Positions 1-64,000 of a stretch of DNA of 64,000 nucleotides are shown in pieces. Position 1 is the first letter of the stretch; each line of letters opens with the position of its first letter. The notes beneath the pieces were generated by a model. The model had not been told where the DNA came from. It did not search any database and saw nothing but the letters and a program-made list of their open reading frames with translations. Position numbers and translations under genes: made by a program. The DNA comes from Candidatus Aegiribacteria sp. MLS_C (GTDB taxonomy: Bacteria; Fermentibacterota; Fermentibacteria; Fermentibacterales; JCC-6): the NCBI GenBank assembly GCA_002030045.1, contig LQBI01000032.1, positions 1-64,000 of the forward strand, given 5' to 3'.

Positions 1-256
1 TTTCGAGATGTTGTTCGTATATACATAGTGACTAGATAATAGTTATCATATAGCTACATGTCAAGTAGTAGAAACTTAGGTCATGTATCTATGCTATTTG
101 AGCCATGTGGTTATGATTCAGAAGCGCTTTTCAAATATATCAACGACTTATAGGATTGAATGTACCGGGTGTGGTAGTTCTCATGTCAAACGAGAGTCTC
201 AGGGTCATAGAGTGATAGATGCGGCGGGATTCTGACAGTCCCCGCCGGCAGGATAT
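1..256. other. AT-rich non-coding stretch downstream of tmRNA
   Basis: No convincing coding frame on either strand. The first 170 bases are visibly richer in A and T than the rest of the window. Near the tmRNA end there is an inverted repeat (arms 222-228 and 241-247, loop 12 bases) that could act as a transcript end for the tmRNA, but it lacks a T run. A 12-base copy of part of the tmRNA 3' arm lies at 221-232. Confidence 0.5.
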
Positions 257-276
257 TGGTGGAGGCGGCGGGATTC
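221..276. repeat. 12-bp direct repeat of tmRNA T-arm region
   Basis: GCGGCGGGATTC occurs at 265-276 inside the 3' end of the tmRNA gene and again at 221-232, 44 bases away, just outside it. tmRNA 3' ends are common integration sites, so this may be a scar, but it is too short to be sure. Confidence 0.45.
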
Positions 277-609
277 GAACCCGCGTCCGGGAACAGGGAC
301 CTGACAGCTCTACATGCTTAGGCCGGATTAAATCTCGCCCCGATTTGGTTCCGGTCGGCCTCCTCGGCGCCAGCCCCACTTAAATCTCGCCGCTTTTGCC
401 CTGGAGCGGGGCTCCGCAGCCAGCCCTCCGTCTTGCGCCCGACCCCCGGTAGGAAGGCGATTCCCGGGGCGGACGGCCGTTCCTGTTGGGGAACGGCGTG
501 CCGTTATTTACGCGGCAGTTGTGTTCTATCCGCAGGATTAACGAGGTCGCGGACACCTCGGCATGCAACCGCCAGACCACTTCTGAGCCCGTCGATACCT
601 GTCGCCCCC
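257..609 (-). ncRNA. ssrA: transfer-messenger RNA (tmRNA)
   Basis: Rescues stalled ribosomes by trans-translation. On the minus strand the 5' end GGGGGCGAC (609 downward) pairs with the 3' acceptor ending GCCTCCACCA; the CCA is encoded at 257-259. The T arm GGTTCGAATCC is intact and the length of 353 is normal. Pseudoknot 1 is clear: CGAGGU pairs with ACCUCG and UCCGC with GCGGA. The hairpin that carries the tag stop is also clear (UGCCG and CGGCA arms, with UAA in the loop), at the same place as in E. coli and Thermus. The tag should therefore end GCC GCG UAA (Ala-Ala-stop), but the frame is closed by UAG only five codons upstream, so the encoded tag is at most AAC ACA ACU GCC GCG (NTTAA). 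This is much shorter than usual. The identity is certain; the tag reading is an inference. Confidence 0.95.
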
Positions 610-631
610 ATGGTCTGTCAGTACTGTAACT

Positions 632-659
632 ATTATGGGGCCACTTCGGTTCCTGTCAA
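632..659 (-). promoter_or_regulatory. promoter of tmRNA gene
   Basis: Perfect -35 TTGACA (654-659), 16-base spacer and -10 CATAAT (632-637, five of six) on the minus strand. Transcription would start about 15 bases upstream of the mature 5' end at 609, leaving a short leader for RNase P to remove, as expected for tmRNA. Confidence 0.7.
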
Positions 660-751
660 CCCTGCATGGCTTTGGGACTTGCCAAATCGCAATCCATGCA
701 TTATTGAATTGATTCCATTAGAAACCGAATTCTTCCATAGGAGCCGAAGAT

Positions 752-940
752 ATGTCCTGGAAATGCGATATCTGTGGAAAAAGCCCTTCTGTAGGGAACA
801 GGGTCAGCCACTCCACACGACACACTAAGCACGTCTGGAAACCCAATCTCCAGACGGCCCGGATCATTGTGGACGGTAAGATCAAGAAGGTCAAGATCTG
901 CACCGGATGCATCAAGTCCGGGAAGGTCCAGAAGGCCTAG
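752..940 (+). CDS. rpmB: 50S ribosomal protein L28
   Basis: Structural protein of the large ribosomal subunit, 62 residues, normal for the family. The N-terminus MSWKCDICGK is typical of L28. Two CxxC pairs (Cys 5/8 and Cys 50/53) make this the zinc-binding C+ form. AGGAG lies eight bases before the ATG. It is monocistronic: upstream is the divergent tmRNA gene and downstream a strong terminator. L28 is often next to rpmG, which is not here. Confidence 0.97.
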   Translation: MSWKCDICGKSPSVGNRVSHSTRHTKHVWKPNLQTARIIVDGKIKKVKICTGCIKSGKVQKA

Positions 941-960
941 GGATACTTTATCTGAAGACA

Positions 961-986
961 AAGGGCGGGATCTGTCCCGCCCTTTT
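961..986 (+). terminator. rho-independent terminator after rpmB, probably bidirectional
   Basis: Eight-base-pair stem GGGCGGGA/TCCCGCCC with a TCTG loop (963-982) followed by TTTT. It is preceded by AA only on the other side, but with an A-rich flank, so it could also help end the convergent gene that stops at 1014. Confidence 0.88.
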
Positions 987-1013
987 CTCGTTATATTACA
1001 TAGTCTTCGGTAA

Positions 1014-2678
1014 CTAGTCGTCCTCTTCATCAGAGTCTTTCTCATGGTCCTTGAACCGGCCCTGGTTCATTGACATCGAGGCATGGTACTCCCTGGCGAG
1101 CCTGGTGTGTCCGAAGCCCATGTTCAGGAACCCCCACTCGAATGTGACTTCGGGATCAGTCTCCTCCAGGACCCACCTTATGTTTATGCCGGCGTTCTTG
1201 AAGGCGGTGTTCCACCCGACTCCTGTCAGCTTCTCCTCAAGGACCCCGCTCACCCTGTGGTCGCCACGTGCCAGCAGTGCCCTGACGTGAGCTTCCCTGG
1301 GGTCTCCGTACTTGGCATTTACTCCCTTGATCTTTCTAAAGCCGTTCTCAAGCTCTTCAATCCATTCCCTGAGGTCCGTGGGGTTTGCCATGGCGGACCA
1401 CTGGAAGGCGGTCCAGGGCTTGGGGATGAACGGATTTACGAAGACCTCTATGGGCAGGTCGGTACGGTTACGGACCTCACGAACGAATTCCAGTATGGAC
1501 TCCCTGTCCTCAGAGCATTCGAAGGGCAGTCCTATCATGAAGTATATCCTTACTTTCTCCGTCTTGTCCTTGTGTTTGTCCACCGAGTCCAGAAGGCTCC
1601 GATTCCTGAGCTTCTTTCCTATGACCCTCCGAAGGAAGTCATTACCTGTCTCGGGCGACAGGACCATCACCTTCTCCGTCAGGTCGTCATGGAACCCGCT
1701 GTCCTGTATCTGATCATCGTACTTGTTGGAACACAGGACCACTTCCATGCCCTTCTTCTCCGCCGCCCTTATGATCTTCTTGAGATCCGGATGGGAGCGT
1801 GGGGAACTGCCTATCAGTGCTATGGTCCTTACTCCGTCCATCCCCTCGATGACGCTCTCGAGTTCTTCCAGTTTGCATTCCCTGTATGGAAGGCTTACGT
1901 ATCCAGGCTGACAGAACTTGCAGTTGTACGGGCATCCCCTGGAGATCTCGAGCATGGTAATGTCGCTGTTCAGACAGTCCGGCGAATGGAAGTAGGATTT
2001 CATCCCCATACCATCTGATCCTGCCCACTGGCGCATTATGGAGCTGACCCTGCCCGGAATCTCGTGCACCGAAGGTATGTATATACCGGGAAGGGTGGCG
2101 AGACGACGCAATAGCTTCTTTTTTGAAGCACCCTGTGCTCCCAGGCTCTTTATGGTGTCCAGGACGGGACCTATGGAGGGTTCTGTCTCCCCTATGATGA
2201 AAGCGTCCATGAACTCCGCCAGAGGCAAGGGATTCGCGGTGACTGATGTCCCGCCGGCTATTATCAGCGGCCATTTGCTCACCCTCTCAGATCCCCTGAG
2301 CCTGATGTCGGAGATGCTCATCATCTCAAGCATCCTTATGTAGTCGTCCTCGCCGGTGGGAGTGAAGAAAAGGAGGTCGCACTGCTTTATGGATTTGCCC
2401 GATTCCAGCGTTATGGCAGGATGACCGTACCTGCTCCGCCAGTGGAACTCATCCTTGTCAGGGTAGAAGGCCCGCTCGCAGCAGGTCTCCGGCCAGGAGG
2501 CAAGCTGCCTGAAAGTGTTCTGGAACCTGAGGGACGACATCGTGGCACCGTACTCCATGGGAGAGGCGAGTATTATCTCGAAAATGCCCTTCCCGGTGAA
2601 GTCTAGATCGCAGGTCTCATTGGACAGAATGCTTCGCCGTCGTTCGTCGTAATAGTCGGCAGCGGGTTTTCTGCTCAT
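1014..2678 (-). CDS. radical SAM protein with B12-binding-like N-terminal half
   Basis: Predicted radical SAM enzyme of 554 residues; substrate unknown. The cluster motif CPYNCKFC (CxxxCxxC, residues about 249-256) is complete. The first 200 residues look like the Rossmann-type B12-binding fold that precedes the SAM domain in the YgiQ/TIGR03960-like group, ending in the segment AGGTSVTANPLPLAEF. The same segment and the same region before the cluster motif recur in the protein at 52694-55156, so the two are paralogues; this one lacks the C-terminal DUF2344 part. The C-terminus is acidic (DSDEEDD). The start at 2678 is chosen because GGAGGG lies eight bases upstream; a longer frame to 2720 has no such site. 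It follows the dcw cluster as an independent unit. Confidence 0.8.
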   Translation of the reverse strand: MSRKPAADYYDERRRSILSNETCDLDFTGKGIFEIILASPMEYGATMSSLRFQNTFRQLASWPETCCERAFYPDKDEFHWRSRYGHPAITLESGKSIKQCDLLFFTPTGEDDYIRMLEMMSISDIRLRGSERVSKWPLIIAGGTSVTANPLPLAEFMDAFIIGETEPSIGPVLDTIKSLGAQGASKKKLLRRLATLPGIYIPSVHEIPGRVSSIMRQWAGSDGMGMKSYFHSPDCLNSDITMLEISRGCPYNCKFCQPGYVSLPYRECKLEELESVIEGMDGVRTIALIGSSPRSHPDLKKIIRAAEKKGMEVVLCSNKYDDQIQDSGFHDDLTEKVMVLSPETGNDFLRRVIGKKLRNRSLLDSVDKHKDKTEKVRIYFMIGLPFECSEDRESILEFVREVRNRTDLPIEVFVNPFIPKPWTAFQWSAMANPTDLREWIEELENGFRKIKGVNAKYGDPREAHVRALLARGDHRVSGVLEEKLTGVGWNTAFKNAGINIRWVLEETDPEVTFEWGFLNMGFGHTRLAREYHASMSMNQGRFKDHEKDSDEEDD

Positions 2679-2810
2679 GTATGCTACCCTCCGTTCGTGG
2701 ATGCCGGTAATATACGACAACCTGAGTCATATCGCTAGCAGGATAGCTTATATACATGTTCTACAAGTTCTTAGGCCCGTTTGGCGTCCCTTCTCCGAAG
2801 AATGGGCCCT

Positions 2811-2882
2811 TTCTTCCCCGGCCAGCTACCTCCTGAAGAATGGGTCCATTCTTCCCCGGCCAGCTACCTCCTGAAGAATGGG
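2811..2882. repeat. 38-bp tandem palindromic repeat across the ftsZ stop codon
   Basis: Two copies of a 38-base unit (2811-2848 and 2849-2882, the second 34 bases) plus a partial third copy at about 2795-2810. On the minus strand each unit reads CCATTCTTC, an 18-base middle with AGGAGGTAG, then GAAGAATGG. The arms are perfect nine-base inverted repeats (the arm of the second hairpin ends GAAGAAAGG). The first unit includes the last codons and TAG stop of ftsZ at 2864. The hairpins may stabilise or end the dcw transcript; there is no T run. Confidence 0.8.
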
Positions 2883-4018
2883 GGCTGCTTTTTCCTGTCC
2901 TCCTTCTCCTGTGCCTTTGCGGTTCCCATCATGAAAGGCAGCCTGTCCTTCTCCGGTTCTATCAGGGCATTCTGGGTCACGAACCTCTCTCCGAGCCGCA
3001 TATCGATTGCGTCCATGTCCGGGTCGTCCACTTCTCCGAAGCCGGTGGCTATCACCGTCACCTTGAGCCTGTCCTCCATGCTGTCCACGATGCTGGTCCC
3101 CAGGCTCACGTCCGCCTGAGGGCCCACGGCCTTCGTTACTATCTCCACCGCCTCGTGGAACTCGGCGAACTTCATGCCCGAGGATGCCTGTATGCTTACC
3201 AGGAGGGACTTTGCCCCCTCTATGGAGACGTTCTCGAGCAGAGGATCGGAGATGGCCCTTCTGGCTGCCTCGGAAGCCCTGTGCTCGCCGTTGCAGCAGC
3301 CTGTTCCCATCATCGCGCCGCCGCCGGTGGTTATGACCTTCTTGATGTCCTGGAAGTCGAGGTTCATAAGGCCCGGCGAGGATATGATGTTGGCTATACC
3401 CTCCACGGCATCCTTCAGGGTCCTGTTGCCCCGCTCGAATGCGTCCCTCAGGGTCTCGTCCTCCCCGGCCTCCCTGCGGAGACTGTCATTGGGAATGACT
3501 ATCAGCGTGTCGACTTCCTTCCTCAGAGCGGATATTCCCTGCTCCGCCCTGTTCTTCTTCACCGCACCCTCTATTTCGAAGGGTCTGGTTACCACGCCGA
3601 CGGTTATGGCGTTCAGATCCCTTGCGATCCTTGCCACCACCGGCGCGGCTCCGGTGCCCGTTCCGCCGCCCATGCCCGACGCGATGAATACCATGCTGCA
3701 GTCCTGCAGGCTCTCCTCTATCTCGTCCCTGCTCTCCTCCGCCGAGCTCTCGCCTGTTTCCACGTTGCCTCCGGCCCCGAGGCCTCCGGTCAGCTTGGGT
3801 CCCAGCTGGACCTTGAGGTCGGCCTGACAGTTGTGCAGGGCCTGAAGGTCGGTGTTCATGGCGATATACTCCACTCCCACTATGTCCGCACCCAGCATCC
3901 TGTCTATGGCGTTGCATCCGCAGCCGCCTATACCCACCACCACGATCTTGGGCTTGCCGTGGTATTCCTCCGTGACATCCACTATCTGGAGTCTCGGTCC
4001 TTCTTCCTGAGGCAGCAT
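2864..4018 (-). CDS. ftsZ: cell division protein FtsZ
   Basis: Tubulin-like GTPase that forms the cytokinetic ring. The protein has 384 residues. The tubulin signature GGGTGTG is at residues 117-123 and the synergy (T7) loop NLDFQD near 219-224. The C-terminus ends QPPFFRR, a short form of the conserved FtsZ tail (P-x-F-[FL]-R) that binds FtsA, joined by a very short, charged linker. The start at 4018 (MLPQEEG) has GGAGG five bases upstream and lies 17 bases after the ftsA stop; the upstream ATGs at 4036/4039 overlap ftsA and have no site. It is the last gene of the dcw operon. Confidence 0.97.
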   Translation of the reverse strand: MLPQEEGPRLQIVDVTEEYHGKPKIVVVGIGGCGCNAIDRMLGADIVGVEYIAMNTDLQALHNCQADLKVQLGPKLTGGLGAGGNVETGESSAEESRDEIEESLQDCSMVFIASGMGGGTGTGAAPVVARIARDLNAITVGVVTRPFEIEGAVKKNRAEQGISALRKEVDTLIVIPNDSLRREAGEDETLRDAFERGNRTLKDAVEGIANIISSPGLMNLDFQDIKKVITTGGGAMMGTGCCNGEHRASEAARRAISDPLLENVSIEGAKSLLVSIQASSGMKFAEFHEAVEIVTKAVGPQADVSLGTSIVDSMEDRLKVTVIATGFGEVDDPDMDAIDMRLGERFVTQNALIEPEKDRLPFMMGTAKAQEKEDRKKQPPFFRR

Positions 4019-4035
4019 GTTTCCTCCCTTGCTCA

Positions 4036-5280
4036 TCATCTCAGTTTCCTTATCAATCCTCTGATCTTCGCGGCAGCCCTGTCCAGAGGGCTGCTGCCCT
4101 TCCTCTGTTCCTGTTCGATTTCCTCGCCCATGGTCAGGAGGACCAGCCCCACAGCAGCTGCGAATTCGGAATTCTCTATCAGCGATGAGGATACGTCCAC
4201 ACCTCCGGGCCTTCCCACCTCTACCGGCAGGCCCACTACCCTGGAGCAGGCTTCTGCAAGCCCCCTGAGCCTGGAAGTCCCTCCCGAAAGGACCATTCCG
4301 GCCGGGACGTCGGACTCCTGTATGCCCGCCTGCCTGAGTTCGCAAAGGATGTCTCCCATGAGACCTCCCACGCTCCTGTATGCGATCTCGTTGATAGTCT
4401 CCTCGGATACCGGCAGTGTGTTCCTGCCTCCGAAGGTGCTCACGGTTATCTCACCGCCCCTCTCCCTCCTTCCCCTGGCAAGGTCCACTGTCTCCCTCTT
4501 GAGGCGTTCCGCCTCGTGCCTGGGAATCCTCATCTGCTGCAGTGAGCGAGTGATCGACTCTCCTCCCACCGGTATGACGGAGAGGTGAGCGAGGGCTCCC
4601 GAGTGGAACACGGCTATGTCGGTGGTGCTGGCCCCTATATCGGCCAGGACCACTCCCATCTGCATCTCATCCTCGGTCAGGACGGACCTGGCGGAAGCGC
4701 ATGCGGCGGGAAATATGCTCCGGACGGCGATGCCAGCGTCGTGTACAGCCTGCTCCAGATTGAGCACCGCGGTCCTGTCCGCCGTTATCATGTAAATGTC
4801 GGCGGTCAACCTCTCGGCCCTGAGCCCCACCGGAGGTCTCTGAAGCATTCCGGAGCCGTCGATGGTGTATCCGCAGACCTCCTTCCGGAGGACCATGGAC
4901 TCCCTTGGCAGCTTGATGAGCTGGGCGGTCTCGATGGCGTCCTCTATGTCGGGCCATTCCACCTTGCCGGATACGAAATCGTCTTCCATGTCGACGTTGA
5001 CGGTCCCGCGTCCTGGGAAACCCCTTACATGGGGACCACTTATGGACAGGGCGGCTTCGGAGATCTTCCACGATGAGAGGGACTCCGCTTCTGCCACTGC
5101 CTTCTCCACAGCCCTTGCGGTCCCCTGCAGGTCGACAGTGACGCCTTCCATCACGCTTCCATCCGTGGGCGCCTGACCAGCTCCTGTGATGTGGAGCACC
5201 CCGTCCTCGTCCACTTCCGCTATTACGCATACGACGCTGTAGCTTCCCACGTCGATCCCGGCGAACACCTCGGGGCTCAC
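4036..5280 (-). CDS. ftsA: cell division protein FtsA
   Basis: Actin-like ATPase that tethers FtsZ to the membrane. The protein has 414 residues, normal length. The phosphate-1 loop AGIDVGSYSV is at the N-terminus, and the adenosine motif MVLSGGTSRLRGL is near residue 340. A basic helix (KIRGLIRKLR) at the very C-terminus fits the membrane-targeting amphipathic helix. The start is GTG at 5280, overlapping the ftsQ stop (GTGA), with GGAGG seven bases upstream. It lies between ftsQ and ftsZ in the usual order. Confidence 0.96.
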   Translation of the reverse strand: MSPEVFAGIDVGSYSVVCVIAEVDEDGVLHITGAGQAPTDGSVMEGVTVDLQGTARAVEKAVAEAESLSSWKISEAALSISGPHVRGFPGRGTVNVDMEDDFVSGKVEWPDIEDAIETAQLIKLPRESMVLRKEVCGYTIDGSGMLQRPPVGLRAERLTADIYMITADRTAVLNLEQAVHDAGIAVRSIFPAACASARSVLTEDEMQMGVVLADIGASTTDIAVFHSGALAHLSVIPVGGESITRSLQQMRIPRHEAERLKRETVDLARGRRERGGEITVSTFGGRNTLPVSEETINEIAYRSVGGLMGDILCELRQAGIQESDVPAGMVLSGGTSRLRGLAEACSRVVGLPVEVGRPGGVDVSSSLIENSEFAAAVGLVLLTMGEEIEQEQRKGSSPLDRAAAKIRGLIRKLR

Positions 5281-5990
5281 TGCACCACCTCCCCCGCTGA
5301 ATGCCCGGAGAGGGGCCTGAGAACCGCCTGTCCTGCGTACCGCATGTCTATCTCGCGAATCGCCGGTTCCGATGCGACGAAATCTTCCGCCGCCAGGTAG
5401 CCGGACCATCTTCCCTGGAAATCCTCGGTTCCGAGGAGTACCCTGGACCCATCCTCCAGCAGCACGGCGAGACCTTCCGTGTTGAAGCTGAAGTCAGGGG
5501 TCCCCCCCTCGAACCCGCAGCTGCCGAACCATCCGGCCAGTCTCGCGGACACCTCAGGTCCGATGAATCCTTCGGCCTCAACCACGGGAAGGCTGTCACA
5601 GATGAACCTCTCGGGCAGCACCTCTCCCATCGAGGATATTACGGTGATGCAGTCGTCGTATGAGATCGAATAGGCAGGCCTGGAAACGCTTAGATCAAGT
5701 ACGAGGGTGCCCAGGGGTATTCGGCTGACCCTGGCCGAATCAATTCCGGGTATTCCCGTCAGCTCCCTCCGGAGCAGGTCCGTGTCTATCTGCCATATGG
5801 ATGTCCCGAACAAAGGAGCCACGACCCGGCATACAACCGCTGAGTCAGCCTGCCTGATTCCCCTCACCCTGACCGTTTCCAGATCGAAGGCTCCTCCCCT
5901 CTCGAACCACCTGTATCCCATTGAGAGGGCGAAAGCGCACATGCTGGACACAAGAAGCACCCAGAACAGAGTCCTTCTCCTGTCCTTCAT
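5277..5990 (-). CDS. ftsQ: cell division protein FtsQ/DivIB
   Basis: Bitopic membrane protein that links FtsB/FtsL to the divisome. The protein has 237 residues. A short basic cytoplasmic tail (MKDRRRTLF) precedes one membrane segment at residues 9-26. A POTRA-like region follows (FDLETVRVRGIRQ, then the FtsQ pattern with ELTGIPGIDSARVSRIPLG). Sequence identity within this family is low, but the position between murC and ftsA and the topology agree. The start overlaps the murC stop by four bases. Confidence 0.9.
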   Translation of the reverse strand: MKDRRRTLFWVLLVSSMCAFALSMGYRWFERGGAFDLETVRVRGIRQADSAVVCRVVAPLFGTSIWQIDTDLLRRELTGIPGIDSARVSRIPLGTLVLDLSVSRPAYSISYDDCITVISSMGEVLPERFICDSLPVVEAEGFIGPEVSARLAGWFGSCGFEGGTPDFSFNTEGLAVLLEDGSRVLLGTEDFQGRWSGYLAAEDFVASEPAIREIDMRYAGQAVLRPLSGHSAGEVVQ

Positions 5991-7312
5991 CTGCTCTCAC
6001 CCGCCAATCGCCTTGCCATTCCGTCTATGCTGCCGGCCCCCATGAATACCACTACGTCCGCGCTTCTTCGAAAGAGCAGTTCCCGCAGGTCATCCCTGTC
6101 GAAGTATTCGGAATCCCCGCCGGCCCGCCTGCAGGCGTCGGAGACGAGGCTGCCCGTGACCCCGGGCAGTGGCTCCTCCCTGGCGGGGTAGATCGGTAGC
6201 ACCGCCGACCAGTCGGCAGCGAGGAGGGCCAGGCCCATCTCTTCAGCCTGTGCCGCCGTCCTGGAGTAGAGATGGGGCTGGAATACAACTCCCAGATTCC
6301 CGGGCAGAGTGTTTTTCACAGCCTTCAGGGCGGCCCTGATCTCGTCCGGATGGTGGGCATAGTCGGACAGAAGCAGCGACCCGCCTGAGCTCCCTATGTT
6401 CTCAAGCCGCCTGGCTACCCCGGGAAAGCTCGACAGGGCTTCCACGGAAACCTCGGTATTGACTCCCATCGTACCGGCTAGTGCAATGGCGGTCTCCGCG
6501 TTGCGCAGGTTGTGCTCTCCGGGAACTGGAAGCCTTCCACTAACTCCGGATACAGTGTACTCGACTCCCCATCCCGAAGGGCCCAGGGAGCTGCACTCAA
6601 AGTCGCCTCCGGGTCCGGTGGTGACCAGATGTCTCCCTATCCTCTCAGCCCAGTGGCCCAGGTCACGACTTTTCCGCGGCACGATCACCGTTCCTCCGGG
6701 GCGGGTCATCTCGAGGAATATTCCGAAGGCCATTGAGAGCGCTTCTGGAGAACCGTAGCATTCCAGGTGGTCGAGTGCGAAGTTGGTCACGGCAGCGGAA
6801 ACCGGCCTGAGGCGGAGGAAGGTCCTGTCGTACTCGTCGGCCTCTACCACCGAGATGGTGCTGCCGTTCCTGAAATTGCCGTCCCAGGGTGTCACGTACC
6901 CTCCCAGCATCACTGTGGGGTCCAGTCCGGCCTCCTGAAGTATCCATCCGGTCATCGCGGTGGTGGTTGTCTTTCCGTGTGCACCGGCCACGGCCAGGAG
7001 CCGGGTCCCGTTGGCCAGTTCCGCAAGGGCCTCGCTCCTTCTGAGGACCCTGACACCTGCCTCCCTGGCAGCGACAACCTCGGGGTGGTCCGACGGCACG
7101 GCGGCGCTGTAGACGAGGAGGTCGCAATCAGCCGCGTGGGAGACATCGTGCCCTTTGAGGACGGTCACTGAAGCCCTCTCCAGCTCACGCATGTTGTCGC
7201 CGGGGCTCCGGTCGCATCCGCTGACGGTGAAGCCCCTGCTCGAGTACCACATGGCCAGGGCGCTCATGCCGCTTCCGCAGATTCCAACCAGGTGTACCCT
7301 AAGGCCCATCAT
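5987..7312 (-). CDS. murC: UDP-N-acetylmuramate-L-alanine ligase
   Basis: Cytoplasmic ligase that adds L-Ala to UDP-MurNAc. The protein has 441 residues. The N-terminal Rossmann motif GICGSGMSALA (residues 10-20) is the MurC form, and the ATP loop AGAHGKTTTT is at 109-118. Central-domain residues such as EADEYDRTFL and the C-terminal DYAHHPDEI are present. The start at 7312 is one of two adjacent ATGs (7312, 7309) behind GAGGAAGGA; it overlaps murG by 14 bases. In many clusters murC is followed by murB; here ftsQ follows directly. Confidence 0.96.
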   Translation of the reverse strand: MMGLRVHLVGICGSGMSALAMWYSSRGFTVSGCDRSPGDNMRELERASVTVLKGHDVSHAADCDLLVYSAAVPSDHPEVVAAREAGVRVLRRSEALAELANGTRLLAVAGAHGKTTTTAMTGWILQEAGLDPTVMLGGYVTPWDGNFRNGSTISVVEADEYDRTFLRLRPVSAAVTNFALDHLECYGSPEALSMAFGIFLEMTRPGGTVIVPRKSRDLGHWAERIGRHLVTTGPGGDFECSSLGPSGWGVEYTVSGVSGRLPVPGEHNLRNAETAIALAGTMGVNTEVSVEALSSFPGVARRLENIGSSGGSLLLSDYAHHPDEIRAALKAVKNTLPGNLGVVFQPHLYSRTAAQAEEMGLALLAADWSAVLPIYPAREEPLPGVTGSLVSDACRRAGGDSEYFDRDDLRELLFRRSADVVVFMGAGSIDGMARRLAGESR

Positions 7313-8393
7313 TCCTTCCTCGCCCGGCCATTCCGGCCAGTATTCCGGCTATTGTGACAGCAGGGTTCTCCGGCATCATTCCGGAAAGGGAATCCCTCAT
7401 TCCCTGAAGTTTCACATCCGACGAGAGCAGGGTCCGGACACTTTTCCACAGAGCTTCGGGCTCCAGCCCTTCCTGGTCCATCATCAGGGCTCCACCGCCC
7501 TCTACCATCTCCATGGCGTTCCATCGCTGGTGGTCTTCGGTGGCGAAGGGATAGGGGATGTAGACCGCCGGGACCCTGAACCAGGCCAGCTCTGCCACCG
7601 TCATCGCCCCGGACCTGGCCACGGCAAGGTCCACCGCCGAGTAAAGGAGCGCCGGGTCGTCAGTGAAATCGACTATCATGGCGCGGTCCCGGCGGATCCC
7701 CAGTTCCGAGGCATTTCGGCGTACCCTCTCCAGATCCCGGGTGCCGCACTGGAGGATAAGGCTAACTCCGTCAGGGACCTGCAGGGCCAGGTCGTTCAGG
7801 GCCCTTGCACCCTGGCTCCCTCCCAGGAAGAGCACAGCCGGTCCCTCCTCAGGGATCCCCAGTCTGGCTCTTGCTTCCGAGCGTGCGTGCCTGACAAGCG
7901 ATTGTCTGACGGGATTCCCCGTATGGATGACCTCTCCCCTGAACCTCGAGGATGCACTCTTGAAACCGGTCATCACCAGGTCGACCCTCCTGGCGGTCAT
8001 CCTGCTTGTCCTGCCCGGAATGCTGTTGGACTCGTGTATGGCCGAGGGTATTCCCATCCTTCGGGCTGCTATCACGGGGAAGAATGACGGATAGCCACCC
8101 GTGGCGAAGAGGACCGACGGTTCCAGCTCCCTGAGAAGCTTCCTGGCGTTCCTGTACGTTCTGACCGCCCTGAAGGGCAGGGGAAGAAGGTCCCTCAGTC
8201 CCCTGTCTATCCTGGGCGGATCCAGGATGTGCACAGCGTCTCCGTACCCCTCGTACATCCTGGCGTCCACCGGTCTGGGAGTCGATATGAACGAGATCGC
8301 CACCCCCGGTACCGTCTCCTCCAGTGCCTCGGCCACGGCGATGGCCGGGCTGATGTGTCCTCCTGTTCCTCCGCCGACTATGGCAACCCTCAT
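7299..8393 (-). CDS. murG: UDP-GlcNAc:lipid I N-acetylglucosaminyltransferase
   Basis: Converts lipid I to lipid II on the inner face of the membrane. The protein has 364 residues. The N-terminal glycine loop GGGTGGHISPA is at residues 7-17. The acceptor-side motif appears as HESNSIPG (usually EQNxxPG). The donor-site pattern RSGAMTVAELAWFRVPAVYIPYP is split over residues about 265-290 and is well conserved. The ATG at 8393 overlaps the ftsW stop (ATGA). Confidence 0.95.
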   Translation of the reverse strand: MRVAIVGGGTGGHISPAIAVAEALEETVPGVAISFISTPRPVDARMYEGYGDAVHILDPPRIDRGLRDLLPLPFRAVRTYRNARKLLRELEPSVLFATGGYPSFFPVIAARRMGIPSAIHESNSIPGRTSRMTARRVDLVMTGFKSASSRFRGEVIHTGNPVRQSLVRHARSEARARLGIPEEGPAVLFLGGSQGARALNDLALQVPDGVSLILQCGTRDLERVRRNASELGIRRDRAMIVDFTDDPALLYSAVDLAVARSGAMTVAELAWFRVPAVYIPYPFATEDHQRWNAMEMVEGGGALMMDQEGLEPEALWKSVRTLLSSDVKLQGMRDSLSGMMPENPAVTIAGILAGMAGRGRNDGP

Positions 8394-9511
8394 TTCACGA
8401 TACCTTCCCTGGCTACCCTGGACACCATTCCAAGGCTTCCCAGTGTGACCATGAGGTTGGATCCTCCCCATGACACCAGGGGAAGGGGCATGCCGGTGGA
8501 CGGGAACATCCTGGTGACCACGGCTATGTGAATGAAGACACCGAGGGCAATGGATGCGATCAGTCCTCCGGATAGCATGTAACCGAACAGGTAGTCGGCC
8601 CCGTCGGCGATGAGCCAGCCGCACATAAGCATCATGAAGAGAAGCGACAGGATGAGCATGACGCCCAGAAAACCCGTCTCCTCTCCTATCACCGCGAGTA
8701 TGTAGTCGGAGAAGGCTTCTGGAAGGAACCCCCTCTGCTGACGTCCCCTGCCGATACCCCTTCCCATTAGACCTCCGCTGCCAAGTGCTATGCAGGCCTG
8801 TTCCGGCTGGTAGGTGGAGGCCTCCGCCGCCTGACCCGGCGAGAACCAGCTCACCAGACGCTCCCTCCTGTACTCCGAGGAAAACACCACCGCCGAGGCG
8901 AAGGCCAGCATGACCAGGAACAGGACCAGCATGTCCCTGAACCTGGCCTCGGCCAGGAAAAGCACCACGGCCATCACCAGGAGTATGTACATGCCTCCGG
9001 CAAAATCCGGCTGAAGCGCAACAAGGACAGCCGGAACCATGGCCAGCGCCGTCAGCCATGAGACTCCGGCGCCGGTCCTGGCACGTATCCTCCCGCCGGA
9101 GACCAGGGATGCCGCCAGCAGCACGTAGGCGACCCTCGACACTTCGGAAGGCATGATCCTGAAACCGCCCGGCAATGTGATCCATCTTGCCGAGCCGTTT
9201 ATTACCGGCGCCCACCGGGAATCCTTCAGGAACAGGAGCACGGCCAGCATCGCGATGGAGAGGAGGTACAGGAAGGGCGCCGCCCGCTTCAGGGCCTCAG
9301 GAGGCACGCTGTACAGAAGCAGACCGACGAGCACGCCTGCAAGGACCTTCTTGACGTGAGGCAGCAGGAAGAGGGTGGTGGAACCGGAATCCGACAGCAG
9401 CAGAGACTTGAACGAGCTAGCGGTGAACACAGCCAGCGTACCGAAAACCAGCAGCAGGGCAGCGGATACCAGCATCAGGCTGCGGGTCCCGGAAGGTCGC
9501 AGGTACCTCAT
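8390..9511 (-). CDS. ftsW: SEDS peptidoglycan polymerase FtsW
   Basis: Multispanning membrane glycosyltransferase that polymerises lipid II at the septum with its partner FtsI. The protein has 373 residues with about ten hydrophobic segments. The SEDS signature near the C-terminus reads TGMPLPLVSWGGSN, and the EETGFLGV motif precedes a membrane segment. The start at 9511 overlaps the murD stop (ATGA). Position between murD and murG is standard, so FtsW is preferred over RodA. Confidence 0.94.
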   Translation of the reverse strand: MRYLRPSGTRSLMLVSAALLLVFGTLAVFTASSFKSLLLSDSGSTTLFLLPHVKKVLAGVLVGLLLYSVPPEALKRAAPFLYLLSIAMLAVLLFLKDSRWAPVINGSARWITLPGGFRIMPSEVSRVAYVLLAASLVSGGRIRARTGAGVSWLTALAMVPAVLVALQPDFAGGMYILLVMAVVLFLAEARFRDMLVLFLVMLAFASAVVFSSEYRRERLVSWFSPGQAAEASTYQPEQACIALGSGGLMGRGIGRGRQQRGFLPEAFSDYILAVIGEETGFLGVMLILSLLFMMLMCGWLIADGADYLFGYMLSGGLIASIALGVFIHIAVVTRMFPSTGMPLPLVSWGGSNLMVTLGSLGMVSRVAREGIVK

Positions 9512-10848
9512 TCCAGTCCCTCCACGAGTGTCCTGAAATGGTCTCCCCTCTCCTCGAAGTTCGAGTACTGGTCGAAACTGGCGCATCCCGGGGAAAGCAG
9601 CACCGTGTCCCCGGCCTTTGCCTCGCTTACCGCTCTCTCCAGGGCCCTCTCCATTTCCCCCTCTATCCAGACGGGAACCGATCCGGACCATGCCTCGGAG
9701 AGCATCCCCGCCGCGGAACCGATGAGTATCACTCCCCTGGTGCGGCTTTCCACCAGTTCCCTCAGGTGCCGGTAGTCGGTCTCCTTTGCCAGGCCCCCGG
9801 CTATCAGGAGCACAGGGGCCCGGAAACTCTCGAGCGCCACTCTTAGTGAATCCGGATTCGTTGATTTCGAGTCGTTTACGAAGGTTACTCCCCTCAGCTC
9901 CCTCAGGGTCTCGATCCTGTGCGGTACACCGGGGAATGTGGACAGCCCCTCCACCATGGCGGCAGGGGCCAGGCCCGCCCTGGCCGCAAGGCAGACCACC
10001 GCCAGGGCATTTGAGATGTTGTGGCTGCCGGGTATCGAGAGGTCCTCCGTGTCGATGACGGGAACCTCTCCTTCCGGATCTGTCAGGAAGATGGTGCCGT
10101 TCATCACGAAAGCGCCCCTGTTGACCCTCTCCCGGGAGGAAAAGTACCATTCCAGCCCGGAGGTCCTTCCCGACAGGGGGACCGAACCCGGATCGTCCCG
10201 GTTGAGGACCAGCACGTCGTCGCCGTCCTGGTTTATGAAGATACCGGCCTTGGCGTCGACGTAACGTGAGATGTCCCCGTGCCTGTCCAGATGGTCGGGT
10301 GTGATGTTCAGTATGGCTGCTCCCACCGGCCGGAAGGTCTCAACGGTCTGAAGCTGGTAGCTGCTGACCTCCAGCGCTATCCAGTCGGCATCGGGATGCT
10401 TTACCACAGCGGTGCTGAAAGGGTAGCCGGTATTGCCTGCGGCAATGGCCTCGAAACCTGCCCTGGACAGTGTATAGGCCAGCCATTCGGCCGTGGTGGT
10501 CTTCCCATTGGACCCGGTCACCGCAAGGACCGGCGAGTCGGAGTTCTGGTAAGCAAGCTCTATCTCGCCTATCACCGGAATGCCCAGCTCCCCTGCTGCC
10601 GCCGGGACATAGGAGGCAGGGTCGACACCGGGGCTTACCACGAGACCGTCCAGACCGTCCAGTGAACTGGTTATCGCCTCGTTGCCTATGACCAGCATCG
10701 CACAGTCGGCGCAGTCACGGACCGCGGGGGAACTGTCCATTCCGACCACGGTGAAACCCCTGAGCCGCAGGAGAGCGGCGGCTGCCCTGCCGCTCCTGCC
10801 CAGTCCGAGTACGCCTATCCTCTTCGCCCCGTCAGTCCAGTATCCCAT
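9508..10848 (-). CDS. murD: UDP-MurNAc-L-alanine-D-glutamate ligase
   Basis: Adds D-Glu to UDP-MurNAc-L-Ala in the cytoplasm. The protein has 446 residues. The N-terminal motif VLGLGRSGRAAA fits the MurD nucleotide-sugar domain, the ATP loop is TGSNGKTTTAEW, and NDSKSTNPDS and SPGCASFDQY are classic MurD motifs in the C-terminal half. It starts three bases after mraY, with AAGGTGA upstream. Confidence 0.97.
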   Translation of the reverse strand: MGYWTDGAKRIGVLGLGRSGRAAAALLRLRGFTVVGMDSSPAVRDCADCAMLVIGNEAITSSLDGLDGLVVSPGVDPASYVPAAAGELGIPVIGEIELAYQNSDSPVLAVTGSNGKTTTAEWLAYTLSRAGFEAIAAGNTGYPFSTAVVKHPDADWIALEVSSYQLQTVETFRPVGAAILNITPDHLDRHGDISRYVDAKAGIFINQDGDDVLVLNRDDPGSVPLSGRTSGLEWYFSSRERVNRGAFVMNGTIFLTDPEGEVPVIDTEDLSIPGSHNISNALAVVCLAARAGLAPAAMVEGLSTFPGVPHRIETLRELRGVTFVNDSKSTNPDSLRVALESFRAPVLLIAGGLAKETDYRHLRELVESRTRGVILIGSAAGMLSEAWSGSVPVWIEGEMERALERAVSEAKAGDTVLLSPGCASFDQYSNFEERGDHFRTLVEGLE

Positions 10849-10851
10849 TCT

Positions 10852-12012
10852 TCACCTTACCTTGAGAGTGGTCAGTCCCAGGAGTCCCAGAATGGCGGCG
10901 ATTATCCAGAATCGGACCACGACCTTGCTCTCCCGCCATCCCAGCAGTTCGAAATGGTGATGGATGGGAGCCATTCTGAAGACCCTCCTGCCGGTCCTCT
11001 TGAACCAGACGACCTGAATGACCACGCTGAGCACCTCCGCGACGAATACGCCTCCCACCAGGAAGAGGAGGAGCTCGTTCCTCGTTACAACCGCCATGGA
11101 CCCTATGGCCCCTCCCAGGGCGAGTGAACCGGTATCGCCCATGAAGACGGCGGCCGGGGGAGCGTTGAACCAGAGGAAGCCGAGACAGGCTCCCGCCATT
11201 GCGCCTGCGAATACAAGAACCTCCCCTACCCCCGGCAGGTAGGAGAACTGCAGGTATTCAGCGAAGTTCACGTTGCCCAGGAGGTATGCCATTGCGGCGA
11301 AAGTAAGTATGGAGATGAGGCTCACGCCCGTAGCCAGCCCGTCAAGTCCGTCGGTGAGGTTCACCGCATTTGATGTCCCTGCAAGGACCAGGGCCACGAA
11401 GAGGATGTACAGGAACCCGAGGTCGATCCTTATTCCCTTGAAGAAGGGAACGGTGGTCTCCGTGGACCTTATGTCAATCTGGGTGCTGGATTCCAGATCG
11501 ATGGTTCGAACCGACGGGAAGACCTGCGGGGCGGGGGAGGCTCCCTCCTGGACAGGGCTGAAGCATAGCCATACTCCCATGGCAACGCCGAGCAGGAACT
11601 GACCCGCCAGCTTGTACCTTCCAACAAGACCTTTCGAGCAGTGCCTGACGACCTTCAGGTAATCGTCCAGGAGCCCGATCAGTCCCATCCACACGGTCGA
11701 TATCAGAACCACCATCAGCAGACGATTGTCCAGTCTTCCCCAGAGGAGGACGGGCACGAGCAGGGACAGGAGTATCAGGAGCCCTCCCATGGTCGGGGTC
11801 CCCTCCTTGGTGAGATGGCTCTTCGGACCGTCGTCCCTGACTGTCTGACCGATCTGGTGCTTCCTGAGGAAACTGATGATGGCGGGCCCGGCGGCGAAGG
11901 CCACGAGCATGGCCGTAAAGGTGGCCCCGGCAGCCCTGAAGGTGATGTAGCCGAAAAGGTTGAACAGAGTAGCGGAGTCCCGCAGCGGATAAAGGATCCA
12001 GTAGAACATCAT
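10852..12012 (-). CDS. mraY: phospho-MurNAc-pentapeptide translocase
   Basis: Membrane enzyme that transfers phospho-MurNAc-pentapeptide to undecaprenyl phosphate to make lipid I. The protein has 386 residues with about ten membrane segments. Key motifs are KEGTPTMGG, the catalytic NLTDGLDGLATG, FMGDTGSLALGG and the PIHHHFEL histidine motif. A loop of about 40 residues between the early membrane segments (around VQEGASPAPQVFPS) is longer than usual. The start overlaps the murF stop. Confidence 0.97.
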   Translation of the reverse strand: MMFYWILYPLRDSATLFNLFGYITFRAAGATFTAMLVAFAAGPAIISFLRKHQIGQTVRDDGPKSHLTKEGTPTMGGLLILLSLLVPVLLWGRLDNRLLMVVLISTVWMGLIGLLDDYLKVVRHCSKGLVGRYKLAGQFLLGVAMGVWLCFSPVQEGASPAPQVFPSVRTIDLESSTQIDIRSTETTVPFFKGIRIDLGFLYILFVALVLAGTSNAVNLTDGLDGLATGVSLISILTFAAMAYLLGNVNFAEYLQFSYLPGVGEVLVFAGAMAGACLGFLWFNAPPAAVFMGDTGSLALGGAIGSMAVVTRNELLLFLVGGVFVAEVLSVVIQVVWFKRTGRRVFRMAPIHHHFELLGWRESKVVVRFWIIAAILGLLGLTTLKVR

Positions 12013-13325
12013 TCACCTTCTTCCAGGGATCGGACCAGTTCGCCCAGCCTCAGGGAGTTTGATCCCTTCACCAGTACCGTGGAAGAGGGTCCTGCGACCC
12101 TTCTGAGCATCTCCAGCGCCTGGCGCCAGTCCGCGGCGATGGCGACCTCCAGGCTCGTTACCTCGTCGGCCACCGAGGCGTAGTCCTCTCCGGTGACGAT
12201 GAGGAAGTCCAGCCCGATCGAATCGGCTTTCCTGAGGACTTCCCTGTGGCTATCCATCGCCGTCGTACCCAGCTCCCTCATATCCCCCAGGACAGCACCC
12301 CTGGGTCCCTTCACGCCGGCCAGCACCTCCAGGCAGGCAAGGGTGGAATCGGGATTGGCGTTGTAGCTCTCGTCCAGTATCACCAGACCTCCGGCTTCGA
12401 CTATCCTCCCACGCCCCGCCGAGGGCGTCACCGTCGACATCGCCGCAAGGGACTCCTCTGGAGGGACTCCGAGGGTGCCGGCCATCAGTGCTGCCGCGGA
12501 AGCGTTGGTCATATTGTGTGAACCGCTGAGGGTCAGTTCCATGCCCAGGCCCCAGGGCTGGAGCAGGAAGCCCCCGGCCGGGTCAGGTTCCGGCCAGACG
12601 TCGCCCCCCTGTCCGAAGGTGCCGATATCGAGACCGGTATCCTCGGCCGCCCTGCGCAGCACCTCCTGTCCGGACGGGATCACGCAGTTCCCGCCCGGAG
12701 CCGTGGCCCGTATCAGTTCCGCCTTTGCAGCCGCCACTTCCTCCAGAGATCCGAAAAACTCCATGTGTGCTCTGCCGATGCTGGTTATGAGGCAGTCGGT
12801 GGGACGGACGACGGACCCCAGCACAGCAAGCTCTCCCGGATGGTTCATTCCCGCCTCAAGCACCATTACTTCAGGGTCTTCCTCGGGAGCGTTCAGGACC
12901 ACCAGGGGAAGACCGATGTGGTTGTTGAGGTTGCCCGTGGTCCCGTATACGCTGAACCTTCTTCCCAGGGCGGCCATGAGCAGGCGCCTGGTGGTGGTCT
13001 TGCCGCTGGAGCCGGTGATCCCCACTACACGGCAGCCCATGCGCCCCCTCCTCCACCGCGCAGCGTCCAGCAGGGCCTTCTCAACGCTCCCTGTCAGAAC
13101 GGTGCCGGCCTGTCCGCCGTCCCTTTCCACCACGGCCATTCCTCCCATCGAGACCACCCGGTCCACGAAATCGTGCCCGTCCGCATGGACACCCCTGAGG
13201 GCGAAGAAAAGTGATCCTTCATAGGCCTCCCGCGAGTCTATCACGCAATCCAGCACCGGCCGTCCGGCATCTTCAGGGCGTACGTATCCGCCCGTTGCCG
13301 CGGCGATGTCCCCCAGGCTGATCAT
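12009..13325 (-). CDS. murF: UDP-MurNAc-tripeptide-D-Ala-D-Ala ligase
   Basis: Adds the D-Ala-D-Ala dipeptide to complete the stem peptide. The protein has 438 residues. It has the MurF N-terminal pattern DSREAYEGSLFFALRG, the ATP loop TGSSGKTTTRRLL, then EAGMNHPGE, SYNANPDS and VLGDMRELG. The needed Ddl ligase is not in this window. It overlaps murE by four bases and mraY by four bases. Confidence 0.97.
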   Translation of the reverse strand: MISLGDIAAATGGYVRPEDAGRPVLDCVIDSREAYEGSLFFALRGVHADGHDFVDRVVSMGGMAVVERDGGQAGTVLTGSVEKALLDAARWRRGRMGCRVVGITGSSGKTTTRRLLMAALGRRFSVYGTTGNLNNHIGLPLVVLNAPEEDPEVMVLEAGMNHPGELAVLGSVVRPTDCLITSIGRAHMEFFGSLEEVAAAKAELIRATAPGGNCVIPSGQEVLRRAAEDTGLDIGTFGQGGDVWPEPDPAGGFLLQPWGLGMELTLSGSHNMTNASAAALMAGTLGVPPEESLAAMSTVTPSAGRGRIVEAGGLVILDESYNANPDSTLACLEVLAGVKGPRGAVLGDMRELGTTAMDSHREVLRKADSIGLDFLIVTGEDYASVADEVTSLEVAIAADWRQALEMLRRVAGPSSTVLVKGSNSLRLGELVRSLEEGE

Positions 13326-14770
13326 GAAAGCCTTTTCCGCAGAGCTTCGAAGGCCTCTTCCCTGTCGTCGAAATGCACTTTCTCCCTGCCCAATATCTGG
13401 TAGTCCTCGTGACCCTTGCCCGCAATGATCAAAACGTCCCCGGTTTCAGCCATGTCGACGGCTCTTCCTATGGCCCTCCTCCTGTCCGGCTCCACGACCA
13501 GGACGGAACCTGCGTCCGGTCCGATCCCCTCCAGGATGTCTTCTATGATGCGTCGGGGGTCCTCGGTCCGTGGATTGTCGCTTGTAACAACCACCACGTC
13601 GGCCAGTCCAGCAGCTATTCTGCCCATTAACGGGCGCTTGGCCGAGTCCCGGTCCCCTCCTGCCCCGAACACCGCTATGACCCTGTTCTCAGTGAGCCGG
13701 GCAGCCTGTTCCAGCACTCTCGTGAGAGCATCGGGCGTATGGGCGTAGTCCACCGCCACAAGGAAATCCTGGCCCGCGCTGACCGGCTGGAACCTGCCGG
13801 GGACTCCCGGGAAATCCTTCAGGCTTCCGGCTGCATCACTCGGGTCCAGACCTCTCTCGACGGCCGCGGCGATCGCTCCGGCGGCATTGAATACGTTGAA
13901 TACTCCCGGGATGCCCATTCTTACCTTCAATCCCGTTCCACGGCGGGTCAGGGTGAAGGATGTTACCGAGAGGGATGCCGAGATATCGGATATCCTGTAG
14001 TCGTCGGTGTCTCCGGTTCCGAAGGTGACGCTCCCGGGTATGTCGGGGTAACCCGGTGAATAGGTACCCACCACACTGCTGCCACCCTCCTTGAGCAGGT
14101 CGAAGAGGTGCTTCTTGCATTCCAGGTACTCCTCCATGTCGCGGTGGTAGTCCAGATGGTCCTGAGTGATGTTGGTGAAGACCGCTGCGTCGAACCTCAC
14201 GGTCTCTACCCTTCCCAGGGAAAGCGCATGGCTGGAGACCTCCATGACGCAGCATCCGTCCCCGCCATCGACCATCCGCCTCATGAGCCCGGCGATCTCA
14301 AGGGCGCCGGGGGTGGTCATGTCAGCCGGGGCCTCCCGGCCGCCCGCTATGTGTCCCACGGTACCCATGATGCCGGTGCTCATTCCGTTCCTCTCAAGTA
14401 TCCAGCGGAGCATGCGGGCGGTAGAGGTCTTGCCGTTGGTCCCGGTTATGCCGTAGGTGGCCAGCTGGTCCCAGGGTCTCCGGTAGAAGTTGGCGGCGAT
14501 GACCGGCAGCAGCGGACGGTTGTCTCCGGAAGGGTTCGCGACAACGCCTGTCTGGTTTTCCCGCGGTCTCTCCGACACGACCGCCGAGGCGCCCTTCTCC
14601 AGGGCCTGGTCGATGTACAGGTGGCCGTCGGTTGTGAAGCCCTTCACCGCTACGAACAGCGTCCCCGGACCAGCCTGCCGGGAGTCGTCGGTCACCGAGG
14701 TTATCTCTACCGAGCGCATCTCGCCGGAGAGGAATATCCCGGAGGAGGCGAGTACTTCCTCCAGTCTCAT
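13322..14770 (-). CDS. murE: UDP-MurNAc-tripeptide synthetase, meso-DAP type
   Basis: Adds the third stem-peptide residue. The protein has 482 residues. The ATP loop is TGTNGKTSTARM and the N-terminal pattern DDSRQAGPGTLFVAVKG is present. The substrate motif reads SDNPRTEDP; an arginine in DNPR is known from meso-diaminopimelate-adding enzymes, whereas lysine-adding enzymes differ here. The wall is therefore predicted to be of the DAP type. The start at 14770 overlaps the ftsI stop (ATGA); longer in-frame extensions run inside ftsI and are not used. Confidence 0.96.
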   Translation of the reverse strand: MRLEEVLASSGIFLSGEMRSVEITSVTDDSRQAGPGTLFVAVKGFTTDGHLYIDQALEKGASAVVSERPRENQTGVVANPSGDNRPLLPVIAANFYRRPWDQLATYGITGTNGKTSTARMLRWILERNGMSTGIMGTVGHIAGGREAPADMTTPGALEIAGLMRRMVDGGDGCCVMEVSSHALSLGRVETVRFDAAVFTNITQDHLDYHRDMEEYLECKKHLFDLLKEGGSSVVGTYSPGYPDIPGSVTFGTGDTDDYRISDISASLSVTSFTLTRRGTGLKVRMGIPGVFNVFNAAGAIAAAVERGLDPSDAAGSLKDFPGVPGRFQPVSAGQDFLVAVDYAHTPDALTRVLEQAARLTENRVIAVFGAGGDRDSAKRPLMGRIAAGLADVVVVTSDNPRTEDPRRIIEDILEGIGPDAGSVLVVEPDRRRAIGRAVDMAETGDVLIIAGKGHEDYQILGREKVHFDDREEAFEALRKRLS

Positions 14771-16482
14771 TCCGTCACCCCCGCCAGGAGACCCGTATCG
14801 TCGATACCGGGGCCAAGCGCCAGCCGGGGCTCCACTGCCACTATCCTGGACACCATCCTGGAGAACGCCGGCGCTGCCGAAGCGCTTCCCCACCTGTACT
14901 CGTATTCCGGACCGTCTATGACCACAGCAAGTACCAGACCGGGATTGTCCGCCGGTACCAGGCCAACGAAGGCGCTGAGGTACCCCGATTCTCCGCTGAG
15001 CCTCTCCGCAGTACCGGTCTTGCCCCCCACGGCTACACCGCTGACCGCTGCGCTGGCGCCGGTCCCCTCCTCCACCACCGCCCTCAGTGTCCTGCGTACG
15101 ATGGCGGCCGTCTCCGGGGAGAGAGGATGGGACCTTGCGATGGAGGGCTCTTCCAGCCATTCGCCCCCGCTGCTCATGGAGTGGAGGAGCCTGGGGTAGT
15201 AGAGAGTACCGCCGTTGGCTATCACAGCGTAGGCCATAGCAAGCTGCAGAGGAGTAACGGTCACCTCCTGACCTATGGCGATCTGCGCCGAGGAGACTCC
15301 CGACCATCCGGGACCGCCTGGTGTCGGCAGTATTCCGCAGGACTCGTCGGGGTACTCTACCATGGTCTTCAGCCCGAAACCCATCCTGCTGCAGTAGCTG
15401 CAGAGCGTGGAGTCGGTCAGGGTCCTGGCCATCATCACGGTGCCTACATTGCTGGAATTGATGATTATCTCGTCCCTGTTGAGAACTCCCAGCCGGTGGG
15501 CGTCGGAGATGCTGTCCCCCGCCACGTCGATGTAGCCGTCACTGCAGTTGAAGGTCTCGTCCTGACCGATGATCCCCTCCTGTATGCACGCGGCGTAGGT
15601 GACAACCTTGAAGGTGGAACCCGGTTCATGGTAGCCCTGAAAACAGTGGTTCATGGCCAGGGCTCCGTTCTGAGCCCTCACCGGAACGCTTCCGGCCGCA
15701 AGTATCTCTCCGGTGCGAGGGTCCACGAGGACAGCAGCCGCCCACTCGCCCCCGTACTCCTCCAGTGCCAGCTGGAGTTCCTCCATGACGATGCACTGGA
15801 ACCTTGCGTCAAGCGTCAGCATGACGTCCCTTCCGTCGACCGCCGGCGAGTTCTGCGCATCAGGGTCTATCAGGTTGTATCTGCCGGTGGCGCTGCGCTC
15901 CATGTAGAGCCTTCCGTCCCTGCCCCTGAGCTCGGAATCGAACCACTGTTCCACTCCTTCTGTGCTCTCGCTGCTGTACCTGCCGATAACCCCGGCGGCG
16001 AGATCGCCGATGGGGTAGGTCCTCTGCTGACGAAGGTAGACGCTGACCCCGTTCGGCAGACCGCGGCCGGCAAGTTCCATGGCCAGCTCGTAGGGTACGT
16101 CCACAGCCAGTATCTGGTTGCCCTGGGGTCTCGGGGCCCCGGTCTCCACGAGCCTGTACCTGTCAAGTCCCATGATAAGGCTGTCTACGAGGGATTCGCT
16201 TCCCTCGGGCACCTGGGGCCAGTAAACCTGGAAAGTGGCCACCGTCCTGTTGCCGGCCAGCAGGTATCCGTTCCTGTCCAGTATCCTGCCCCTGCGGGCC
16301 TCGACGTCTATGAGGGTTGTGTGCTGCATGCTGGCTGTGCGGGTGTAGAAGTCGTTATGGACTAACTGAATGTTGATGAGTCTTCCGGCGGCTATCAGGA
16401 ATCCCAGGCAGGCGGCGGCCATCAAAACCCTCAGCCTTGCGGACCGTCTCTCGGGTGAGATCTCACTGTTCCATGCAGACAC
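14767..16482 (-). CDS. ftsI: septal peptidoglycan transpeptidase FtsI/PBP3
   Basis: Class B penicillin-binding protein that cross-links septal peptidoglycan and pairs with FtsW. The protein has 571 residues. One membrane segment is at residues 17-36. The dimerisation-domain motif RRGRILDRNGYLLA is present. The active site motifs are STFK (289-292), SSN (343-345) and KTG (488-490). There are no PASTA repeats. The start is a GTG at 16482 with GGAAGG upstream, giving a 20-base overlap with ftsL. Confidence 0.95.
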   Translation of the reverse strand: MSAWNSEISPERRSARLRVLMAAACLGFLIAAGRLINIQLVHNDFYTRTASMQHTTLIDVEARRGRILDRNGYLLAGNRTVATFQVYWPQVPEGSESLVDSLIMGLDRYRLVETGAPRPQGNQILAVDVPYELAMELAGRGLPNGVSVYLRQQRTYPIGDLAAGVIGRYSSESTEGVEQWFDSELRGRDGRLYMERSATGRYNLIDPDAQNSPAVDGRDVMLTLDARFQCIVMEELQLALEEYGGEWAAAVLVDPRTGEILAAGSVPVRAQNGALAMNHCFQGYHEPGSTFKVVTYAACIQEGIIGQDETFNCSDGYIDVAGDSISDAHRLGVLNRDEIIINSSNVGTVMMARTLTDSTLCSYCSRMGFGLKTMVEYPDESCGILPTPGGPGWSGVSSAQIAIGQEVTVTPLQLAMAYAVIANGGTLYYPRLLHSMSSGGEWLEEPSIARSHPLSPETAAIVRRTLRAVVEEGTGASAAVSGVAVGGKTGTAERLSGESGYLSAFVGLVPADNPGLVLAVVIDGPEYEYRWGSASAAPAFSRMVSRIVAVEPRLALGPGIDDTGLLAGVTE

Positions 16483-16777
16483 GATCGCCGCCTTCCCGGA
16501 GCATGCCCTGCGGAGCGAAAACCCTTACCCTGTCAAGCGGGAGGGGACCCAGACCCAGTTCCGTTCCCACCTCATGCAGCCTTGCGGGGTTCAGGAGCGA
16601 GGCTCTCTCGACCAGCAGCTCGTCACGCTTCCAGGTCAACTGGAGTCCCTGTTCGGCCAGGTCCCTGTAGCGCATTGCCAGGGCCAGCCTCAAGTTGTAT
16701 ATGCCCGCCTCCAGGACCAGGAGGAGGAGAAGACCCCCCGCCACCACGAGCAGGGTCCTCCTTACTCCGCTCCTCAT
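16463..16777 (-). CDS. ftsL: FtsL-like cell division protein
   Basis: Small bitopic protein of 104 residues. A basic N-terminus (MRSGVRRTL) and one membrane segment (9-28) are followed by a coiled-coil-like stretch to about residue 60 (YRDLAEQGLQLTWKRDELLVE, split for length, lies here). The sequence itself is too divergent to name, but its topology, size and place between rsmH and ftsI are those of FtsL. Confidence 0.8.
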   Translation of the reverse strand: MRSGVRRTLLVVAGGLLLLLVLEAGIYNLRLALAMRYRDLAEQGLQLTWKRDELLVERASLLNPARLHEVGTELGLGPLPLDRVRVFAPQGMLREGGDRVCMEQ

Positions 16778-17685
16778 GTCCGGAGACCCATCCTGAGCCG
16801 GGCGGAACGTGCCCTGCTGTTCTCCCTGATCTCTTCATCCCCGGGAAGCAGCCATTTGGGGGAGTACTGGCGGAAGGACCCGCAGTCGCGGAACAGGACC
16901 TTGACCCGGCGGTCCTCCAGTGAATGGAACGTTATGAACGCTATTCTTGCATCGGTCTCCGTCCACGAGGCCAGTCCGTCAAGCAGGATATCCAGCTCCT
17001 CCAGCTCCCGGTTGACCGCTATTCTCAGGGCCTGGAAGACCCTGGACAGCATCTTGACCCCGCCGGACCTGACCGAGGAAGACACCGCGTCGGCCAGTTC
17101 CCTCGAACCTGCCACTGGTCTGGCGTTCACGATGGCCGCTGCGATCCGCCTGCTGCGGCCCTCCTGGCCGAACCTGAAGATGATGTCGGCCAGCTCCTTC
17201 TCGGGGAGTGTGTTCACCAGTTCCAGGGCAGTTGGCCCGTCCTCGGGATCGAACCTCATGTCCAGCGTGCCGTCCATGCTGTGCGAGAACCCTCTTGCGG
17301 GATCGTCCAGCTGAAGTGAGGACAGCCCGAGATCGAACAGGGCCGCCGAGGCTCTTCCTAGCCCAATCTCCTCGATTACCGACTGAGCCGAGGTATAGCT
17401 GGCGTGCCTCACGATGACCCTCTTGTGATCACCGAACCTTTCCCTGAGGACGGACACCGCGTTCGGGTCACGGTCAAGGGCAAGGAATCTCATGTCGGGA
17501 AGTACGTCCAGGAGGGCGGCCAGGTGTCCGCCCATACCCGCCGTCCCGTCCACCAGCAGCCCGTCGGACCTGCTGCCGGCCAGGAAACCGCACACCTCGC
17601 GGACCATCACGGGAACATGGCGTTCTTCGCGTACATCATCTGAAGGCTCTCCCCCGGCTCGGTCTGCCGTCCTTTTCGCGAACAT
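16774..17685 (-). CDS. rsmH: 16S rRNA m4C1402 methyltransferase RsmH
   Basis: SAM-dependent methyltransferase that modifies C1402 of 16S rRNA with RsmI. The protein has 303 residues. HVPVMVREV at the start, VDGTAGMGGH (SAM loop), FDLGLSSLQLDDPARGFS and RFGQEGRSRRIA are RsmH signatures, and FHSLEDRRVK is near the C-terminus. The ATG at 17685 has AGGAGG ten bases upstream; a TTG at 17706 would place that site inside the gene. It is the second gene of the dcw operon. Confidence 0.96.
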   Translation of the reverse strand: MFAKRTADRAGGEPSDDVREERHVPVMVREVCGFLAGSRSDGLLVDGTAGMGGHLAALLDVLPDMRFLALDRDPNAVSVLRERFGDHKRVIVRHASYTSAQSVIEEIGLGRASAALFDLGLSSLQLDDPARGFSHSMDGTLDMRFDPEDGPTALELVNTLPEKELADIIFRFGQEGRSRRIAAAIVNARPVAGSRELADAVSSSVRSGGVKMLSRVFQALRIAVNRELEELDILLDGLASWTETDARIAFITFHSLEDRRVKVLFRDCGSFRQYSPKWLLPGDEEIRENSRARSARLRMGLRT

Positions 17686-17719
17686 TGAAACCAGGCCTCC
17701 TGACAAGGGCGATTCCGGT

Positions 17720-18160
17720 TCAGTAGATGTCTATGTCAATGTCCTCTATGGAGTCTTCCAGGGAGGACACCTGCTCGTCGCTCCGTTCCCTGTATTTCTC
17801 AGCGGACCATATCTCGATGGAGTCCAGCATTCCCAGGAAAACGACCTCGTGCTGCATGCCGGAGAGTTCGATCAGGTCCGAAGGTATGGATATCCTTCCC
17901 TGGCCGTCTATGTTGACCGGTCTTATGAACTGGGATAATTCCCTTATGATGTCCCTGTTGCGTCTGCTGTTCCTGGAAAGGGATGCAAGCCCTTCCCTCA
18001 CCTTCTCCCATTTTTCAGGGGGATAGAGGATGAGGCTTCCCTCCATGCCCTTGCCTATGTACAGACCGTCCTTGGGAAGCTGCCGCCGGAACTGGGCGGG
18101 CACGCTCACCCTTCCCTTGTCATCCAGTGTATGGACATGTCTGCCTGTGTACTCATTCAT
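17720..18160 (-). CDS. mraZ: transcriptional regulator MraZ
   Basis: DNA-binding protein that controls the dcw operon. The protein has 146 residues and two SpoVT/AbrB-like halves: HTLDDKGRVSVPAQFR near residues 10-25 and NIDGQGRISIPSDL near 85-98. The acidic tail EDSIEDIDIDIY is an odd extension. The start at 18160 has GGAGG seven bases upstream. Its own operator boxes lie directly upstream at 18184-18198, so it probably represses itself and the whole cluster. Confidence 0.95.
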   Translation of the reverse strand: MNEYTGRHVHTLDDKGRVSVPAQFRRQLPKDGLYIGKGMEGSLILYPPEKWEKVREGLASLSRNSRRNRDIIRELSQFIRPVNIDGQGRISIPSDLIELSGMQHEVVFLGMLDSIEIWSAEKYRERSDEQVSSLEDSIEDIDIDIY

Positions 18161-18177
18161 GGCTGCCCTCCTGCTCA

Positions 18178-18205
18178 ATTCTATCCCACAATTTCCCACT
18201 GTCAA
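18178..18205 (-). promoter_or_regulatory. dcw promoter with MraZ boxes in the spacer
   Basis: On the minus strand a perfect -35 TTGACA (18200-18205), 16-base spacer and -10 TAGAAT (18178-18183). The spacer contains TGGGA, five bases, TGGGA (18194-18198 and 18184-18188), the known MraZ box arrangement of TGGGN repeats every ten bases. Bound MraZ would cover the promoter. A further TGGGA pair in inverted order lies at 18215-18229. Confidence 0.85.
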
Positions 18206-18389
18206 GCCATTTCATGGGATAGTGTCCCACATTGAAGCGGGAGCGGAGGGCAAGGTTATCGTATTATGTTATTTTACAATCAGATACAGATCGAGAATGA
18301 AATCCGGGAATATTCGTAAGAAGGGATGCATCTTATGATGTCATACTGTACTATGGCGTCGGCGTACCTGCAACCGGGGTAATGGAAGC

Positions 18390-20630
18390 TCAGTCACTCC
18401 TGCCGGGCTTCCTCCTGGTGAGGTCCCTTATCTTCCTCTTCTTGCGAACGTCGTCCTGGTAGTAGTAGTGATACTTGTACGAGTAGTAGCTGTAGGAAGT
18501 GTAGACGTTAGCCGGATCGAATCCGTTGAGTACGGCTCCGACGGTCCTTCCGGAACCTCTCTGGAGCTTCTCCCATGCAGATCTTAGGACCTTCCTGTCG
18601 ATCTTCTTGACACCCGCCACGACCAGCGTGGCGTCCACCTCGGGGCTCATGACTATGGGATCCGTGACCACGGCCACCGGAGGGCTGTCAAGGATGACGA
18701 TGTCGAACATCTCCTCAAGCCTGGCCAGGAACTCCCTGAACCTGCTGCTGCCGAGGAGTTCCGATGGATTGTGGGGTATGTAGCCGCAGGTCAGCACTGA
18801 AAGATTGTCTACTCCAGTGTTCCTGATGGCTTCCTCCACCGGGCTGATTCCGGCCATTGCCTCGGAGAAGCCGGGCTCCCTGGGGACGTTGAACACCTTG
18901 TGCATGACCGGACGTCGCATGTCCGTGTCCACGATCAGCACGCTGGAACCGGTCTGGGCGAATGCCACCGCAAGGTTGCCTACAGTGGTGGACTTGCCTT
19001 CCCTTGGACAGGCGCTGGTGACCAGGATGGACTTCATCATTCCGTCGGTGGCGGCGAACCGGAGGCTGGTGCGCAGGTCGCGGTAGGACTCGCTGGCAGC
19101 CTGCCTGGGAGCGGTGATCATTATCAGTCCCTGGCGTCCCTCCTCGGTGATCACCTCGGACCTGCTGACCTTCGGGATCACACCTATGACAGGGATGTCC
19201 AGCTTCTCGATATCCTCGGGGTTCTTGATGGACGAATCCAGCTGCTCCTTGAGGAACACGAAGCCGATGCCCGCTGCCAGGCCGGCGAAGATGCCGAGTA
19301 TGAGATTGCGGTTCCTGTTGGGCTTGATCAGTCCGCCGGGAAGGGCGGTGTCCACTATCGTGACGTTGCCTATCTGTCCCGCCTCTGCTATCCTCACCTC
19401 CTCGTACTTGGTGCGGAGGAGAAGGTAGATATCCTCGCTCACGTTCCAGTTCCTCTGAAGCCTGGCCAGCCTGAGTTCCAGCTCAGGAAGCGTGGCGATG
19501 CTGTCCTCCAGGGAAGCTATGACCGAACCGAGCACCGACTCCCGGATCCTCTCGGCCCTGAGCCGCGCCTCGATCCCGGCCAGCTCGGACACGGTGTTCT
19601 GCACCGACTGGGCGGGGTTGTACGGATAACGGCTGTAGGCGACCTCCCTGAGCGCCCGGGTCAGGGCTTCCCTGCGGGCCTGGATCTGTCGGTCAAGGTC
19701 CAGGATGACGTCCTCATCCTCTCCTGTTCCGTCGTATATCAGGGATGCCCTGGTGGCTTCCATGGTTGCCATGTCGCTTTCCAGCTGGTTGATCAGGGCC
19801 GAGCTGGTGCTGGCGATGTCCTCCGCCAGTTCGGACCTTCCCGCCTCCAGCTGGCCCTGGTAGTAGACCCTCTGGGCCTCCAGCGCCCCCTGTTCCGTCC
19901 TGGACTGCGCCGCGGCTGTCTCGAAGGAGGAAAGGCTCTGGACCACCTGGGCCGTCTCGGTGCTGAGACTGACGATTCCATGCTCCTCCTTGAAGCCGGT
20001 CAGCGAGTCCTCCGCCATGGCCAGCTCCCGTGCAATGATGTCCAGCTGCTCCGCAAGGAAGAACTTGACCATTGTGTTCTCCCCCCTGGTATCGGTCAGG
20101 TTCTTCCGGTAGTAGGTCTGGACCACCAGGTTGGCCATCGTGGCCGCGGCCGAAGGGGAATAGCCGGTGGCGGAAAGGACGAAGAAGTCGGTGTCCTTCA
20201 TGTTGCTCACGGATATGCTGCCCCTCACCAGCCCCACCAGGGATCCACGGAGGTTCTCGGAGGGCACTCCGAGGTCGGCGTAGAGTATCGTCAGCAGGCT
20301 GTCCGTATTCGGCGATCTGAGTATGGAGTCGGCCACCGCCTCGGCCATGCTCCGGCTGTGGATTATCTGGATCTGGTTGTTCCGCATGGGGTCCATCTCG
20401 AACCACAGAACGTTGGACATGTTGAGGGTCTGGGACATGCTGCTGCCCAGGTCGAAGATGAAGGTGGCCGAGGACCGGTACACGGGCCTTGTCCTGGCGG
20501 TTATCCAGATGCTGGCGGCCACCGAGACCACCAGGAAGGCCAGTATCAACCACTTGTTGTGGTAGAGGAGCCACAGGTACTCGGAGATGTCGATGGATTC
20601 CCGCTCGTCCTGGAAAGCCCTTTCGTTCAT
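18390..20630 (-). CDS. exopolysaccharide chain-length / BY-kinase protein (Wzc type)
   Basis: Inner-membrane protein of 746 residues that joins a Wzz domain to a bacterial tyrosine kinase. Membrane segments are at about 27-44 and 443-460, with a long coiled-coil periplasmic part between them. The kinase has Walker A CPREGKST (541-548), Walker A' VLIVDTDMRRP (564-574) and Walker B IVILDSPP. The tail holds a dense tyrosine cluster (SYSYYSYKYHYYYQDD), the usual autophosphorylation site, before a basic end. It controls polymer length and export in Wzy-type systems. It is the last gene of the polysaccharide operon; no Wzy or glycosyltransferase is adjacent. Confidence 0.92.
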   Translation of the reverse strand: MNERAFQDERESIDISEYLWLLYHNKWLILAFLVVSVAASIWITARTRPVYRSSATFIFDLGSSMSQTLNMSNVLWFEMDPMRNNQIQIIHSRSMAEAVADSILRSPNTDSLLTILYADLGVPSENLRGSLVGLVRGSISVSNMKDTDFFVLSATGYSPSAAATMANLVVQTYYRKNLTDTRGENTMVKFFLAEQLDIIARELAMAEDSLTGFKEEHGIVSLSTETAQVVQSLSSFETAAAQSRTEQGALEAQRVYYQGQLEAGRSELAEDIASTSSALINQLESDMATMEATRASLIYDGTGEDEDVILDLDRQIQARREALTRALREVAYSRYPYNPAQSVQNTVSELAGIEARLRAERIRESVLGSVIASLEDSIATLPELELRLARLQRNWNVSEDIYLLLRTKYEEVRIAEAGQIGNVTIVDTALPGGLIKPNRNRNLILGIFAGLAAGIGFVFLKEQLDSSIKNPEDIEKLDIPVIGVIPKVSRSEVITEEGRQGLIMITAPRQAASESYRDLRTSLRFAATDGMMKSILVTSACPREGKSTTVGNLAVAFAQTGSSVLIVDTDMRRPVMHKVFNVPREPGFSEAMAGISPVEEAIRNTGVDNLSVLTCGYIPHNPSELLGSSRFREFLARLEEMFDIVILDSPPVAVVTDPIVMSPEVDATLVVAGVKKIDRKVLRSAWEKLQRGSGRTVGAVLNGFDPANVYTSYSYYSYKYHYYYQDDVRKKRKIRDLTRRKPGRSD

Positions 20631-20643
20631 CCTGCCGCTTCCT

Positions 20644-21072
20644 TCACCGTTCCGACATTATCCAGATGAGGTTGACGGCCACGATTATCTTGTATGAGAA
20701 GTCTATGGCTTCCTTCCACCACTCGAATCCCCTGGTGGGCACGTGTATGGTCGCCCCGGGCCTCAGTACCGGCACCGGGTCGCCCTCCGCATCGAGGAAA
20801 CGGTCCAGGTCGTACTCGAGGTCGGAATCGGCGTAGACTATCCGCACGTCGCTCAGCCTGGCCACGGAGGTGGGGCCTCCGGCGGCGGAGATGCCGGCTA
20901 TCAGGTCGGCGCCTACCGGGACCAGGTAGGTCCCCGGGCTCCTGACCTCGCCCCACACGTGAATGCTCATGAGTACCTGGTCGGTCTCGACTCCCGGAAC
21001 GGTGTACCTCTCCAGCCCGGAGGCCGAAACGGCCGCCACCGCCGCCAGGACGAGGAGCGCCACCCGTCTCAT
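20644..21072 (-). CDS. short periplasmic SLBB-domain protein
   Basis: Protein of 142 residues with a signal peptide (1-17). The core HVWGEVRSPGTYLVPVGADL and ISAAGGPTSVARLSDVRI (two adjacent segments, residues about 38-75) is an SLBB domain as in polysaccharide export proteins. A hydrophobic C-terminus (FSYKIIVAVNLIWIM) may sit in the membrane. It lacks the N-terminal Poly_export domain and the outer-membrane helix of Wza, so it is not a full exporter on its own. It overlaps the upstream dehydrogenase by four bases and is followed by the kinase. Confidence 0.8.
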   Translation of the reverse strand: MRRVALLVLAAVAAVSASGLERYTVPGVETDQVLMSIHVWGEVRSPGTYLVPVGADLIAGISAAGGPTSVARLSDVRIVYADSDLEYDLDRFLDAEGDPVPVLRPGATIHVPTRGFEWWKEAIDFSYKIIVAVNLIWIMSER

Positions 21073-22382
21073 GCCTTTACTATCTTCTCCCTTCCGTTCT
21101 TCACTCCTGAGCAGGCGTTCCTTGTATCTACAACGAGGGAGGAGTTGTCAACTATCCACTGGTAATCGTAAGAGGAATGGTCCGTTATGATCACGGCGCA
21201 GTCGTACCTGGACAGGGACTCCTCGGTGAGTTCCACCGATACCGGCCTCCTGCTTGTCTGCCTGGTCCTGCCTATTCCGGCCACGTAGGGATCGTTGTAG
21301 TCAACCTCCGCCCCCAGTTCAAGCAGCCCGTCCATGACCTTGAGGGCCGGAGTCTCCCTGATGTCGTCGATGTCAGGTTTGTAGGCCATGCCCAGAATGA
21401 GTATCCTGCTTCCCTTCACGCTCCGGCGCCGGTCGTTCAGGGCCCTTGTTATCATCGAGACCACGAAGTCCGGCATCGCGGTGTTGATCTCCCCTGCCAG
21501 TTCGATGAAACGGGTCGGCATCTCGAACTGGTGGGCCTTCCAGGTCAGGTAGAACGGATCGATGGGTATGCAGTGGCCTCCAAGGCCGGGACCCGGATAG
21601 AAGGGAGTGTACCCGAATGGTTTCGTGGACGCGGCACCTATGACCTCCCATATATCGACACCCATCCTCGTGGCCAGCATCTTCAGCTCATTGACCAGAG
21701 CGATGTTCACCGCGCGGTAGGTGTTCTCGGTGATCTTGGCCATCTCGGCGACCTCGGGAGAACTCACGGTGACCACCCTGTCCACGGCGCATGAGTAGAC
21801 CGTCCTGGCAGCCTCCTCGCCTTCCGGCGTGAGAGCGCCCACCAGTTTGGGTATGGTCCTGGTGGTGAAGTGTCTGTTGCCCGGGTCCTCCCTCTCCGGC
21901 GAGAAGGCTACATGGAAATCCACTCCGGCCTTCAGGCCGCTCTCCTCAAGAATCGGCACAAGCTGTTCCCTGGTCGTGCCTGGATAGGTGGTCGATTCGA
22001 GCACCACCAGCTGTCCGGGCTGCAGATACCTGGCGACTTCGCTGCCGGTACCGGTGACGTAGCTGAGATCCGGTTCCCTGGACCTGCCCAGAGGGGTCGG
22101 AACGCAGATTATTACTGCGTCCGATTCCTTCATGCTGGAAAAATCCGTGGTTGCGTGAAGCCTTCCCGTGGCCACGGCCTCCGCTATCCGTTCCGAGGGT
22201 ATGTGCTTCAGGTAGCTCTTCCCCTCGGCCAGCAGTCTCGGCTTCTCGGGGTCGACATCGATCCCCGTGACCGTGCACCCTCCCCTGATGAACTCCAAGG
22301 CCAGCGGAAGTCCCACGTAGCCCATTCCTATGATCGCTACAGAAGGGTGATCCGGATCCTTGAGCCTGTCGATGAATTTCAT
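21069..22382 (-). CDS. UDP-N-acetyl-hexosamine 6-dehydrogenase (WbpA/WecC type)
   Basis: NAD-dependent enzyme that oxidises a UDP-N-acetylhexosamine to its uronic acid. The protein has 437 residues. The Rossmann motif IIGMGYVGLPLALEF is near residues 18-32, STTYPGTT lies mid-protein, and the catalytic cysteine motif is PGLGGHCIPIDPFY. This motif and the KVMDGLLELGAEV C-terminal domain fit the WbpA/VipA branch better than UDP-glucose dehydrogenase. The start at 22382 overlaps the ugd stop. The substrate (GlcNAc or ManNAc) cannot be told from sequence alone. Confidence 0.9.
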   Translation of the reverse strand: MKFIDRLKDPDHPSVAIIGMGYVGLPLALEFIRGGCTVTGIDVDPEKPRLLAEGKSYLKHIPSERIAEAVATGRLHATTDFSSMKESDAVIICVPTPLGRSREPDLSYVTGTGSEVARYLQPGQLVVLESTTYPGTTREQLVPILEESGLKAGVDFHVAFSPEREDPGNRHFTTRTIPKLVGALTPEGEEAARTVYSCAVDRVVTVSSPEVAEMAKITENTYRAVNIALVNELKMLATRMGVDIWEVIGAASTKPFGYTPFYPGPGLGGHCIPIDPFYLTWKAHQFEMPTRFIELAGEINTAMPDFVVSMITRALNDRRRSVKGSRILILGMAYKPDIDDIRETPALKVMDGLLELGAEVDYNDPYVAGIGRTRQTSRRPVSVELTEESLSRYDCAVIITDHSSYDYQWIVDNSSLVVDTRNACSGVKNGREKIVKA

Positions 22383-23683
22383 GCGTTTCTCCCGATCCCG
22401 TAGTAGGTGAACCCCAGTTTCCTGAGCTTCACGGGGTTGAAGACGTTCCTGCCGTCGAAGACCACCTTTGACCTCATGATGTCTGCTATCCTCGGAAAGT
22501 CCGGTTCCCTGAACTCGGTCCATTCAGTCACCAGGACCAGCGCGTCGGCTCCCTCGAGCGCATCGTAGGCGGAACCGGCGTAGCGGACCCTTTCACCGAG
22601 AACGCCCCTGGCATTATCCATGGCCTGGGGATCGTAGACGGAGACTCCCGCACCGCCATCCAGAAGACCGTCGATGACCGTGAGAGCGGGGGCTTCCCTG
22701 ATATCGTCGGTGTTCGGCTTGAATGAGATCCCCCAGACACCTATCCTAACCTCCTCGAGGTTCGGGCCGAAGTGATCGTGCACCTTCCTTACCAGCAATC
22801 TCTTCTGGTCCTCGTTCACATCGGTCACGGCCTTGAGGACCCTAAGCCGCACGCTGTTCTCCAGCGCGGTCTGCTGAAGGGCTCTTATGTCCTTGGGAAA
22901 GCACGATCCTCCGAAACCGGCACCGGGAAAGAGGAAACTGGGCCCTATCCTCCTGTCGGACCCGATGCCGATCCTGACATCGTGAACGTCGGCGCCTACG
23001 GCGTCGCACATGTTGGCGATCTCGTTCATGAAGGATATCCTGGTCGCCAGGAGGCTGTTGGCAACGTACTTGGTCATCTCCGCGCTGTGGTTGCTCATGA
23101 CCAGAACAGGGTTGTTGGTCCTGACGAAGGGGGAGTAGAGTTCCGCCATCACCTCGGCCACTTCATCGGAATCGGTCCCTATGACAACCCGGTCAGGCTT
23201 CATGAAATCGTCTATGGCCGTCCCCTCCTTGAGGAATTCCGGATTGCTGACCACGTTGACCGGATGACTGGTCCTCTTTTCTATCTCCTGGCGGACCAGG
23301 TCGGCGGTTCCCACCGGTACAGTGCTCTTGTTCACCACTATCCTGTGTCCATCCATGTGCCGGGCTATGTCGGAGGCAACTGACAGCACATGGCTGAGGT
23401 CGGCGGACCCGTCCTCGTCCGGGGGGGTTCCCACGGCGATGAAGATGATGGAGCTGTTCTTAACCGCAAGGGCGATGTCCGTGGTGAAGGTCAGTCTCTT
23501 CTCCATGACGTTGCGCTCTATCATTGGTCTGAGACCGGGTTCGTAGATGGGGACGATCCCGTTGTTGAGATCGTCGATCTTCTTTCCGTCCTTGTCTACA
23601 CAGATGACGTCGTTGCCCATCTCCGAGAGGCAGGTCGCGGCCACCAGACCGACGTAACCGCTGCCGACTACTGCTATGTGCAT
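22379..23683 (-). CDS. ugd: UDP-glucose 6-dehydrogenase
   Basis: Oxidises UDP-glucose to UDP-glucuronate with two NAD+. The protein has 434 residues. It has the Rossmann motif VVGSGYVGLVAATCLSEMG, the NKSTVPVGTA motif, and catalytic cysteine in GFGGSCFPKDIRAL. NTDDIREAPALTVID marks the C-terminal domain. GGAGG lies five bases upstream of the ATG. It is the first gene of the polysaccharide operon, next to a second UDP-sugar dehydrogenase. Confidence 0.94.
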   Translation of the reverse strand: MHIAVVGSGYVGLVAATCLSEMGNDVICVDKDGKKIDDLNNGIVPIYEPGLRPMIERNVMEKRLTFTTDIALAVKNSSIIFIAVGTPPDEDGSADLSHVLSVASDIARHMDGHRIVVNKSTVPVGTADLVRQEIEKRTSHPVNVVSNPEFLKEGTAIDDFMKPDRVVIGTDSDEVAEVMAELYSPFVRTNNPVLVMSNHSAEMTKYVANSLLATRISFMNEIANMCDAVGADVHDVRIGIGSDRRIGPSFLFPGAGFGGSCFPKDIRALQQTALENSVRLRVLKAVTDVNEDQKRLLVRKVHDHFGPNLEEVRIGVWGISFKPNTDDIREAPALTVIDGLLDGGAGVSVYDPQAMDNARGVLGERVRYAGSAYDALEGADALVLVTEWTEFREPDFPRIADIMRSKVVFDGRNVFNPVKLRKLGFTYYGIGRNA

Positions 23684-23725
23684 GTCTCCTCCATTATGAT
23701 GCCGTTGTGTGAACGTAGACAGGGA

Positions 23726-23754
23726 AGAATAAGACAAAAGGCCCGCACTGTAAA
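23726..23754 (-). promoter_or_regulatory. candidate promoter for polysaccharide operon
   Basis: TTTACA (23749-23754), 17-base spacer and TATTCT (23726-23731) on the minus strand, just after the selB stop. The -35 is good and the -10 weak. It is the only promoter-like pair in the 71-base gap before ugd. Confidence 0.4.
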
Positions 23755-25635
23755 CTAAGTGACCCTGAAGTAGCGCCTGTCCTTCCTGCGTGTGGTCCAT
23801 CCCCTGCCGTCGAAGAGTTCGGCCCACCTCAGGGCGTCCTTTCTCGAAACACCCATGAAGTCCCTGAGTTCCGCCAGGGAGAAGCCTTCCCCGCCCAGGC
23901 CGTCCCGGACCCTCTCCATGAGTTCACGGGCGGTTCCGGAGGTTACCAGCAGCCCTTCCGACAGTTCAAGGAGCATCTCCCTTTCCAGAAGAGCCCTTAC
24001 CAGAGAGGGATCTGTCCGGGAGTCGACCTCCATGCCCCGTGGTCCTGCAGCCGCGATCCTTTCCAGGAGGCTCTCCACCTCCCGGCGGTGTTCTTGGGGA
24101 ATTCCCTCCGGGTGTTCGGGGACGGACAGCCTGTCCCCCCTCTTCTGCAGTCTTCCGCTTTCAGTGAGGTGATCGATGACCGTCCTGACGATCCACTGTG
24201 GGTATCTGCCCAGTATCCTGGTGGGTTCCGAGAGCATGACTCCCGGACTTACGGGATTCCTCCTGTGATAATCGCTGATGCCTTCCTCGAGCACCCGGCA
24301 GGCCTCCCGGAAGATGCCGCCGTCCACGACCCTGGCGGAGGAACCCGATCCCGCCATGGCGGCGGAGCCCGTCAAAACCATTCCCTCAAGGATCTCCAGG
24401 ACCTCCTCCGAGGACCTGGACATGACCGCGGCAGCACCGGATACGGTAATGCCCTCCCGGCCGGCATCACTGAGCACCTCACCGAGTATGCTCTCCGGGT
24501 CCCCGGTCTCGAGGACCTCCAGATGCGTCACCCTCTCTTCGGAATACTTGCGGCGCACCTTCCTCGTCCCCGTCTCCAGTATTCGGCCGCCGCCAATAGT
24601 GATGACGGGTGAATAGCTCCTTATCACGAACCTGTCGTCGGGCAGCGCCGCCACCGGGGATTCCAGCTGGAAATGGGCGAAACCGGTGGTCCCGGGCGCT
24701 ATCATGTCCCCCTCCACGGGTATCGCTCGGGCCATGACCTCTGCGGTACCGGTATGGAACCTTACTCTCTGGTATCGCTTGATCGGTTCGGCGGCGGCCA
24801 GCATGGTCAGACTGGTGTCCAGACTGTTCCTGACCTGAACGTACCCCGGTTCGGCGACGCAGGATCCCCTGCTGACGTCCTCCTTCCGAAGACCGGCCAG
24901 GTTGAGGGATATCCTGTCGCCGGCGCAGCCGACGGGTACGTCCTTCTTTGTGTTCACTCGGAACTCTCGGACCCTGTACCTGCCTCCTCCGGGCTGGATC
25001 TCGACCTCCTGGCCCGGTCTGACCGATCCGGACACTGCGGTCCCGGCCACTATGGTTCCGAATCCCTCCAGTATGAAGACCCTGTCCACGTCCAGCCTGA
25101 ACCTGCCTCCGGAATACCTCCGGCCCGTGGACAATGCCATTTCCACCAGTCCGTCCCGCAGGTGGTCCATTCCCTGGCCGGTCAGTGAGGACACCCGGTA
25201 TACAGGTGTCTCGGGGAACTCCGATCCCTTCAGCAGCTCCACGATCTCTATCTCTACCAGATCCTGCATCTCAGGGTCAGCCAGGTCGCACTTGGTCAGG
25301 GCCACCACCCCACGCTGGACGCCGAGAAGACGGAGTATGTCAAGGTGCTCCCTGGTCTGGGGCATTATGCCCTCGTCTGCGGCCACCACCAGAAGGAAAC
25401 AATCGACCGTGGCGGTGCCCGCAACCATCTGGCGGATGAAGTTCTCGTGCCCCGGAACGTCTATGAATGAAAGCAGGCCGCCGTCGGGCAGGGACATGAA
25501 CACGTATCCGAGTTCGATGGTTATTCCCCGCTCCTTCTCCTCCTTGAGCCTGTCGGGATCCGTACCTGTCAGGTATTTGACAAGCTGGCTCTTGCCGTGG
25601 TCGATGTGTCCGGCGGTACCGATTATCAAGCCCAC
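23755..25635 (-). CDS. selB: selenocysteine-specific elongation factor SelB
   Basis: GTPase that brings Sec-tRNA to UGA codons marked by a SECIS element. The protein has 626 residues. The G1 loop is AGHIDHGKS (residues 8-16), G3 is DVPGH and G4 is TKCD. The EF-Tu-like domains are followed by the C-terminal winged-helix repeats that bind SECIS RNA, here from about residue 380. Start is GTG at 25635 with GGAG upstream, overlapping the selA stop by ten bases. No tRNA-Sec gene was found in this window. Confidence 0.95.
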   Translation of the reverse strand: MGLIIGTAGHIDHGKSQLVKYLTGTDPDRLKEEKERGITIELGYVFMSLPDGGLLSFIDVPGHENFIRQMVAGTATVDCFLLVVAADEGIMPQTREHLDILRLLGVQRGVVALTKCDLADPEMQDLVEIEIVELLKGSEFPETPVYRVSSLTGQGMDHLRDGLVEMALSTGRRYSGGRFRLDVDRVFILEGFGTIVAGTAVSGSVRPGQEVEIQPGGGRYRVREFRVNTKKDVPVGCAGDRISLNLAGLRKEDVSRGSCVAEPGYVQVRNSLDTSLTMLAAAEPIKRYQRVRFHTGTAEVMARAIPVEGDMIAPGTTGFAHFQLESPVAALPDDRFVIRSYSPVITIGGGRILETGTRKVRRKYSEERVTHLEVLETGDPESILGEVLSDAGREGITVSGAAAVMSRSSEEVLEILEGMVLTGSAAMAGSGSSARVVDGGIFREACRVLEEGISDYHRRNPVSPGVMLSEPTRILGRYPQWIVRTVIDHLTESGRLQKRGDRLSVPEHPEGIPQEHRREVESLLERIAAAGPRGMEVDSRTDPSLVRALLEREMLLELSEGLLVTSGTARELMERVRDGLGGEGFSLAELRDFMGVSRKDALRWAELFDGRGWTTRRKDRRYFRVT

Positions 25636-27020
25636 AGACGCTCCGCGGCACGGTTTACGAGACCCGCAAGGACCTCCGCCTCGCCCGGCTGGAGTGTCCT
25701 CATGTCCATCTTCAGTAGACCGTCCTCTATCCTGGAGGCCACCGCCGGGTCGCCCTTCCTGAGACTAAGGGCCAGCGCTTCGTTGTCCGGTGTATTAAGC
25801 CCGATTCCGATGGAGGCTATCGCATGGTCCGGCAGGGAACCGCTCCCCACGAAGCTGTCCGTTCCTATGACCCTGGCCGAGCATGCAACGGGGAGTTCCA
25901 GCATTCCGAGGAATTCCTCCGCATCTCTGCGCAGTTCTTCGATGTCCCTCGAGAGCATCCGGTAGAGGGGATGGTTCTCAACCAGGAATTCCCGGCTCTC
26001 CAGGAACAGCTTCAGGGAGGCCTCCAGGGCCGCTATGGTGAGTTTGCCAACGCGCAGCGCTCTGGCAAGGGGATGCTTCCGTATTCTGTCTACGTACTCC
26101 TTCGAACCGGTGATGATCCCCGCCTGCGGGCCTCCTATCAGTTTGTCCCCGGAACTTGTCACGACCGCTGCTCCCGTCTCTATGCTCTCCATGACGGTGG
26201 GTTCCGAGGGCAGGCCGAAATGCTTCAGATCAATGTACGATCCTGCTCCCAGGTCGTCCACTACGGGTATGCCGAACTCCTTTCCAAGAGCGACGAGATC
26301 CTCAAGGGGCACTTCCGAGGAGAATCCCCTTATACGGTAATTGGAGGGATGGACCCTGAGGATCACAGCCGTGTTCTCGTTGACGGCCTCCCTGTAGTCC
26401 CTCAGGTGGGTCCTGTTGGTGCAGCCCACCTCCCTCATGATCGCTCCGCTCTGCTTCATGACCTCCGGTATCCTGAAGGAGCCCCCTATCTCCACCAGCT
26501 GTCCCCTGGACACGATGACCTCCCTGCCCTTCGCCAGGGTCGATAGGATGAGGAGGGTGGCACCCGCGTTGTTGTTGACGACGGTTGCGGCCTCGGAACC
26601 GGCCAGTCTGCATAGGAGTCCCTCGGTATGGATGTCCCTGTGTCCTCTTTTCCCCGTCTCCTTGTTCCACTGCAGAACGCTGTAGCCCCTGGCGACCCTG
26701 CTGACCGCCCTCACTGCGGCATCCGGCAGGCAGGCCCTGCCTATGGCGGTGTGCAGCATGACCCCGGTTGCGTTGATGACGTCGGTCATGCTGGAAGAGG
26801 TCATCTCATCCAGTCTGCGGGCCGCGAGTTCCTGCAGTTCCTCGGGCGGCAGTAGCCCGTCCCCTTCGAGTATTCTGGACCTGGCCTCTTCAACGGCTCT
26901 CCTGCAGGCTTCCCTTACAGCCCCCGGCGGGCTGTCCGGCGACCTGCGGGAGACGGTTTCCGCAAGCTCGTGGACCGCTGGCAGCCCTCTGAGCAGATCG
27001 TTCATGTCAACGCCGCTCAT
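25626..27020 (-). CDS. selA: L-seryl-tRNA(Sec) selenium transferase
   Basis: PLP enzyme that converts Ser-tRNA(Sec) to Sec-tRNA(Sec) using selenophosphate. The protein has 464 residues. [14 protein letters not shown] near residue 83, [11 protein letters not shown] near 149 and the PLP lysine in [13 protein letters not shown] (Lys about 293) are conserved. The ATG at 27020 overlaps the rnfB stop (ATGA) and has GGGAG eight bases upstream; another ATG at 27005 has no site. It is therefore translationally coupled to the Rnf operon, with selB following. Confidence 0.96.
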
Positions 27021-28078
27021 ACCGGGAACTCCCTGCTCTGCTGGTAGGACCTGGCGCCGATGAGGTTGATCGAGTTCTTGGGGCATTTGGGAACACAGAG
27101 ACCGCATCCGATGCACTTCTCCGTGTCCACCGAATGTCTCTCCTTGAGTTCACCGGAAATGGCATTCACGGGACATACCTTGGCACAGATGGTGCAGCCG
27201 ACGCAGCTGCTGTCTATGTAGGCCTTGGGCCTGGCGGGGGCGTTGTCCAGAATGGCGCCGGTGGGGCACTCAATGGCGCAGAGTCCGCAGTTGATGCACT
27301 TGGCAGGATCGATGACGGCCAGGAAGTCATCCACTGTGATTGCCTGTACCGGGCATACCTTCTCGCACTTCCGGCAGCCGATGCAGGCCACCGTGCACGC
27401 TTTCCTGGCCGCGCCTCCCCTGTCGCGGCTCGAGCAGGCAACCACCACCTCCCGGTCCACCGGCCATAGTTCTATGATCCTCTTGGGGCAGGCGGCCACA
27501 CACTTCCCGCACCCGGTGCAGGCCTCCCGGTCCACCACCGGGACTCCGTTATCCCCCATTCTTATGGCGTCGAACGGACAGACGGTGACACAGTCCCCGA
27601 AACCCAGGCAGCCGTAGGCACAGACCTTCTGGCCCCCCATGACCAGTGCCGCGGAAGCGCAGTCCGCAGGACCATGGTACTGGAAGGCATCCACCGCGGA
27701 ATGACCTCCGTTGCAATGGACCAGCGCAATCTTCCTGACGCTCTCCGATACTTCGCCACCGGCGATCTCTGCTATCTGCCTGTTGACCTCCGCGCTGGTG
27801 GCCAGGCAGCCGCCGGGAGGAGCCTGGCCAGCCGCCACCGCCTCGGCGAACTGTGCGCAGCCGGGGTAGCCGCATCCTCCGCAGTTGGCGCCTGGAAGAA
27901 GACCGCTTATCCTCTCCACCAGAGGATCCTTCGGGACCGTCAGCTTCTTGGCGGCAAAGGCCAGCCCGAGTCCGAGGATCAGCCCCATCAGACCGAGAAC
28001 AAGTGCGGGATCACCAACAGCCTCCGCCATGGAGCCCTGTCCTGTCATGACCTGCATCAGTATTCCCTCCGGTGTCAT
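27017..28078 (-). CDS. rnfB: Rnf complex subunit RnfB, multi-cluster ferredoxin type
   Basis: Iron-sulfur subunit that accepts electrons from ferredoxin in the ion-pumping ferredoxin:NAD+ oxidoreductase. The protein has 353 residues. One N-terminal membrane segment is followed by the RnfB motif [14 protein letters not shown], then six ferredoxin-like CxxCxxCxxxCP motifs. That suggests about seven [4Fe-4S] clusters, as in the long RnfB of acetogens rather than the short proteobacterial type. The ATG at 28078 has GGAGG five bases upstream and begins one base before the end of the gap after rnfA. Confidence 0.95.
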
Positions 28079-28079
28079 G

Positions 28080-28724
28080 TCAACCTCCAAGTCCGGCGAA
28101 GCCAAGGAAGGCTATGGACATGACCCCGGCGACGAGGAAGGCCACCGGCTTCCCCTTCAGCGCGGGAGGTACGTCGGCGAGTTCGAGCCTCTGCCTGAGC
28201 CCTGCCATGAGCACCAGTGCCAGGGTGAAGCCTATGCCTGCAGCGATGGCGTTAACCAGCGAATATCCGAGGCTGTACTTCTCGTCTATGTTCAGCACCG
28301 CCACACCAAGTATCGCGCAGTTCGTGGTGATGAGCGGAAGGAAGATGCCCAGCGCCTGGTAGAGGGCGGGGCTGAACTTCTGCAGTATCATCTCCACCAG
28401 CTGCACCAGGGAGGCTATGATGAGAATGAAGGCTATGGTCCTGAGATATGTGAGTTCCATGGGGACAAGCAGGAGGTTGTAAACCGTCCAGGAACCCAGT
28501 GTGGCAAGGGTCATGACGAAGATGACAGCGGCCCCCATGCCGAGGGCCGAATCAAGCTGCTTCGAGACCCCGAGGAAGGGACATATCCCAAGGAACCTGG
28601 ACAGAACGAAGTTGTTGACGAAGATGGCGGCTATGATGATCGCCATCATCCTACCCAGGTCGAACCCGCCGTTCCCGGTTTCCGGGGCGGAAATAAGGAT
28701 CGAGAGAAGTGCCGACCCGCTCAT
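28080..28724 (-). CDS. rnfA: Rnf complex membrane subunit RnfA
   Basis: Integral membrane subunit of the Rnf pump, 214 residues with six membrane segments. The segment [18 protein letters not shown] and the alternating RnfA/E pattern (second half [20 protein letters not shown], a 20-residue stretch) are typical. RnfA and RnfE are homologues with inverted topology and share a half-membrane [2Fe-2S] cluster bound by cysteines in the CPFLG motifs. The ATG at 28724 overlaps the rnfE stop (TGATG). Confidence 0.95.
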
Positions 28725-29332
28725 CACCTACCACCCCCTCTCCGTTTCTCGAGTATGCTGAAGAATCCAAGGATGAACCCGAGGAGTATGAAGGCTCCCG
28801 GAGCCAGTATCGCTATGAGGAGCGGCTGGTTCCTGTAGGCTGTGCCCAGGATGCTGATGTTGAGCCATGTGCCGTTGCCCAGGAGTTCCCTGAAAGACGC
28901 CAGGACGATCATGGCGAGAGTGAAACCCACTCCCATGCCGACTGCATCCGCCACTGAGCTCATGACCGGGTGCCTGTTGGCGAATCCCTCGGCCCTTCCC
29001 AGTATGATGCAGTTCACCACGATGAGCGGAATGAAGATGCCCAGGCTCCTGTGGAGATCTGGCACGTATGCGTTCATGACCATGTCCACGAGCGTTACGA
29101 AGGTTGCTATGATCACTATGTAGCATGGGATCCTTACCTTCGACGGTATGAGGTTGCGGAGAAGCGACACCAGGAAGTTGGAGCAGATCAGAACGAAGGT
29201 GGCCGCGGCTCCCATTCCGATGGCGTTCTCCACTGAGGTGGTGACCGCCAGGAAAGGGCACATGCCCAGCGCCAGCTTGAAGATGGGGTTTTCCCTGTAG
29301 ATGCCTCTGGTCAGGTCCTTCATCAGGCTCAT
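28724..29332 (-). CDS. rnfE: Rnf complex membrane subunit RnfE
   Basis: Membrane subunit, 202 residues, six membrane segments. It begins with the RnfE pattern RGIYRENPIFKLALGMCPFLA. The cysteine in MCPFLA and a later one (FVLICSNF) are placed to bind the shared Fe-S cluster with RnfA. The C-terminus is short and basic (EKRRGGGR). GGAGGGAACGA precedes the ATG, which overlaps the rnfG stop. Confidence 0.95.
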   Translation of the reverse strand: MSLMKDLTRGIYRENPIFKLALGMCPFLAVTTSVENAIGMGAAATFVLICSNFLVSLLRNLIPSKVRIPCYIVIIATFVTLVDMVMNAYVPDLHRSLGIFIPLIVVNCIILGRAEGFANRHPVMSSVADAVGMGVGFTLAMIVLASFRELLGNGTWLNISILGTAYRNQPLLIAILAPGAFILLGFILGFFSILEKRRGGGR

Positions 29333-30048
29333 TCGTTCCCTCCTTCCGCTGCCGTCGAATCAGTATCCGCAGTTCCTGTTACATCGTTGCCGGCAGAACT
29401 CCCGACGTCATCGCAAGGTGGCTGCTGCGGGAGATCCTCATCGCCGGTCAATGCCCCGGGGGCGAAGAGTCCCGCCTCCTCCATGGCCTCAAGGCCTTCA
29501 CGCACGGAGTTTGTAACCGCCCTGGAGGTGATGGTACTGCCGGTTATGGCATCGATCTCTCCCCCGTCCTTTGCCAGGAGGATTCCGACGGAACCCCTTC
29601 CGGTGAAGCTGCCGATCAGTTTCGAGGGATCTGTGACGTTCGCACCCAGACCCGGTGTCTCCTGCTGGTAGAGTATTGTGGTGCCGGCTATCCTGCCCTG
29701 CATGTCGGCCGCCACCATGGTCTGTACCGTGCTGGAGTAACCCTTACCGTAGGCTATGAACACGTAGCCCACGCCGGAGGTGTCCGGCGGCACCGAAACC
29801 TTCACGACCCGAAGAAAGCTGTCCACTGAGTAATAGGGATTGGGAAGCCCGGACACAGTCAGCGAATCGAACCTCAGGCTGTCGCCGGGACTGAGGTTAC
29901 CGGCGACCTGGCGCATCGCCTCCTGCTTCTCCATCTCCTTCTGTTCCGCTATGATGGGGGCCGTCCTGCTGTTGACCAGTCCAAGGGCGACGGCGGCGAC
30001 CAATGCCACCAGCATCAGGACCAGTCCCAGTTTTAGCATTTCAGCCAT
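29329..30048 (-). CDS. rnfG: Rnf complex flavin subunit RnfG
   Basis: Membrane-anchored subunit with covalently bound FMN on the outer side. The protein has 239 residues. One N-terminal membrane segment is followed by the FMN domain. The flavin-attachment motif reads DAITGSTITSRAV (consensus S/TGAT; here TGST), so FMN should be linked to the Thr of TGST. The last 40 residues are acidic and rich in Thr, Asp and Gly, beyond the usual end of the family. It overlaps rnfD by eight bases. Confidence 0.93.
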   Translation of the reverse strand: MAEMLKLGLVLMLVALVAAVALGLVNSRTAPIIAEQKEMEKQEAMRQVAGNLSPGDSLRFDSLTVSGLPNPYYSVDSFLRVVKVSVPPDTSGVGYVFIAYGKGYSSTVQTMVAADMQGRIAGTTILYQQETPGLGANVTDPSKLIGSFTGRGSVGILLAKDGGEIDAITGSTITSRAVTNSVREGLEAMEEAGLFAPGALTGDEDLPQQPPCDDVGSSAGNDVTGTADTDSTAAEGGNE

Positions 30049-31171
30049 TGTCCTTCACCTCCCCGAAGATCCTGGGTCTCGTGTACCTGTCGATAAGGGG
30101 CGTGGTCAGGTTCATGAGAAGTATGGAATAGGAGCAACCCTCGGGGTAACCTCCCCATCTGCGGATCACCATGGTGATGAGACCGGCCCCGATTCCGAAG
30201 ATGATCCTTCCCTTCGGGGTCACCGGCGTGGTAACCATGTCGGATACCATGAATATTCCTCCCAGCACCACTCCTCCCGAGAGAACGTGAAAGAGCGGGT
30301 CCCCATCGAACCATCCGCTCCCTCCGAAAGCCCAGGCGAACAGGGCCACCGTCCCCAGGTAGCTGAGAGGTAGCCTCAGCTCCAGCACCCTTCTTATGAC
30401 AAGATAGATGCCTCCGACGAAAAGGAGTATAACCGAAGTCTCTCCCAGGCATCCGCCCCTTCTGCCTATCAGAAGGTTCTCGTAGGTGGCTGCGCTGTAG
30501 AGGGCGCTTCGAATGGCATCGGCCCTCTCCTCCAGCATGCCTGCTTCCTGGAGGTCGCCATCCTGTCTGGCGATCCCGGCGCTGCCATCCAGGTCGAAGG
30601 ACTGCTTCAGGACATTCAGGGGAGTCGCTCCCGATATTGCGTCCGCCTGAGGGACCGCCGCAATTTCCACTGCGGGTATCCCATGGGTGTCGAAGACGTT
30701 ACTGTCGCCAAAGCGCCACTGCTCGGGAGCCGTCCATCCGGCGGTCATCAGGACAGGGAAACTTGCTACCAGGAACGCCCTGCCAAGCAGTGCTGGATTG
30801 ACGATGTTGTGGCCGAGACCCCCGAAGGCCTGTTTGCCAACTACTATGGCAAAGGCGGATCCCAGTACCGGCAGCCAGAAGGGCACTCCGGGGGGGAGGT
30901 TGAATGCAAGGAGCATGCCGGTCACCATGGCGCTTCCGTCCAGGGCGAAACTCACCGGTCGCTTCATGAACTTCAGGCAGAGGTACTCCGCCATCACTGC
31001 GGTGGCGGTGCTCACCAGGACTATGAGGAACGCCCCGGGTCCGAAGAACCACGTAGCCGCCGCCAGGGCGGGAAGCAGTGCGATGATCACGTCGAACATG
31101 ATCTTGCGCGTAGTCTGGTTCGAGATGACGTGAGGTGACATCGCCAGCTCGAACCTTCTCGGTCCGGACAT
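30041..31171 (-). CDS. rnfD: Rnf complex membrane flavin subunit RnfD
   Basis: Membrane subunit with covalent FMN, related to NqrB. The protein has 376 residues and about ten membrane segments. The flavin motif is ISGATPLNVL. The sequences SPHVISNQTTRKIM at the N-terminus and PALLGRAFLVASFP mid-protein are family hallmarks. The ATG at 31171 overlaps the rnfC stop (TGATG) with AAGGAG five bases upstream; longer frames lie inside rnfC. Confidence 0.95.
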   Translation of the reverse strand: MSGPRRFELAMSPHVISNQTTRKIMFDVIIALLPALAAATWFFGPGAFLIVLVSTATAVMAEYLCLKFMKRPVSFALDGSAMVTGMLLAFNLPPGVPFWLPVLGSAFAIVVGKQAFGGLGHNIVNPALLGRAFLVASFPVLMTAGWTAPEQWRFGDSNVFDTHGIPAVEIAAVPQADAISGATPLNVLKQSFDLDGSAGIARQDGDLQEAGMLEERADAIRSALYSAATYENLLIGRRGGCLGETSVILLFVGGIYLVIRRVLELRLPLSYLGTVALFAWAFGGSGWFDGDPLFHVLSGGVVLGGIFMVSDMVTTPVTPKGRIIFGIGAGLITMVIRRWGGYPEGCSYSILLMNLTTPLIDRYTRPRIFGEVKDNG

Positions 31172-32478
31172 CACGACTCCTTCCCCCTGGCCCTTATGGC
31201 GTCCTGGGCCTTCTTGATGTAATGGACCAGGTACCTGCCTGAAGGGCATACGTAGCTGCAGGTGCCGCAGGCCATGCAGTTGAGGGCACCGAACTCCTCT
31301 GCCATGTCCCATCTCCCGTTCTCCGCCGCAAGGGCGATGAGATTTGGAGTGAGCCTCAGAGGACAGGCGTCGACACACTTCCCGCACCTGATGCAGGGAC
31401 CCTCGGACACGTCCCTCGCTTCCGAAGAGGTGAGGGCAAGCACGCCGCTGGTCCCCTTTGTGACCGGCACTTCATCGGTGTAAAGCGAGATGCCCATCAT
31501 CGGACCTCCGCTGATGAGCCTCTCCACATCTTCCGTGTAGCCTCCGGATGCCTCGATCAGGACCGAGAAGGGTGTACCCACACTGGTGTCGTAGTTCCCC
31601 GGGGAAGCCACCCCCCTGCCCGTGACCGTAACTATTCTCCTCAGGGAGGGCTCCCCGTCCCGCACGGCGCGTGCCACGGCAACTGCCGTACCCACGTTCT
31701 GAACTACAACACCTATGTCCATGGGAAGCCCTCCTGCCGGTACTTCTCGGCCGGTAGCCGCATCGATCAGCTGTTTCTCGGCCCCCTGCGGATATCTGAC
31801 CTTCAGGGGGAGGACGGTGCAGCCCTTCTTCTCCATGAGTTCGATGGCGTCCGGCTTGTTCTCCTCTATGCCGACGAGGTATCTGTCAACGCCGAGGCAA
31901 TAGGCCAGTATCTCCATTCCGAGCTTGATATCCTCAGGGTTCTCGAGCATCAGGCGATGATCGGCCGTCAGATAAGGTTCGCACTCCACGCCGTTTATCA
32001 CAAGGGTATCGATGCACTTGCCTGGAGGCGGTGAGAGCTTTACATAGGTGGGAAAGCTGGCCCCGCCCATGCCGCACACACCCGCCAGCCTGATCCTCTC
32101 CACAAGCTCCTCGGGAGAATGGGCGGTATGGTCGCTCCAGGGCTCGAATACCTGTCCTCCATCCTCTGACTCGGTCTCGATGATCACTGCGGGTCCGGTG
32201 CGCCTGTGAGGCATGGGAGCATCCTCCACCGCACTGACCGTGCCGTTCACCGGTGAATGGGTGGGGAGGCTTATGAAGCCGTTCTGAGACCCTATCTCCT
32301 GCCCTCGCTCCACTCTGTCACCCTTGGCCACAATGGGGTTCGACGGTGCGCCCAGGTGCTGGCAGAGTGGCACGACAACCAGCTCAGGTGCCGGTATCCT
32401 CCGTATGGCGCACCCCGAAGAGAGGTTCTTGCTCCCGGGAGGATGAGTACCTCCCCTGAAAGTCCTGGCCTTGGTCAT
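31171..32478 (-). CDS. rnfC: Rnf complex NADH-binding subunit RnfC
   Basis: Peripheral subunit that reduces NAD+. The protein has 435 residues. The N-terminal barrel (RGGTHPPGSK, then GDRVERGQEIG) is followed by the nucleotide/FMN domain with GMGGASFPTYVK and NGVECEPYLTAD. Two C-terminal [4Fe-4S] motifs are CIRCGKCVDACP and CMACGTCSYVCP. The ATG at 32478 is preceded by AGGAGG three bases upstream; a TTG at 32511 would add 11 residues without a site. It is the first gene of the rnf-sel operon. Confidence 0.95.
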   Translation of the reverse strand: MTKARTFRGGTHPPGSKNLSSGCAIRRIPAPELVVVPLCQHLGAPSNPIVAKGDRVERGQEIGSQNGFISLPTHSPVNGTVSAVEDAPMPHRRTGPAVIIETESEDGGQVFEPWSDHTAHSPEELVERIRLAGVCGMGGASFPTYVKLSPPPGKCIDTLVINGVECEPYLTADHRLMLENPEDIKLGMEILAYCLGVDRYLVGIEENKPDAIELMEKKGCTVLPLKVRYPQGAEKQLIDAATGREVPAGGLPMDIGVVVQNVGTAVAVARAVRDGEPSLRRIVTVTGRGVASPGNYDTSVGTPFSVLIEASGGYTEDVERLISGGPMMGISLYTDEVPVTKGTSGVLALTSSEARDVSEGPCIRCGKCVDACPLRLTPNLIALAAENGRWDMAEEFGALNCMACGTCSYVCPSGRYLVHYIKKAQDAIRARGKES

Positions 32479-32559
32479 GTGCCTCCTCGGTTTTCTGTTG
32501 GCTTTCGGCAATAGTATGAGATCAATGTCTGCAGGAACGGAAGCCGACGGAAGCCGGCA

Positions 32560-33009
32560 TCACTTCAGCAGCCTGTCCAGCTCTTCCTTGAACTGGGATA
32601 CGTCCTTGAATTTCCTGTATACGCTGGCGAACCTCACGTAGGCCACCTGGTCCACCTGGTGAAGGTACTCCATCACGCACTCCCCGATGAATCTGACCGA
32701 CACTTCCTCAGGGAACTCCTCGGTTATTCGGGCTATGACCCTGTCCACAAGGTCCCTCAGGTCCTCGGCGGATACAGGTCTCTTCTCGCATGCCCTGTCG
32801 ATGCCCTTCTCCAGCTTCTGCCTGTCGAAGGGTTCACGGCGGCCGTCGTTCTTGACAACCACCGGGAATGACTGCTCGATATACTCGTATGTGGTGAACC
32901 GGTAGCCGCACTCGGCGCACTCCCTGCGGCGCCTCGTGGCCTCGCCGTCCCGCACGGTACGGGAATCGATGACCCTGTCATCCATGCCTGAACAGCGGGG
33001 ACATTTCAT
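32560..33009 (-). CDS. nrdR: transcriptional repressor NrdR
   Basis: Nucleotide-sensing repressor of ribonucleotide reductase genes. The protein has 149 residues. The N-terminal zinc ribbon has CPRC at residues 3-6 and CAEC near 31-34, followed by the family stretch GYRFTTYEYIE. The ATP-cone domain follows (VVKNDGRREPFDRQKLEKGI). The start has GGAG eight bases upstream. No ribonucleotide reductase gene is nearby. It may share transcription with rnfC 82 bases downstream. Confidence 0.97.
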   Translation of the reverse strand: MKCPRCSGMDDRVIDSRTVRDGEATRRRRECAECGYRFTTYEYIEQSFPVVVKNDGRREPFDRQKLEKGIDRACEKRPVSAEDLRDLVDRVIARITEEFPEEVSVRFIGECVMEYLHQVDQVAYVRFASVYRKFKDVSQFKEELDRLLK

Positions 33010-33096
33010 GGCTCAACTCCATTTGAGGCTGTCGGGTCAATTCGGAATTCGGTACCCACCGAGCTGTACAAGTAAGGAGAATAATAGTAAATATCC

Positions 33097-33125
33097 TTGA
33101 CGAGGTACACCGGTATCCTTAGAAT
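33097..33125 (+). promoter_or_regulatory. promoter of the tRNA-His/tRNA-Lys unit
   Basis: TTGACG (33097-33102, five of six), 17-base spacer and TAGAAT (33120-33125, five of six) on the plus strand. The start would fall about seven bases before tRNA-His. Confidence 0.75.
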
Positions 33126-33139
33126 CAGCGGGTTCCTGC

Positions 33140-33216
33140 GGTGGGAGTAGTTCAGTTGGTAGAGCCCCTGACTGTGGATCAGGTGGTCGCCGGTTCAAGT
33201 CCGGTCTCCCACCCCA
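33140..33216 (+). tRNA. tRNA-His (anticodon GTG)
   Basis: Full cloverleaf: acceptor GTGGGAG/CTCCCAC, anticodon stem CCTGA/TCAGG with loop CTGTGGA, T arm with GGTTCAAGTCC. The extra G(-1) at 33140 opposite C73 is typical for tRNA-His. CCA is encoded at 33214-33216. Confidence 0.96.
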
Positions 33217-33221
33217 TCAAT

Positions 33222-33297
33222 GCGCCTCTAGCTCAACTGGCAGAGCAACGGACTCTTAATCCGTAGGTTCCGGGTTCGATTCCCGGGGGGCGTACCA
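33222..33297 (+). tRNA. tRNA-Lys (anticodon CTT)
   Basis: Cloverleaf with acceptor GCGCCTC/GGGGCGT (G-T at the first pair), anticodon stem ACGGA/TCCGT and loop CTCTTAA, T arm GGGTTCGATTCCC. CCA is encoded. It lies five bases after tRNA-His and is followed after three bases by the first hairpin array. Confidence 0.96.
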
Positions 33298-33300
33298 TGG

Positions 33301-33481
33301 CTGAATAAGGGGACGTGAGGTGATTCCTCCGTCCCCTTATTCAGCTTGCAGTTTGCGGAACAAACTGAGGGCCGTTGAGACGTGAGGTGATTCCTCCGTC
33401 CCCTTGTTCAGCTTGCAGTTTGCGGAACAAACTGAGGGCCGTTGAGACGTGAGGTGATTCCTCCGTCCCCTTGTTCAGCTT
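33301..33481 (+). repeat. 67-bp two-hairpin repeat array 1, behind tRNA-Lys
   Basis: Three copies of the core GACGTGAGGTGATTCCTCC begin at 33312, 33379 and 33446, exactly 67 bases apart. The first copy forms a long hairpin with a perfect 15-bp outer stem (33301-33315 with 33330-33344) and an inner GAGG/CCTC stem. The second hairpin of each unit is CAGTTTG, loop CGGAA, CAAACTG (33349-33367). No reading frame is maintained and there is no T run. Confidence 0.85.
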
Positions 33482-33556
33482 GGGCTGATATGATCCGGGT
33501 TCTCATGTATATTCCTCTTCAGAACGATACGTTCGCATTCGAAATACTGACACGGT
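33482..33556 (+). other. spacer between hairpin array 1 and tRNA-Arg
   Basis: Unique sequence with no gene. It should hold any separate promoter for tRNA-Arg, but no good -35/-10 pair was seen, so tRNA-Arg may be co-transcribed with the two tRNAs upstream. Confidence 0.4.
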
Positions 33557-33633
33557 GCGCCCGTAGCTCAGCTGGATAGAGCAGCGGACTTCTAATCCGC
33601 AGGCCACAGGTTCGAATCCTGTCGGGCGTACCA
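33557..33633 (+). tRNA. tRNA-Arg (anticodon TCT)
   Basis: Cloverleaf with acceptor GCGCCCG/CGGGCGT, anticodon stem GCGGA/TCCGC and loop CTTCTAA, T arm AGGTTCGAATCCT. CCA is encoded at 33631-33633. The second hairpin array starts three bases later. Confidence 0.96.
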
Positions 33634-33635
33634 TG

Positions 33636-33745
33636 TTGAATAAGGGGACGTGAGGTGATTCCTCCGTCCCCTTGTTCAGCTTGCAGTTTGCGGGGCAAAC
33701 TGAGGGCCGTTGAGACGTGAGGTGATTCCTCCGTCCCCTATTCAG
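33636..33745 (+). repeat. 67-bp two-hairpin repeat array 2, behind tRNA-Arg
   Basis: Two copies of the same core begin at 33647 and 33714, again 67 bases apart. The 5' side TGAATAAGGGGACG matches array 1. Differences keep the stems: a G-T pair replaces A-T in the outer stem and the loop of the second hairpin is CGGGG instead of CGGAA. The join to the tRNA (CCATG, then two bases, then TGAATAAGG) is nearly the same as behind tRNA-Lys. Confidence 0.85.
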
Positions 33746-33850
33746 TGTCGTTCACCAGGGGTCGTACGGTCGGTCGCCAGGGATACCTGGTCTTCTATAA
33801 GAAGCAAGTTCTGTGGACCTGTTCTCCTCGACGGGTGGAGATAGGACCCC

Positions 33851-35317
33851 TCAGCGAAGGACGACCAGCCTCCTGCAGGTGGTTCCGGCCGATGACCTTG
33901 CCGTAAGAGTGTAAACACCATCCGGCAGGGAGCTTCCGGCATCGTCGGTCACATTCCAGTTTATCGCATGTGTCCCAGGGGCGAGTACCGTTGCCGGCTG
34001 TGCCACCAGACGACCGCTCAGATCGAATACATCTATCGAGACGGCTTCGCCGCAGGAAAGGGATACCGTTACATAACCGCCCTCGGTGCATGGATTGGGG
34101 TAGCACGTTATTTCCGGAGGCGCGCCGGGTGAAGGGTCCTCTTGGTGAGCCACCCCTTCGTCTGTCACCATGAACTTCATCAGCAGGACGTCCCAGCCGT
34201 CGGCGCCGGTGTTTATGGTGCCGGTCATGAGATAGGTATCCTCCTCCAGCTCCATTATCTCACCTGCCTTGTCGTACCCCGGCCCCCCCATCAGGCAGTC
34301 CCACTGGAAATCTCCCGCTGCATCGAGCTTCACCAGGTAGATGTCCGTTGAGTAATAATCGTACTGGTACCTGATACCCGCCATCAGGATGCCGCCGTCC
34401 GCGGTCAGTATCATGTCCCGAACAAACTCGTCATGGTCCGGCAGGCCGAAGCACTCTTCGAATATCAGATTGCCTTCGCAGTCGAATCTGCTCAGGAAGA
34501 AGTCGTAGTCCTCGTTCTGGTCCCTGTGGTTCCCTGAAGCGATGAAGGACCCGTCCGGCATTTCGAGAACACTGTTGTAGACATCAGAGCTTCCTGTTGA
34601 ATCGGGCAAGCCGTACCACTGATCTTCTCCGGACTCGTCCAGTTTCAGGGCAACGGCAGCGGGCTGCCAGTAGTTCGATCTCCCTCCTGTTATGAAACCG
34701 TCCGATGTCTCGCTTACGCAGTACTGGTAGGTGTAGCAGTTCAGAGCGCTTTCGCCAGGGTAGGTCTCCATGATTGTCGTTCCATCGTCATCGATGACCA
34801 GGAAGTACGCCTCGCAGCCGTAGCTGCCTCCGTGGTCGCCTGCCAGGGCAAAATAGCCGTCTGAAGTCCTGATCATGCTGCTGCAGTTAGTGTAGGCGAT
34901 AGAGGACCCCCAGTGCCTCCTGCTCCAGATGGGATCGCCGTACTGGTCTGTCTTTATGGTGTATATGTATCCAACCGTCATTTCGGACTCCGAGCCGGTG
35001 ATAAGGAACCCGCCGTCGGACGTCTCCTCGGCTGCTGCGGCAGCAAGATAGTACTCACCCTCGTAGACCGAATCCCAGTACAGATCGCCCGTACTGTCGG
35101 TCCTCACCATGTAGTAGAAAAGGTACGAACCTCCGAGGTCGGCGTTGCCCGCCAATATGTAGCCACCGTCCGCGCACTGCCGGAGGCTGATGCCCTCCTG
35201 GGCCATGGGGCCACCATAGGTTTTTATCCATACGGTATCTGCCTGGGCGGCCTGTGCGTCTGCCTGAAAGGTAATCATTATCGATAAGCTAAGAAGGGAA
35301 AAACTGATAAAACTCAT
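33851..35317 (-). CDS. secreted repeat protein with C-terminal FlgD/T9SS-like sorting domain
   Basis: Predicted exported protein of 488 residues. A signal peptide covers about 1-22. Six or more repeats of about 45-50 residues follow, each with a pattern like SDGGFLITGS, ADGGILMAG or PDGSFIASGN, a beta-propeller-like layout seen in secreted proteins of FCB-type bacteria. Residues from about 410 form a C-terminal domain beginning CYPNPC with IDVFDLSGRLV and ending RRLVVLR, the pattern of FlgD-like or type IX sorting domains. Function unknown. The ATG at 35317 has GAGG six bases upstream; a perfect TTGACA lies further upstream but no good -10. Confidence 0.75.
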   Translation of the reverse strand: MSFISFSLLSLSIMITFQADAQAAQADTVWIKTYGGPMAQEGISLRQCADGGYILAGNADLGGSYLFYYMVRTDSTGDLYWDSVYEGEYYLAAAAAEETSDGGFLITGSESEMTVGYIYTIKTDQYGDPIWSRRHWGSSIAYTNCSSMIRTSDGYFALAGDHGGSYGCEAYFLVIDDDGTTIMETYPGESALNCYTYQYCVSETSDGFITGGRSNYWQPAAVALKLDESGEDQWYGLPDSTGSSDVYNSVLEMPDGSFIASGNHRDQNEDYDFFLSRFDCEGNLIFEECFGLPDHDEFVRDMILTADGGILMAGIRYQYDYYSTDIYLVKLDAAGDFQWDCLMGGPGYDKAGEIMELEEDTYLMTGTINTGADGWDVLLMKFMVTDEGVAHQEDPSPGAPPEITCYPNPCTEGGYVTVSLSCGEAVSIDVFDLSGRLVAQPATVLAPGTHAINWNVTDDAGSSLPDGVYTLTARSSAGTTCRRLVVLR

Positions 35318-35746
35318 ATGAACCTCTCTATTTAGAAAATCCTGCATTTCGCAACGCATGTCAACACACCATTCCGCTCGGAAATGGAAGCCCGGCTTCC
35401 CGTCAATGCAGCCCACTCGGCTCCCAGTCTTGACAGAAGTACCCTAAGTCACCGGGAGTATCACCGGGGGTCGTCCTGTCATTACTGACAGGCCGTTACT
35501 TCGGGTCACTTAGGGATACACGGTCGTTATCGACCGACCGTTACTCATGGACACTTGCCCTATCGTATTCCCTTGGAATCACTCCCACCAAAGATATGTG
35601 GTCCAAAAACCCACCTCAGTCGTGGAGATAGAGCAGATATTCAGGAAGTGGAAAACCATGAAGGTGGGACGGAATTGATCAGTTCTCACTCATTGGCATT
35701 TTATTGTTACATTTTATAGTAATTGCTACAAAATAGTTGAAATAGT
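35318..35746. other. 429-base intergenic gap with structured segment
   Basis: No coding frame on either strand. 35442-35515 is enclosed by a 12-base inverted repeat (CCCTAAGTCACC and GGTCACTTAGGG, one mismatch) that contains a hairpin CCTGTC/GACAGG at 35475-35492. A second hairpin CGGTC/GACCG lies at 35521-35536. Both hairpins are followed by CCGTTACT. The part from about 35690 to 35750 is AT-rich and may hold a transcript end for the aminotransferase gene or a promoter. Confidence 0.6.
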
Positions 35747-36931
35747 TTATCCTGAGCTTGAAAGGAGGGAGGAGGCCAGGTAGGCGTACTGGTCGATGGA
35801 GTTGTAGAGCTGGCAGCTGAACCTCAGGAACCTTCCCTTCGGCGATGGAGTGAACGTAACGGGCACCTCTATTCCCTTCTCCCGTCTCAGCCGCTCCTGA
35901 AGGGGATCGATGCCTTCCGGCGGAGGAAGAGTGGATGGAGGGGCGTAGGGCAGGATCACCGAGCCCATGGAACCCAGCATCTCCAGGGGGCATGACGGTT
36001 CCAGCCCGGTCTCACCGCTTACCAGCAAGGTGGCCTCCACCGCCAGCCGGCGGTTCTCCTCCATCAATCCGGGCCAGCCACCGGGATGAAGACCGGCCAT
36101 GTAGTCGATGGCGAAGGGTATGGTCATCCTGGGAGTGGGATCTACGGTGCCGTTCCAGGAGAACTCCACCTGGAAGGGTGACATGTCCACCTGGAAATCC
36201 GTATGGAAATGGCTCATCACAAGGGGCCTGAACCCCTGCTGGCGGTCGTGCCTGACGCAGAGGATGGCGGCCGTCCTGGGAGAGCACATCCACTTGTGGC
36301 AGTTCCCGGTGTAGTAGGCGGCTCCAAGTACCTCCAGTTCAAGGTGCAACATGCCCGGACCATGTGCGCCGTCCACCAGGAGGTCCACACCGGCCCGGTC
36401 AAGCTCCCGGGCAAGGGCTTCCACCGGGAAGACCATCCCGGTGGGGCTTGATACGTGGTCGACCAGCACCAGCCTGGTCCTCGAGTCCACACTGGACATG
36501 ATGGCGTCCACTACCCTGCCGGGACTCTCCACTGGTACCGCGATGGGTACCACCACCACCTCCGCCCCTCTCCTTCCGGCGAAGAACTCCAGGGCGTTCC
36601 TTGATGCGAAGTACTCCTGTCCGGTGGTCACCAGCCGGTCTCCCGGTCCGAGGTCCAGGTTTGAGAGCACCGTGTTGACCCCGGTTGTGGCATTGGGAAC
36701 CAGTACCACCGAACCCCTGCTGGCCCCGGTGAAATCCTCCAGTCTTTCCAGTATTCCCGGAAGCGCGGGCATGTACCTTCTCAGGATAAAGTCCAGAGGC
36801 TGGCGTTCCATCTCGCCCAGTAGGGATCTCCTGTAGGAACAGACCTCCATCGGTGACGCCCCGAAGGACCCGTGGTTCAGAAAAACGCAGTCCTCTGCAA
36901 GGCCCCATTCGGCCGAGCCCATACCCTTCAC
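35747..36931 (-). CDS. class V aminotransferase (isopenicillin N epimerase-like)
   Basis: PLP enzyme of 394 residues; reaction not known. FLNHGSFGASP at the N-terminus, NATTGVNTVL, DHVSSPTGM and DGAHGPGM are typical of the isopenicillin N epimerase-like branch, and the PLP lysine is in GNCHKWMCSPR. Relatives act as epimerases, desulfurases or EgtE-type lyases. No ergothioneine or beta-lactam genes are nearby. The start is a GTG at 36931; an ATG at 36922 is equally possible. It follows the PEBP gene after 11 bases. Confidence 0.82.
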   Translation of the reverse strand: MKGMGSAEWGLAEDCVFLNHGSFGASPMEVCSYRRSLLGEMERQPLDFILRRYMPALPGILERLEDFTGASRGSVVLVPNATTGVNTVLSNLDLGPGDRLVTTGQEYFASRNALEFFAGRRGAEVVVVPIAVPVESPGRVVDAIMSSVDSRTRLVLVDHVSSPTGMVFPVEALARELDRAGVDLLVDGAHGPGMLHLELEVLGAAYYTGNCHKWMCSPRTAAILCVRHDRQQGFRPLVMSHFHTDFQVDMSPFQVEFSWNGTVDPTPRMTIPFAIDYMAGLHPGGWPGLMEENRRLAVEATLLVSGETGLEPSCPLEMLGSMGSVILPYAPPSTLPPPEGIDPLQERLRREKGIEVPVTFTPSPKGRFLRFSCQLYNSIDQYAYLASSLLSSSG

Positions 36932-36942
36932 CGGCAGGTCTT

Positions 36943-37407
36943 TCAGCGTGGCGTGTACCTTCCCAGCAGCCTTGCGGTATCCAGTACGTGCCCCTCCATG
37001 GAGTCCAGGACGTCCAGGTGAGATACCCCTCCCGGGAGGTCCAGCCTGCAGTCCAGCGCGTAGAGTGAAAAGACCAGCTCCTGGTCAGGCACGTCGTCGG
37101 CGGGTCCGTCCCAGCCTATCCCCCCAAAGGTGTTCACCCCCTGGAGGGTCCCGTCGTGTGACACACTGCCCCTGGGCTGCCTGCCGTAGATGGTCTTGGA
37201 CCTGGGAGGTATGTTGTACAAGACCCAGTGGCAGTACTCCTGGCCTGTGCCGCTGTCGGTACACGTCACTATGAGGGCAAGGGATACCGTCCCGCGAGGT
37301 GGGTCCGTCCAGCCGATGGGAGGTGACGAGTCCCCCCCGGTCCTGGAGTACCACGGAGGTATGTATTCCCCGTCCTTGAAGGCGCTGCTCACAATCCTGA
37401 AACCCAT
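36943..37407 (-). CDS. YbhB/YbcL-type PEBP family protein
   Basis: Phosphatidylethanolamine-binding-protein-like protein of 154 residues; physiological role in bacteria unclear. The motifs SPPIGWTDPPRGTVSLALI and CHWVLYNIPP are the conserved ligand-pocket segments. There is no signal peptide, so it should be cytoplasmic. GGAGGAGG precedes the ATG directly. Confidence 0.88.
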   Translation of the reverse strand: MGFRIVSSAFKDGEYIPPWYSRTGGDSSPPIGWTDPPRGTVSLALIVTCTDSGTGQEYCHWVLYNIPPRSKTIYGRQPRGSVSHDGTLQGVNTFGGIGWDGPADDVPDQELVFSLYALDCRLDLPGGVSHLDVLDSMEGHVLDTARLLGRYTPR

Positions 37408-37480
37408 TCCTCCTCCGTACGATCAGGGTTGCATTTCGTATTATTCCCTGCCGAGGGTGAAGGTGCAAGTGCGAGGGAAG

Positions 37481-38389
37481 TCACTCGGTATCGCCTCCAT
37501 GTGGACCGTAGGGTTCCAGCCTGACCATTGCGTCCACGATCCCGGGACCGGACCTGCGGAGTTCGGACTCCACCTTCCTCACTATTCCGAAGGCTTTCTC
37601 CAGCGGCATGTTCCCGTCGACCACTATGTGCATGTCGGTCTGGATGTTCTCCCCCTGGTACCTGGTCCTCAGGTCGTGCACGTCTATAACGCCCTCCACA
37701 GACATGGCTATCCTGGTGATCTCCTCCACTATCTCCAGAGGGGCGCCGGTGTCGGAAAGCTTCCAAAGGGCGGGCCTCAGTATCCCATAACCCATCCTGA
37801 GGACGAACAGGGAGACGAACACGCCCCCGATCCCGTCCAGGAGTATCAGTGAGTCGTCCAGCCGTGCCGCGAGGACGACTATCGCAACCGGAATGGAACT
37901 GTACACGTCCGACCTCTGGTGAACGGCATTGGCGGCAAGTGCGGCGCTCCTGAGCCTCCTGGCCACCGACAGGGTCCACCGGGACAGGAAGCCCTTTATC
38001 AGTATGGCGGCGATCGCGATCCCGAAGGCGACCCAGCCCGGCGGAGCCTCGGGAGGGTCGACGATGGCATCGAAGGACTCCCAGGCTATGTAAAGACCCG
38101 TGATGATCACGAAGAAACCAATGAACCCCGATATGATGGTCTCGATCCTGGCGTGACCGTGGGGGTGGCTGTCATCCCTGGGCCTTGTCCAGAAACGGGC
38201 ACCGATGAGGATCGCAACGTCGGTGACGCTGTCGGACAGGCTGTGGATCCCGTCTGCCGAAAGAGCATGGCTGCGGGCCAGCAATCCTCCTACGATCTTC
38301 GAGATGGACAGCAGCAGGTTGCTCACCAGGGCCACAGCGGTCACCCTCGTGGTCCTTGCCAGCAGTGTCTCATCCCCTTTCACGTTCAT
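37481..38389 (-). CDS. cation diffusion facilitator (CDF) transporter
   Basis: Membrane antiporter for divalent metals such as Zn, Fe, Mn or Co. The protein has 302 residues, with six membrane segments and a C-terminal cytoplasmic domain. The metal site is visible as SADGIHSLSDSVTD in helix 2 and HQRSDVYSS in helix 5; HPHGHARIET follows helix 2. The first site position before SADGIH is His-Ala-Leu-Ser, and the DHHD pattern (Asp-His/His-Asp) points to Zn-like ions, though Fe or Mn cannot be excluded. The ATG at 38389 follows GGAAGG and overlaps the M20 gene by 20 bases. Confidence 0.92.
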   Translation of the reverse strand: MNVKGDETLLARTTRVTAVALVSNLLLSISKIVGGLLARSHALSADGIHSLSDSVTDVAILIGARFWTRPRDDSHPHGHARIETIISGFIGFFVIITGLYIAWESFDAIVDPPEAPPGWVAFGIAIAAILIKGFLSRWTLSVARRLRSAALAANAVHQRSDVYSSIPVAIVVLAARLDDSLILLDGIGGVFVSLFVLRMGYGILRPALWKLSDTGAPLEIVEEITRIAMSVEGVIDVHDLRTRYQGENIQTDMHIVVDGNMPLEKAFGIVRKVESELRRSGPGIVDAMVRLEPYGPHGGDTE

Positions 38390-39698
38390 CGAGACATACC
38401 TTCCTGATGTAGGAACCGTAGAACTCCACTGAGGTACCATAGTCCTCCAGCGATACCGATTCCCCCGCGGAATGGAGAACGGAGAGACCGCGGGGACCGA
38501 GATGAACGGGCTGGAACCTGTAAACATTGTCAGTTATTCTGCTGTAGTGCCTCGAGTCGGTGGCCGCGGGGAATATGCCTGGAAGGACCGGGAGTCCGGG
38601 CAGGACCTCGTCAAGTGCGTCCACGATGGCCCTGTACTCCGGGGAATCGCAGGACGAAACGGCGGAAGGCTCGTGGATCTGGCGCGTGTCCTCGTACTCC
38701 ACCTCTACTCCGAGGTCCTCCACCAGAGCCCGCACATGGGCTACTATCACGTCCGAGCCGTTTCCCGGCACCGCCCTGAAATTGACCAGTGCCCAGGGAC
38801 GGGACGGCATGATGTTCTCCTTGGTGCTCCCCCCCATCATCGTTATCGCGGTGGTGGTCCTCACAAGGGCGTTCCCGGAGGGATGACGCTGCAGCATTCC
38901 GATCATGCCATCCTGGTCTTCGTTCCGATGCCTCATCATTTCCGCCGTGCCCTCGAGAAGCATCCTGACCGGTCCGCAGAGCAACGGCTCCATCTGATGG
39001 TCCTCCAGCCGGGCAAGAGCACGGCAGAGGTTGCCGCAGGCCGTTTCGGTCCCGGGCACCGAGGCATGACCCTGCTCTCCCGCGGCGATGAGCCTGAGGG
39101 TAAGATAGCCCTTCTCGGCGAGTCCCACGACGGCGACTTCCCGATCCAGCCAGGGGTAATCGTATATGTAGCCTCCCTCGTCGAGCACCGAACTAAGCCG
39201 TACTCCCCTCTCCTCGAGCAGGGATGTTATTCTCCGGGCTCCAAGGTCGCCTCCCACCTCCTCGTCGTGACCGAAGGAAAGGTAAAGGGTCCTCTCGGGT
39301 GAGAAGCCCATCTCCAGGAGTTGCTCGAGTGCCTGGAGCATGGCCGAGACACCTATCTTGTAGTCCACCGCCCCTCTTCCCCAGACCCGTCCCTCTGAAA
39401 CGGTACCGGAGAAAGGAGGAAAGGGCCATCCTTCGCCGTCCTCCGCCGGGACCACGTCCAGATGTGCGGTCATCATCACAGGAGCGAGCACCGGATCCCT
39501 TCCCTCGAGAGTGAACAGCAGGCTGGCGCCTCCCACCGTCTCCAGCCTGCACTTGGCATGGACCCGCGGGAAAAGCTCCCTGAGCAGGCGTCCGGTGGCC
39601 AGGAAGGGTTCCATGTCCGTACCTTCGCCAGGCTGGCGGGAAACGGTAGGCAGCTGCAGGATCCTGCAGAAACTGCTGACCTGAAGGGAGTCTTCCAT
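38370..39698 (-). CDS. M20 family metallopeptidase (carboxypeptidase S-like)
   Basis: Predicted dizinc peptidase or deacylase of 442 residues without a signal peptide. Metal ligands are in TAHLDVVP (His), WGRGAVDYK (Asp), GHDEEVGGDLG (Glu-Glu) and AATDSRHY (Asp). The layout matches the carboxypeptidase S / PM20D1 branch rather than PepT or ArgE. GGAGGG lies eight bases upstream. It is divergent from the gene at 39833. Confidence 0.88.
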   Translation of the reverse strand: MEDSLQVSSFCRILQLPTVSRQPGEGTDMEPFLATGRLLRELFPRVHAKCRLETVGGASLLFTLEGRDPVLAPVMMTAHLDVVPAEDGEGWPFPPFSGTVSEGRVWGRGAVDYKIGVSAMLQALEQLLEMGFSPERTLYLSFGHDEEVGGDLGARRITSLLEERGVRLSSVLDEGGYIYDYPWLDREVAVVGLAEKGYLTLRLIAAGEQGHASVPGTETACGNLCRALARLEDHQMEPLLCGPVRMLLEGTAEMMRHRNEDQDGMIGMLQRHPSGNALVRTTTAITMMGGSTKENIMPSRPWALVNFRAVPGNGSDVIVAHVRALVEDLGVEVEYEDTRQIHEPSAVSSCDSPEYRAIVDALDEVLPGLPVLPGIFPAATDSRHYSRITDNVYRFQPVHLGPRGLSVLHSAGESVSLEDYGTSVEFYGSYIRKVCLDERERG

Positions 39699-39832
39699 AC
39701 TGCAACCCTCCGTCAGGGAGATTGACCGCCGCCGCAGGCAGCGGGAATATTAAAAAGGGTCAGGGCGGTTCGGCAGTCCCGACCAGCCTGTGCACTGTGT
39801 GAATAATACAAAACGGAGGGGAACGGAGGAAC

Positions 39833-41674
39833 ATGCTGACGATATTCCTGGCAGTCGCGCTGGTATCGGGCCCGGGACCGACCGCTGGACCCGAACTTCA
39901 CCATATGCCCTCCCTTCATATGCTGGAACACCTGGAACACGGCGGGATTTCGGACCTGAGGGTATCGGGCATTGACGGTGGCAGGTCCCCGAACCGTACT
40001 GTCTACGGGTTCCTTCCCTACTGGGGGAGCGACACCTGGCTGAGGTACGATCTCATCACCATACTGGCATGCTTCTGCGTGGACATGAACGGGTCCGGAC
40101 AGATATCGGCCTGGAACGGGTTCCCGGGAGTATTCGACGACGCAATCGACGGAGTGACAAGCGCCGGCGGCCTGGCGGTGGTCACCGTGGTCAATTTCTC
40201 CTCCTCCTCCATACACTCTATACTGACAACCGGCAGGGATACCGCGATACAGACCATCGTTGACCTGGTTGACCAGTACCCAGTCAGCGGGGTCTCCATA
40301 GATTTCGAGAACGTCAGCGGTTCCGACAGGGATACCCTGACCGCCTTCATGGAAGACCTGAGGTACCAGCTGGACCTGAACGTCCCCGGGAGCCACCTCT
40401 CCATATGCACGCCGGCGGTCGACTGGAGCGGGGCCTTCGATTACGACGCACTGGCCGATGCGGTTGACGCCATGTTCATGATGTGCTACCCGTTCCACGG
40501 TTCGTGGTCGACCATCGCCGGACCCTGCTGCCCCCTCACCGGCTGGGGTTCCACACCGGAATCCTCGACCAACATGGTCTGGTGTCTCGGGGACTACGCA
40601 CGGTACGCTCCCCAGGCACATGACAGGGTCGTGGTCGGTCTTCCCTACTACGGGCATGAATGGGAGACCGCCGGAAGCTCGACCCACTCCCAGGTCACCG
40701 GAGACTGCATCACCCTCGTCTACACCACTCTGGCGGACAGGGCGTCGGCCTACGGACGTCTGTGGGATTCGGAATCACTGACACCGTGGTACGCCTACGA
40801 GAGCGGCGGCTGGAACCAGGGCTGGTACGACGACGAGGAGAGCCTCGGTCTGAAGTACGACCTGATAAGGTCCTCGGACCTCCAGGGAGCCGGAATATGG
40901 GCACTGGGCTACGACGGTTCCAGGGAGGAGCTGTGGGACTGCCTTGAGGAATCCTTCTGCGGCGGCGCCTGGTGCGACAGCGTTACCGACAACCTGGAGA
41001 GCAGGTTCACCGCCCACGGTCCCGCCGAGTACTGGAGGAACCATACCGGTGAAGGCCAGTTCTACGGTCACTTCTACACCTACAGCATCTCCACGGGCCC
41101 CGACGTGAACTGGGCTGAATGGACCTTCCAGCTTCCGGACAGCTCGGGATGGTGGATGCTGGAGGCATACATACCCGTTGATGCGGAGGCGACGGTCAGC
41201 TACAGGGTCCATGGCTCCGGAACCGTTGATACGGTGACGGTCGACCAGTCCCAGCACCAGGGACAGTGGGTCCTCCTGGGAGGCCCCTGGAACTCCCAGC
41301 AGGGGCTCAGCGTCGTACTGGGAGACAATACGGGAAGCACAGGCGACAGGATCGCAGCGGACGCCGTAAGGTTCTTCCCGCCGACGGGAACGAGCCCGGG
41401 AGGAACCGCAGCGGTGAAGAATGGACTGGGACTCCTGTCACAGAACCCCGGTCGATACTTCACTCTCGAGCTGCCGGCATCAAGCGTTGAAGGGGAGCTG
41501 CGTATTCTGGACATTGCCGGAAGGACGGTGTTCGCTTCTCGAAGGGAACCCTCGGAGGAGGCCGGTCTGGCAGTCTGGCCCTCCAACGGGGAAGTCCCTC
41601 CGGGTATCTACTTCGCCGTATACCGAACCGGCTCCAATACCGAATCCAGGAGACTGGTACTGCTGGGTCCCTGA
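39833..41674 (+). CDS. secreted GH18-like glycosidase with golvesin-like and sorting domains
   Basis: Exported protein of 613 residues. A signal peptide covers 1-18. Residues 55-390 are a family 18 (chitinase-type) barrel: the strand motif is GVSIDFENV with the catalytic Glu at about 159, but the usual first Asp of DGxDxDxE is Ser. MMCYPFHGSW and GLPYYGHEWE fit later strands. Residues about 400-520 resemble the golvesin C-terminal-like domain. The end (from about 535, with LRILDIAGRTVF and RRLVLLGP) is a FlgD/T9SS-like sorting domain. It may act on peptidoglycan or another amino-sugar polymer. GGAGG precedes the ATG. Confidence 0.85.
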   Translation: MLTIFLAVALVSGPGPTAGPELHHMPSLHMLEHLEHGGISDLRVSGIDGGRSPNRTVYGFLPYWGSDTWLRYDLITILACFCVDMNGSGQISAWNGFPGVFDDAIDGVTSAGGLAVVTVVNFSSSSIHSILTTGRDTAIQTIVDLVDQYPVSGVSIDFENVSGSDRDTLTAFMEDLRYQLDLNVPGSHLSICTPAVDWSGAFDYDALADAVDAMFMMCYPFHGSWSTIAGPCCPLTGWGSTPESSTNMVWCLGDYARYAPQAHDRVVVGLPYYGHEWETAGSSTHSQVTGDCITLVYTTLADRASAYGRLWDSESLTPWYAYESGGWNQGWYDDEESLGLKYDLIRSSDLQGAGIWALGYDGSREELWDCLEESFCGGAWCDSVTDNLESRFTAHGPAEYWRNHTGEGQFYGHFYTYSISTGPDVNWAEWTFQLPDSSGWWMLEAYIPVDAEATVSYRVHGSGTVDTVTVDQSQHQGQWVLLGGPWNSQQGLSVVLGDNTGSTGDRIAADAVRFFPPTGTSPGGTAAVKNGLGLLSQNPGRYFTLELPASSVEGELRILDIAGRTVFASRREPSEEAGLAVWPSNGEVPPGIYFAVYRTGSNTESRRLVLLGP

Positions 41675-41675
41675 A

Positions 41676-42620
41676 TCAGTCGGTGATCGCGAAGACGCTC
41701 AGGGAAAAGGCCTCGTAGCCCAGGCTGTCCACCGTGACCGGGACGAGACGCCGCATTATGTCCACCGCGTCTCCCAGGCTGTAGGCGTTGTAGTCGAACA
41801 GCGCCGCCACCTGGACCCTGCGTCCCTGCCTTCCCTCCCTCTCGATCCTCTCGGATACCGTGCCGATCAGGCCAGTAAGCTGGTCGTCGGTGAACCGGTC
41901 CGTGGTGATCGCCCTGTCTACCTGTATGTCGTACTCCTCCACGCTGCCCCTCATCATCTCGGGAGTGAAGTACAGCTTGACCAGCAGGGGTCCCGGAAGG
42001 GAGTCGGCGCCTGACTGCTCCAGCCTTACGAGAGGTGCGGAGATGAAACTGCTCTCGGTGGTGTCGGTCCATGCACAGATGCGGTCGATGTCCAGCACGT
42101 TGAACTCCCGCTGGCTTATCTTCTGCAGGATGAAGGTCGCCGAGGGTCTCAGCGGAGTACTCCACTTCCCGAGGAAGGAGACAGTGGAGCCCTCCGGAAT
42201 GGCCGACATGTCGACATTGGCCCTGGGAAGGGCAACCGTGGCGCTGTCATCCATCACGTAGACGATGTCCGAACCGATACGGAGCGCCAGGCTGTCAACC
42301 GGTGTCTCGGGTACGAGTTCCTCGAAACCCTCCCTCTCCGGGAGTTCCGGTGTATACTCGGACCTCTCGAAGGAATGGGTGATGACGAAGGCGGCGGCCA
42401 GCCCGAGAAGCGCTATGGTGGCCCCTATTACAGGGGCATGGCCTATGGGTGGAGGTGTCCTGTACTCCGTGCGCTCTCTTGAGGTGGATTCAAGCCTGTC
42501 CTTCAGCGCGCTGCGTTTATCGCTGGCGGCAAGGTTCTGCGTGGAAAGCTCGAACCCGCAGTTCTCGCACCTGCCTTTATCCCTGCCCTTGTTGTCGTAC
42601 CCGCAGCATCTACAGAACAT
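41676..42620 (-). CDS. zinc-ribbon membrane protein of unknown function
   Basis: Protein of 314 residues. An N-terminal zinc ribbon (CRCCGYDNKG and CENCGFEL, four to five Cys within residues 3-21) is followed by a linker, one membrane segment at about 61-80 and a soluble, probably extracytoplasmic domain. No family was recognised for the C-terminal part. GGAGG lies eight bases upstream. Its stop is two bases from the stop of the convergent GH18-like gene, with no terminator between them. Confidence 0.7.
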   Translation of the reverse strand: MFCRCCGYDNKGRDKGRCENCGFELSTQNLAASDKRSALKDRLESTSRERTEYRTPPPIGHAPVIGATIALLGLAAAFVITHSFERSEYTPELPEREGFEELVPETPVDSLALRIGSDIVYVMDDSATVALPRANVDMSAIPEGSTVSFLGKWSTPLRPSATFILQKISQREFNVLDIDRICAWTDTTESSFISAPLVRLEQSGADSLPGPLLVKLYFTPEMMRGSVEEYDIQVDRAITTDRFTDDQLTGLIGTVSERIEREGRQGRRVQVAALFDYNAYSLGDAVDIMRRLVPVTVDSLGYEAFSLSVFAITD

Positions 42621-42671
42621 TCAAGTACCTCCGAAGGGCCCGGGAGCTGATGAGACCCATTATGCACCGTC

Positions 42672-44339
42672 CTATGGCACATCCTGCGATGGCGGTGCCG
42701 CATGGATGTAGCTTTCGACGAAGTCCCTGTCGATTTCAATATGATATACAGAAGACAGGCTGTCTACAAGCCCCGACACCACTTCCTCCTCCTTGTCCGC
42801 CCGAAGCATCGAGGCTATCTCATCATAGGACTCCTCGAAGGTGGCGGGTCTGGGAGGCTGTATGTCCACGGGCTGGAAGACCAGGACCCTGTCCACTGCT
42901 ATGGAGCAGATCACGGTCTCGTTCAGTTCGGCATCGAAGAGCATGTCGCTGTAGGGCCGCGGGATCTCGGAGGCATACATGCCTCTGGTGAGGCTGGACT
43001 CCCCTGGTGCCAGAAGGCTCTCGACCAGTGTGAGATCGTCGGTTAGGCGGAAGGGGTTCCCACCTTCCTCGAGGGTGGACGCCAGCAGGTCCAGCTGGTC
43101 TTCCCCGGCTGCCGATATGACCCTGAAGACCCTGGTCTCGGGGACCACCAGGGAATCCCTGTGCTCCTCGTATACCTCCATCATCTCATTATCGCCCGGT
43201 GTCAGCCGCGGCTGTATCACCTCCGCGTAGTAGATGTCCAGCAGATGATCACTGAGCCGGTCGTCGAGGTAATCGGTGACCTCGGGAAGCGTGTCCATAC
43301 CCGCTTCAAGGGCCCTGGCCCCCATTATGTCGTAAACGCCCAGCAGACGGCAGTATCCCTTCACCCATGACGGGTCCGAAGGGTTCGTTCCCTCGACCGG
43401 CGGCAGTCTGCTTATGTTCTCAGCCAGCTGGTAGACGGTCCTGCCACCGCCTTCGTAGGAATAGACAGACGTCTCCTCCTCCTCGGGAGTGAACGGATCG
43501 TACTCCATGCTTCCCGGAATGAAATGCGAGGCTACCAGTTCGACCGCCGGTTCGTCTATCTCCAGCCGATATTCCTGTCTCAGGCTGTCCAGGAGGACGT
43601 CCTTGTACGCCATCCTCAGCCGTCCGGCGATTCTGGCCTCGATGTAGTCCCTTACCTCGGGCAATGGCGGTACCGAGTCCTGATAGATGCTGTCCAGCCT
43701 GAGGAATCTCCATGTGTCGGCCAGTGCGAACACTCGTGAGACATCCCCCGGTTCCATTCCTTCCAGCATTCGAGTGTCATCAGCTCTGACCTCCATGCTG
43801 TCCACCGGTCCGACCCTTCCCTGGCGGGCCCTTTCCATCGGGTTGATGGAGTGCTCCTCCGCCAGGAGGTTCATGTCCTCTCCCTCCAGGACCAGCTGTC
43901 TGAGGCTGTCCGCCGAATCCCTCTCCCAGACGGATACGGCGGAGTATATCAGCATCGTGCCCAGCTTCGAGTAATGCTCCTCCACGGAATCAGGAGGGAT
44001 CACGACCTTCTGCGCGAGGATATGTTCCAGCCAGAGCGTCTGCAGCTTCTCCCTCTCCCTCTCGTAGGCGTAGAGCTGGAATTCCCTGGTCTCGTCCAGA
44101 CCCCTGCTGTGAGCATCCGCCAGTATCAGGTACCTGTTCACCAGGTTTCGGACCGCATTCTCCACAGATGCCGAGTCACCACTTTCCGACTCGAGCACGG
44201 GAGCCAGCCTCCTGGCGGAGAGTGTGCGCCCCTCCACCTCCAGGACCGTGCTGTCCGCGGGGGATGCCACGGGGGATGGACCTTCCCCGCAACCGATCAT
44301 CGCCAGGAACACTATCGCTATGAAGAAACTGCGCAGCAT
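42672..44339 (-). CDS. SurA/PpiC-like lipoprotein (peptidyl-prolyl isomerase family)
   Basis: Probable periplasmic lipoprotein of 555 residues. The signal ends in the lipobox AMIGC (Cys 17). The first part has the SurA N-terminal pattern (VEGRTLSARRLAPVLE, NRYLILADAHSRGLDE), and two segments resemble degenerate parvulin domains, around residues 125-220 (HSINPMERARQGRVGPV) and 385-500. The isomerase active-site residues are not obvious, so a chaperone role is as likely as catalysis. GGAGG precedes the ATG. Confidence 0.75.
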   Translation of the reverse strand: MLRSFFIAIVFLAMIGCGEGPSPVASPADSTVLEVEGRTLSARRLAPVLESESGDSASVENAVRNLVNRYLILADAHSRGLDETREFQLYAYEREREKLQTLWLEHILAQKVVIPPDSVEEHYSKLGTMLIYSAVSVWERDSADSLRQLVLEGEDMNLLAEEHSINPMERARQGRVGPVDSMEVRADDTRMLEGMEPGDVSRVFALADTWRFLRLDSIYQDSVPPLPEVRDYIEARIAGRLRMAYKDVLLDSLRQEYRLEIDEPAVELVASHFIPGSMEYDPFTPEEEETSVYSYEGGGRTVYQLAENISRLPPVEGTNPSDPSWVKGYCRLLGVYDIMGARALEAGMDTLPEVTDYLDDRLSDHLLDIYYAEVIQPRLTPGDNEMMEVYEEHRDSLVVPETRVFRVISAAGEDQLDLLASTLEEGGNPFRLTDDLTLVESLLAPGESSLTRGMYASEIPRPYSDMLFDAELNETVICSIAVDRVLVFQPVDIQPPRPATFEESYDEIASMLRADKEEEVVSGLVDSLSSVYHIEIDRDFVESYIHAAPPSQDVP

Positions 44340-44363
44340 GGGGACCTCCGAATGCGTTTCATC

Positions 44364-44391
44364 TTTTCATTCTGATGAACCCGACTATATT
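44364..44391 (+). promoter_or_regulatory. candidate promoter for dacB
   Basis: TTTTCA (44364-44369), 16-base spacer and TATATT (44386-44391, five of six) on the plus strand, about 50 bases before the start codon. Confidence 0.45.
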
Positions 44392-44402
44392 TCGAATTAT
44401 CA

Positions 44403-44430
44403 AATGTACTGTCGAATTCCTCCAAGTCAA
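44403..44430 (-). promoter_or_regulatory. candidate promoter for the SurA-like lipoprotein gene
   Basis: TTGACT (44425-44430), 16-base spacer and TACATT (44403-44408) on the minus strand. It lies just downstream of the divergent dacB promoter candidate, in a 102-base gap that must serve both genes. Confidence 0.4.
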
Positions 44431-44441
44431 CCGGAGGTGGA

Positions 44442-45779
44442 ATGCAACCGGTAGTCCTTACACTGGCAGCCCTCACTCTCACAGGGACCATGCCGACCAT
44501 CCCCCCGGACTGGAGGACGGGCATGGTGGTGATGGATGCCTCGACCGGCGAGATGCTCCTGAGCGTCAACCCGGAGGAGTACTTCAGACCGGCCTCGACC
44601 GTGAAGCTGGTAACCACTCTGCTTGCGCTGGATGAACTCGGACCGTCCTATATCTACAGGACCCGGGTGCTGGCCGACACCTCGGCAGGGGCCATACACG
44701 TCCAGGGTTCCGGAGCACCGCTGATAAGCGGCGAACAGATCAGGGTGGCGGCCCTGGAGACAGCGGCAGCACTGGATCCCGGCTCTGAATGGGACCTCTA
44801 CTGGGACACCGACAGGTTCACCACGGAAAGCCACTGTCCCGGCTGGGACACTTCAGACTGGAGCAGGGCATACTGCCCTCCTATAGAGTGTCTGTCCGTG
44901 GGTGACAACATCCTGCAGCTCATAGTGTCCACAAGGGGCGACACCATGAGGGTCTACAGCTATCCGTCCCTGCCGGGGCTGGAGCTGGTAAACCATCTGG
45001 TAACGGGGCCAGCTGAATCCGTAAGGACCAGGGTGGAGGGCTGGGAGGAGGGCAGGCCGATACTGATACTGGAGGGTACGGTACCTCCTGACAGCCACCT
45101 GGTCCTATACAAGCCTTTTGCCGGACCTCCGGCGGAGTTCGCCTCGATGTTCTCCATCCAGCTCGAGGAAGCCGGTATCGGGGTGGACCGTGTAATGCAG
45201 GGCCAGCTGACCGATACCACCGGTCTCCTGCAGACATCGGTGATCCTGTCCGATCCGCTCTTCGTTCTCCTCACGTCGATGAACAAGTGGAGCAGAAACA
45301 TGGTGGCGGAGATGGTCCTCCGGACCGTGAGCCTGGAACGGGGTGACATCCCGGCATCCACCTCAGCCGGCTGCGACGCTGCCGGAAGGATGCTGGGCCT
45401 GATGCTTCCGGAACTCACCGGTTACCAGCTCGCCGACGGTTCGGGGCTCTCCAGGTACAACAGACTGACCCCGATGCACCTTGCCATGGTGCTCTCCGAA
45501 GGCTCTTCCTCCACGGAGTGGGGGGCGGAGTTCCTGGCAACCCTTCCGGTGAACGGAGTGGATGGCACTCTGCGCTCCAGAATGACCGACCTTCCGCCGG
45601 GAGCCTTCAGGGGCAAGACGGGAACCCTGAACGATACCTCCACCGTCGCCGGTCTCCTCAGTGCTTCCTCCGGCAGGAGCCTCATAGTGGTCATCATGTT
45701 CGAGGTTCCCACCGGACGGACCTGGTCCGCAAGGGGGGTGCAGGACGCCATAGTATCATGGCTGTGGGACAGCTACTGA
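44442..45779 (+). CDS. dacB: D-alanyl-D-alanine carboxypeptidase/endopeptidase, PBP4 type (S13)
   Basis: Class C penicillin-binding protein that trims or cleaves peptidoglycan stem peptides. The protein has 445 residues. The N-terminus is hydrophobic (signal 1-16). Active-site motifs are STVK (about 52-55), SRN in KWSRNMVAE (SxN) and KTG in FRGKTGTL. DGSGLSRYN before the last third is a family hallmark. GGAGG precedes the ATG. The last seven bases overlap the convergent gene at 45773. Confidence 0.93.
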   Translation: MQPVVLTLAALTLTGTMPTIPPDWRTGMVVMDASTGEMLLSVNPEEYFRPASTVKLVTTLLALDELGPSYIYRTRVLADTSAGAIHVQGSGAPLISGEQIRVAALETAAALDPGSEWDLYWDTDRFTTESHCPGWDTSDWSRAYCPPIECLSVGDNILQLIVSTRGDTMRVYSYPSLPGLELVNHLVTGPAESVRTRVEGWEEGRPILILEGTVPPDSHLVLYKPFAGPPAEFASMFSIQLEEAGIGVDRVMQGQLTDTTGLLQTSVILSDPLFVLLTSMNKWSRNMVAEMVLRTVSLERGDIPASTSAGCDAAGRMLGLMLPELTGYQLADGSGLSRYNRLTPMHLAMVLSEGSSSTEWGAEFLATLPVNGVDGTLRSRMTDLPPGAFRGKTGTLNDTSTVAGLLSASSGRSLIVVIMFEVPTGRTWSARGVQDAIVSWLWDSY

Positions 45780-46492
45780 CCCCGTATCAGTCTCCTCAGT
45801 CTCAGCCTCACAGGTGTGAGCAGGGACTCTAGGAAGACCTGCATCGAAACCTTCGAACTCCCCTCCCTGCGCTCGACAAAGACTATCGGGACCTCCCCTA
45901 TGTCCTGCCCCGACCTCCACACGTCGTACAGGGTCTCCACCAGGAAGGCATAGCCCGAGGCCTTTATGTTCGACGAAATGAGTACGGGCAGTATGCCGGA
46001 CCTGAATCCCCTGAACCCGCTTGTGCAGTCGGTGAAGGGCATGCCCGTGACCAGTCTTATATACTTGTTGGCGCCGTAGCTCAGGTTCAGCCTCGCGATG
46101 GACCAGTTCAGCACGCTCACTCCGGTCAGGTAGCGGGAACCTACCACCATCGAATGGCGGTCGAGGGCCTCATCAAGCGCTCCCAGATGCATGGGCTGGT
46201 GGGACAGGTCCGCATCCATCATGAACACCCTGTCCCAGCTTCCGGACTCCAGAACGTGACCGAACGCGTGCCTGTACGCTCGCCCCAGGCCTTCCTTCCT
46301 CTCCCGCCGGAGCAGCATCACGCCTGGGTCGTCCCTGGAGACCAACTCGACCTCATGGGAGGTGTTGTCCGGCGAGGCGTCGTCGATGAACAGCAGGTCC
46401 CAGTCGCAGTACTCCCTGATGCTTCCGTGGAGGGGGGCTATGTTCGGAGCCTCGTTGTAAGTGGGGATCAGGATGACCCTTCCGCCGCTCAG
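45773..46492 (-). CDS. polyprenol-phosphate mannosyltransferase-like GT2 enzyme, CTG start
   Basis: Family 2 glycosyltransferase that should transfer a sugar from a nucleotide donor to a polyprenyl phosphate at the membrane face. The frame reads VILIPTYNEAPNIAPL at the start, IDDASPDNT, then the catalytic MDADLSHQP and the DPM1-like stretch SGFRGFRS. The first ATG/GTG/TTG codon (TTG, 46345) would delete the nucleotide-binding strand. The frame is open up to a CTG at 46492 that overlaps the efp stop (CTGA), with GGAGAGGG seven bases upstream. With that start it has 239 residues, normal for DPM1-like enzymes without membrane segments. Confidence 0.85.
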   Translation of the reverse strand: MSGGRVILIPTYNEAPNIAPLHGSIREYCDWDLLFIDDASPDNTSHEVELVSRDDPGVMLLRRERKEGLGRAYRHAFGHVLESGSWDRVFMMDADLSHQPMHLGALDEALDRHSMVVGSRYLTGVSVLNWSIARLNLSYGANKYIRLVTGMPFTDCTSGFRGFRSGILPVLISSNIKASGYAFLVETLYDVWRSGQDIGEVPIVFVERREGSSKVSMQVFLESLLTPVRLRLRRLIRGQ

Positions 46493-47052
46493 GAGTTGAC
46501 CCTCTCCAGGTAGCTGTTGTTCCTGGTGTCCACCCTTATGATGTCCTCCTCCTGAACGAAGAGAGGGACCTGGACCCTGAGCCCGGTCTCCAGTAACGCG
46601 GGTTTCGAACCGCCGCTGGCCGTGTCGCCCTTGAGACCGGGGTCGGTCTCCACCACCCGGAGAACCACCGTATCCGGAGGCTCCACCATGATGGGTCTGT
46701 CATCCACGAAGGCTATCTTGACTTCGCTGTTGTCCTTGAGGTAGTAGGCGGCGTCCCCCACCATGTCGTTGTCCAGATGAATCTGCTCGTAGGTATCGGG
46801 ATTCATAACCACCCAGGCCAGGTCCGTGCGGTAGAGAAGCTCCCAGACCCTGTGCTCGACCCTGACCTCCGTGACCTTCTCGCCGGCGCGCCATGTCCTG
46901 TCCAGGACCTTGCCGGAGAGCACCTCCTTGAGCCTTGACCTGACGAAGGCAGCACCCTTGCCGGGCTTGACATGCTGGAACTCCACTATCTGGCAGAGTG
47001 TACCGTCCACATCTATTACCATTCCGCGTCTGAAATCGTTGCTTGTGGGCAC
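46489..47052 (-). CDS. efp: translation elongation factor P
   Basis: Relieves ribosome stalling at polyproline. The protein has 187 residues with the three beta-barrel domains of EF-P. SNDFRRGMVIDVDG opens the protein. The loop residue that is modified in many bacteria is a lysine in VKPGKGAAF. No EpmA/EpmB or deoxyhypusine genes are nearby. Start is GTG at 47052 with GGAGG seven bases upstream. Confidence 0.96.
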   Translation of the reverse strand: MPTSNDFRRGMVIDVDGTLCQIVEFQHVKPGKGAAFVRSRLKEVLSGKVLDRTWRAGEKVTEVRVEHRVWELLYRTDLAWVVMNPDTYEQIHLDNDMVGDAAYYLKDNSEVKIAFVDDRPIMVEPPDTVVLRVVETDPGLKGDTASGGSKPALLETGLRVQVPLFVQEEDIIRVDTRNNSYLERVNS

Positions 47053-47113
47053 TCATCGACCTCCATTGCAGTGTTGTATGGATGACGGGAAACCATCGGG
47101 GAAAACGTACCGA

Positions 47114-47147
47114 CCGGGAAAAATGCACTGTCCGGGAAAAATGCACT
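47114..47147. repeat. 18-bp tandem repeat after aroQ
   Basis: Two copies of CCGGGAAAAATGCACT (47114-47129 and 47132-47147), period 18, in the 96-base gap just beyond the aroQ stop. On the transcribed strand each contains a TTTTT run, but there is no clear stem. Confidence 0.8.
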
Positions 47148-47148
47148 A

Positions 47149-47598
47149 TCAGTATCCGTCCAGGATCTCCTTAAGTATACTCAGAGCATGCAGGTACCCC
47201 GTGGTACCGGCTCCGGCTATCAGGACGTCGGCGGCAGTGGCGGTAAGGAGCTGCCGGCGGAAGGGTTCCCTGCTCATGACCTGGCTTATATGAACCTCCG
47301 CCACCGGTCCCCGGAAGGCCGCCATGGCATCGGTGATAGCAACCGAATAATGGGAGTAGCCAGCCGGATTGATGACTAGCCCGGAGGCAGTGTCTGAAGC
47401 GCCGTTGACGGCGCTCACCAGCTCGCCCTCTATATCTGACTGGAAGAGTGATACAGTCAGTCCGAGTTCAGATGCCCTTCCCTGAAGGCTCCTGCCGAGT
47501 TCCTCCAGGGTCGTTGTCCCATATATGCCGGGTTGCCTCGTTCCGAGCTTCCCGATACTGGGACCGTTGACGACGGCGATATGGGGAAGTGATCCCAT
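47149..47598 (-). CDS. aroQ: type II 3-dehydroquinate dehydratase
   Basis: Third step of the shikimate pathway: 3-dehydroquinate to 3-dehydroshikimate. The protein has 149 residues, normal for the family. The catalytic Tyr is in QPGIYGT and the His in EVHISQV; REPFRR carries the conserved Arg. The first motif is NGPSIGKLGTRQP, so the second Asn of the usual NGPN (Asn12 in the M. tuberculosis enzyme) is Ser and the REP motif is RQP. The ATG at 47598 overlaps the preceding stop (TGATG) with GGAG upstream. Confidence 0.9.
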   Translation of the reverse strand: MGSLPHIAVVNGPSIGKLGTRQPGIYGTTTLEELGRSLQGRASELGLTVSLFQSDIEGELVSAVNGASDTASGLVINPAGYSHYSVAITDAMAAFRGPVAEVHISQVMSREPFRRQLLTATAADVLIAGAGTTGYLHALSILKEILDGY

Positions 47599-48446
47599 CA
47601 ATCCTCTCCGTCGTACGCTTCGAGCCTGAGTTCCCTCTTCTCATCCTCGGTGAAGAATTCCAGTAGACTGGCCGGAGCCGACCGGTCGAAGAATGAGTCC
47701 GCCTCTATGGGGTAGCCGTCAGTACCATCACCGTCAGTACCATCACCGTCAGTACCTTCGCCGTCAGCACCTTCGCCTTCAGCGCTTTCCCCTTCGGAAC
47801 CTTCATGTTCGGGATTCTCCCCGTCCGGACTCCCGCCGCCCTCTCCAGCTTCCTCCTCCCGGCCGGTCCCCTCTTCCAGGCCGTCGGTTCCTTCGCTGCC
47901 GAAACCCTGGGATTCCAGGACCTTCTTCATTCGGTCGGTGTCGGGAAAGATAAGGTCATCATCATCCTCGACCAGGGGGCTCTCCGTTTCCTCCCCGGGG
48001 CCTGAATCGAACAGCGATTCGATGTTCATGCCCTTCATGGACCTGGCTTTCTCCTGCATCTCCCTTGCTTCCCCGTCGGCCGGGTTCTCGAAGAGGTACT
48101 CCTCGTATGCGATCGCGCAGCTGTCCCAGTCCTCCAGCTCGTAGTGTATCTCGGCAATGCTCCTGAGCATCACCAGGTTCTGAGGCTGGGAGGTCTTCAC
48201 CTTCTCGAATACTTGCAGTGCCTTCTCGTAAAGACCGGCATCCATGTACGACTTGCCCAGGACAACGGAGATGGAGTTGTTGCCGGCCCATTTCCTGAGT
48301 CCCTCCTCCGCTGTCCTGAAGGCTTCATCGTACCTGCCGGACTGTCTGAGAAGATCCGCGAACCTGGCGCAGATGATCGGTGACGGATTGCTCACCCACT
48401 CGCTCTCCAGCTGTTCCAGTTCCTGCGTGGACACCTTATCGGCCAT
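47598..48446 (-). CDS. TPR protein with long acidic tail
   Basis: Protein of 282 residues. The first 135 residues contain about three tetratricopeptide repeats (ARFADLLRQSGRYDEAFRTA, VLGKSYMDAGLYEKALQVFE and a third near 105-125). The rest is low complexity, rich in Glu, Gly and Asp, including five 15-base repeats in the DNA. A short hydrophobic/acidic segment (SLLEFFTEDEKRELRLEAY) ends it. No signal peptide. Likely a cytoplasmic scaffold; function unknown. It overlaps its neighbours on both sides. Confidence 0.75.
   Translation of the reverse strand: MADKVSTQELEQLESEWVSNPSPIICARFADLLRQSGRYDEAFRTAEEGLRKWAGNNSISVVLGKSYMDAGLYEKALQVFEKVKTSQPQNLVMLRSIAEIHYELEDWDSCAIAYEEYLFENPADGEAREMQEKARSMKGMNIESLFDSGPGEETESPLVEDDDDLIFPDTDRMKKVLESQGFGSEGTDGLEEGTGREEEAGEGGGSPDGENPEHEGSEGESAEGEGADGEGTDGDGTDGDGTDGYPIEADSFFDRSAPASLLEFFTEDEKRELRLEAYDGED
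47716..47790. repeat. 15-bp in-frame tandem repeat
   Basis: Five 15-base units starting CCGTCAGTACCATCA, the first two identical and later ones diverging. On the minus strand they encode repeats of about DGDGT within the acidic tail of the TPR protein. Period 15 keeps the frame, so copy number could vary without loss of the protein. Confidence 0.85.
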
Positions 48447-49392
48447 CTTCGTCCCCCGGAATGAAAGTGTTCATCATTATCCAACCCTCCCTGATGTAGG
48501 GTTCCTTCTCCCTGCGCTCATGGAATACCTCCATGTCCAGCAGGTACCTCCTCCCGTCGCTCCTGAGAACATAACTGGTGAACGCCCCGGCGTTCAGGTG
48601 TTCCGGGTTCCTCCACATGCCCAGGAGCTTCCAGCCCTCCATACCTCTCAATTCCATAGGTTCCACCTGTACCATCGACCTGTCAACGGAATCGGCCGAG
48701 GAATCGTAGAAGTGGTTCCTGGCCACCTCTTCCCTCCAGGTTACCGCCTCATCGGGTGACAGGACCACATCATCCTCGATCCACCTGACACTGAGTAGGA
48801 GGAGGCAGATGTCGGAGACCCTCCTCTGGTACTGTATGAAACCGGTCTCCGGCTCCCACTCGGAAAGGGAATAGGACTTCGGGATATCGATGCTGAACCC
48901 CAGGGCCAGCAGGCTGTCGATCCTGTCCGGGCTGCTCATCTGCGTGGACACGAAACTGCCGTACAGGTAAGCTTGCAGATGCCCGCTGTAGGCTTCCTCG
49001 AGCCTGTCAGACAGGAGCGCGGGATCGAAGGAACCGTCCAGTACTGCTCCGAAGACCCTCTGTCCCCTGGCCCACACGTCCTCGGCGTAGTAGATGTCTC
49101 CCTGGAACTCCAGCTCCGAAGGCAGTTCAGAGGGATCACCGGCCAGGAAGAGTATGGTCCTCCTCGTGCGAAGGTCTTCATGGAACTCGCCGGGGGTGCA
49201 TACGGAGAAGTCGAAGACAGCCTCCGGCTCAACTGTGACTACCTGTTTCTGGAGATCGTCCAGTATTCCGTCCAGGGTCTCCATTTCCATTCCCCCGGAG
49301 TATACGACCAGGACCCCCTTGACAGGGCCGGTGGAAGGACCTGCGCATCCCGCGATGATCAATGCAAGGAAGGCGGCGGGAACTGATCTCAT
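48436..49392 (-). CDS. DUF4837-like lipoprotein
   Basis: Predicted lipoprotein of 318 residues; the signal ends at the lipobox IIAGC (Cys 16). The layout (substrate-like N-terminal half with VYSGGMEME, middle segment IDIPKSYSLSEWEPETGFI, and a C-terminal half ending WRNPEHLNAGAFTSYVL) resembles DUF4837 proteins of Bacteroidota-type bacteria. The function of that family is unknown. It overlaps both neighbours by a few bases in the operon. The family call is from recall of its general pattern, so moderate. Confidence 0.65.
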   Translation of the reverse strand: MRSVPAAFLALIIAGCAGPSTGPVKGVLVVYSGGMEMETLDGILDDLQKQVVTVEPEAVFDFSVCTPGEFHEDLRTRRTILFLAGDPSELPSELEFQGDIYYAEDVWARGQRVFGAVLDGSFDPALLSDRLEEAYSGHLQAYLYGSFVSTQMSSPDRIDSLLALGFSIDIPKSYSLSEWEPETGFIQYQRRVSDICLLLLSVRWIEDDVVLSPDEAVTWREEVARNHFYDSSADSVDRSMVQVEPMELRGMEGWKLLGMWRNPEHLNAGAFTSYVLRSDGRRYLLDMEVFHERREKEPYIREGWIMMNTFIPGDEDGR

Positions 49393-49751
49393 GACTTGCT
49401 CTTCCTGGACATGAACATGGGAATGATGCTGCGGGCCAGCGAAACGAGAGCCGGCATGTACCGGGCAGCGCCGTCCGCCATCGGCAATGAGCCGTCACGC
49501 CCGTTGATCCGGTTGATGAGAGCGGTGGTGGCGTTGGCCATGATGCCTATGTCCTCGCCGGTCCTCTCTACCTCCTTCAGAGCAGAGGATATCCTGGGCG
49601 TGAGTTCCTCGATCTGCCTGCCCAGGGACATCAGGGTCATCTCCATCTCCGTCAGCGTCTTGTGCATCTTGAGGACGATTGATATAAAGAAACCGAGGCC
49701 GATGAACAGACCCGCTGCGCCGACAAGCTGTACAATAAACAAACCTTCCAT
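49389..49751 (-). CDS. small membrane protein with coiled coil (DUF948-like)
   Basis: Protein of 120 residues: an N-terminal membrane segment at about 5-25 followed by a helical region (MHKTLTEMEMTLMSLGRQIE onwards) of coiled-coil type. The layout is that of DUF948-type proteins, but no diagnostic motif was seen. The ATG at 49751 has GGAG five bases upstream. It is the first gene of the operon that ends with aroQ, efp and the glycosyltransferase. Confidence 0.6.
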   Translation of the reverse strand: MEGLFIVQLVGAAGLFIGLGFFISIVLKMHKTLTEMEMTLMSLGRQIEELTPRISSALKEVERTGEDIGIMANATTALINRINGRDGSLPMADGAARYMPALVSLARSIIPMFMSRKSKS

Positions 49752-49861
49752 CACTGCTCCAAATCAACTCGACGGTGAGCGGCTCGAACCACCCGCCTGA
49801 CTTGTATCAACCCCCGCTGACCGCGCCGGTCGAAACGTACGCTCCGGAACTACCGCTATAC

Positions 49862-49890
49862 GGATAAAGCATTGTAGAGGATGATGTCAA
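49862..49890 (-). promoter_or_regulatory. candidate promoter for the 49751-45773 operon
   Basis: Perfect -35 TTGACA (49885-49890), 17-base spacer and a weak -10 TTATCC (49862-49867) on the minus strand, in the 166-base gap after folD. The leader would be about 100 bases. Confidence 0.35.
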
Positions 49891-49917
49891 GTTCGCACGC
49901 TGCAGCTCCAGGACCTG

Positions 49918-50769
49918 TCATCTGCCCTTCATGTGATGTCTCCAGGCTTTAACTGTATTGCTCATGAGGTAGGCAATCGTAAGAGGCCCGACCCCTCCGG
50001 GTACCGGGGTGATGGCTCCGCATCTGTCCTTCACCGAATCGAAGTCTACGTCGCCGACCAGACCCTCATCGGTTCGGCTTATACCCACGTCCACCACCGT
50101 GGCGCCGGGTTTGACGTAATCCGGTGTTATCATACGCGGCCTCCCGACAGCGGCGATGAGTATGTCCGCTCCGGAGCAGAGTCCGGGAAGGTCCCTCGTG
50201 TGTGAATGGGCCAGGGTCACCGTCGCATGTCTCCTTAGAAGGAGGGCCGCCATGGGTTTGCCGACGATGTTGCTCCTGCCCACTATCACGGCTCGGGCCC
50301 CGTTGAACGGAACGCCGTAATGCTCCAGCATCTCAGCTATTCCAAAGGGAGTGCAGGGGAAGAGTCCCTCCTCCCCCCTCCAGAGCCTGCCCACGTTCAC
50401 CGGATGGAAGCCGTCCACATCCTTGTCGGGAAGCACGGCCGATGCTACCTCGTCCGCTGAGATGTGGTCGGGAAGGGGGAGCTGGCAGAGTATGCCGTCC
50501 ACCTCGTCATCATCGTTGAGTTCCCGGACAGCCTCCAGGAGTTCTTCCCGCCGGACACCGGCGGGAAGTCTCCTCATGGTGCTGACAATGCCCAGCTTCC
50601 TGCAGGCCTTCTCCTTCATGGATACATAGACGCTGCTGGCCGGATCGTCTCCCGCCATGATCACCGCCAGTCCGGGGGGTCTGTGGTTCGACCCCCGTAT
50701 CTCTTCCGCCAGTGCGTTCCTCACGCCGGCGGCGAAGTCTTTCCCCGACAGGATCAACGGCCCGGCCAT
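49918..50769 (-). CDS. folD: methylenetetrahydrofolate dehydrogenase/cyclohydrolase
   Basis: Bifunctional enzyme interconverting 5,10-methylene- and 10-formyl-tetrahydrofolate. The protein has 283 residues. The catalytic Lys is in YVSMKEKAC; GILCQLPLPDH, PDKDVDGFHPVN, IVGRSNIVGKP and TPVPGGVGPLT are the family motifs. It supplies formyl groups for the purine pathway genes upstream. It starts 12 bases after rplU. Confidence 0.97.
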   Translation of the reverse strand: MAGPLILSGKDFAAGVRNALAEEIRGSNHRPPGLAVIMAGDDPASSVYVSMKEKACRKLGIVSTMRRLPAGVRREELLEAVRELNDDDEVDGILCQLPLPDHISADEVASAVLPDKDVDGFHPVNVGRLWRGEEGLFPCTPFGIAEMLEHYGVPFNGARAVIVGRSNIVGKPMAALLLRRHATVTLAHSHTRDLPGLCSGADILIAAVGRPRMITPDYVKPGATVVDVGISRTDEGLVGDVDFDSVKDRCGAITPVPGGVGPLTIAYLMSNTVKAWRHHMKGR

Positions 50770-50781
50770 GTCACCCCCCCA

Positions 50782-51093
50782 TCAGGTATTTATGGATTTG
50801 ATCTCTATCCTCGTATAGTCCTGGCGGTGTCCTATGGTCTTCTCGTATCCCTTGCGTTTCTTGCGCTTGTATACGGTTATCTTGCTGCCCCTGCCGTGCT
50901 CGACGACCTGGGCGTCCACCGAGGCGCCCTCCACAAGGGGGTTCCCCACAGAGACCTTTTCTCCGTCGGCCACCAGCATAACCCTGTCGAGTTTGACCGG
51001 ATCGCCCTCCTCGGCCTGTATCCTCGGCACGTTGAGCTTCAGCCCGGGTTCGACCCTGAACTGCATACCGCCTGACTCGATTATCGCGTACAA
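50782..51093 (-). CDS. rplU: 50S ribosomal protein L21, TTG start
   Basis: Ribosomal protein of 103 residues. The N-terminus YAIIESGGMQFRVEPG and the C-terminal KRKKRKGYEKTIGHRQDYT are diagnostic. The start is TTG at 51093, chosen because GGAGG lies seven bases upstream and the family begins MYAII; a longer frame to 51123 runs into the leader. L27 (rpmA), nearly always the next gene, is absent here; folD follows instead. Confidence 0.95.
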   Translation of the reverse strand: MYAIIESGGMQFRVEPGLKLNVPRIQAEEGDPVKLDRVMLVADGEKVSVGNPLVEGASVDAQVVEHGRGSKITVYKRKKRKGYEKTIGHRQDYTRIEIKSINT

Positions 51094-51133
51094 TTGCTCA
51101 CCTCCGTGATAGAACGGTATCATCGTCCGTGAA

Positions 51134-51167
51134 GACGCCGACGGCTCATAGGAGCCGCCCCGGCGTC
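51134..51167 (-). promoter_or_regulatory. strong hairpin in the rplU leader
   Basis: Between rng and rplU: outer stem GACGCCG/CGGCGTC (51134-51140 with 51161-51167), inner stem GGCTC/GAGCC (51143-51147 with 51152-51156). It starts in the rng stop codon and has no T run, so it is more like a leader structure or processing site than a terminator. L21 leaders that bind L21 are known in other bacteria. Confidence 0.6.
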
Positions 51168-52704
51168 ATCCCGAACCGCTGTAAAGTTCCGTGATCTCCT
51201 CATGAAGGTCCAGGGAGTATACCCTGAACTCGTCCACCCTGAGGTTGTCGTCTTCCCTGAACTCGATGCTCAGCTGGGAAATGGAGGCAATGTGGTCCAT
51301 CCGCTTCCCCTCTTCCTCGTACAGGAACTCGGCCAGCCTGGGGTGGACGGATACCACCAGGTTCTTGTGCTTCTTGTCCAGCGACGCCCTCTCTATGAAA
51401 CGCTCCAGTCTCGTGGCGGTGGATACCGCGGACATGACCCGCCCCGAACCGCCGCAGCAGGTGCAGGGTTCAGAGAGGGCCTGGAACACGCTGGGCCTTA
51501 CTCTCTTCCGTGTCATCTCCACCAGGCCCATGGCACTTACCTGGCATGCCTTTGTAGGGGACCTGTCCTTCCCCAGCTCGCTCCTGAGTGCGTTCAGGAC
51601 CTTCTCCCTGTGGTCGGGAATGTCCATGTCTATGAAATCTATCACGATGATGCCGCCCAGGTCCCTCAGCCGGAGCTGCCTGGCAACTTCCTTGGCGGCC
51701 TCCATGTTGGTCTTGAATATCGTGCTGTCCTGGTTCCTGCGGCCGACGTACTTCTTCGTGTTCACATCGATTGCCACCAGGGCTTCCGTGTGCTCTATGA
51801 CCAGCGAGCCGCCGCTTTTGAGAGGAACCTCCCTGGCCATGATGCCGGTGATCTCCTCCTCGATCCCGTAGTGGTCGAATATCGGCGTCCTGCCCCTGTA
51901 GAACCTGACCTTGCCGGTCATGGAGCTGTCGAAGGTCTTGAGATACTTCCTGGCGTTCCTGGCCACTATCCTGGAATCGGTTACGATGGAATTCGTATCG
52001 GGGTTCACCAGGTCACGCATGGCTATCGTCACTATGTCCTGCTCCTGGTGCAGCAGGGAAGGGGCCTTCTTCCTGATGACCGACTGGCCGATCTCCTGCC
52101 ACTTGCCGACGATGCGCTCCATATCGGTCTTGAAGGCCTTCTCGTCCTGCGAAATGCCCGCGGTCCTTGCTATGATGCCGTAACCCTGCGTCTTAACGCT
52201 GGCAAGTATCTTCCTGAGCCTGGCCCTCTCCGTGCGGTCGCTTATCTTCCTCGATATTCCGGTCACGTTCTCCCCCGGCATGCTCACGATGTACCGCCCG
52301 GCTATGGACACCCTGGTGGTCACTCGGGCGCCCTTGGTCCCTATGGGTTCCTTCGTGACCTGGACCAGCACGTCCTGACCCTTCCGAAGAACCTTCTCTA
52401 TCGGGTCGTGGGTCTCCCTCGTGTTCATGGGGGACCCGCTGGCCAGGGACCTGGCGAACTTCTCGGTTTCCACCGCACCGGCCCTGACATCGCTGACATG
52501 AAGGAAGGCGCTCCGTTCCAGCCCTATGTCGACGAAGGCGGCCTGCATACCCGGCAGCACGGCGTTCACCTTGCCGAGGTAGATGTTGCCCACCTGCCTT
52601 TTCTCGTTCGAATCCTCGACTATTATCTCCATCAGCCGTCCGTCCTCCAGGATACCTATCCTGGTGACCTCCGGATGGGAGTTGATTATGAAATCAACCT
52701 TCAA
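51166..52704 (-). CDS. rng: ribonuclease E/G family endoribonuclease
   Basis: Single-strand-specific endonuclease for rRNA maturation and mRNA decay. The protein has 512 residues, the size of RNase G, without the RNase E tail. The S1 domain is at residues about 35-130 (NIYLGKVNAVLPGMQAAFVD, FLHVSD). Catalytic Asp residues are in VAIDVNTKKYVG and IVIDFIDMD. The zinc-link motif is CTCCGGSG. Start is TTG at 52704 (TTG AAG GTT GAT) with GGAG upstream, overlapping the preceding gene by 11 bases. Confidence 0.94.
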   Translation of the reverse strand: MKVDFIINSHPEVTRIGILEDGRLMEIIVEDSNEKRQVGNIYLGKVNAVLPGMQAAFVDIGLERSAFLHVSDVRAGAVETEKFARSLASGSPMNTRETHDPIEKVLRKGQDVLVQVTKEPIGTKGARVTTRVSIAGRYIVSMPGENVTGISRKISDRTERARLRKILASVKTQGYGIIARTAGISQDEKAFKTDMERIVGKWQEIGQSVIRKKAPSLLHQEQDIVTIAMRDLVNPDTNSIVTDSRIVARNARKYLKTFDSSMTGKVRFYRGRTPIFDHYGIEEEITGIMAREVPLKSGGSLVIEHTEALVAIDVNTKKYVGRRNQDSTIFKTNMEAAKEVARQLRLRDLGGIIVIDFIDMDIPDHREKVLNALRSELGKDRSPTKACQVSAMGLVEMTRKRVRPSVFQALSEPCTCCGGSGRVMSAVSTATRLERFIERASLDKKHKNLVVSVHPRLAEFLYEEEGKRMDHIASISQLSIEFREDDNLRVDEFRVYSLDLHEEITELYSGSG

Positions 52705-55156
52705 TGAGTATCTTCTCCAAATCCGAGCTGTGAGATGCAATCGATCTCCAGCCCTCTTCGCCGAGCCGAAGGTATACCTCGACTCTCCTTACCGTCACCG
52801 GGCCCTCAAACACTCCATCGAGGAGTATGTCGGGCCTGGCTTCCCTGTCGTCCGCCGGCACCATGAAACTGATACCGGTCTCATTGTCAATATCCACCGA
52901 GAGTACGGCGTCCATTCCCCTCAGTCTTCCGGCCAGTTCCTTCTCCCGGTCTCCGTTCCAGAACTCGGACCGGACCACGGTGTAGACCGCAGCAACCGGC
53001 GACTTATCGGGAGAAGACGCTCCATCGCCCAGGATCCAGGTCTCCTCCACGTTGAATCCCGCTGGCATGAAGCCGGAGAGCAGCGCGCCCGGATCACTCC
53101 CGGGTGAAGTTTCCAGTCGAATATCCACGTATTCGGCAACGCTTTCCATGCCCAGAGGCAGGGGCGGTCCGAACTGTACTCTTGGCCTTCTAACATAACC
53201 ACCTGACCATGAAACAGGCAAACCTGACCTTCTGAGAACCCTTCCCCACATCCTGACCGTATCGAGGTGGGACGTGTAGGCTGCGGCCCCCTTCTTCGAA
53301 TACCTAACCCTCAGGACTCCAGCCGACCCGCCTTCATCCTCCCCTGGAGGAGCTGCGTTGACCCGGGTCGTATTCGGGAGCAACCGCCCGGAACCTTTCT
53401 CTTCCCGGGTTCCCCTCCCGCCTCCGCAGGCGCCGCAGTTCCAGCACCCGCTGATCCTGCAGTCGGTAGTCGTCTCCCCCTCCCCGTACAACCGGTACTC
53501 CCTCTCCAGGAAGTCCCTGGAGACACCGGTGGAGATGAATTCCCACGGAAGGGACTCCCGTTGGTCGAGACCGAGCCTGAGTCTCTCCTCGAGCACGGGG
53601 TATTCCTCGATGATACGGCTCCATATGTCCCACCGGAACATGTCGGTCCAGGCGTCGAACCTGGCACCCCTCCTCGTGGCCTCCTCCAGCACGTCCGCCG
53701 TGGTCCCGTCGTCACCTAGGGACAGTATGGCCTCCACCGCTGCCACCCTGGGGCTGTTCCAGCTCAGGTTGACCTTTCTGCCGCATATCCTTCTGACAAT
53801 ACCTATCCTGCGCCAGATCTCCTCCTCTTTCATCTGGGGAGCCCACTGCAGGGGCGTAAGGGCCTTGGGCACGAAGGGCGACAGGGCTACCGTAACCGTC
53901 TTCCTTGGGTTGAGCCTGAATTCCCTGCTGACCTTGGCTACCTCCAGAGCAAGCCTCCCGATGCCCCTGACGTCCTCCTCCGTCTCCATCGGGAGGCCCA
54001 CGATGAAGTAGAGCTTGACCCCTCTCGCGCCAGAGCTGAATACGGTCCTCACCGCCTCCAGTATCGTACCGTCCTCCATGGGCTTGTTGATCCTGTTCCT
54101 GAGTTCCGGCGTGCCGGCCTCCGGAGCTATGGTGAGCCTTCCGGTGACGTCGTACCCCTCCTCGATGCGCAGGATGGTATCCGGTCTCATGGACGGCATC
54201 GAGGAAGCAGCGTGGTGCTTCGCCGTCACCCGCTCCATGCCCTCCAGCAGCCGGGGGAGCTGAGAATGGTCCGAGAGGGAGAGGGTAAGCATGCCGGCCT
54301 TCTCCCACCCCGTGGAACAGAGGACCGCATCCAATATGGAGAGGGCATCCTCGGCGGACCTCTCCCTGACGGGCCTGTACAGCTGCGAGGCCTGGCAGAA
54401 CCTGCATCCCCTGGTGCATCCCCTGGCTATCTCCACCACGGCCCTGTCCTGGGACACCCTGGCATTGGGCACCACCTGGTCGACGGGGGCATGCGATGTC
54501 TTCAGGGAGGATACCCTCTGCAGCTCTACCTTCCTTCTGCCAAGCGATGGCACGTAGACTCCAGGGACCTCGGCTGCGGCCTTCAGCCTTCCGCGTCTGC
54601 TCCCTTCGCCGGCGAGCAGCGTGAAGAGCCGTTCGGCCTGCTCCTCCACCTCCCCCAGGAAGATGAGGTCGGCAAAGGGGGCAAGGGGCAGCGGGTTCGC
54701 CAGTCCGCCGCCGCCGAAGACCAGCAGCGGCTGGTCCCCGCTCCTGTCGGCGCTCCTGAGAGGAAGCCCCATGAGATCGATGAGATGAAGGATATTGGTG
54801 TACAGGGACTCGCAGGGGACGGTGAAGCCCACCACCCGGCTCTCGACCACCGGCTGCCATCCCTCGAGGTCCACCCATGGAAGGGATTCCGCCGTAATGG
54901 TGGCGTCCAGGTCGGGGGCGGGCGAGAAGGCCCTCCTGACCTGGAAGCGGCCGGTCCCGATGAGCACGTGCCTGAGTATGGAGAGACCGAAATTGGACAT
55001 TCCCAGTTCGTAGACGTCGGGATATACCAGCGTCACCCTGGGCAGTCCCGCTTCGAGTGAGCCTTCCTTCGGCGGAAGAAGTGAGTTCCACTCCCCTCCG
55101 GTGTACTGCTGCGGTCTCCCGATGTTCAGGAGGTACCTGCGGTACGGATGCTCCAA
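52694..55156 (-). CDS. radical SAM (TIGR03960-like) - DUF2344 fusion protein
   Basis: Protein of 820 residues. The N-terminal half has the YTGGEWNS opening, PDVYELGMSNFGL and the segment FGGGGLANPLPLAPF, then the cluster motif CTRGCRFC (CxxxCxxC, near residue 250). The C-terminal 200 residues begin LRVRYSKKGAAAYTSHLD, the pattern of DUF2344/TIGR03936. A Cys-rich linker (CRISGCWNCGACGG) joins them. In many bacteria the two parts are separate adjacent genes before rng and rplU, so this context is conserved although the function is unknown. Start is TTG at 55156 without a strong site, five bases after the previous stop. Confidence 0.88.
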   Translation of the reverse strand: MEHPYRRYLLNIGRPQQYTGGEWNSLLPPKEGSLEAGLPRVTLVYPDVYELGMSNFGLSILRHVLIGTGRFQVRRAFSPAPDLDATITAESLPWVDLEGWQPVVESRVVGFTVPCESLYTNILHLIDLMGLPLRSADRSGDQPLLVFGGGGLANPLPLAPFADLIFLGEVEEQAERLFTLLAGEGSRRGRLKAAAEVPGVYVPSLGRRKVELQRVSSLKTSHAPVDQVVPNARVSQDRAVVEIARGCTRGCRFCQASQLYRPVRERSAEDALSILDAVLCSTGWEKAGMLTLSLSDHSQLPRLLEGMERVTAKHHAASSMPSMRPDTILRIEEGYDVTGRLTIAPEAGTPELRNRINKPMEDGTILEAVRTVFSSGARGVKLYFIVGLPMETEEDVRGIGRLALEVAKVSREFRLNPRKTVTVALSPFVPKALTPLQWAPQMKEEEIWRRIGIVRRICGRKVNLSWNSPRVAAVEAILSLGDDGTTADVLEEATRRGARFDAWTDMFRWDIWSRIIEEYPVLEERLRLGLDQRESLPWEFISTGVSRDFLEREYRLYGEGETTTDCRISGCWNCGACGGGRGTREEKGSGRLLPNTTRVNAAPPGEDEGGSAGVLRVRYSKKGAAAYTSHLDTVRMWGRVLRRSGLPVSWSGGYVRRPRVQFGPPLPLGMESVAEYVDIRLETSPGSDPGALLSGFMPAGFNVEETWILGDGASSPDKSPVAAVYTVVRSEFWNGDREKELAGRLRGMDAVLSVDIDNETGISFMVPADDREARPDILLDGVFEGPVTVRRVEVYLRLGEEGWRSIASHSSDLEKILIEG

Positions 55157-55161
55157 GTCGC

Positions 55162-55695
55162 TCAGGTCCCGATGCGGCGAAGGAACCTTATCTCCTGCGA
55201 GACAGGGTTCGCAAGGAGCCCTTTTCGGCGGTGGGTGGCCACGGAGACCTCCATCGCCATGGACTCGGCCTCCTGTTCGGAGAAGGAGCCGTCATAACCC
55301 AGTCTCCACAGCACCGAATACCTCACGGGCCCCAGTCCCGGATGGCTCCGCCCCAGGATGTTCGACCAGTTCTCCGATACGCTGTCCACCATGTCCGTGA
55401 CCAGGACCGGTACCCAGAGGAGGCCGCCTTCGGAATTGCCGGCGTCCAGCTCCGACTCGAAGCACCACTTCTGTTTGTTCGGATTGACTATGTCCGTGTA
55501 GTGTCGGACCACTCCGGTAACGGACTCCTCCGTCGCGCCCTCTCCGGTAAAGTCCCAGTGGTCGTACCTGAGAATGACGGACGGGCAGCAGACGGGGCTG
55601 ATCCTGGCGAGGGTCGACCGGGCGGTGACTGCTGCGGGGTCCGGCGCCTTCAGGCTGACCGCTATCGCCGTTCCGCCCGATGTTCTTCCGATCAT
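55162..55695 (-). CDS. divergent double-domain PurS-like protein
   Basis: Protein of 177 residues; probably the PurS component of FGAM synthase. Two halves each look like a PurS domain. Residues 9-82 have AIAVSLKAPDPAAV (compare VYVSLK in B. subtilis PurS), a helix, RYDHWDF and a second helix ending DIVNP (68-72). Residues 92-173 have VPVLVTD, RLGYDGSFSE and a helix ending RRKGLLANPVSQEIRF, which matches the PurS C-terminal pattern (KLLANTVIEDYR or LLVNPVVEEYEV). The start at 55695 overlaps the purQ stop (ATGA). purL is of the small type that needs PurS, and no other purS is present. This is motif-level inference, not a database result. Confidence 0.65.
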   Translation of the reverse strand: MIGRTSGGTAIAVSLKAPDPAAVTARSTLARISPVCCPSVILRYDHWDFTGEGATEESVTGVVRHYTDIVNPNKQKWCFESELDAGNSEGGLLWVPVLVTDMVDSVSENWSNILGRSHPGLGPVRYSVLWRLGYDGSFSEQEAESMAMEVSVATHRRKGLLANPVSQEIRFLRRIGT

Positions 55696-56522
55696 GCCGC
55701 GCCTCCGCCGAAATGCTCCAGCAGGCTCCGGAAGAAGAGGGATCCCGGACCCGGTGCCGTTCCGAGATTCCCTCCGGACAGCGCCGCTGACCGCCTGTCC
55801 CCCCATTCACCGGGGATCCACGGAGGAAGCTGCCAGAGATGGAAGGCCCTCTCCGGGTGCGGCATCATGGCCAGCACGTTGCCCTCCGGGTTCATCACCG
55901 CCGCAAGGTTATGGAATGAACCGTTGGGGTTGAGCGGGTAGACCCCGCTCTCCTCCCCTGCATGGCTGCAGTATGCCAGCGCCTCCACCGGTCGGGTCCT
56001 TCCTGCGTCCTGCTTCCGGAATACGAATCGGCCCTCGGCGTGTGCTATCGGTATGGGAACGGGTGATCCTCCCAGCGCGCTCAGCCAGGGATTCCCGATC
56101 CCCGCACCGTTCCTGACCCGGACGAAGACCCAGGTGCTCAGGTAGCCGCTCCTTCCGCTCACGTGGTTCGCTGCCAGTGCAGCCTCTATGCGGCCAGGCT
56201 CCCATCCGGGCACCAGTCCGCTCTCCACCAGCACCTGTGCGCCGTTGCAGATACCCAGCACGGGTCTGCCCCCTGAAGCGCCCTCAACGACCAGGTCCAT
56301 CAGGTTCTCCTTGGCCGCCACCGCGCCGGCCCTCACCCGGTCCTGGAAGGAGAATCCTCCCGGCAGGACGAAGGCGTCGGGGGAAGCGTCCCGAAGCGGC
56401 TGCAGCTGGTTCCACCTGAATATTCGGCACTCCATTCCGGAAACCTCCACCACCCTGGCGGTCTCGTACTCGCAGTTGGAGCCCGGGAACTGTATGACCG
56501 CCACCAGCGGCAGGTCCTTCAC
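55692..56522 (-). CDS. purQ: phosphoribosylformylglycinamidine synthase, glutaminase subunit
   Basis: Class I glutamine amidotransferase that feeds ammonia to PurL. The protein has 276 residues, longer than the common PurQ of about 225. The nucleophile is in LGICNGAQV, the His-Glu pair in MMPHPERA, and QFPGSNCEYET is the N-terminal hallmark. Extra length lies at the C-terminus (after HPERAFHLWQ), as in PurQ forms of some archaea and candidate phyla. Start is GTG at 56522 overlapping the purL stop (GTGA) with GGAGG seven bases upstream. Confidence 0.95.
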   Translation of the reverse strand: MKDLPLVAVIQFPGSNCEYETARVVEVSGMECRIFRWNQLQPLRDASPDAFVLPGGFSFQDRVRAGAVAAKENLMDLVVEGASGGRPVLGICNGAQVLVESGLVPGWEPGRIEAALAANHVSGRSGYLSTWVFVRVRNGAGIGNPWLSALGGSPVPIPIAHAEGRFVFRKQDAGRTRPVEALAYCSHAGEESGVYPLNPNGSFHNLAAVMNPEGNVLAMMPHPERAFHLWQLPPWIPGEWGDRRSAALSGGNLGTAPGPGSLFFRSLLEHFGGGAA

Positions 56523-58807
56523 CGCAGGCCCTCCTCTCTCCATACGACCCTCTCGAGGAGGGACCGGTATTCATCGAGAAGGGGCTCGAGGAGTATCTCC
56601 ATTCCTCCAGACCTGATAGAGAAGGTCCCGGTCACCCTGCCCGCCACCGAAACGAAATCCGGTACCGTCTCCATGGACGCCAACCCCTCCGGAGGCACTT
56701 CCATGAGGTAGCCCGGTGTCTCCGAGTACAGGTAAACAGGGTCGGCATCAGTTCTATTCAGCACCATTCCCCTCCTGGCGTCGGGCCTGGACGCCATTGA
56801 CATCTCCGCGGCGGCCATCAGCAGTCCGCCCTCCGATATGTCATGCACGGACCTGCAGATCCCGCGACGGTGGCATTCCAGCACGAACTCCGCCATGCTC
56901 CTCTCCAGGCCGCCGTCGAAACCGGGCACCCTCCCCCCCCTGTGACCGAGGCATTCCCTGTAGTATAGGCTTCCTCCAAGTTCGTCCCGTCTGGGGCCGA
57001 CCAGCAGTATGGTATTGCCCGGCTCCTTCAGTGAGATATCCGTGGCGGTGGTGAAATCGTCCATCCTTCCGAATACTGCCACTATGGGCGAGGGAGGGAT
57101 GGCCCCCCCGGCGGACGACTGGTTGTAGAAGCTCACGTTGCCCGATACCACCGGGAGCGGTCCTCCGCCCTCATGCAGTCCCAGCACACCGCAGGCCATG
57201 GCGATGCCCCGGACCCCCCGGCCGAACTGCCAGAAGACCTCCGGGTCCTCCGGGCTGCCGTAGTTGAGGCAGTCGGTCACCGCTATGGGGATCGCTCCCA
57301 CCGCCACCACGTTGCGGACGGCCTCTCCCACAGCGTGGGCCCCGGCCAGGAAGGGGTCCAGCTCGCCGTACCATGGATTGCCGTCGCCCGAAACGGCCAG
57401 ACCCGCGCTGCATCCGGGTATGGGTGCGGTCACGCAGGCGTCGGCCTCCCCCGGTCTGAACCTGGTGCAGCCCTGCACCTCGCTGTCGTAATAGCTCCAG
57501 ATCGGACGGCGGCTTGCGCCGTCGAAGGACAGGAGCATGCGCCCGAGGTCCTCCCCGGGTCGACAGGGTCTCTCCTCCGGTTCCACGGGGATGACCGGAG
57601 CCGGCCTCTCCTCCCTGGTGTAGACAATCCCCTCGGTAATGCTCTCTACAGGGGCACAGGCCACTTCGCTGCCGGCCTGCACGACCCTGTAGGTCGTTTC
57701 CTCCGTGAACCTTCCTATGAGGAATGCTCCGGCGCCGGGGAACAGCCTGGGAAGCTCGTAGTCAACGTTGTAGATGTCCATGACCTCCCGGGCCACTCGA
57801 AGGGGCACCGCCAGTCCGTAGCGTTCCTGAGTCTCGGCGCAGGCCACGACCTCCGGCGGAAGACCCCCTATGGAAACCGGCACGCTGTCCAGGTCGACCA
57901 CGATGCCCAGGCCTCCGTGCGCCGCCATCTCGCTGGTGACGCATGCTATTCCTCCCGCTCCCAGGTCCTTGAAGCCGAAGCTTACCCCCTTCTCGAAGAG
58001 ATGGTCGAGTACTGCCGCGTTGGCTTCCGAGAGCACTCTCTTCAGGAACGGGTCGGCCACCTGCACGGCACCCTTCCTTGAATCGTCCTCCAGGTCGGAG
58101 GAGGCGAATGTGGCCCCTCCGAAACCCGTGTCGTCGGTGGGTTTCCCGGTGAGTATGAGGACGTACTGCTCGCCGTGTGCCTCCGGCGGAGCGTAACTGT
58201 GGACTATTCGGTCCCTCCTGACGAAACCGAGTGCTACCACGTTCACCAGGCAGTTGTCGTCGTATCCGGGATGAAAACGGGTGTCGCCGCCGAGGTTGGG
58301 TACTCCCAGCGCGTTCCCGTACTTCCAGATCCCTTCAATCACTCCCCTGCAGATGCTCCTGCATCTCTCGCCGGAAGGTCCGGCGGGGTCGCCGAAACGC
58401 AGCAGGTCGAGGGAACCTGTCACCCTGGCGCCCATGCAGTACACATCCCTCACTATTCCACCGATACCGGTGGCCGCACCTTCAACGGGAAGTAACTGGG
58501 ATGGATGATTGTGGCTCTCATGGGCCACCACGAGGCACCATTCGTTCCCCTCCCATTCGGCGAAGCTCACTATGCCGGCATCCTCGCCGGGGCCCAGGAC
58601 CACAAGGGGCCCCTGGGTGGGAAGGAGCCTCAGGGTCGTCCGCGAACTCTTGTAGGAGCAGTGTTCGCTCCACATCGTGTCGAAAAGATGGAATTCAAGG
58701 GGAGTGGGCATACGGCCGACGTAACCCGCCAGCTTCTCGGCCTCCTCGGTCCTCATGGCCAGGCCCCTGGTCCTTATGACCTCTTCCAGCTCTTTTCTAA
58801 GGTCCAT
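56519..58807 (-). CDS. purL: phosphoribosylformylglycinamidine synthase subunit PurL (small type)
   Basis: Synthetase subunit of FGAM synthase, 762 residues, without the fused glutaminase and N-terminal PurS domains of the large type. Motifs are MWSEHCSYKSS, AHESHNHPSQ, GVPNLGGDTRFH, FKDLGAGGIA and HDISEGGLLMA. The protein needs separate PurQ and PurS partners; purQ follows directly and a PurS-like gene follows purQ. The ATG at 58807 has AGAGG upstream. Confidence 0.96.
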   Translation of the reverse strand: MDLRKELEEVIRTRGLAMRTEEAEKLAGYVGRMPTPLEFHLFDTMWSEHCSYKSSRTTLRLLPTQGPLVVLGPGEDAGIVSFAEWEGNEWCLVVAHESHNHPSQLLPVEGAATGIGGIVRDVYCMGARVTGSLDLLRFGDPAGPSGERCRSICRGVIEGIWKYGNALGVPNLGGDTRFHPGYDDNCLVNVVALGFVRRDRIVHSYAPPEAHGEQYVLILTGKPTDDTGFGGATFASSDLEDDSRKGAVQVADPFLKRVLSEANAAVLDHLFEKGVSFGFKDLGAGGIACVTSEMAAHGGLGIVVDLDSVPVSIGGLPPEVVACAETQERYGLAVPLRVAREVMDIYNVDYELPRLFPGAGAFLIGRFTEETTYRVVQAGSEVACAPVESITEGIVYTREERPAPVIPVEPEERPCRPGEDLGRMLLSFDGASRRPIWSYYDSEVQGCTRFRPGEADACVTAPIPGCSAGLAVSGDGNPWYGELDPFLAGAHAVGEAVRNVVAVGAIPIAVTDCLNYGSPEDPEVFWQFGRGVRGIAMACGVLGLHEGGGPLPVVSGNVSFYNQSSAGGAIPPSPIVAVFGRMDDFTTATDISLKEPGNTILLVGPRRDELGGSLYYRECLGHRGGRVPGFDGGLERSMAEFVLECHRRGICRSVHDISEGGLLMAAAEMSMASRPDARRGMVLNRTDADPVYLYSETPGYLMEVPPEGLASMETVPDFVSVAGRVTGTFSIRSGGMEILLEPLLDEYRSLLERVVWREEGLR

Positions 58808-58859
58808 TGGTACCTCTTCCGGAAGTCCGCTGCCCGACAGGCGTCCCGGGAAAACGCCT

Positions 58860-60014
58860 CTAGGAGCCAAGCGAGGATATGAAAGCCTTGGCGCCGAGGT
58901 CCTGGAGGACCTGTTCTGCTTCCTCGCTGCTTCCCGCCTGGATCACCATGTACCGCAGCTTCACCGAACCCAGGCTCTCCCCAGCGTCGTTCCTGAGGGC
59001 GGGAAGACCGTCAAGGAGCTTGTGCATTACGCTCTCCATTCCTCCCTGGTCGGTGCCGGGCAGAAGCAGTGTGATCTTGTCGGTGCCGGTGCGGAGCCCT
59101 ATGTCGATATTCCTCATCTTGGCCTTGAGATGGTTGGCTGCGATGGACATGAACTCCCTGGCCCTGAACCGGTCCTCCATCGAACCCCGCTCCACCACCA
59201 GCTCCATTACCGCCAGGGGGCTCTCGAACCTGCGGACCCTCTCCAGCTCCTGGGTGAGGAGAGGTTCCAGCCTGCCCCGGTTGGGAAGGCCGGTGTCAGG
59301 GTCCAGGTCCGCCGCCGACTCGAACCTTCCCAGTAGCCTTATTCCCTCGAGCGCGGCCGCCCCCACTGCGGCTATGGATACCAGTCTCTCCCTGGGAAGT
59401 GTAGCGGTGATGGGAATATCCAGCAGGCATATCACTCCGTAGAGCACTCCCTGGGACATCATGGGGGCCGCGATGTCGGGCAGGAACCCCGGAATGGCAG
59501 TCTTCTCCAGCCTGATCCTGGTGAGTTCGCTTACCTTCTCGAGGTTCTTCCTCTCGAATACCATACCCGTCTCGGCTACGAAACCGACATGGCCGTCGCC
59601 GACGTTGACCACCAGGGGCTGCTTGAGCACGTCACCCAGCCCCTCCGACCACACCAGCCCAAGCTTGCCGCCCCTCACGTCCGCCAGGAATACGGCTATC
59701 CTCTCGCAATCGGTAAGCTTCTTCATCGACCTGGCGACCAGGTTGGCAAGTTCGTCGGGGGTGCGGGCGGAGAAGATCTGCTTGACGAACTCGGGGAACA
59801 GTATGGCAAGGTCCCTGTGCTTCTTGATCTCCAGGTCGTACCTCGTCTGCCTTGCGTCGGACTCCTGCTGCTGCAGCCTGAGCGTGGCGACGCTGTTCTT
59901 AAGGTCTCCTATGCGTTCCTCGTACTCCACCGCCCTCTTCCTGGCAACGAGGACCTGTATCAGCCACATGATCAGAAGACCAGCGGCCAATCCCGCTAAC
60001 AAACCAGCGATCAT
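58860..60014 (-). CDS. membrane GAF protein with degenerate GGDEF domain
   Basis: Protein of 384 residues. A membrane segment at about 4-22 is followed by a coiled coil (30-70), a GAF domain (about 80-225) and a GGDEF-type fold opening DLDPDTGLPNRGRL. The signature that should read GG[DE]EF is TGTDKI, and flanking metal residues are not kept, so diguanylate cyclase activity is unlikely. It may be a ligand sensor or a scaffold. ATG 60014 has GGAGGG upstream. It lies between purB and purL. Confidence 0.82.
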   Translation of the reverse strand: MIAGLLAGLAAGLLIMWLIQVLVARKRAVEYEERIGDLKNSVATLRLQQQESDARQTRYDLEIKKHRDLAILFPEFVKQIFSARTPDELANLVARSMKKLTDCERIAVFLADVRGGKLGLVWSEGLGDVLKQPLVVNVGDGHVGFVAETGMVFERKNLEKVSELTRIRLEKTAIPGFLPDIAAPMMSQGVLYGVICLLDIPITATLPRERLVSIAAVGAAALEGIRLLGRFESAADLDPDTGLPNRGRLEPLLTQELERVRRFESPLAVMELVVERGSMEDRFRAREFMSIAANHLKAKMRNIDIGLRTGTDKITLLLPGTDQGGMESVMHKLLDGLPALRNDAGESLGSVKLRYMVIQAGSSEEAEQVLQDLGAKAFISSLGS

Positions 60015-60042
60015 CTGAACCACCCTCCAGGGAATGTCGTAT

Positions 60043-61344
60043 TCAGTTTTCCAGCAGGCCGAGCCTGCCCAGTGTACTATTCTCGTTCCTCAGGTGATAC
60101 TCAAGGGCGCACACTTCCCGAATGTCCGCCCCGGAAAGGTGCCGCCCCAGCTCCGGATCCTCCAGGGCCGTCTCAAGGAAGCTTGCGCCGTTCCGCATGG
60201 CCTCCATGGCTGTTGCCTGGACCAGCGCGTAGGCCTCCTCCCTGGTCAGTCCTGCTTCTATCAGCGCCAGGAGCACGCTCTGGGAATAGAATCTGTCACC
60301 CGCCGACTCCAGGACCTCCCTGGCCCTCTCGGGGAACACCCGAAGCCCATCGACCAGTCCCACCGCCTTCCTCAGCATGTATAAAGCGATACCGCAGGCA
60401 TCGGGGAACAGGAACCTCTCCGCCGAGGAATGGCTGATGTCACGCTCGTGCCATAGGGCCGTGTCCTCCATCGCCGGGACAAGGTACCCCCTGAGCATCC
60501 TGGCGAGTCCGCAGAGCCTCTCGCTGACGATGGGGTTCCGCTTGTGGGGCATTGCGCTGGAACCCTTCTGCCCCGCCGTGAACGGCTCCTCAACCTCGCC
60601 GACCTCCGACCTCTGGAGGTGCCTTATCTCGGTGGCCAGCCGTTCCAGCATACCGCCGACCGATGCAAGGGCGTAGATGAACTCGGCGTGCCTGTCCCTG
60701 GCCACCACCTGTGTGGCCACCAGTTCCCTCCCTATGCCCAGCCTTCCGCATACGAACTCCTCCACCGACGGGTCGAGGTAGGCATAGGTGCCCACGGCGC
60801 CGGAGACCTTCCCCACGCATGCCGACTCGAGGCCCGCCCCAAGCCTTCTGCGGACCCTTCCATGCTCCGAGTAGTAGCCGGCGAACTTGAGCGCCATCGT
60901 GGTGGGCTCGGCGAACATGCCGTGGCTCCTGCCCATGCAGATGACCCCCCTGGTCCTGCTCACCAGCCTTCGAAGAGCTTCACCCAGGGCATCCAGCTCC
61001 CGCATGATGAGTTCGCCGCTGTCCTTGATCTGGGTGGCCAGACAGGTGTCCAGTACGTCACTGGAGGTCATTCCGTAGTGGATGTGCCTGGATTCGGGTC
61101 CCAGGTTCTCGGAGACGCTCGTGAGAAAGGCTATCACGTCGTGTCTCACCGTCGCCTCTATCTCTTCTATCCTGCGGGGATCGAATGAGGCGCCCTCGAC
61201 GATCTTCTCGAAGTCCTCCCTGGGAACCAGGCCGGCCTCCGTCCTGGCCTCCACGGCCAGCAGCTCTATCCTGAGCCATCGCTCATACCTGGATACCGTG
61301 GACCAGATCCCCTCCATCTCCGGCAGGGAGTACCGCTGGATCAT
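60043..61344 (-). CDS. purB: adenylosuccinate lyase
   Basis: Cleaves SAICAR and adenylosuccinate in purine synthesis. The protein has 433 residues. The fumarase-superfamily signature is GSSAMPHKRNP; HYGMTSSDVLDT carries the catalytic His region and GRSHGMFAEPTT another active-site strand. GGAAGGGG lies five bases before the ATG at 61344. With purL and purQ it forms a partial purine operon interrupted by the GAF protein. Confidence 0.96.
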   Translation of the reverse strand: MIQRYSLPEMEGIWSTVSRYERWLRIELLAVEARTEAGLVPREDFEKIVEGASFDPRRIEEIEATVRHDVIAFLTSVSENLGPESRHIHYGMTSSDVLDTCLATQIKDSGELIMRELDALGEALRRLVSRTRGVICMGRSHGMFAEPTTMALKFAGYYSEHGRVRRRLGAGLESACVGKVSGAVGTYAYLDPSVEEFVCGRLGIGRELVATQVVARDRHAEFIYALASVGGMLERLATEIRHLQRSEVGEVEEPFTAGQKGSSAMPHKRNPIVSERLCGLARMLRGYLVPAMEDTALWHERDISHSSAERFLFPDACGIALYMLRKAVGLVDGLRVFPERAREVLESAGDRFYSQSVLLALIEAGLTREEAYALVQATAMEAMRNGASFLETALEDPELGRHLSGADIREVCALEYHLRNENSTLGRLGLLEN

Positions 61345-61442
61345 CACAACCCCTTCCTGGAATCGGTACGTAAACGGTCATTGGCTTAATATATCAAACT
61401 CCGTCGTGCCCGTTCACGGAACGCCCTCCGAAGCCAGGCGGT

Positions 61443-62783
61443 CTAGTCGATGTAACCGAGGTCCCGGAGGACCGGGGACACCTCCCACGATTCAAGCATG
61501 TCCGGTTCCCACGGCCTCGGGGTGGACCAGTAGAACAGTGCCCTGTCAAGGAGGGCGGAATCCGCGGGAAGCGGCTCCTGCGCCAGGGGGTCGAGGTCCA
61601 GCCTGTAGGTCTCGGCGCTGTCGGTCCGGGCGTTCCATATAAGCTGTTTACGCGTGGTCCTCACCGAGACCTGGTAAAGCTGGCTGCCGGTATTGATGCC
61701 GCTTGCGGAAAGCATCCTCGTGCCTGTGTGCTCCAGGCCGAACAGGGACCTGCCCCTGACGGGCACCGGCATCTCCAGGCCGCAGTAGTCCAGTATGGTC
61801 GGCGTTATGTCCACCTGGCCGCACATCGCCTCCGGGTGGACATCCCTCAGCGCATCGGTCCCGGAGATTATAAGGGGAACGCTTGTTATCTCGGGATAGA
61901 GGGTCCGTCCATGCCCCACGTAACCGTGTTCCAGGAACTCCTCACCGTGGTCGGCTGTGACCACCACCAGGGTCCCTTCCCTCTCCAGGTCGCGCACCTG
62001 AGCCATCAGACGCCCCAGCTGACCGTCCACCCAGGCAATCTCCCCGTCGTATAGACCTTCAAGACGGTTGCGACTGCCGGTATCGGCCACTGCGCCCTCC
62101 TCCGTGAATTTCCAGAAGCCGATTTCCCTTTCCAGTCCTCCGTCCCCTTCCAGTCCTCCGTCCCTTTCCGAACCTCCGGTTCCGTAAAGGGTGTCGAAGG
62201 GACGGGGAGGGTCATAGGGGTCGTGGGGATCGAAGAGGTGGACGACAAGGAGGAAGGGCCGGTCATCGGGCACCCGCTGCAGCCATCTGATAGCGCTGCT
62301 CACCGTGCTGTCGGCCTTCCCGTTGCCGTCGTCCCTGCATTCGAAGAGGTCGAAGCCCCTATGAAAACCGAAATCTCCGCTCAGGAGGTAGACGTTGAAG
62401 AAGCCCGCCGTGGCGTAGCCGTTGTCGTTCATCACCATGGCCAGCAGGGGCATCTCCGGGTCCATTCCGAAGACCCTTCCGGTGGGAACGTCCATTCCGG
62501 CACCGTGGGAAACGGGGGTCTGACCGCTCATGATGCTGGCGGTGGCGGGAAGTGTCCAGGAGGACTGGGCGGTCACGTTCTCCATCATGACACCCGCTTC
62601 CGCAAGGCTGTCCAGCACAGGCGAGGTATCCCTCCGGTAACCGTAGCAGGAGAGATGGTCGGCCCTGAGGGTGTCGATGATGACCAGCACTACGGAGGGC
62701 CTTTCGACTCCCCTCGTGCAGGATGCCGTCGCAGTCAGGACGATGGCGGCGAGGACGAGCCCCGGCAGTCGCGGGTATCTCAT
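61443..62783 (-). CDS. sulfatase-like alkaline-phosphatase-superfamily lipoprotein
   Basis: Predicted lipoprotein of 446 residues; signal ends ATASC (Cys 22). Metal ligands are in VIIDTLRADHLSC (Asp-Thr) and VTADHGEEFLEHG (Asp-His), and the nucleophile region is SSWTLPATASIMSG, where a Thr takes the place of the Cys/Ser of true sulfatases (no CxPxR). It may be a phosphodiesterase, phosphotransferase or sulfatase. The start overlaps the SH3 gene stop (ATGA). Confidence 0.85.
   Translation of the reverse strand: MRYPRLPGLVLAAIVLTATASCTRGVERPSVVLVIIDTLRADHLSCYGYRRDTSPVLDSLAEAGVMMENVTAQSSWTLPATASIMSGQTPVSHGAGMDVPTGRVFGMDPEMPLLAMVMNDNGYATAGFFNVYLLSGDFGFHRGFDLFECRDDGNGKADSTVSSAIRWLQRVPDDRPFLLVVHLFDPHDPYDPPRPFDTLYGTGGSERDGGLEGDGGLEREIGFWKFTEEGAVADTGSRNRLEGLYDGEIAWVDGQLGRLMAQVRDLEREGTLVVVTADHGEEFLEHGYVGHGRTLYPEITSVPLIISGTDALRDVHPEAMCGQVDITPTILDYCGLEMPVPVRGRSLFGLEHTGTRMLSASGINTGSQLYQVSVRTTRKQLIWNARTDSAETYRLDLDPLAQEPLPADSALLDRALFYWSTPRPWEPDMLESWEVSPVLRDLGYID
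62130..62164. repeat. 18-bp in-frame tandem repeat
   Basis: TTCCAGTCCTCCGTCCC occurs at 62130-62146 and 62148-62164. On the minus strand it encodes a Gly-Leu-Glu-(Gly/Arg)-Asp-Gly repeat in a loop of the sulfatase-like protein. Confidence 0.75.
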
Positions 62784-63100
62784 GGCAGCTCCGTTCCGGT
62801 GGTAAGCGGCGCGTATATCCAGGCGAACAGGGACCTCTCGGGAATGTAAACCCTGTACCAGTCCTCCAGTCCCCCGGTCACCCGCAGCGAGTCCCCCGTC
62901 ACGGCACGGCCGAGGATCTCGTACTCCGTTCCCGGCCCCGCCCGGAGGTTGACCACGCCGCCGGTGACGGTGACCGTCTCCCAGGGGGTTTGCACCTGGG
63001 CCTCCGGGGTCGGCACTCCGGTATCCACCGCCGCGCCGCTGCCGCAGCCGGCCGGGATGGCCATCGAGAGGGGAGCCAGGATCCTGCAGATCCTCAGCAA
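62780..63100 (-). CDS. small SH3b-domain lipoprotein, TTG start
   Basis: Protein of 106 residues. The signal (LLRICRILAPLSMAIPAGC) ends in a lipobox with Cys at about 19. Residues about 45-100 are a bacterial SH3 domain (VVNLRAGPGTEYEILGRA, then DWYRVYIPE), which often binds peptidoglycan. Start is TTG at 63100 with GGAGG six bases upstream, overlapping the upstream gene by seven bases. It is followed by the sulfatase-like lipoprotein. Confidence 0.8.
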   Translation of the reverse strand: MLRICRILAPLSMAIPAGCGSGAAVDTGVPTPEAQVQTPWETVTVTGGVVNLRAGPGTEYEILGRAVTGDSLRVTGGLEDWYRVYIPERSLFAWIYAPLTTGTELP

Positions 63101-64000
63101 CTGCCGCCTCCGGCCAGCAGCATCAGTCCGGGCAGGATCCCTGCTGCGAAGAGGCTCCCGTCGGCCAGTGTCCTCTTGGCCAGCTCGGATGGGAAAGGCA
63201 CTCTTCCCAGAATGAAGAAACCCGCCGCCAGGGTCAGCAGACCGGGCATGAACAGCAGCGTGGCGGTACCCAGGCGGCCGGTGAGGGTCCCTGCGGCAAG
63301 CAGCAGCCCGGCGGCGGCGAAGCAGGTCCAGAAAAGGAACACGCTCCTTGCCCTTCCGGCATGGATGGGAATGGTGTCCATACCCATCAGGGCGTCCCCC
63401 TGGAGATCTACAAGGTCCGCCAGGAGGCACCGTCCGAGGAAGAGGAAGAAGAGCATTCCGGCCCACAGGAGCGTCCCGGTATGGAATCCCGATGCTGTGT
63501 AGCCGGGCAGGAAAGCGAGAAGGAAGGACCAGGCGCCTGCGAACATAAGGTCCCGGGATCCTGGAAGGGTTCGAAGGCCCCTGAACGGGTACACCCTTCG
63601 CATCAGGGGTACGGAGTAGAGCAGGAAGGCTGCCAGCATCAGTCCCAGGACCAGGGACCAGAGTGCTCCCAGCGTGAACGAAACAGCCAGGGACGAGGCG
63701 AATGCCCCTACTGAAAGCCAGGTGAGGAGCCTTGAATGGTCCCTGAGGAATTCCTGCCTTCCCAGGCCGGATGGATGGGAATAGCCGGACTCCAGTACCG
63801 AGGTCAGCAGGTGCGCGGCGAACAGGAAGAGCGATGCGCAGAGAGTCCTGAACACCCAGCGTTCCAGGGACATCACGCAGGCTCCCGCCGCCCCCAGGGC
63901 GAATGTGACGGGCAATACGTGGAAATTGCCGTAAACGGCGTTCTGAAGGAACCGTCTGACCCTTCCTATCCTGAGACGGCCGCCCTGTATCTCCAGGAGC
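63094..64000 (-). CDS. UbiA-family prenyltransferase, 5' end beyond the window
   Basis: Partial membrane protein, at least 302 residues; the frame is open to the window edge, and the visible N-terminal part reads RIGRVRRFLQNAVYGNFH. At least eight membrane segments. The second Asp-rich motif is visible as DLVDLQGDALMGMDTIP, typical of UbiA enzymes that attach prenyl chains to aromatic or sugar acceptors. The first Asp-rich motif is not clear (the region reads SVLESGYSHPSG). Substrate unknown. Confidence 0.7.
   Translation of the reverse strand, partial: LLEIQGGRLRIGRVRRFLQNAVYGNFHVLPVTFALGAAGACVMSLERWVFRTLCASLFLFAAHLLTSVLESGYSHPSGLGRQEFLRDHSRLLTWLSVGAFASSLAVSFTLGALWSLVLGLMLAAFLLYSVPLMRRVYPFRGLRTLPGSRDLMFAGAWSFLLAFLPGYTASGFHTGTLLWAGMLFFLFLGRCLLADLVDLQGDALMGMDTIPIHAGRARSVFLFWTCFAAAGLLLAAGTLTGRLGTATLLFMPGLLTLAAGFFILGRVPFPSELAKRTLADGSLFAAGILPGLMLLAGGGSC

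Follow-up and report, generated by a model that had tools for sequence, protein, structure and literature searches.

REP and TIR palindromes are usually viewed as near-neutral repeats behind protein genes. Repeats of the rtr type stand in tandem directly behind E. coli tyrT and include a duplicate of the 3' end of the tRNA. TIRtrons (Di Nocera 2013, PMC3733652) are RAYT-like Y1 transposase genes (TIRYT) with a terminal inverted repeat on either side, and the TIRYT type is TnpAREP subclass 2.1, with a DnaA-like C-terminal domain (PMC6006769).

Here we describe two tandem arrays of a 67-bp unit directly behind tRNA genes in the window, by which we mean the whole 64,000-nucleotide stretch of DNA that was analysed. 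The case resembles TIRtrons in its resident Y1 transposase genes between inverted repeats starting with GGGG, in a transposase (locus L016) with the DnaA-like C-terminal domain described for subclass 2.1 (PMC6006769), and in end-derived palindromic repeats that are single, paired or clustered (PMC3733652). It differs in the seventh base of the ends, which is G here and A in the published GGGGWSAS, and in a tie to tRNA 3' ends and a covarying second hairpin, both absent from the descriptions in PMC3733652 and PMC6006769. Neither of the two was found in the literature searched, subscription journals lying outside it, and within the same scope nothing on point was found that ties REP/RAYT elements to tRNA genes.

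REP/BIME/REPIN elements mobilised by RAYTs are alike in being short extragenic palindromes behind genes, in forming tandem mosaics and in having a resident RAYT-type gene; unlike them, the palindromes described here lack a GTAG foot, are few (nine perfect palindromes) and, in this genome, prefer tRNA flanks. Intrinsic terminators of tRNA operons likewise place a GC-rich hairpin directly past the tRNA, and classical terminators occupy the corresponding 3' place at other tRNAs of this genome, whereas the hairpins in the window are without a U-run. The rtr repeats share the tandem arrangement directly past a tRNA gene, but no tRNA 3'-end copy is contained in the 67-bp unit.

Several identities were rejected on these and similar grounds. 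The unit holds no tRNA sequence and is not an rtr-type repeat; a GTAG-REP was rejected since no unpaired GTAG stands beside the stems, a CGTC-REP since CGTC forms part of the stem, where it pairs with GACG, and is not unpaired at the foot, and a CRISPR since there are no variable spacers. The preliminary description of this DNA had considered terminators of an unusual kind. A strict intrinsic terminator was not supported for the copies in the window, as no terminator-like site (GC-rich hairpin with a U-run) is present in 33050-33900. Variant copies with TTTTT occur behind tRNA-Arg(CCT) in this genome and behind tRNA-Arg(TCT) in the relative G001. Among Rfam families, tRNA alone reached the threshold in 32000-35000, and none did so for the arrays.

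Layout and folding of the arrays

The host, Candidatus Fermentibacteria, is represented by a 2.98-Mb MAG with 47 tRNA matches. ARAGORN placed three tRNA genes in 33141-33633, all on the plus strand: tRNA-His(GTG) (33141..33216, the first gene of the cluster, also matched by the Rfam tRNA family), tRNA-Lys(CTT) (33222..33297) and tRNA-Arg(TCT) (33557..33633). This His-Lys-Arg cluster is kept across the family. A weak promoter-like site (9/12) lies 5' of tRNA-Arg at 33485..33513 (plus strand). Array 1 (33298..33481, plus strand) follows tRNA-Lys(CTT) with three copies, and array 2 (33634..33745, plus strand) follows tRNA-Arg(TCT) with two, both with an exact 67-bp period. A tandem period of 67 bp was detected at 33312-33482. 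The 28-nt hairpin core GGGGACGTGAGGTGATTCCTCCGTCCCC, searched with a tolerance of <=3 mismatches, gave five matches with 0-2 mismatches each (at 33309, 33376, 33443, 33644 and 33711) and none in 100 shuffles. The tRNA calls, the period and the core matches confirm the two arrays of three and two copies reported in the preliminary description, and the tRNA/array junctions were indeed close to identical (TACCATGGCTGAATAAGGGG at tRNA-Lys and TACCATGTTGAATAAGGGG at tRNA-Arg). Its statement that the arrays lie three bases past CCA needs refinement: they stand directly behind CCA, and it is the paired region that opens 2-3 nt further on (33300 versus a CCA end at 33297 at tRNA-Lys).

The 67-bp unit consists of the palindrome GGGGACG(T)GAGG..CCTCCGTCCCC and a two-hairpin scaffold, which can be written as GGCTnAA..TTnAGC (the outer stem of a long hairpin A), a TTGG linker and a second hairpin B (GGAGTTTGC..GCAAACTCC). 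Folding of the first unit of each array gave both hairpins. In array 1, hairpin A occupies 33300..33345 with fully complementary arms (33300-33315 and 33330-33345, 100%), and hairpin B, CAGTTTG-CGGAA-CAAACTG, occupies 33349..33367 and is supported by covariation as well as by the fold; in array 2 the corresponding hairpins lie at 33636..33680 and 33684..33702 (CAGTTTGC-GGG-GCAAACTG), all on the plus strand. These first copies folded far better than shuffles (z -7.9 at tRNA-Lys and z -7.4 at tRNA-Arg), and hairpin A is intact solely in them. In later copies the right arm of A is retained and the left arm is gone, GGGGACG having become TGAGACG, and copy 2 reached only z -1.2 on folding. Because the later copies are without the left arm, array 1 is read as A-B-a-B-a and array 2 as A-B-a. 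The half hairpins a lie at 33379..33412 (copy 2; core match and fold), 33446..33479 (copy 3; sequence and core match) and 33714..33745 (array 2; sequence and core match), and hairpin B of copy 2 was placed at 33416..33434 by sequence and period, again on the plus strand. The earlier claim that every unit has a long and a second hairpin therefore applies to the first copies, the long hairpin being broken in the later ones. The claim of preserved pairing among diverging copies holds in part: the stem does show an A-T to G-T change (TTATT/TTGTT), but the left arm was lost. Elsewhere in the window, at 2793-2882, a 38-bp tandem repeat of 2.4 copies has a palindromic unit of its own, GAAGAATGGGCCCATTCTTC.

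Transposase ends and the link to tRNA genes

Five Y1_Tnp transposase genes were above the cut-off in this genome. At locus L012 (contig C31), the gene lies between GGGGACGGAGGCATTTTAT..ATAAAATTCCTCCGTCCCC, terminal inverted repeats of 19 nt (95%) that share their outermost 11 nt with the ends of the palindrome family, and at L016 (contig C33) it lies in a perfect 29-nt inverted repeat (100%) that includes GGGGTCGTACGTTACTTCGGGTCACTT. Both proteins matched IS200-like transposases, and that of L016 also gave a weak DnaA-like helix-turn-helix match. Below its cut-off, both also matched the NCBIfam model for REP-associated tyrosine transposases, NF047646 REP_Tyr_transpos, which was the best match at 58.6 of 80 bits; a PDB match was obtained to TnpArep 4er8 (E 7e-4). 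The palindrome at 33309..33336, which has no assigned strand, ends as the inverted repeats of L012 do, GGGGACGGAGG and CCTCCGTCCCC being common to both. The agreement extends over just 11 nt, and relative to the L012 ends the window palindromes have one extra T on the left. GGGGACGG agrees with seven of the eight positions of GGGGWSAS, a motif reported for many, not all, TIRs. The window palindromes appear to belong to the TIRYT repeats, a kind already described. At C1:251755-251847 (L009/L094), a GGGGACG palindrome lies in the loop of a GGGGTCG-type palindrome, and one element is therefore nested in the other.

The genome was queried with the bare palindrome GGGGACG-N4..34-CGTCCCC, with no tRNA in the query. 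Results showed nine such palindromes (reversed control, 0). For five of them a tRNA 3' end lies no more than 100 nt upstream, and for six no more than 300 nt. This association of six out of nine was strong, with p = 9e-13 (about 1e-12), and p = 8e-7 (about 1e-7 to 1e-6) when only a tenth of the genome was taken as available to correct for intergenic placement. The tRNAs concerned were Lys, Arg(TCT), Arg(CCT), Leu(AAG), Leu(CAA) and Val(TAC). A second end family, GGGGTCG.., was found 7 and 10 nt past tRNA-Phe and tRNA-Glu(CTC), that is, at 2 of 12 places. The T-arm/CCA/GGGGACG junction was present in 12 of the 36 family genomes, at 21 places (reversed control, none), with the tRNA confirmed by ARAGORN at all but three, and the junction elements fell in several end families (GGGGACGGAGG, GGGGACGTACCACACTTCTTCAACTTA and GGGGACGTTCCTAAAC). 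Many tRNAs of this genome have no 3' hairpin because a gene comes close behind.

Copies were also found behind protein genes, and one 5' of a tRNA. The tRNA link was not supported as a palindrome rule for all relatives, as the 41-nt palindrome lies mostly elsewhere in G001, G002, G008, G011, G013 and G015. The earlier suggestion that tRNA 3' ends are targets of small mobile repeats thus survives in part: the palindrome agrees with the inverted repeats around a resident RAYT-type gene and several end families stand just behind tRNAs in the family, but there are copies in other places too. Random scatter of the copies, with neither a tRNA link nor pairing, was not what the search of the genome and its relatives returned. 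A cross-phylum scan yielded 21 matches, about eight of which look like real elements behind RNA genes and the rest like chance; two gammaproteobacterial MAGs had 34-36 palindrome copies each. In a gammaproteobacterial MAG (L161, 1014-1043), a GGGGACGGAGGGCGCAAGCGCTCCGTCCCC palindrome was seen 17 nt past the tmRNA 3' end, in a genome with 36 such palindromes.

Other repeats were observed at tRNA flanks. Tandem copies of the tRNA 3' end stand behind tRNA-Val(TAC) (L096, C35, 23700-23925, minus strand), as in the rtr repeats of E. coli tyrT, and, in rtr-like form, behind tRNA-Gly(GCC) (L024, C3, below 98052, minus strand); at tRNA-Val the scaffold comes after the last of these copies. Several family genomes have a further repeat, a stretch similar to GTGAGTTyATCCTGAGcGAgc..GAGTCGAAGG followed by a tRNA 3'-end copy, with sites at L021 (behind tRNA-Lys(TTT)), L080 (tRNA-Gln(CTG)), L137 and L118.

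The two-hairpin scaffold and the native hairpins of relatives

The unit of hairpins A and B occurs also without the GGGGACG core. This scaffold starts 0-2 nt past the tRNA CCA and was found in this genome (G000) behind tRNA-Lys, Arg(TCT), Leu(AAG), Leu(CAA) and Val, in degenerate form at Pro(TGG), and in the relative G003 behind tRNA-Phe, Leu(AAG) and Val, each time running in the direction of the tRNA. At the orthologous tRNA-Leu(AAG) and tRNA-Val(TAC) sites, both species have the scaffold and its paired sequences differ. The tRNA-Leu(AAG) trailer of G003 reads CCA-TGGCTGAAGGGCCCGATGC-GAAAA-GCATCGGGCCCTTCAGC-TTGG-GAGTCTGC-GAGA-GCAGACTCC, against GTCTTAAAGAGCAGCAGGGGGACGGAGG.. in this genome, and the tRNA-Val(TAC) trailer of G003 reads CCA-CGGCTC... 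The scaffold is also present at the serC-ligA junction of both genomes and at C30:151204; at serC and C30:151204 in G000, GGCTGA of the unit provides the stop codon of the upstream ORF. Orientation relative to the upstream gene was identical at all independent gene-end loci (9/9). Palindrome or scaffold copies at L198 (G013 C38) and L281 (C13:19699) overlap ORF 3' ends and supply the stop codon, and such elements were seen at the serC-ligA junction in several species.

Hairpin B covariation was counted on an alignment of its own because the alignment of covariance model R1 has B in two registers. Here, 97% of cells were paired and five of eight pairs were altered on both sides; none of 500 shuffles was as high, and slid controls were far lower. 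Two pairs of the outer stem of A were altered on both sides as well. Selection on structure, as proposed in the preliminary description, holds in part, with strong compensatory change in hairpin B across loci and between orthologous loci.

We read the Lys-Arg spacer in the 23 other genomes in which it was readable. It measures 37-75 nt there and has a single hairpin, unrelated to the array and about 10 nt or less from CCA, which varies by genus (CCGCGGGG..CCCCGCGG in the genus of this genome and GGGGACATG..CATGTCCCC in another). In this genome the spacer measures 259 nt, the array is present and the hairpin of the relatives is gone. Behind tRNA-Arg(TCT), G001 has GGGGACGGAGGTAATTGGAATTTCCAATTACCTCCGTCCC-TTTTT and G007 a plain terminator-like hairpin; behind tRNA-Leu(CAA), G003 has a plain hairpin and G007 has AAAAAGGGGACGGAAATCATCCGTCCCCTTTCTT. 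These comparisons of the Lys-Arg, Arg(TCT) and Leu(CAA) sites indicate that mobile palindromes and native hairpins swap at one place.

Origin and possible role of the arrays

The explanation that we favour, with a confidence only somewhat better than even, sees the arrays as 3'-trailer elements of tRNAs that descend from mobile sequences: TIRYT-type palindromes were taken over as trailer hairpins and then tandemly amplified. We observed the match to transposase ends, the tRNA link, the covarying pairs and the array in place of the native hairpin; the steps that follow are inferred. Dispersal of the palindromes would be due to the RAYT-type transposase, and palindromes and scaffold would most likely be kept behind tRNA genes because a strong hairpin is useful there as the 3' boundary of the precursor. 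On the precursor transcript, such a hairpin may mark this boundary because it halts or pauses RNA polymerase, blocks 3'-5' exonucleases, or does both, with correct cutting and trimming of the trailer as the result. The array element would have taken over the role from the simple hairpin present in relatives at that place, and local tandem amplification by slippage or unequal recombination could have produced the exact 67-bp period. We counted the following against the trailer explanation: no U-run terminator stands in 33050-33900; many tRNAs of this genome go without a 3' hairpin; the end match covers only 11 nt and the host genome also has other GGGGACG-like ends; the 41-nt palindrome version is multi-copy in several relatives, mostly away from tRNAs; the covariance model matched the scaffold behind tRNAs in G000 and G003 and is clear in just these two genomes; and one scaffold copy lies 5' of tRNA-Thr, between divergent genes.

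The main rival, a possible explanation but a clearly less probable one, is that the arrays are neutral hitch-hikers: REP/TIR palindromes would insert or survive at the few harmless sites, gene 3' flanks, tRNA 3' ends would be no more than safe places, and the palindromes' structure would be kept only for the need of the transposase for palindromic DNA. Copies behind protein genes and in convergent junctions are consistent with it, as for REPs generally (PMC3733652), and so are the like placement of TIR palindromes of several families and the nesting of one palindrome in another. However, few gene ends are tRNA flanks, and yet these hold six of the nine palindromes; and the array occupies a site that no longer has its native hairpin. 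Moreover, the second hairpin is foreign to transposase ends, has a single orientation, covaries and is found at orthologous sites too. Hitch-hiking accounts for the palindromes, but not for this covarying second hairpin of fixed orientation.

A site-specific mobile element appears improbable. The scaffold would then be a small transposon that integrates exactly past CCA, for example through recognition of single-stranded DNA at the tRNA 3' end, as could be suggested by the junction CCA-n-GGCT at tRNA-Lys, Phe, Leu(AAG), Leu(CAG), Val and Pro in two species and by the lineage-specific occupancy of tRNA-Lys, Arg, Leu(CAA) and Phe. Against it, a search near the five Y1 transposase genes found no scaffold beside any of them, the serC and C30 copies begin at the stop codon and not at CCA, and the sharing of subtypes by tRNAs with similar 3' ends is equally consistent with gene conversion. 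An assembly artefact, the caveat raised earlier, is unlikely as the origin of the arrays, since sister arrays stand on other contigs and in the MAG of another species (G003).

A bolder proposal, which we regard as speculative and rather unlikely, concerns the covarying scaffold, which may be a new mobile structured RNA of tRNA precursors that moves between tRNA genes, lands exactly past CCA, replaces the native trailer hairpin as the 3' boundary and is itself colonised by RAYT-type palindromes. Taken together, the earlier observation was confirmed in part, and its interpretation was likewise supported in part. In this organism, REP/TIR palindromes are tied to tRNA genes and joined with a covarying hairpin, at places where relatives have an ordinary trailer hairpin. 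The arrays may thus offer a concrete, testable case in which mobile palindromes became RNA 3'-end signals and RAYT-type elements settled preferentially in tRNA 3' flanks.
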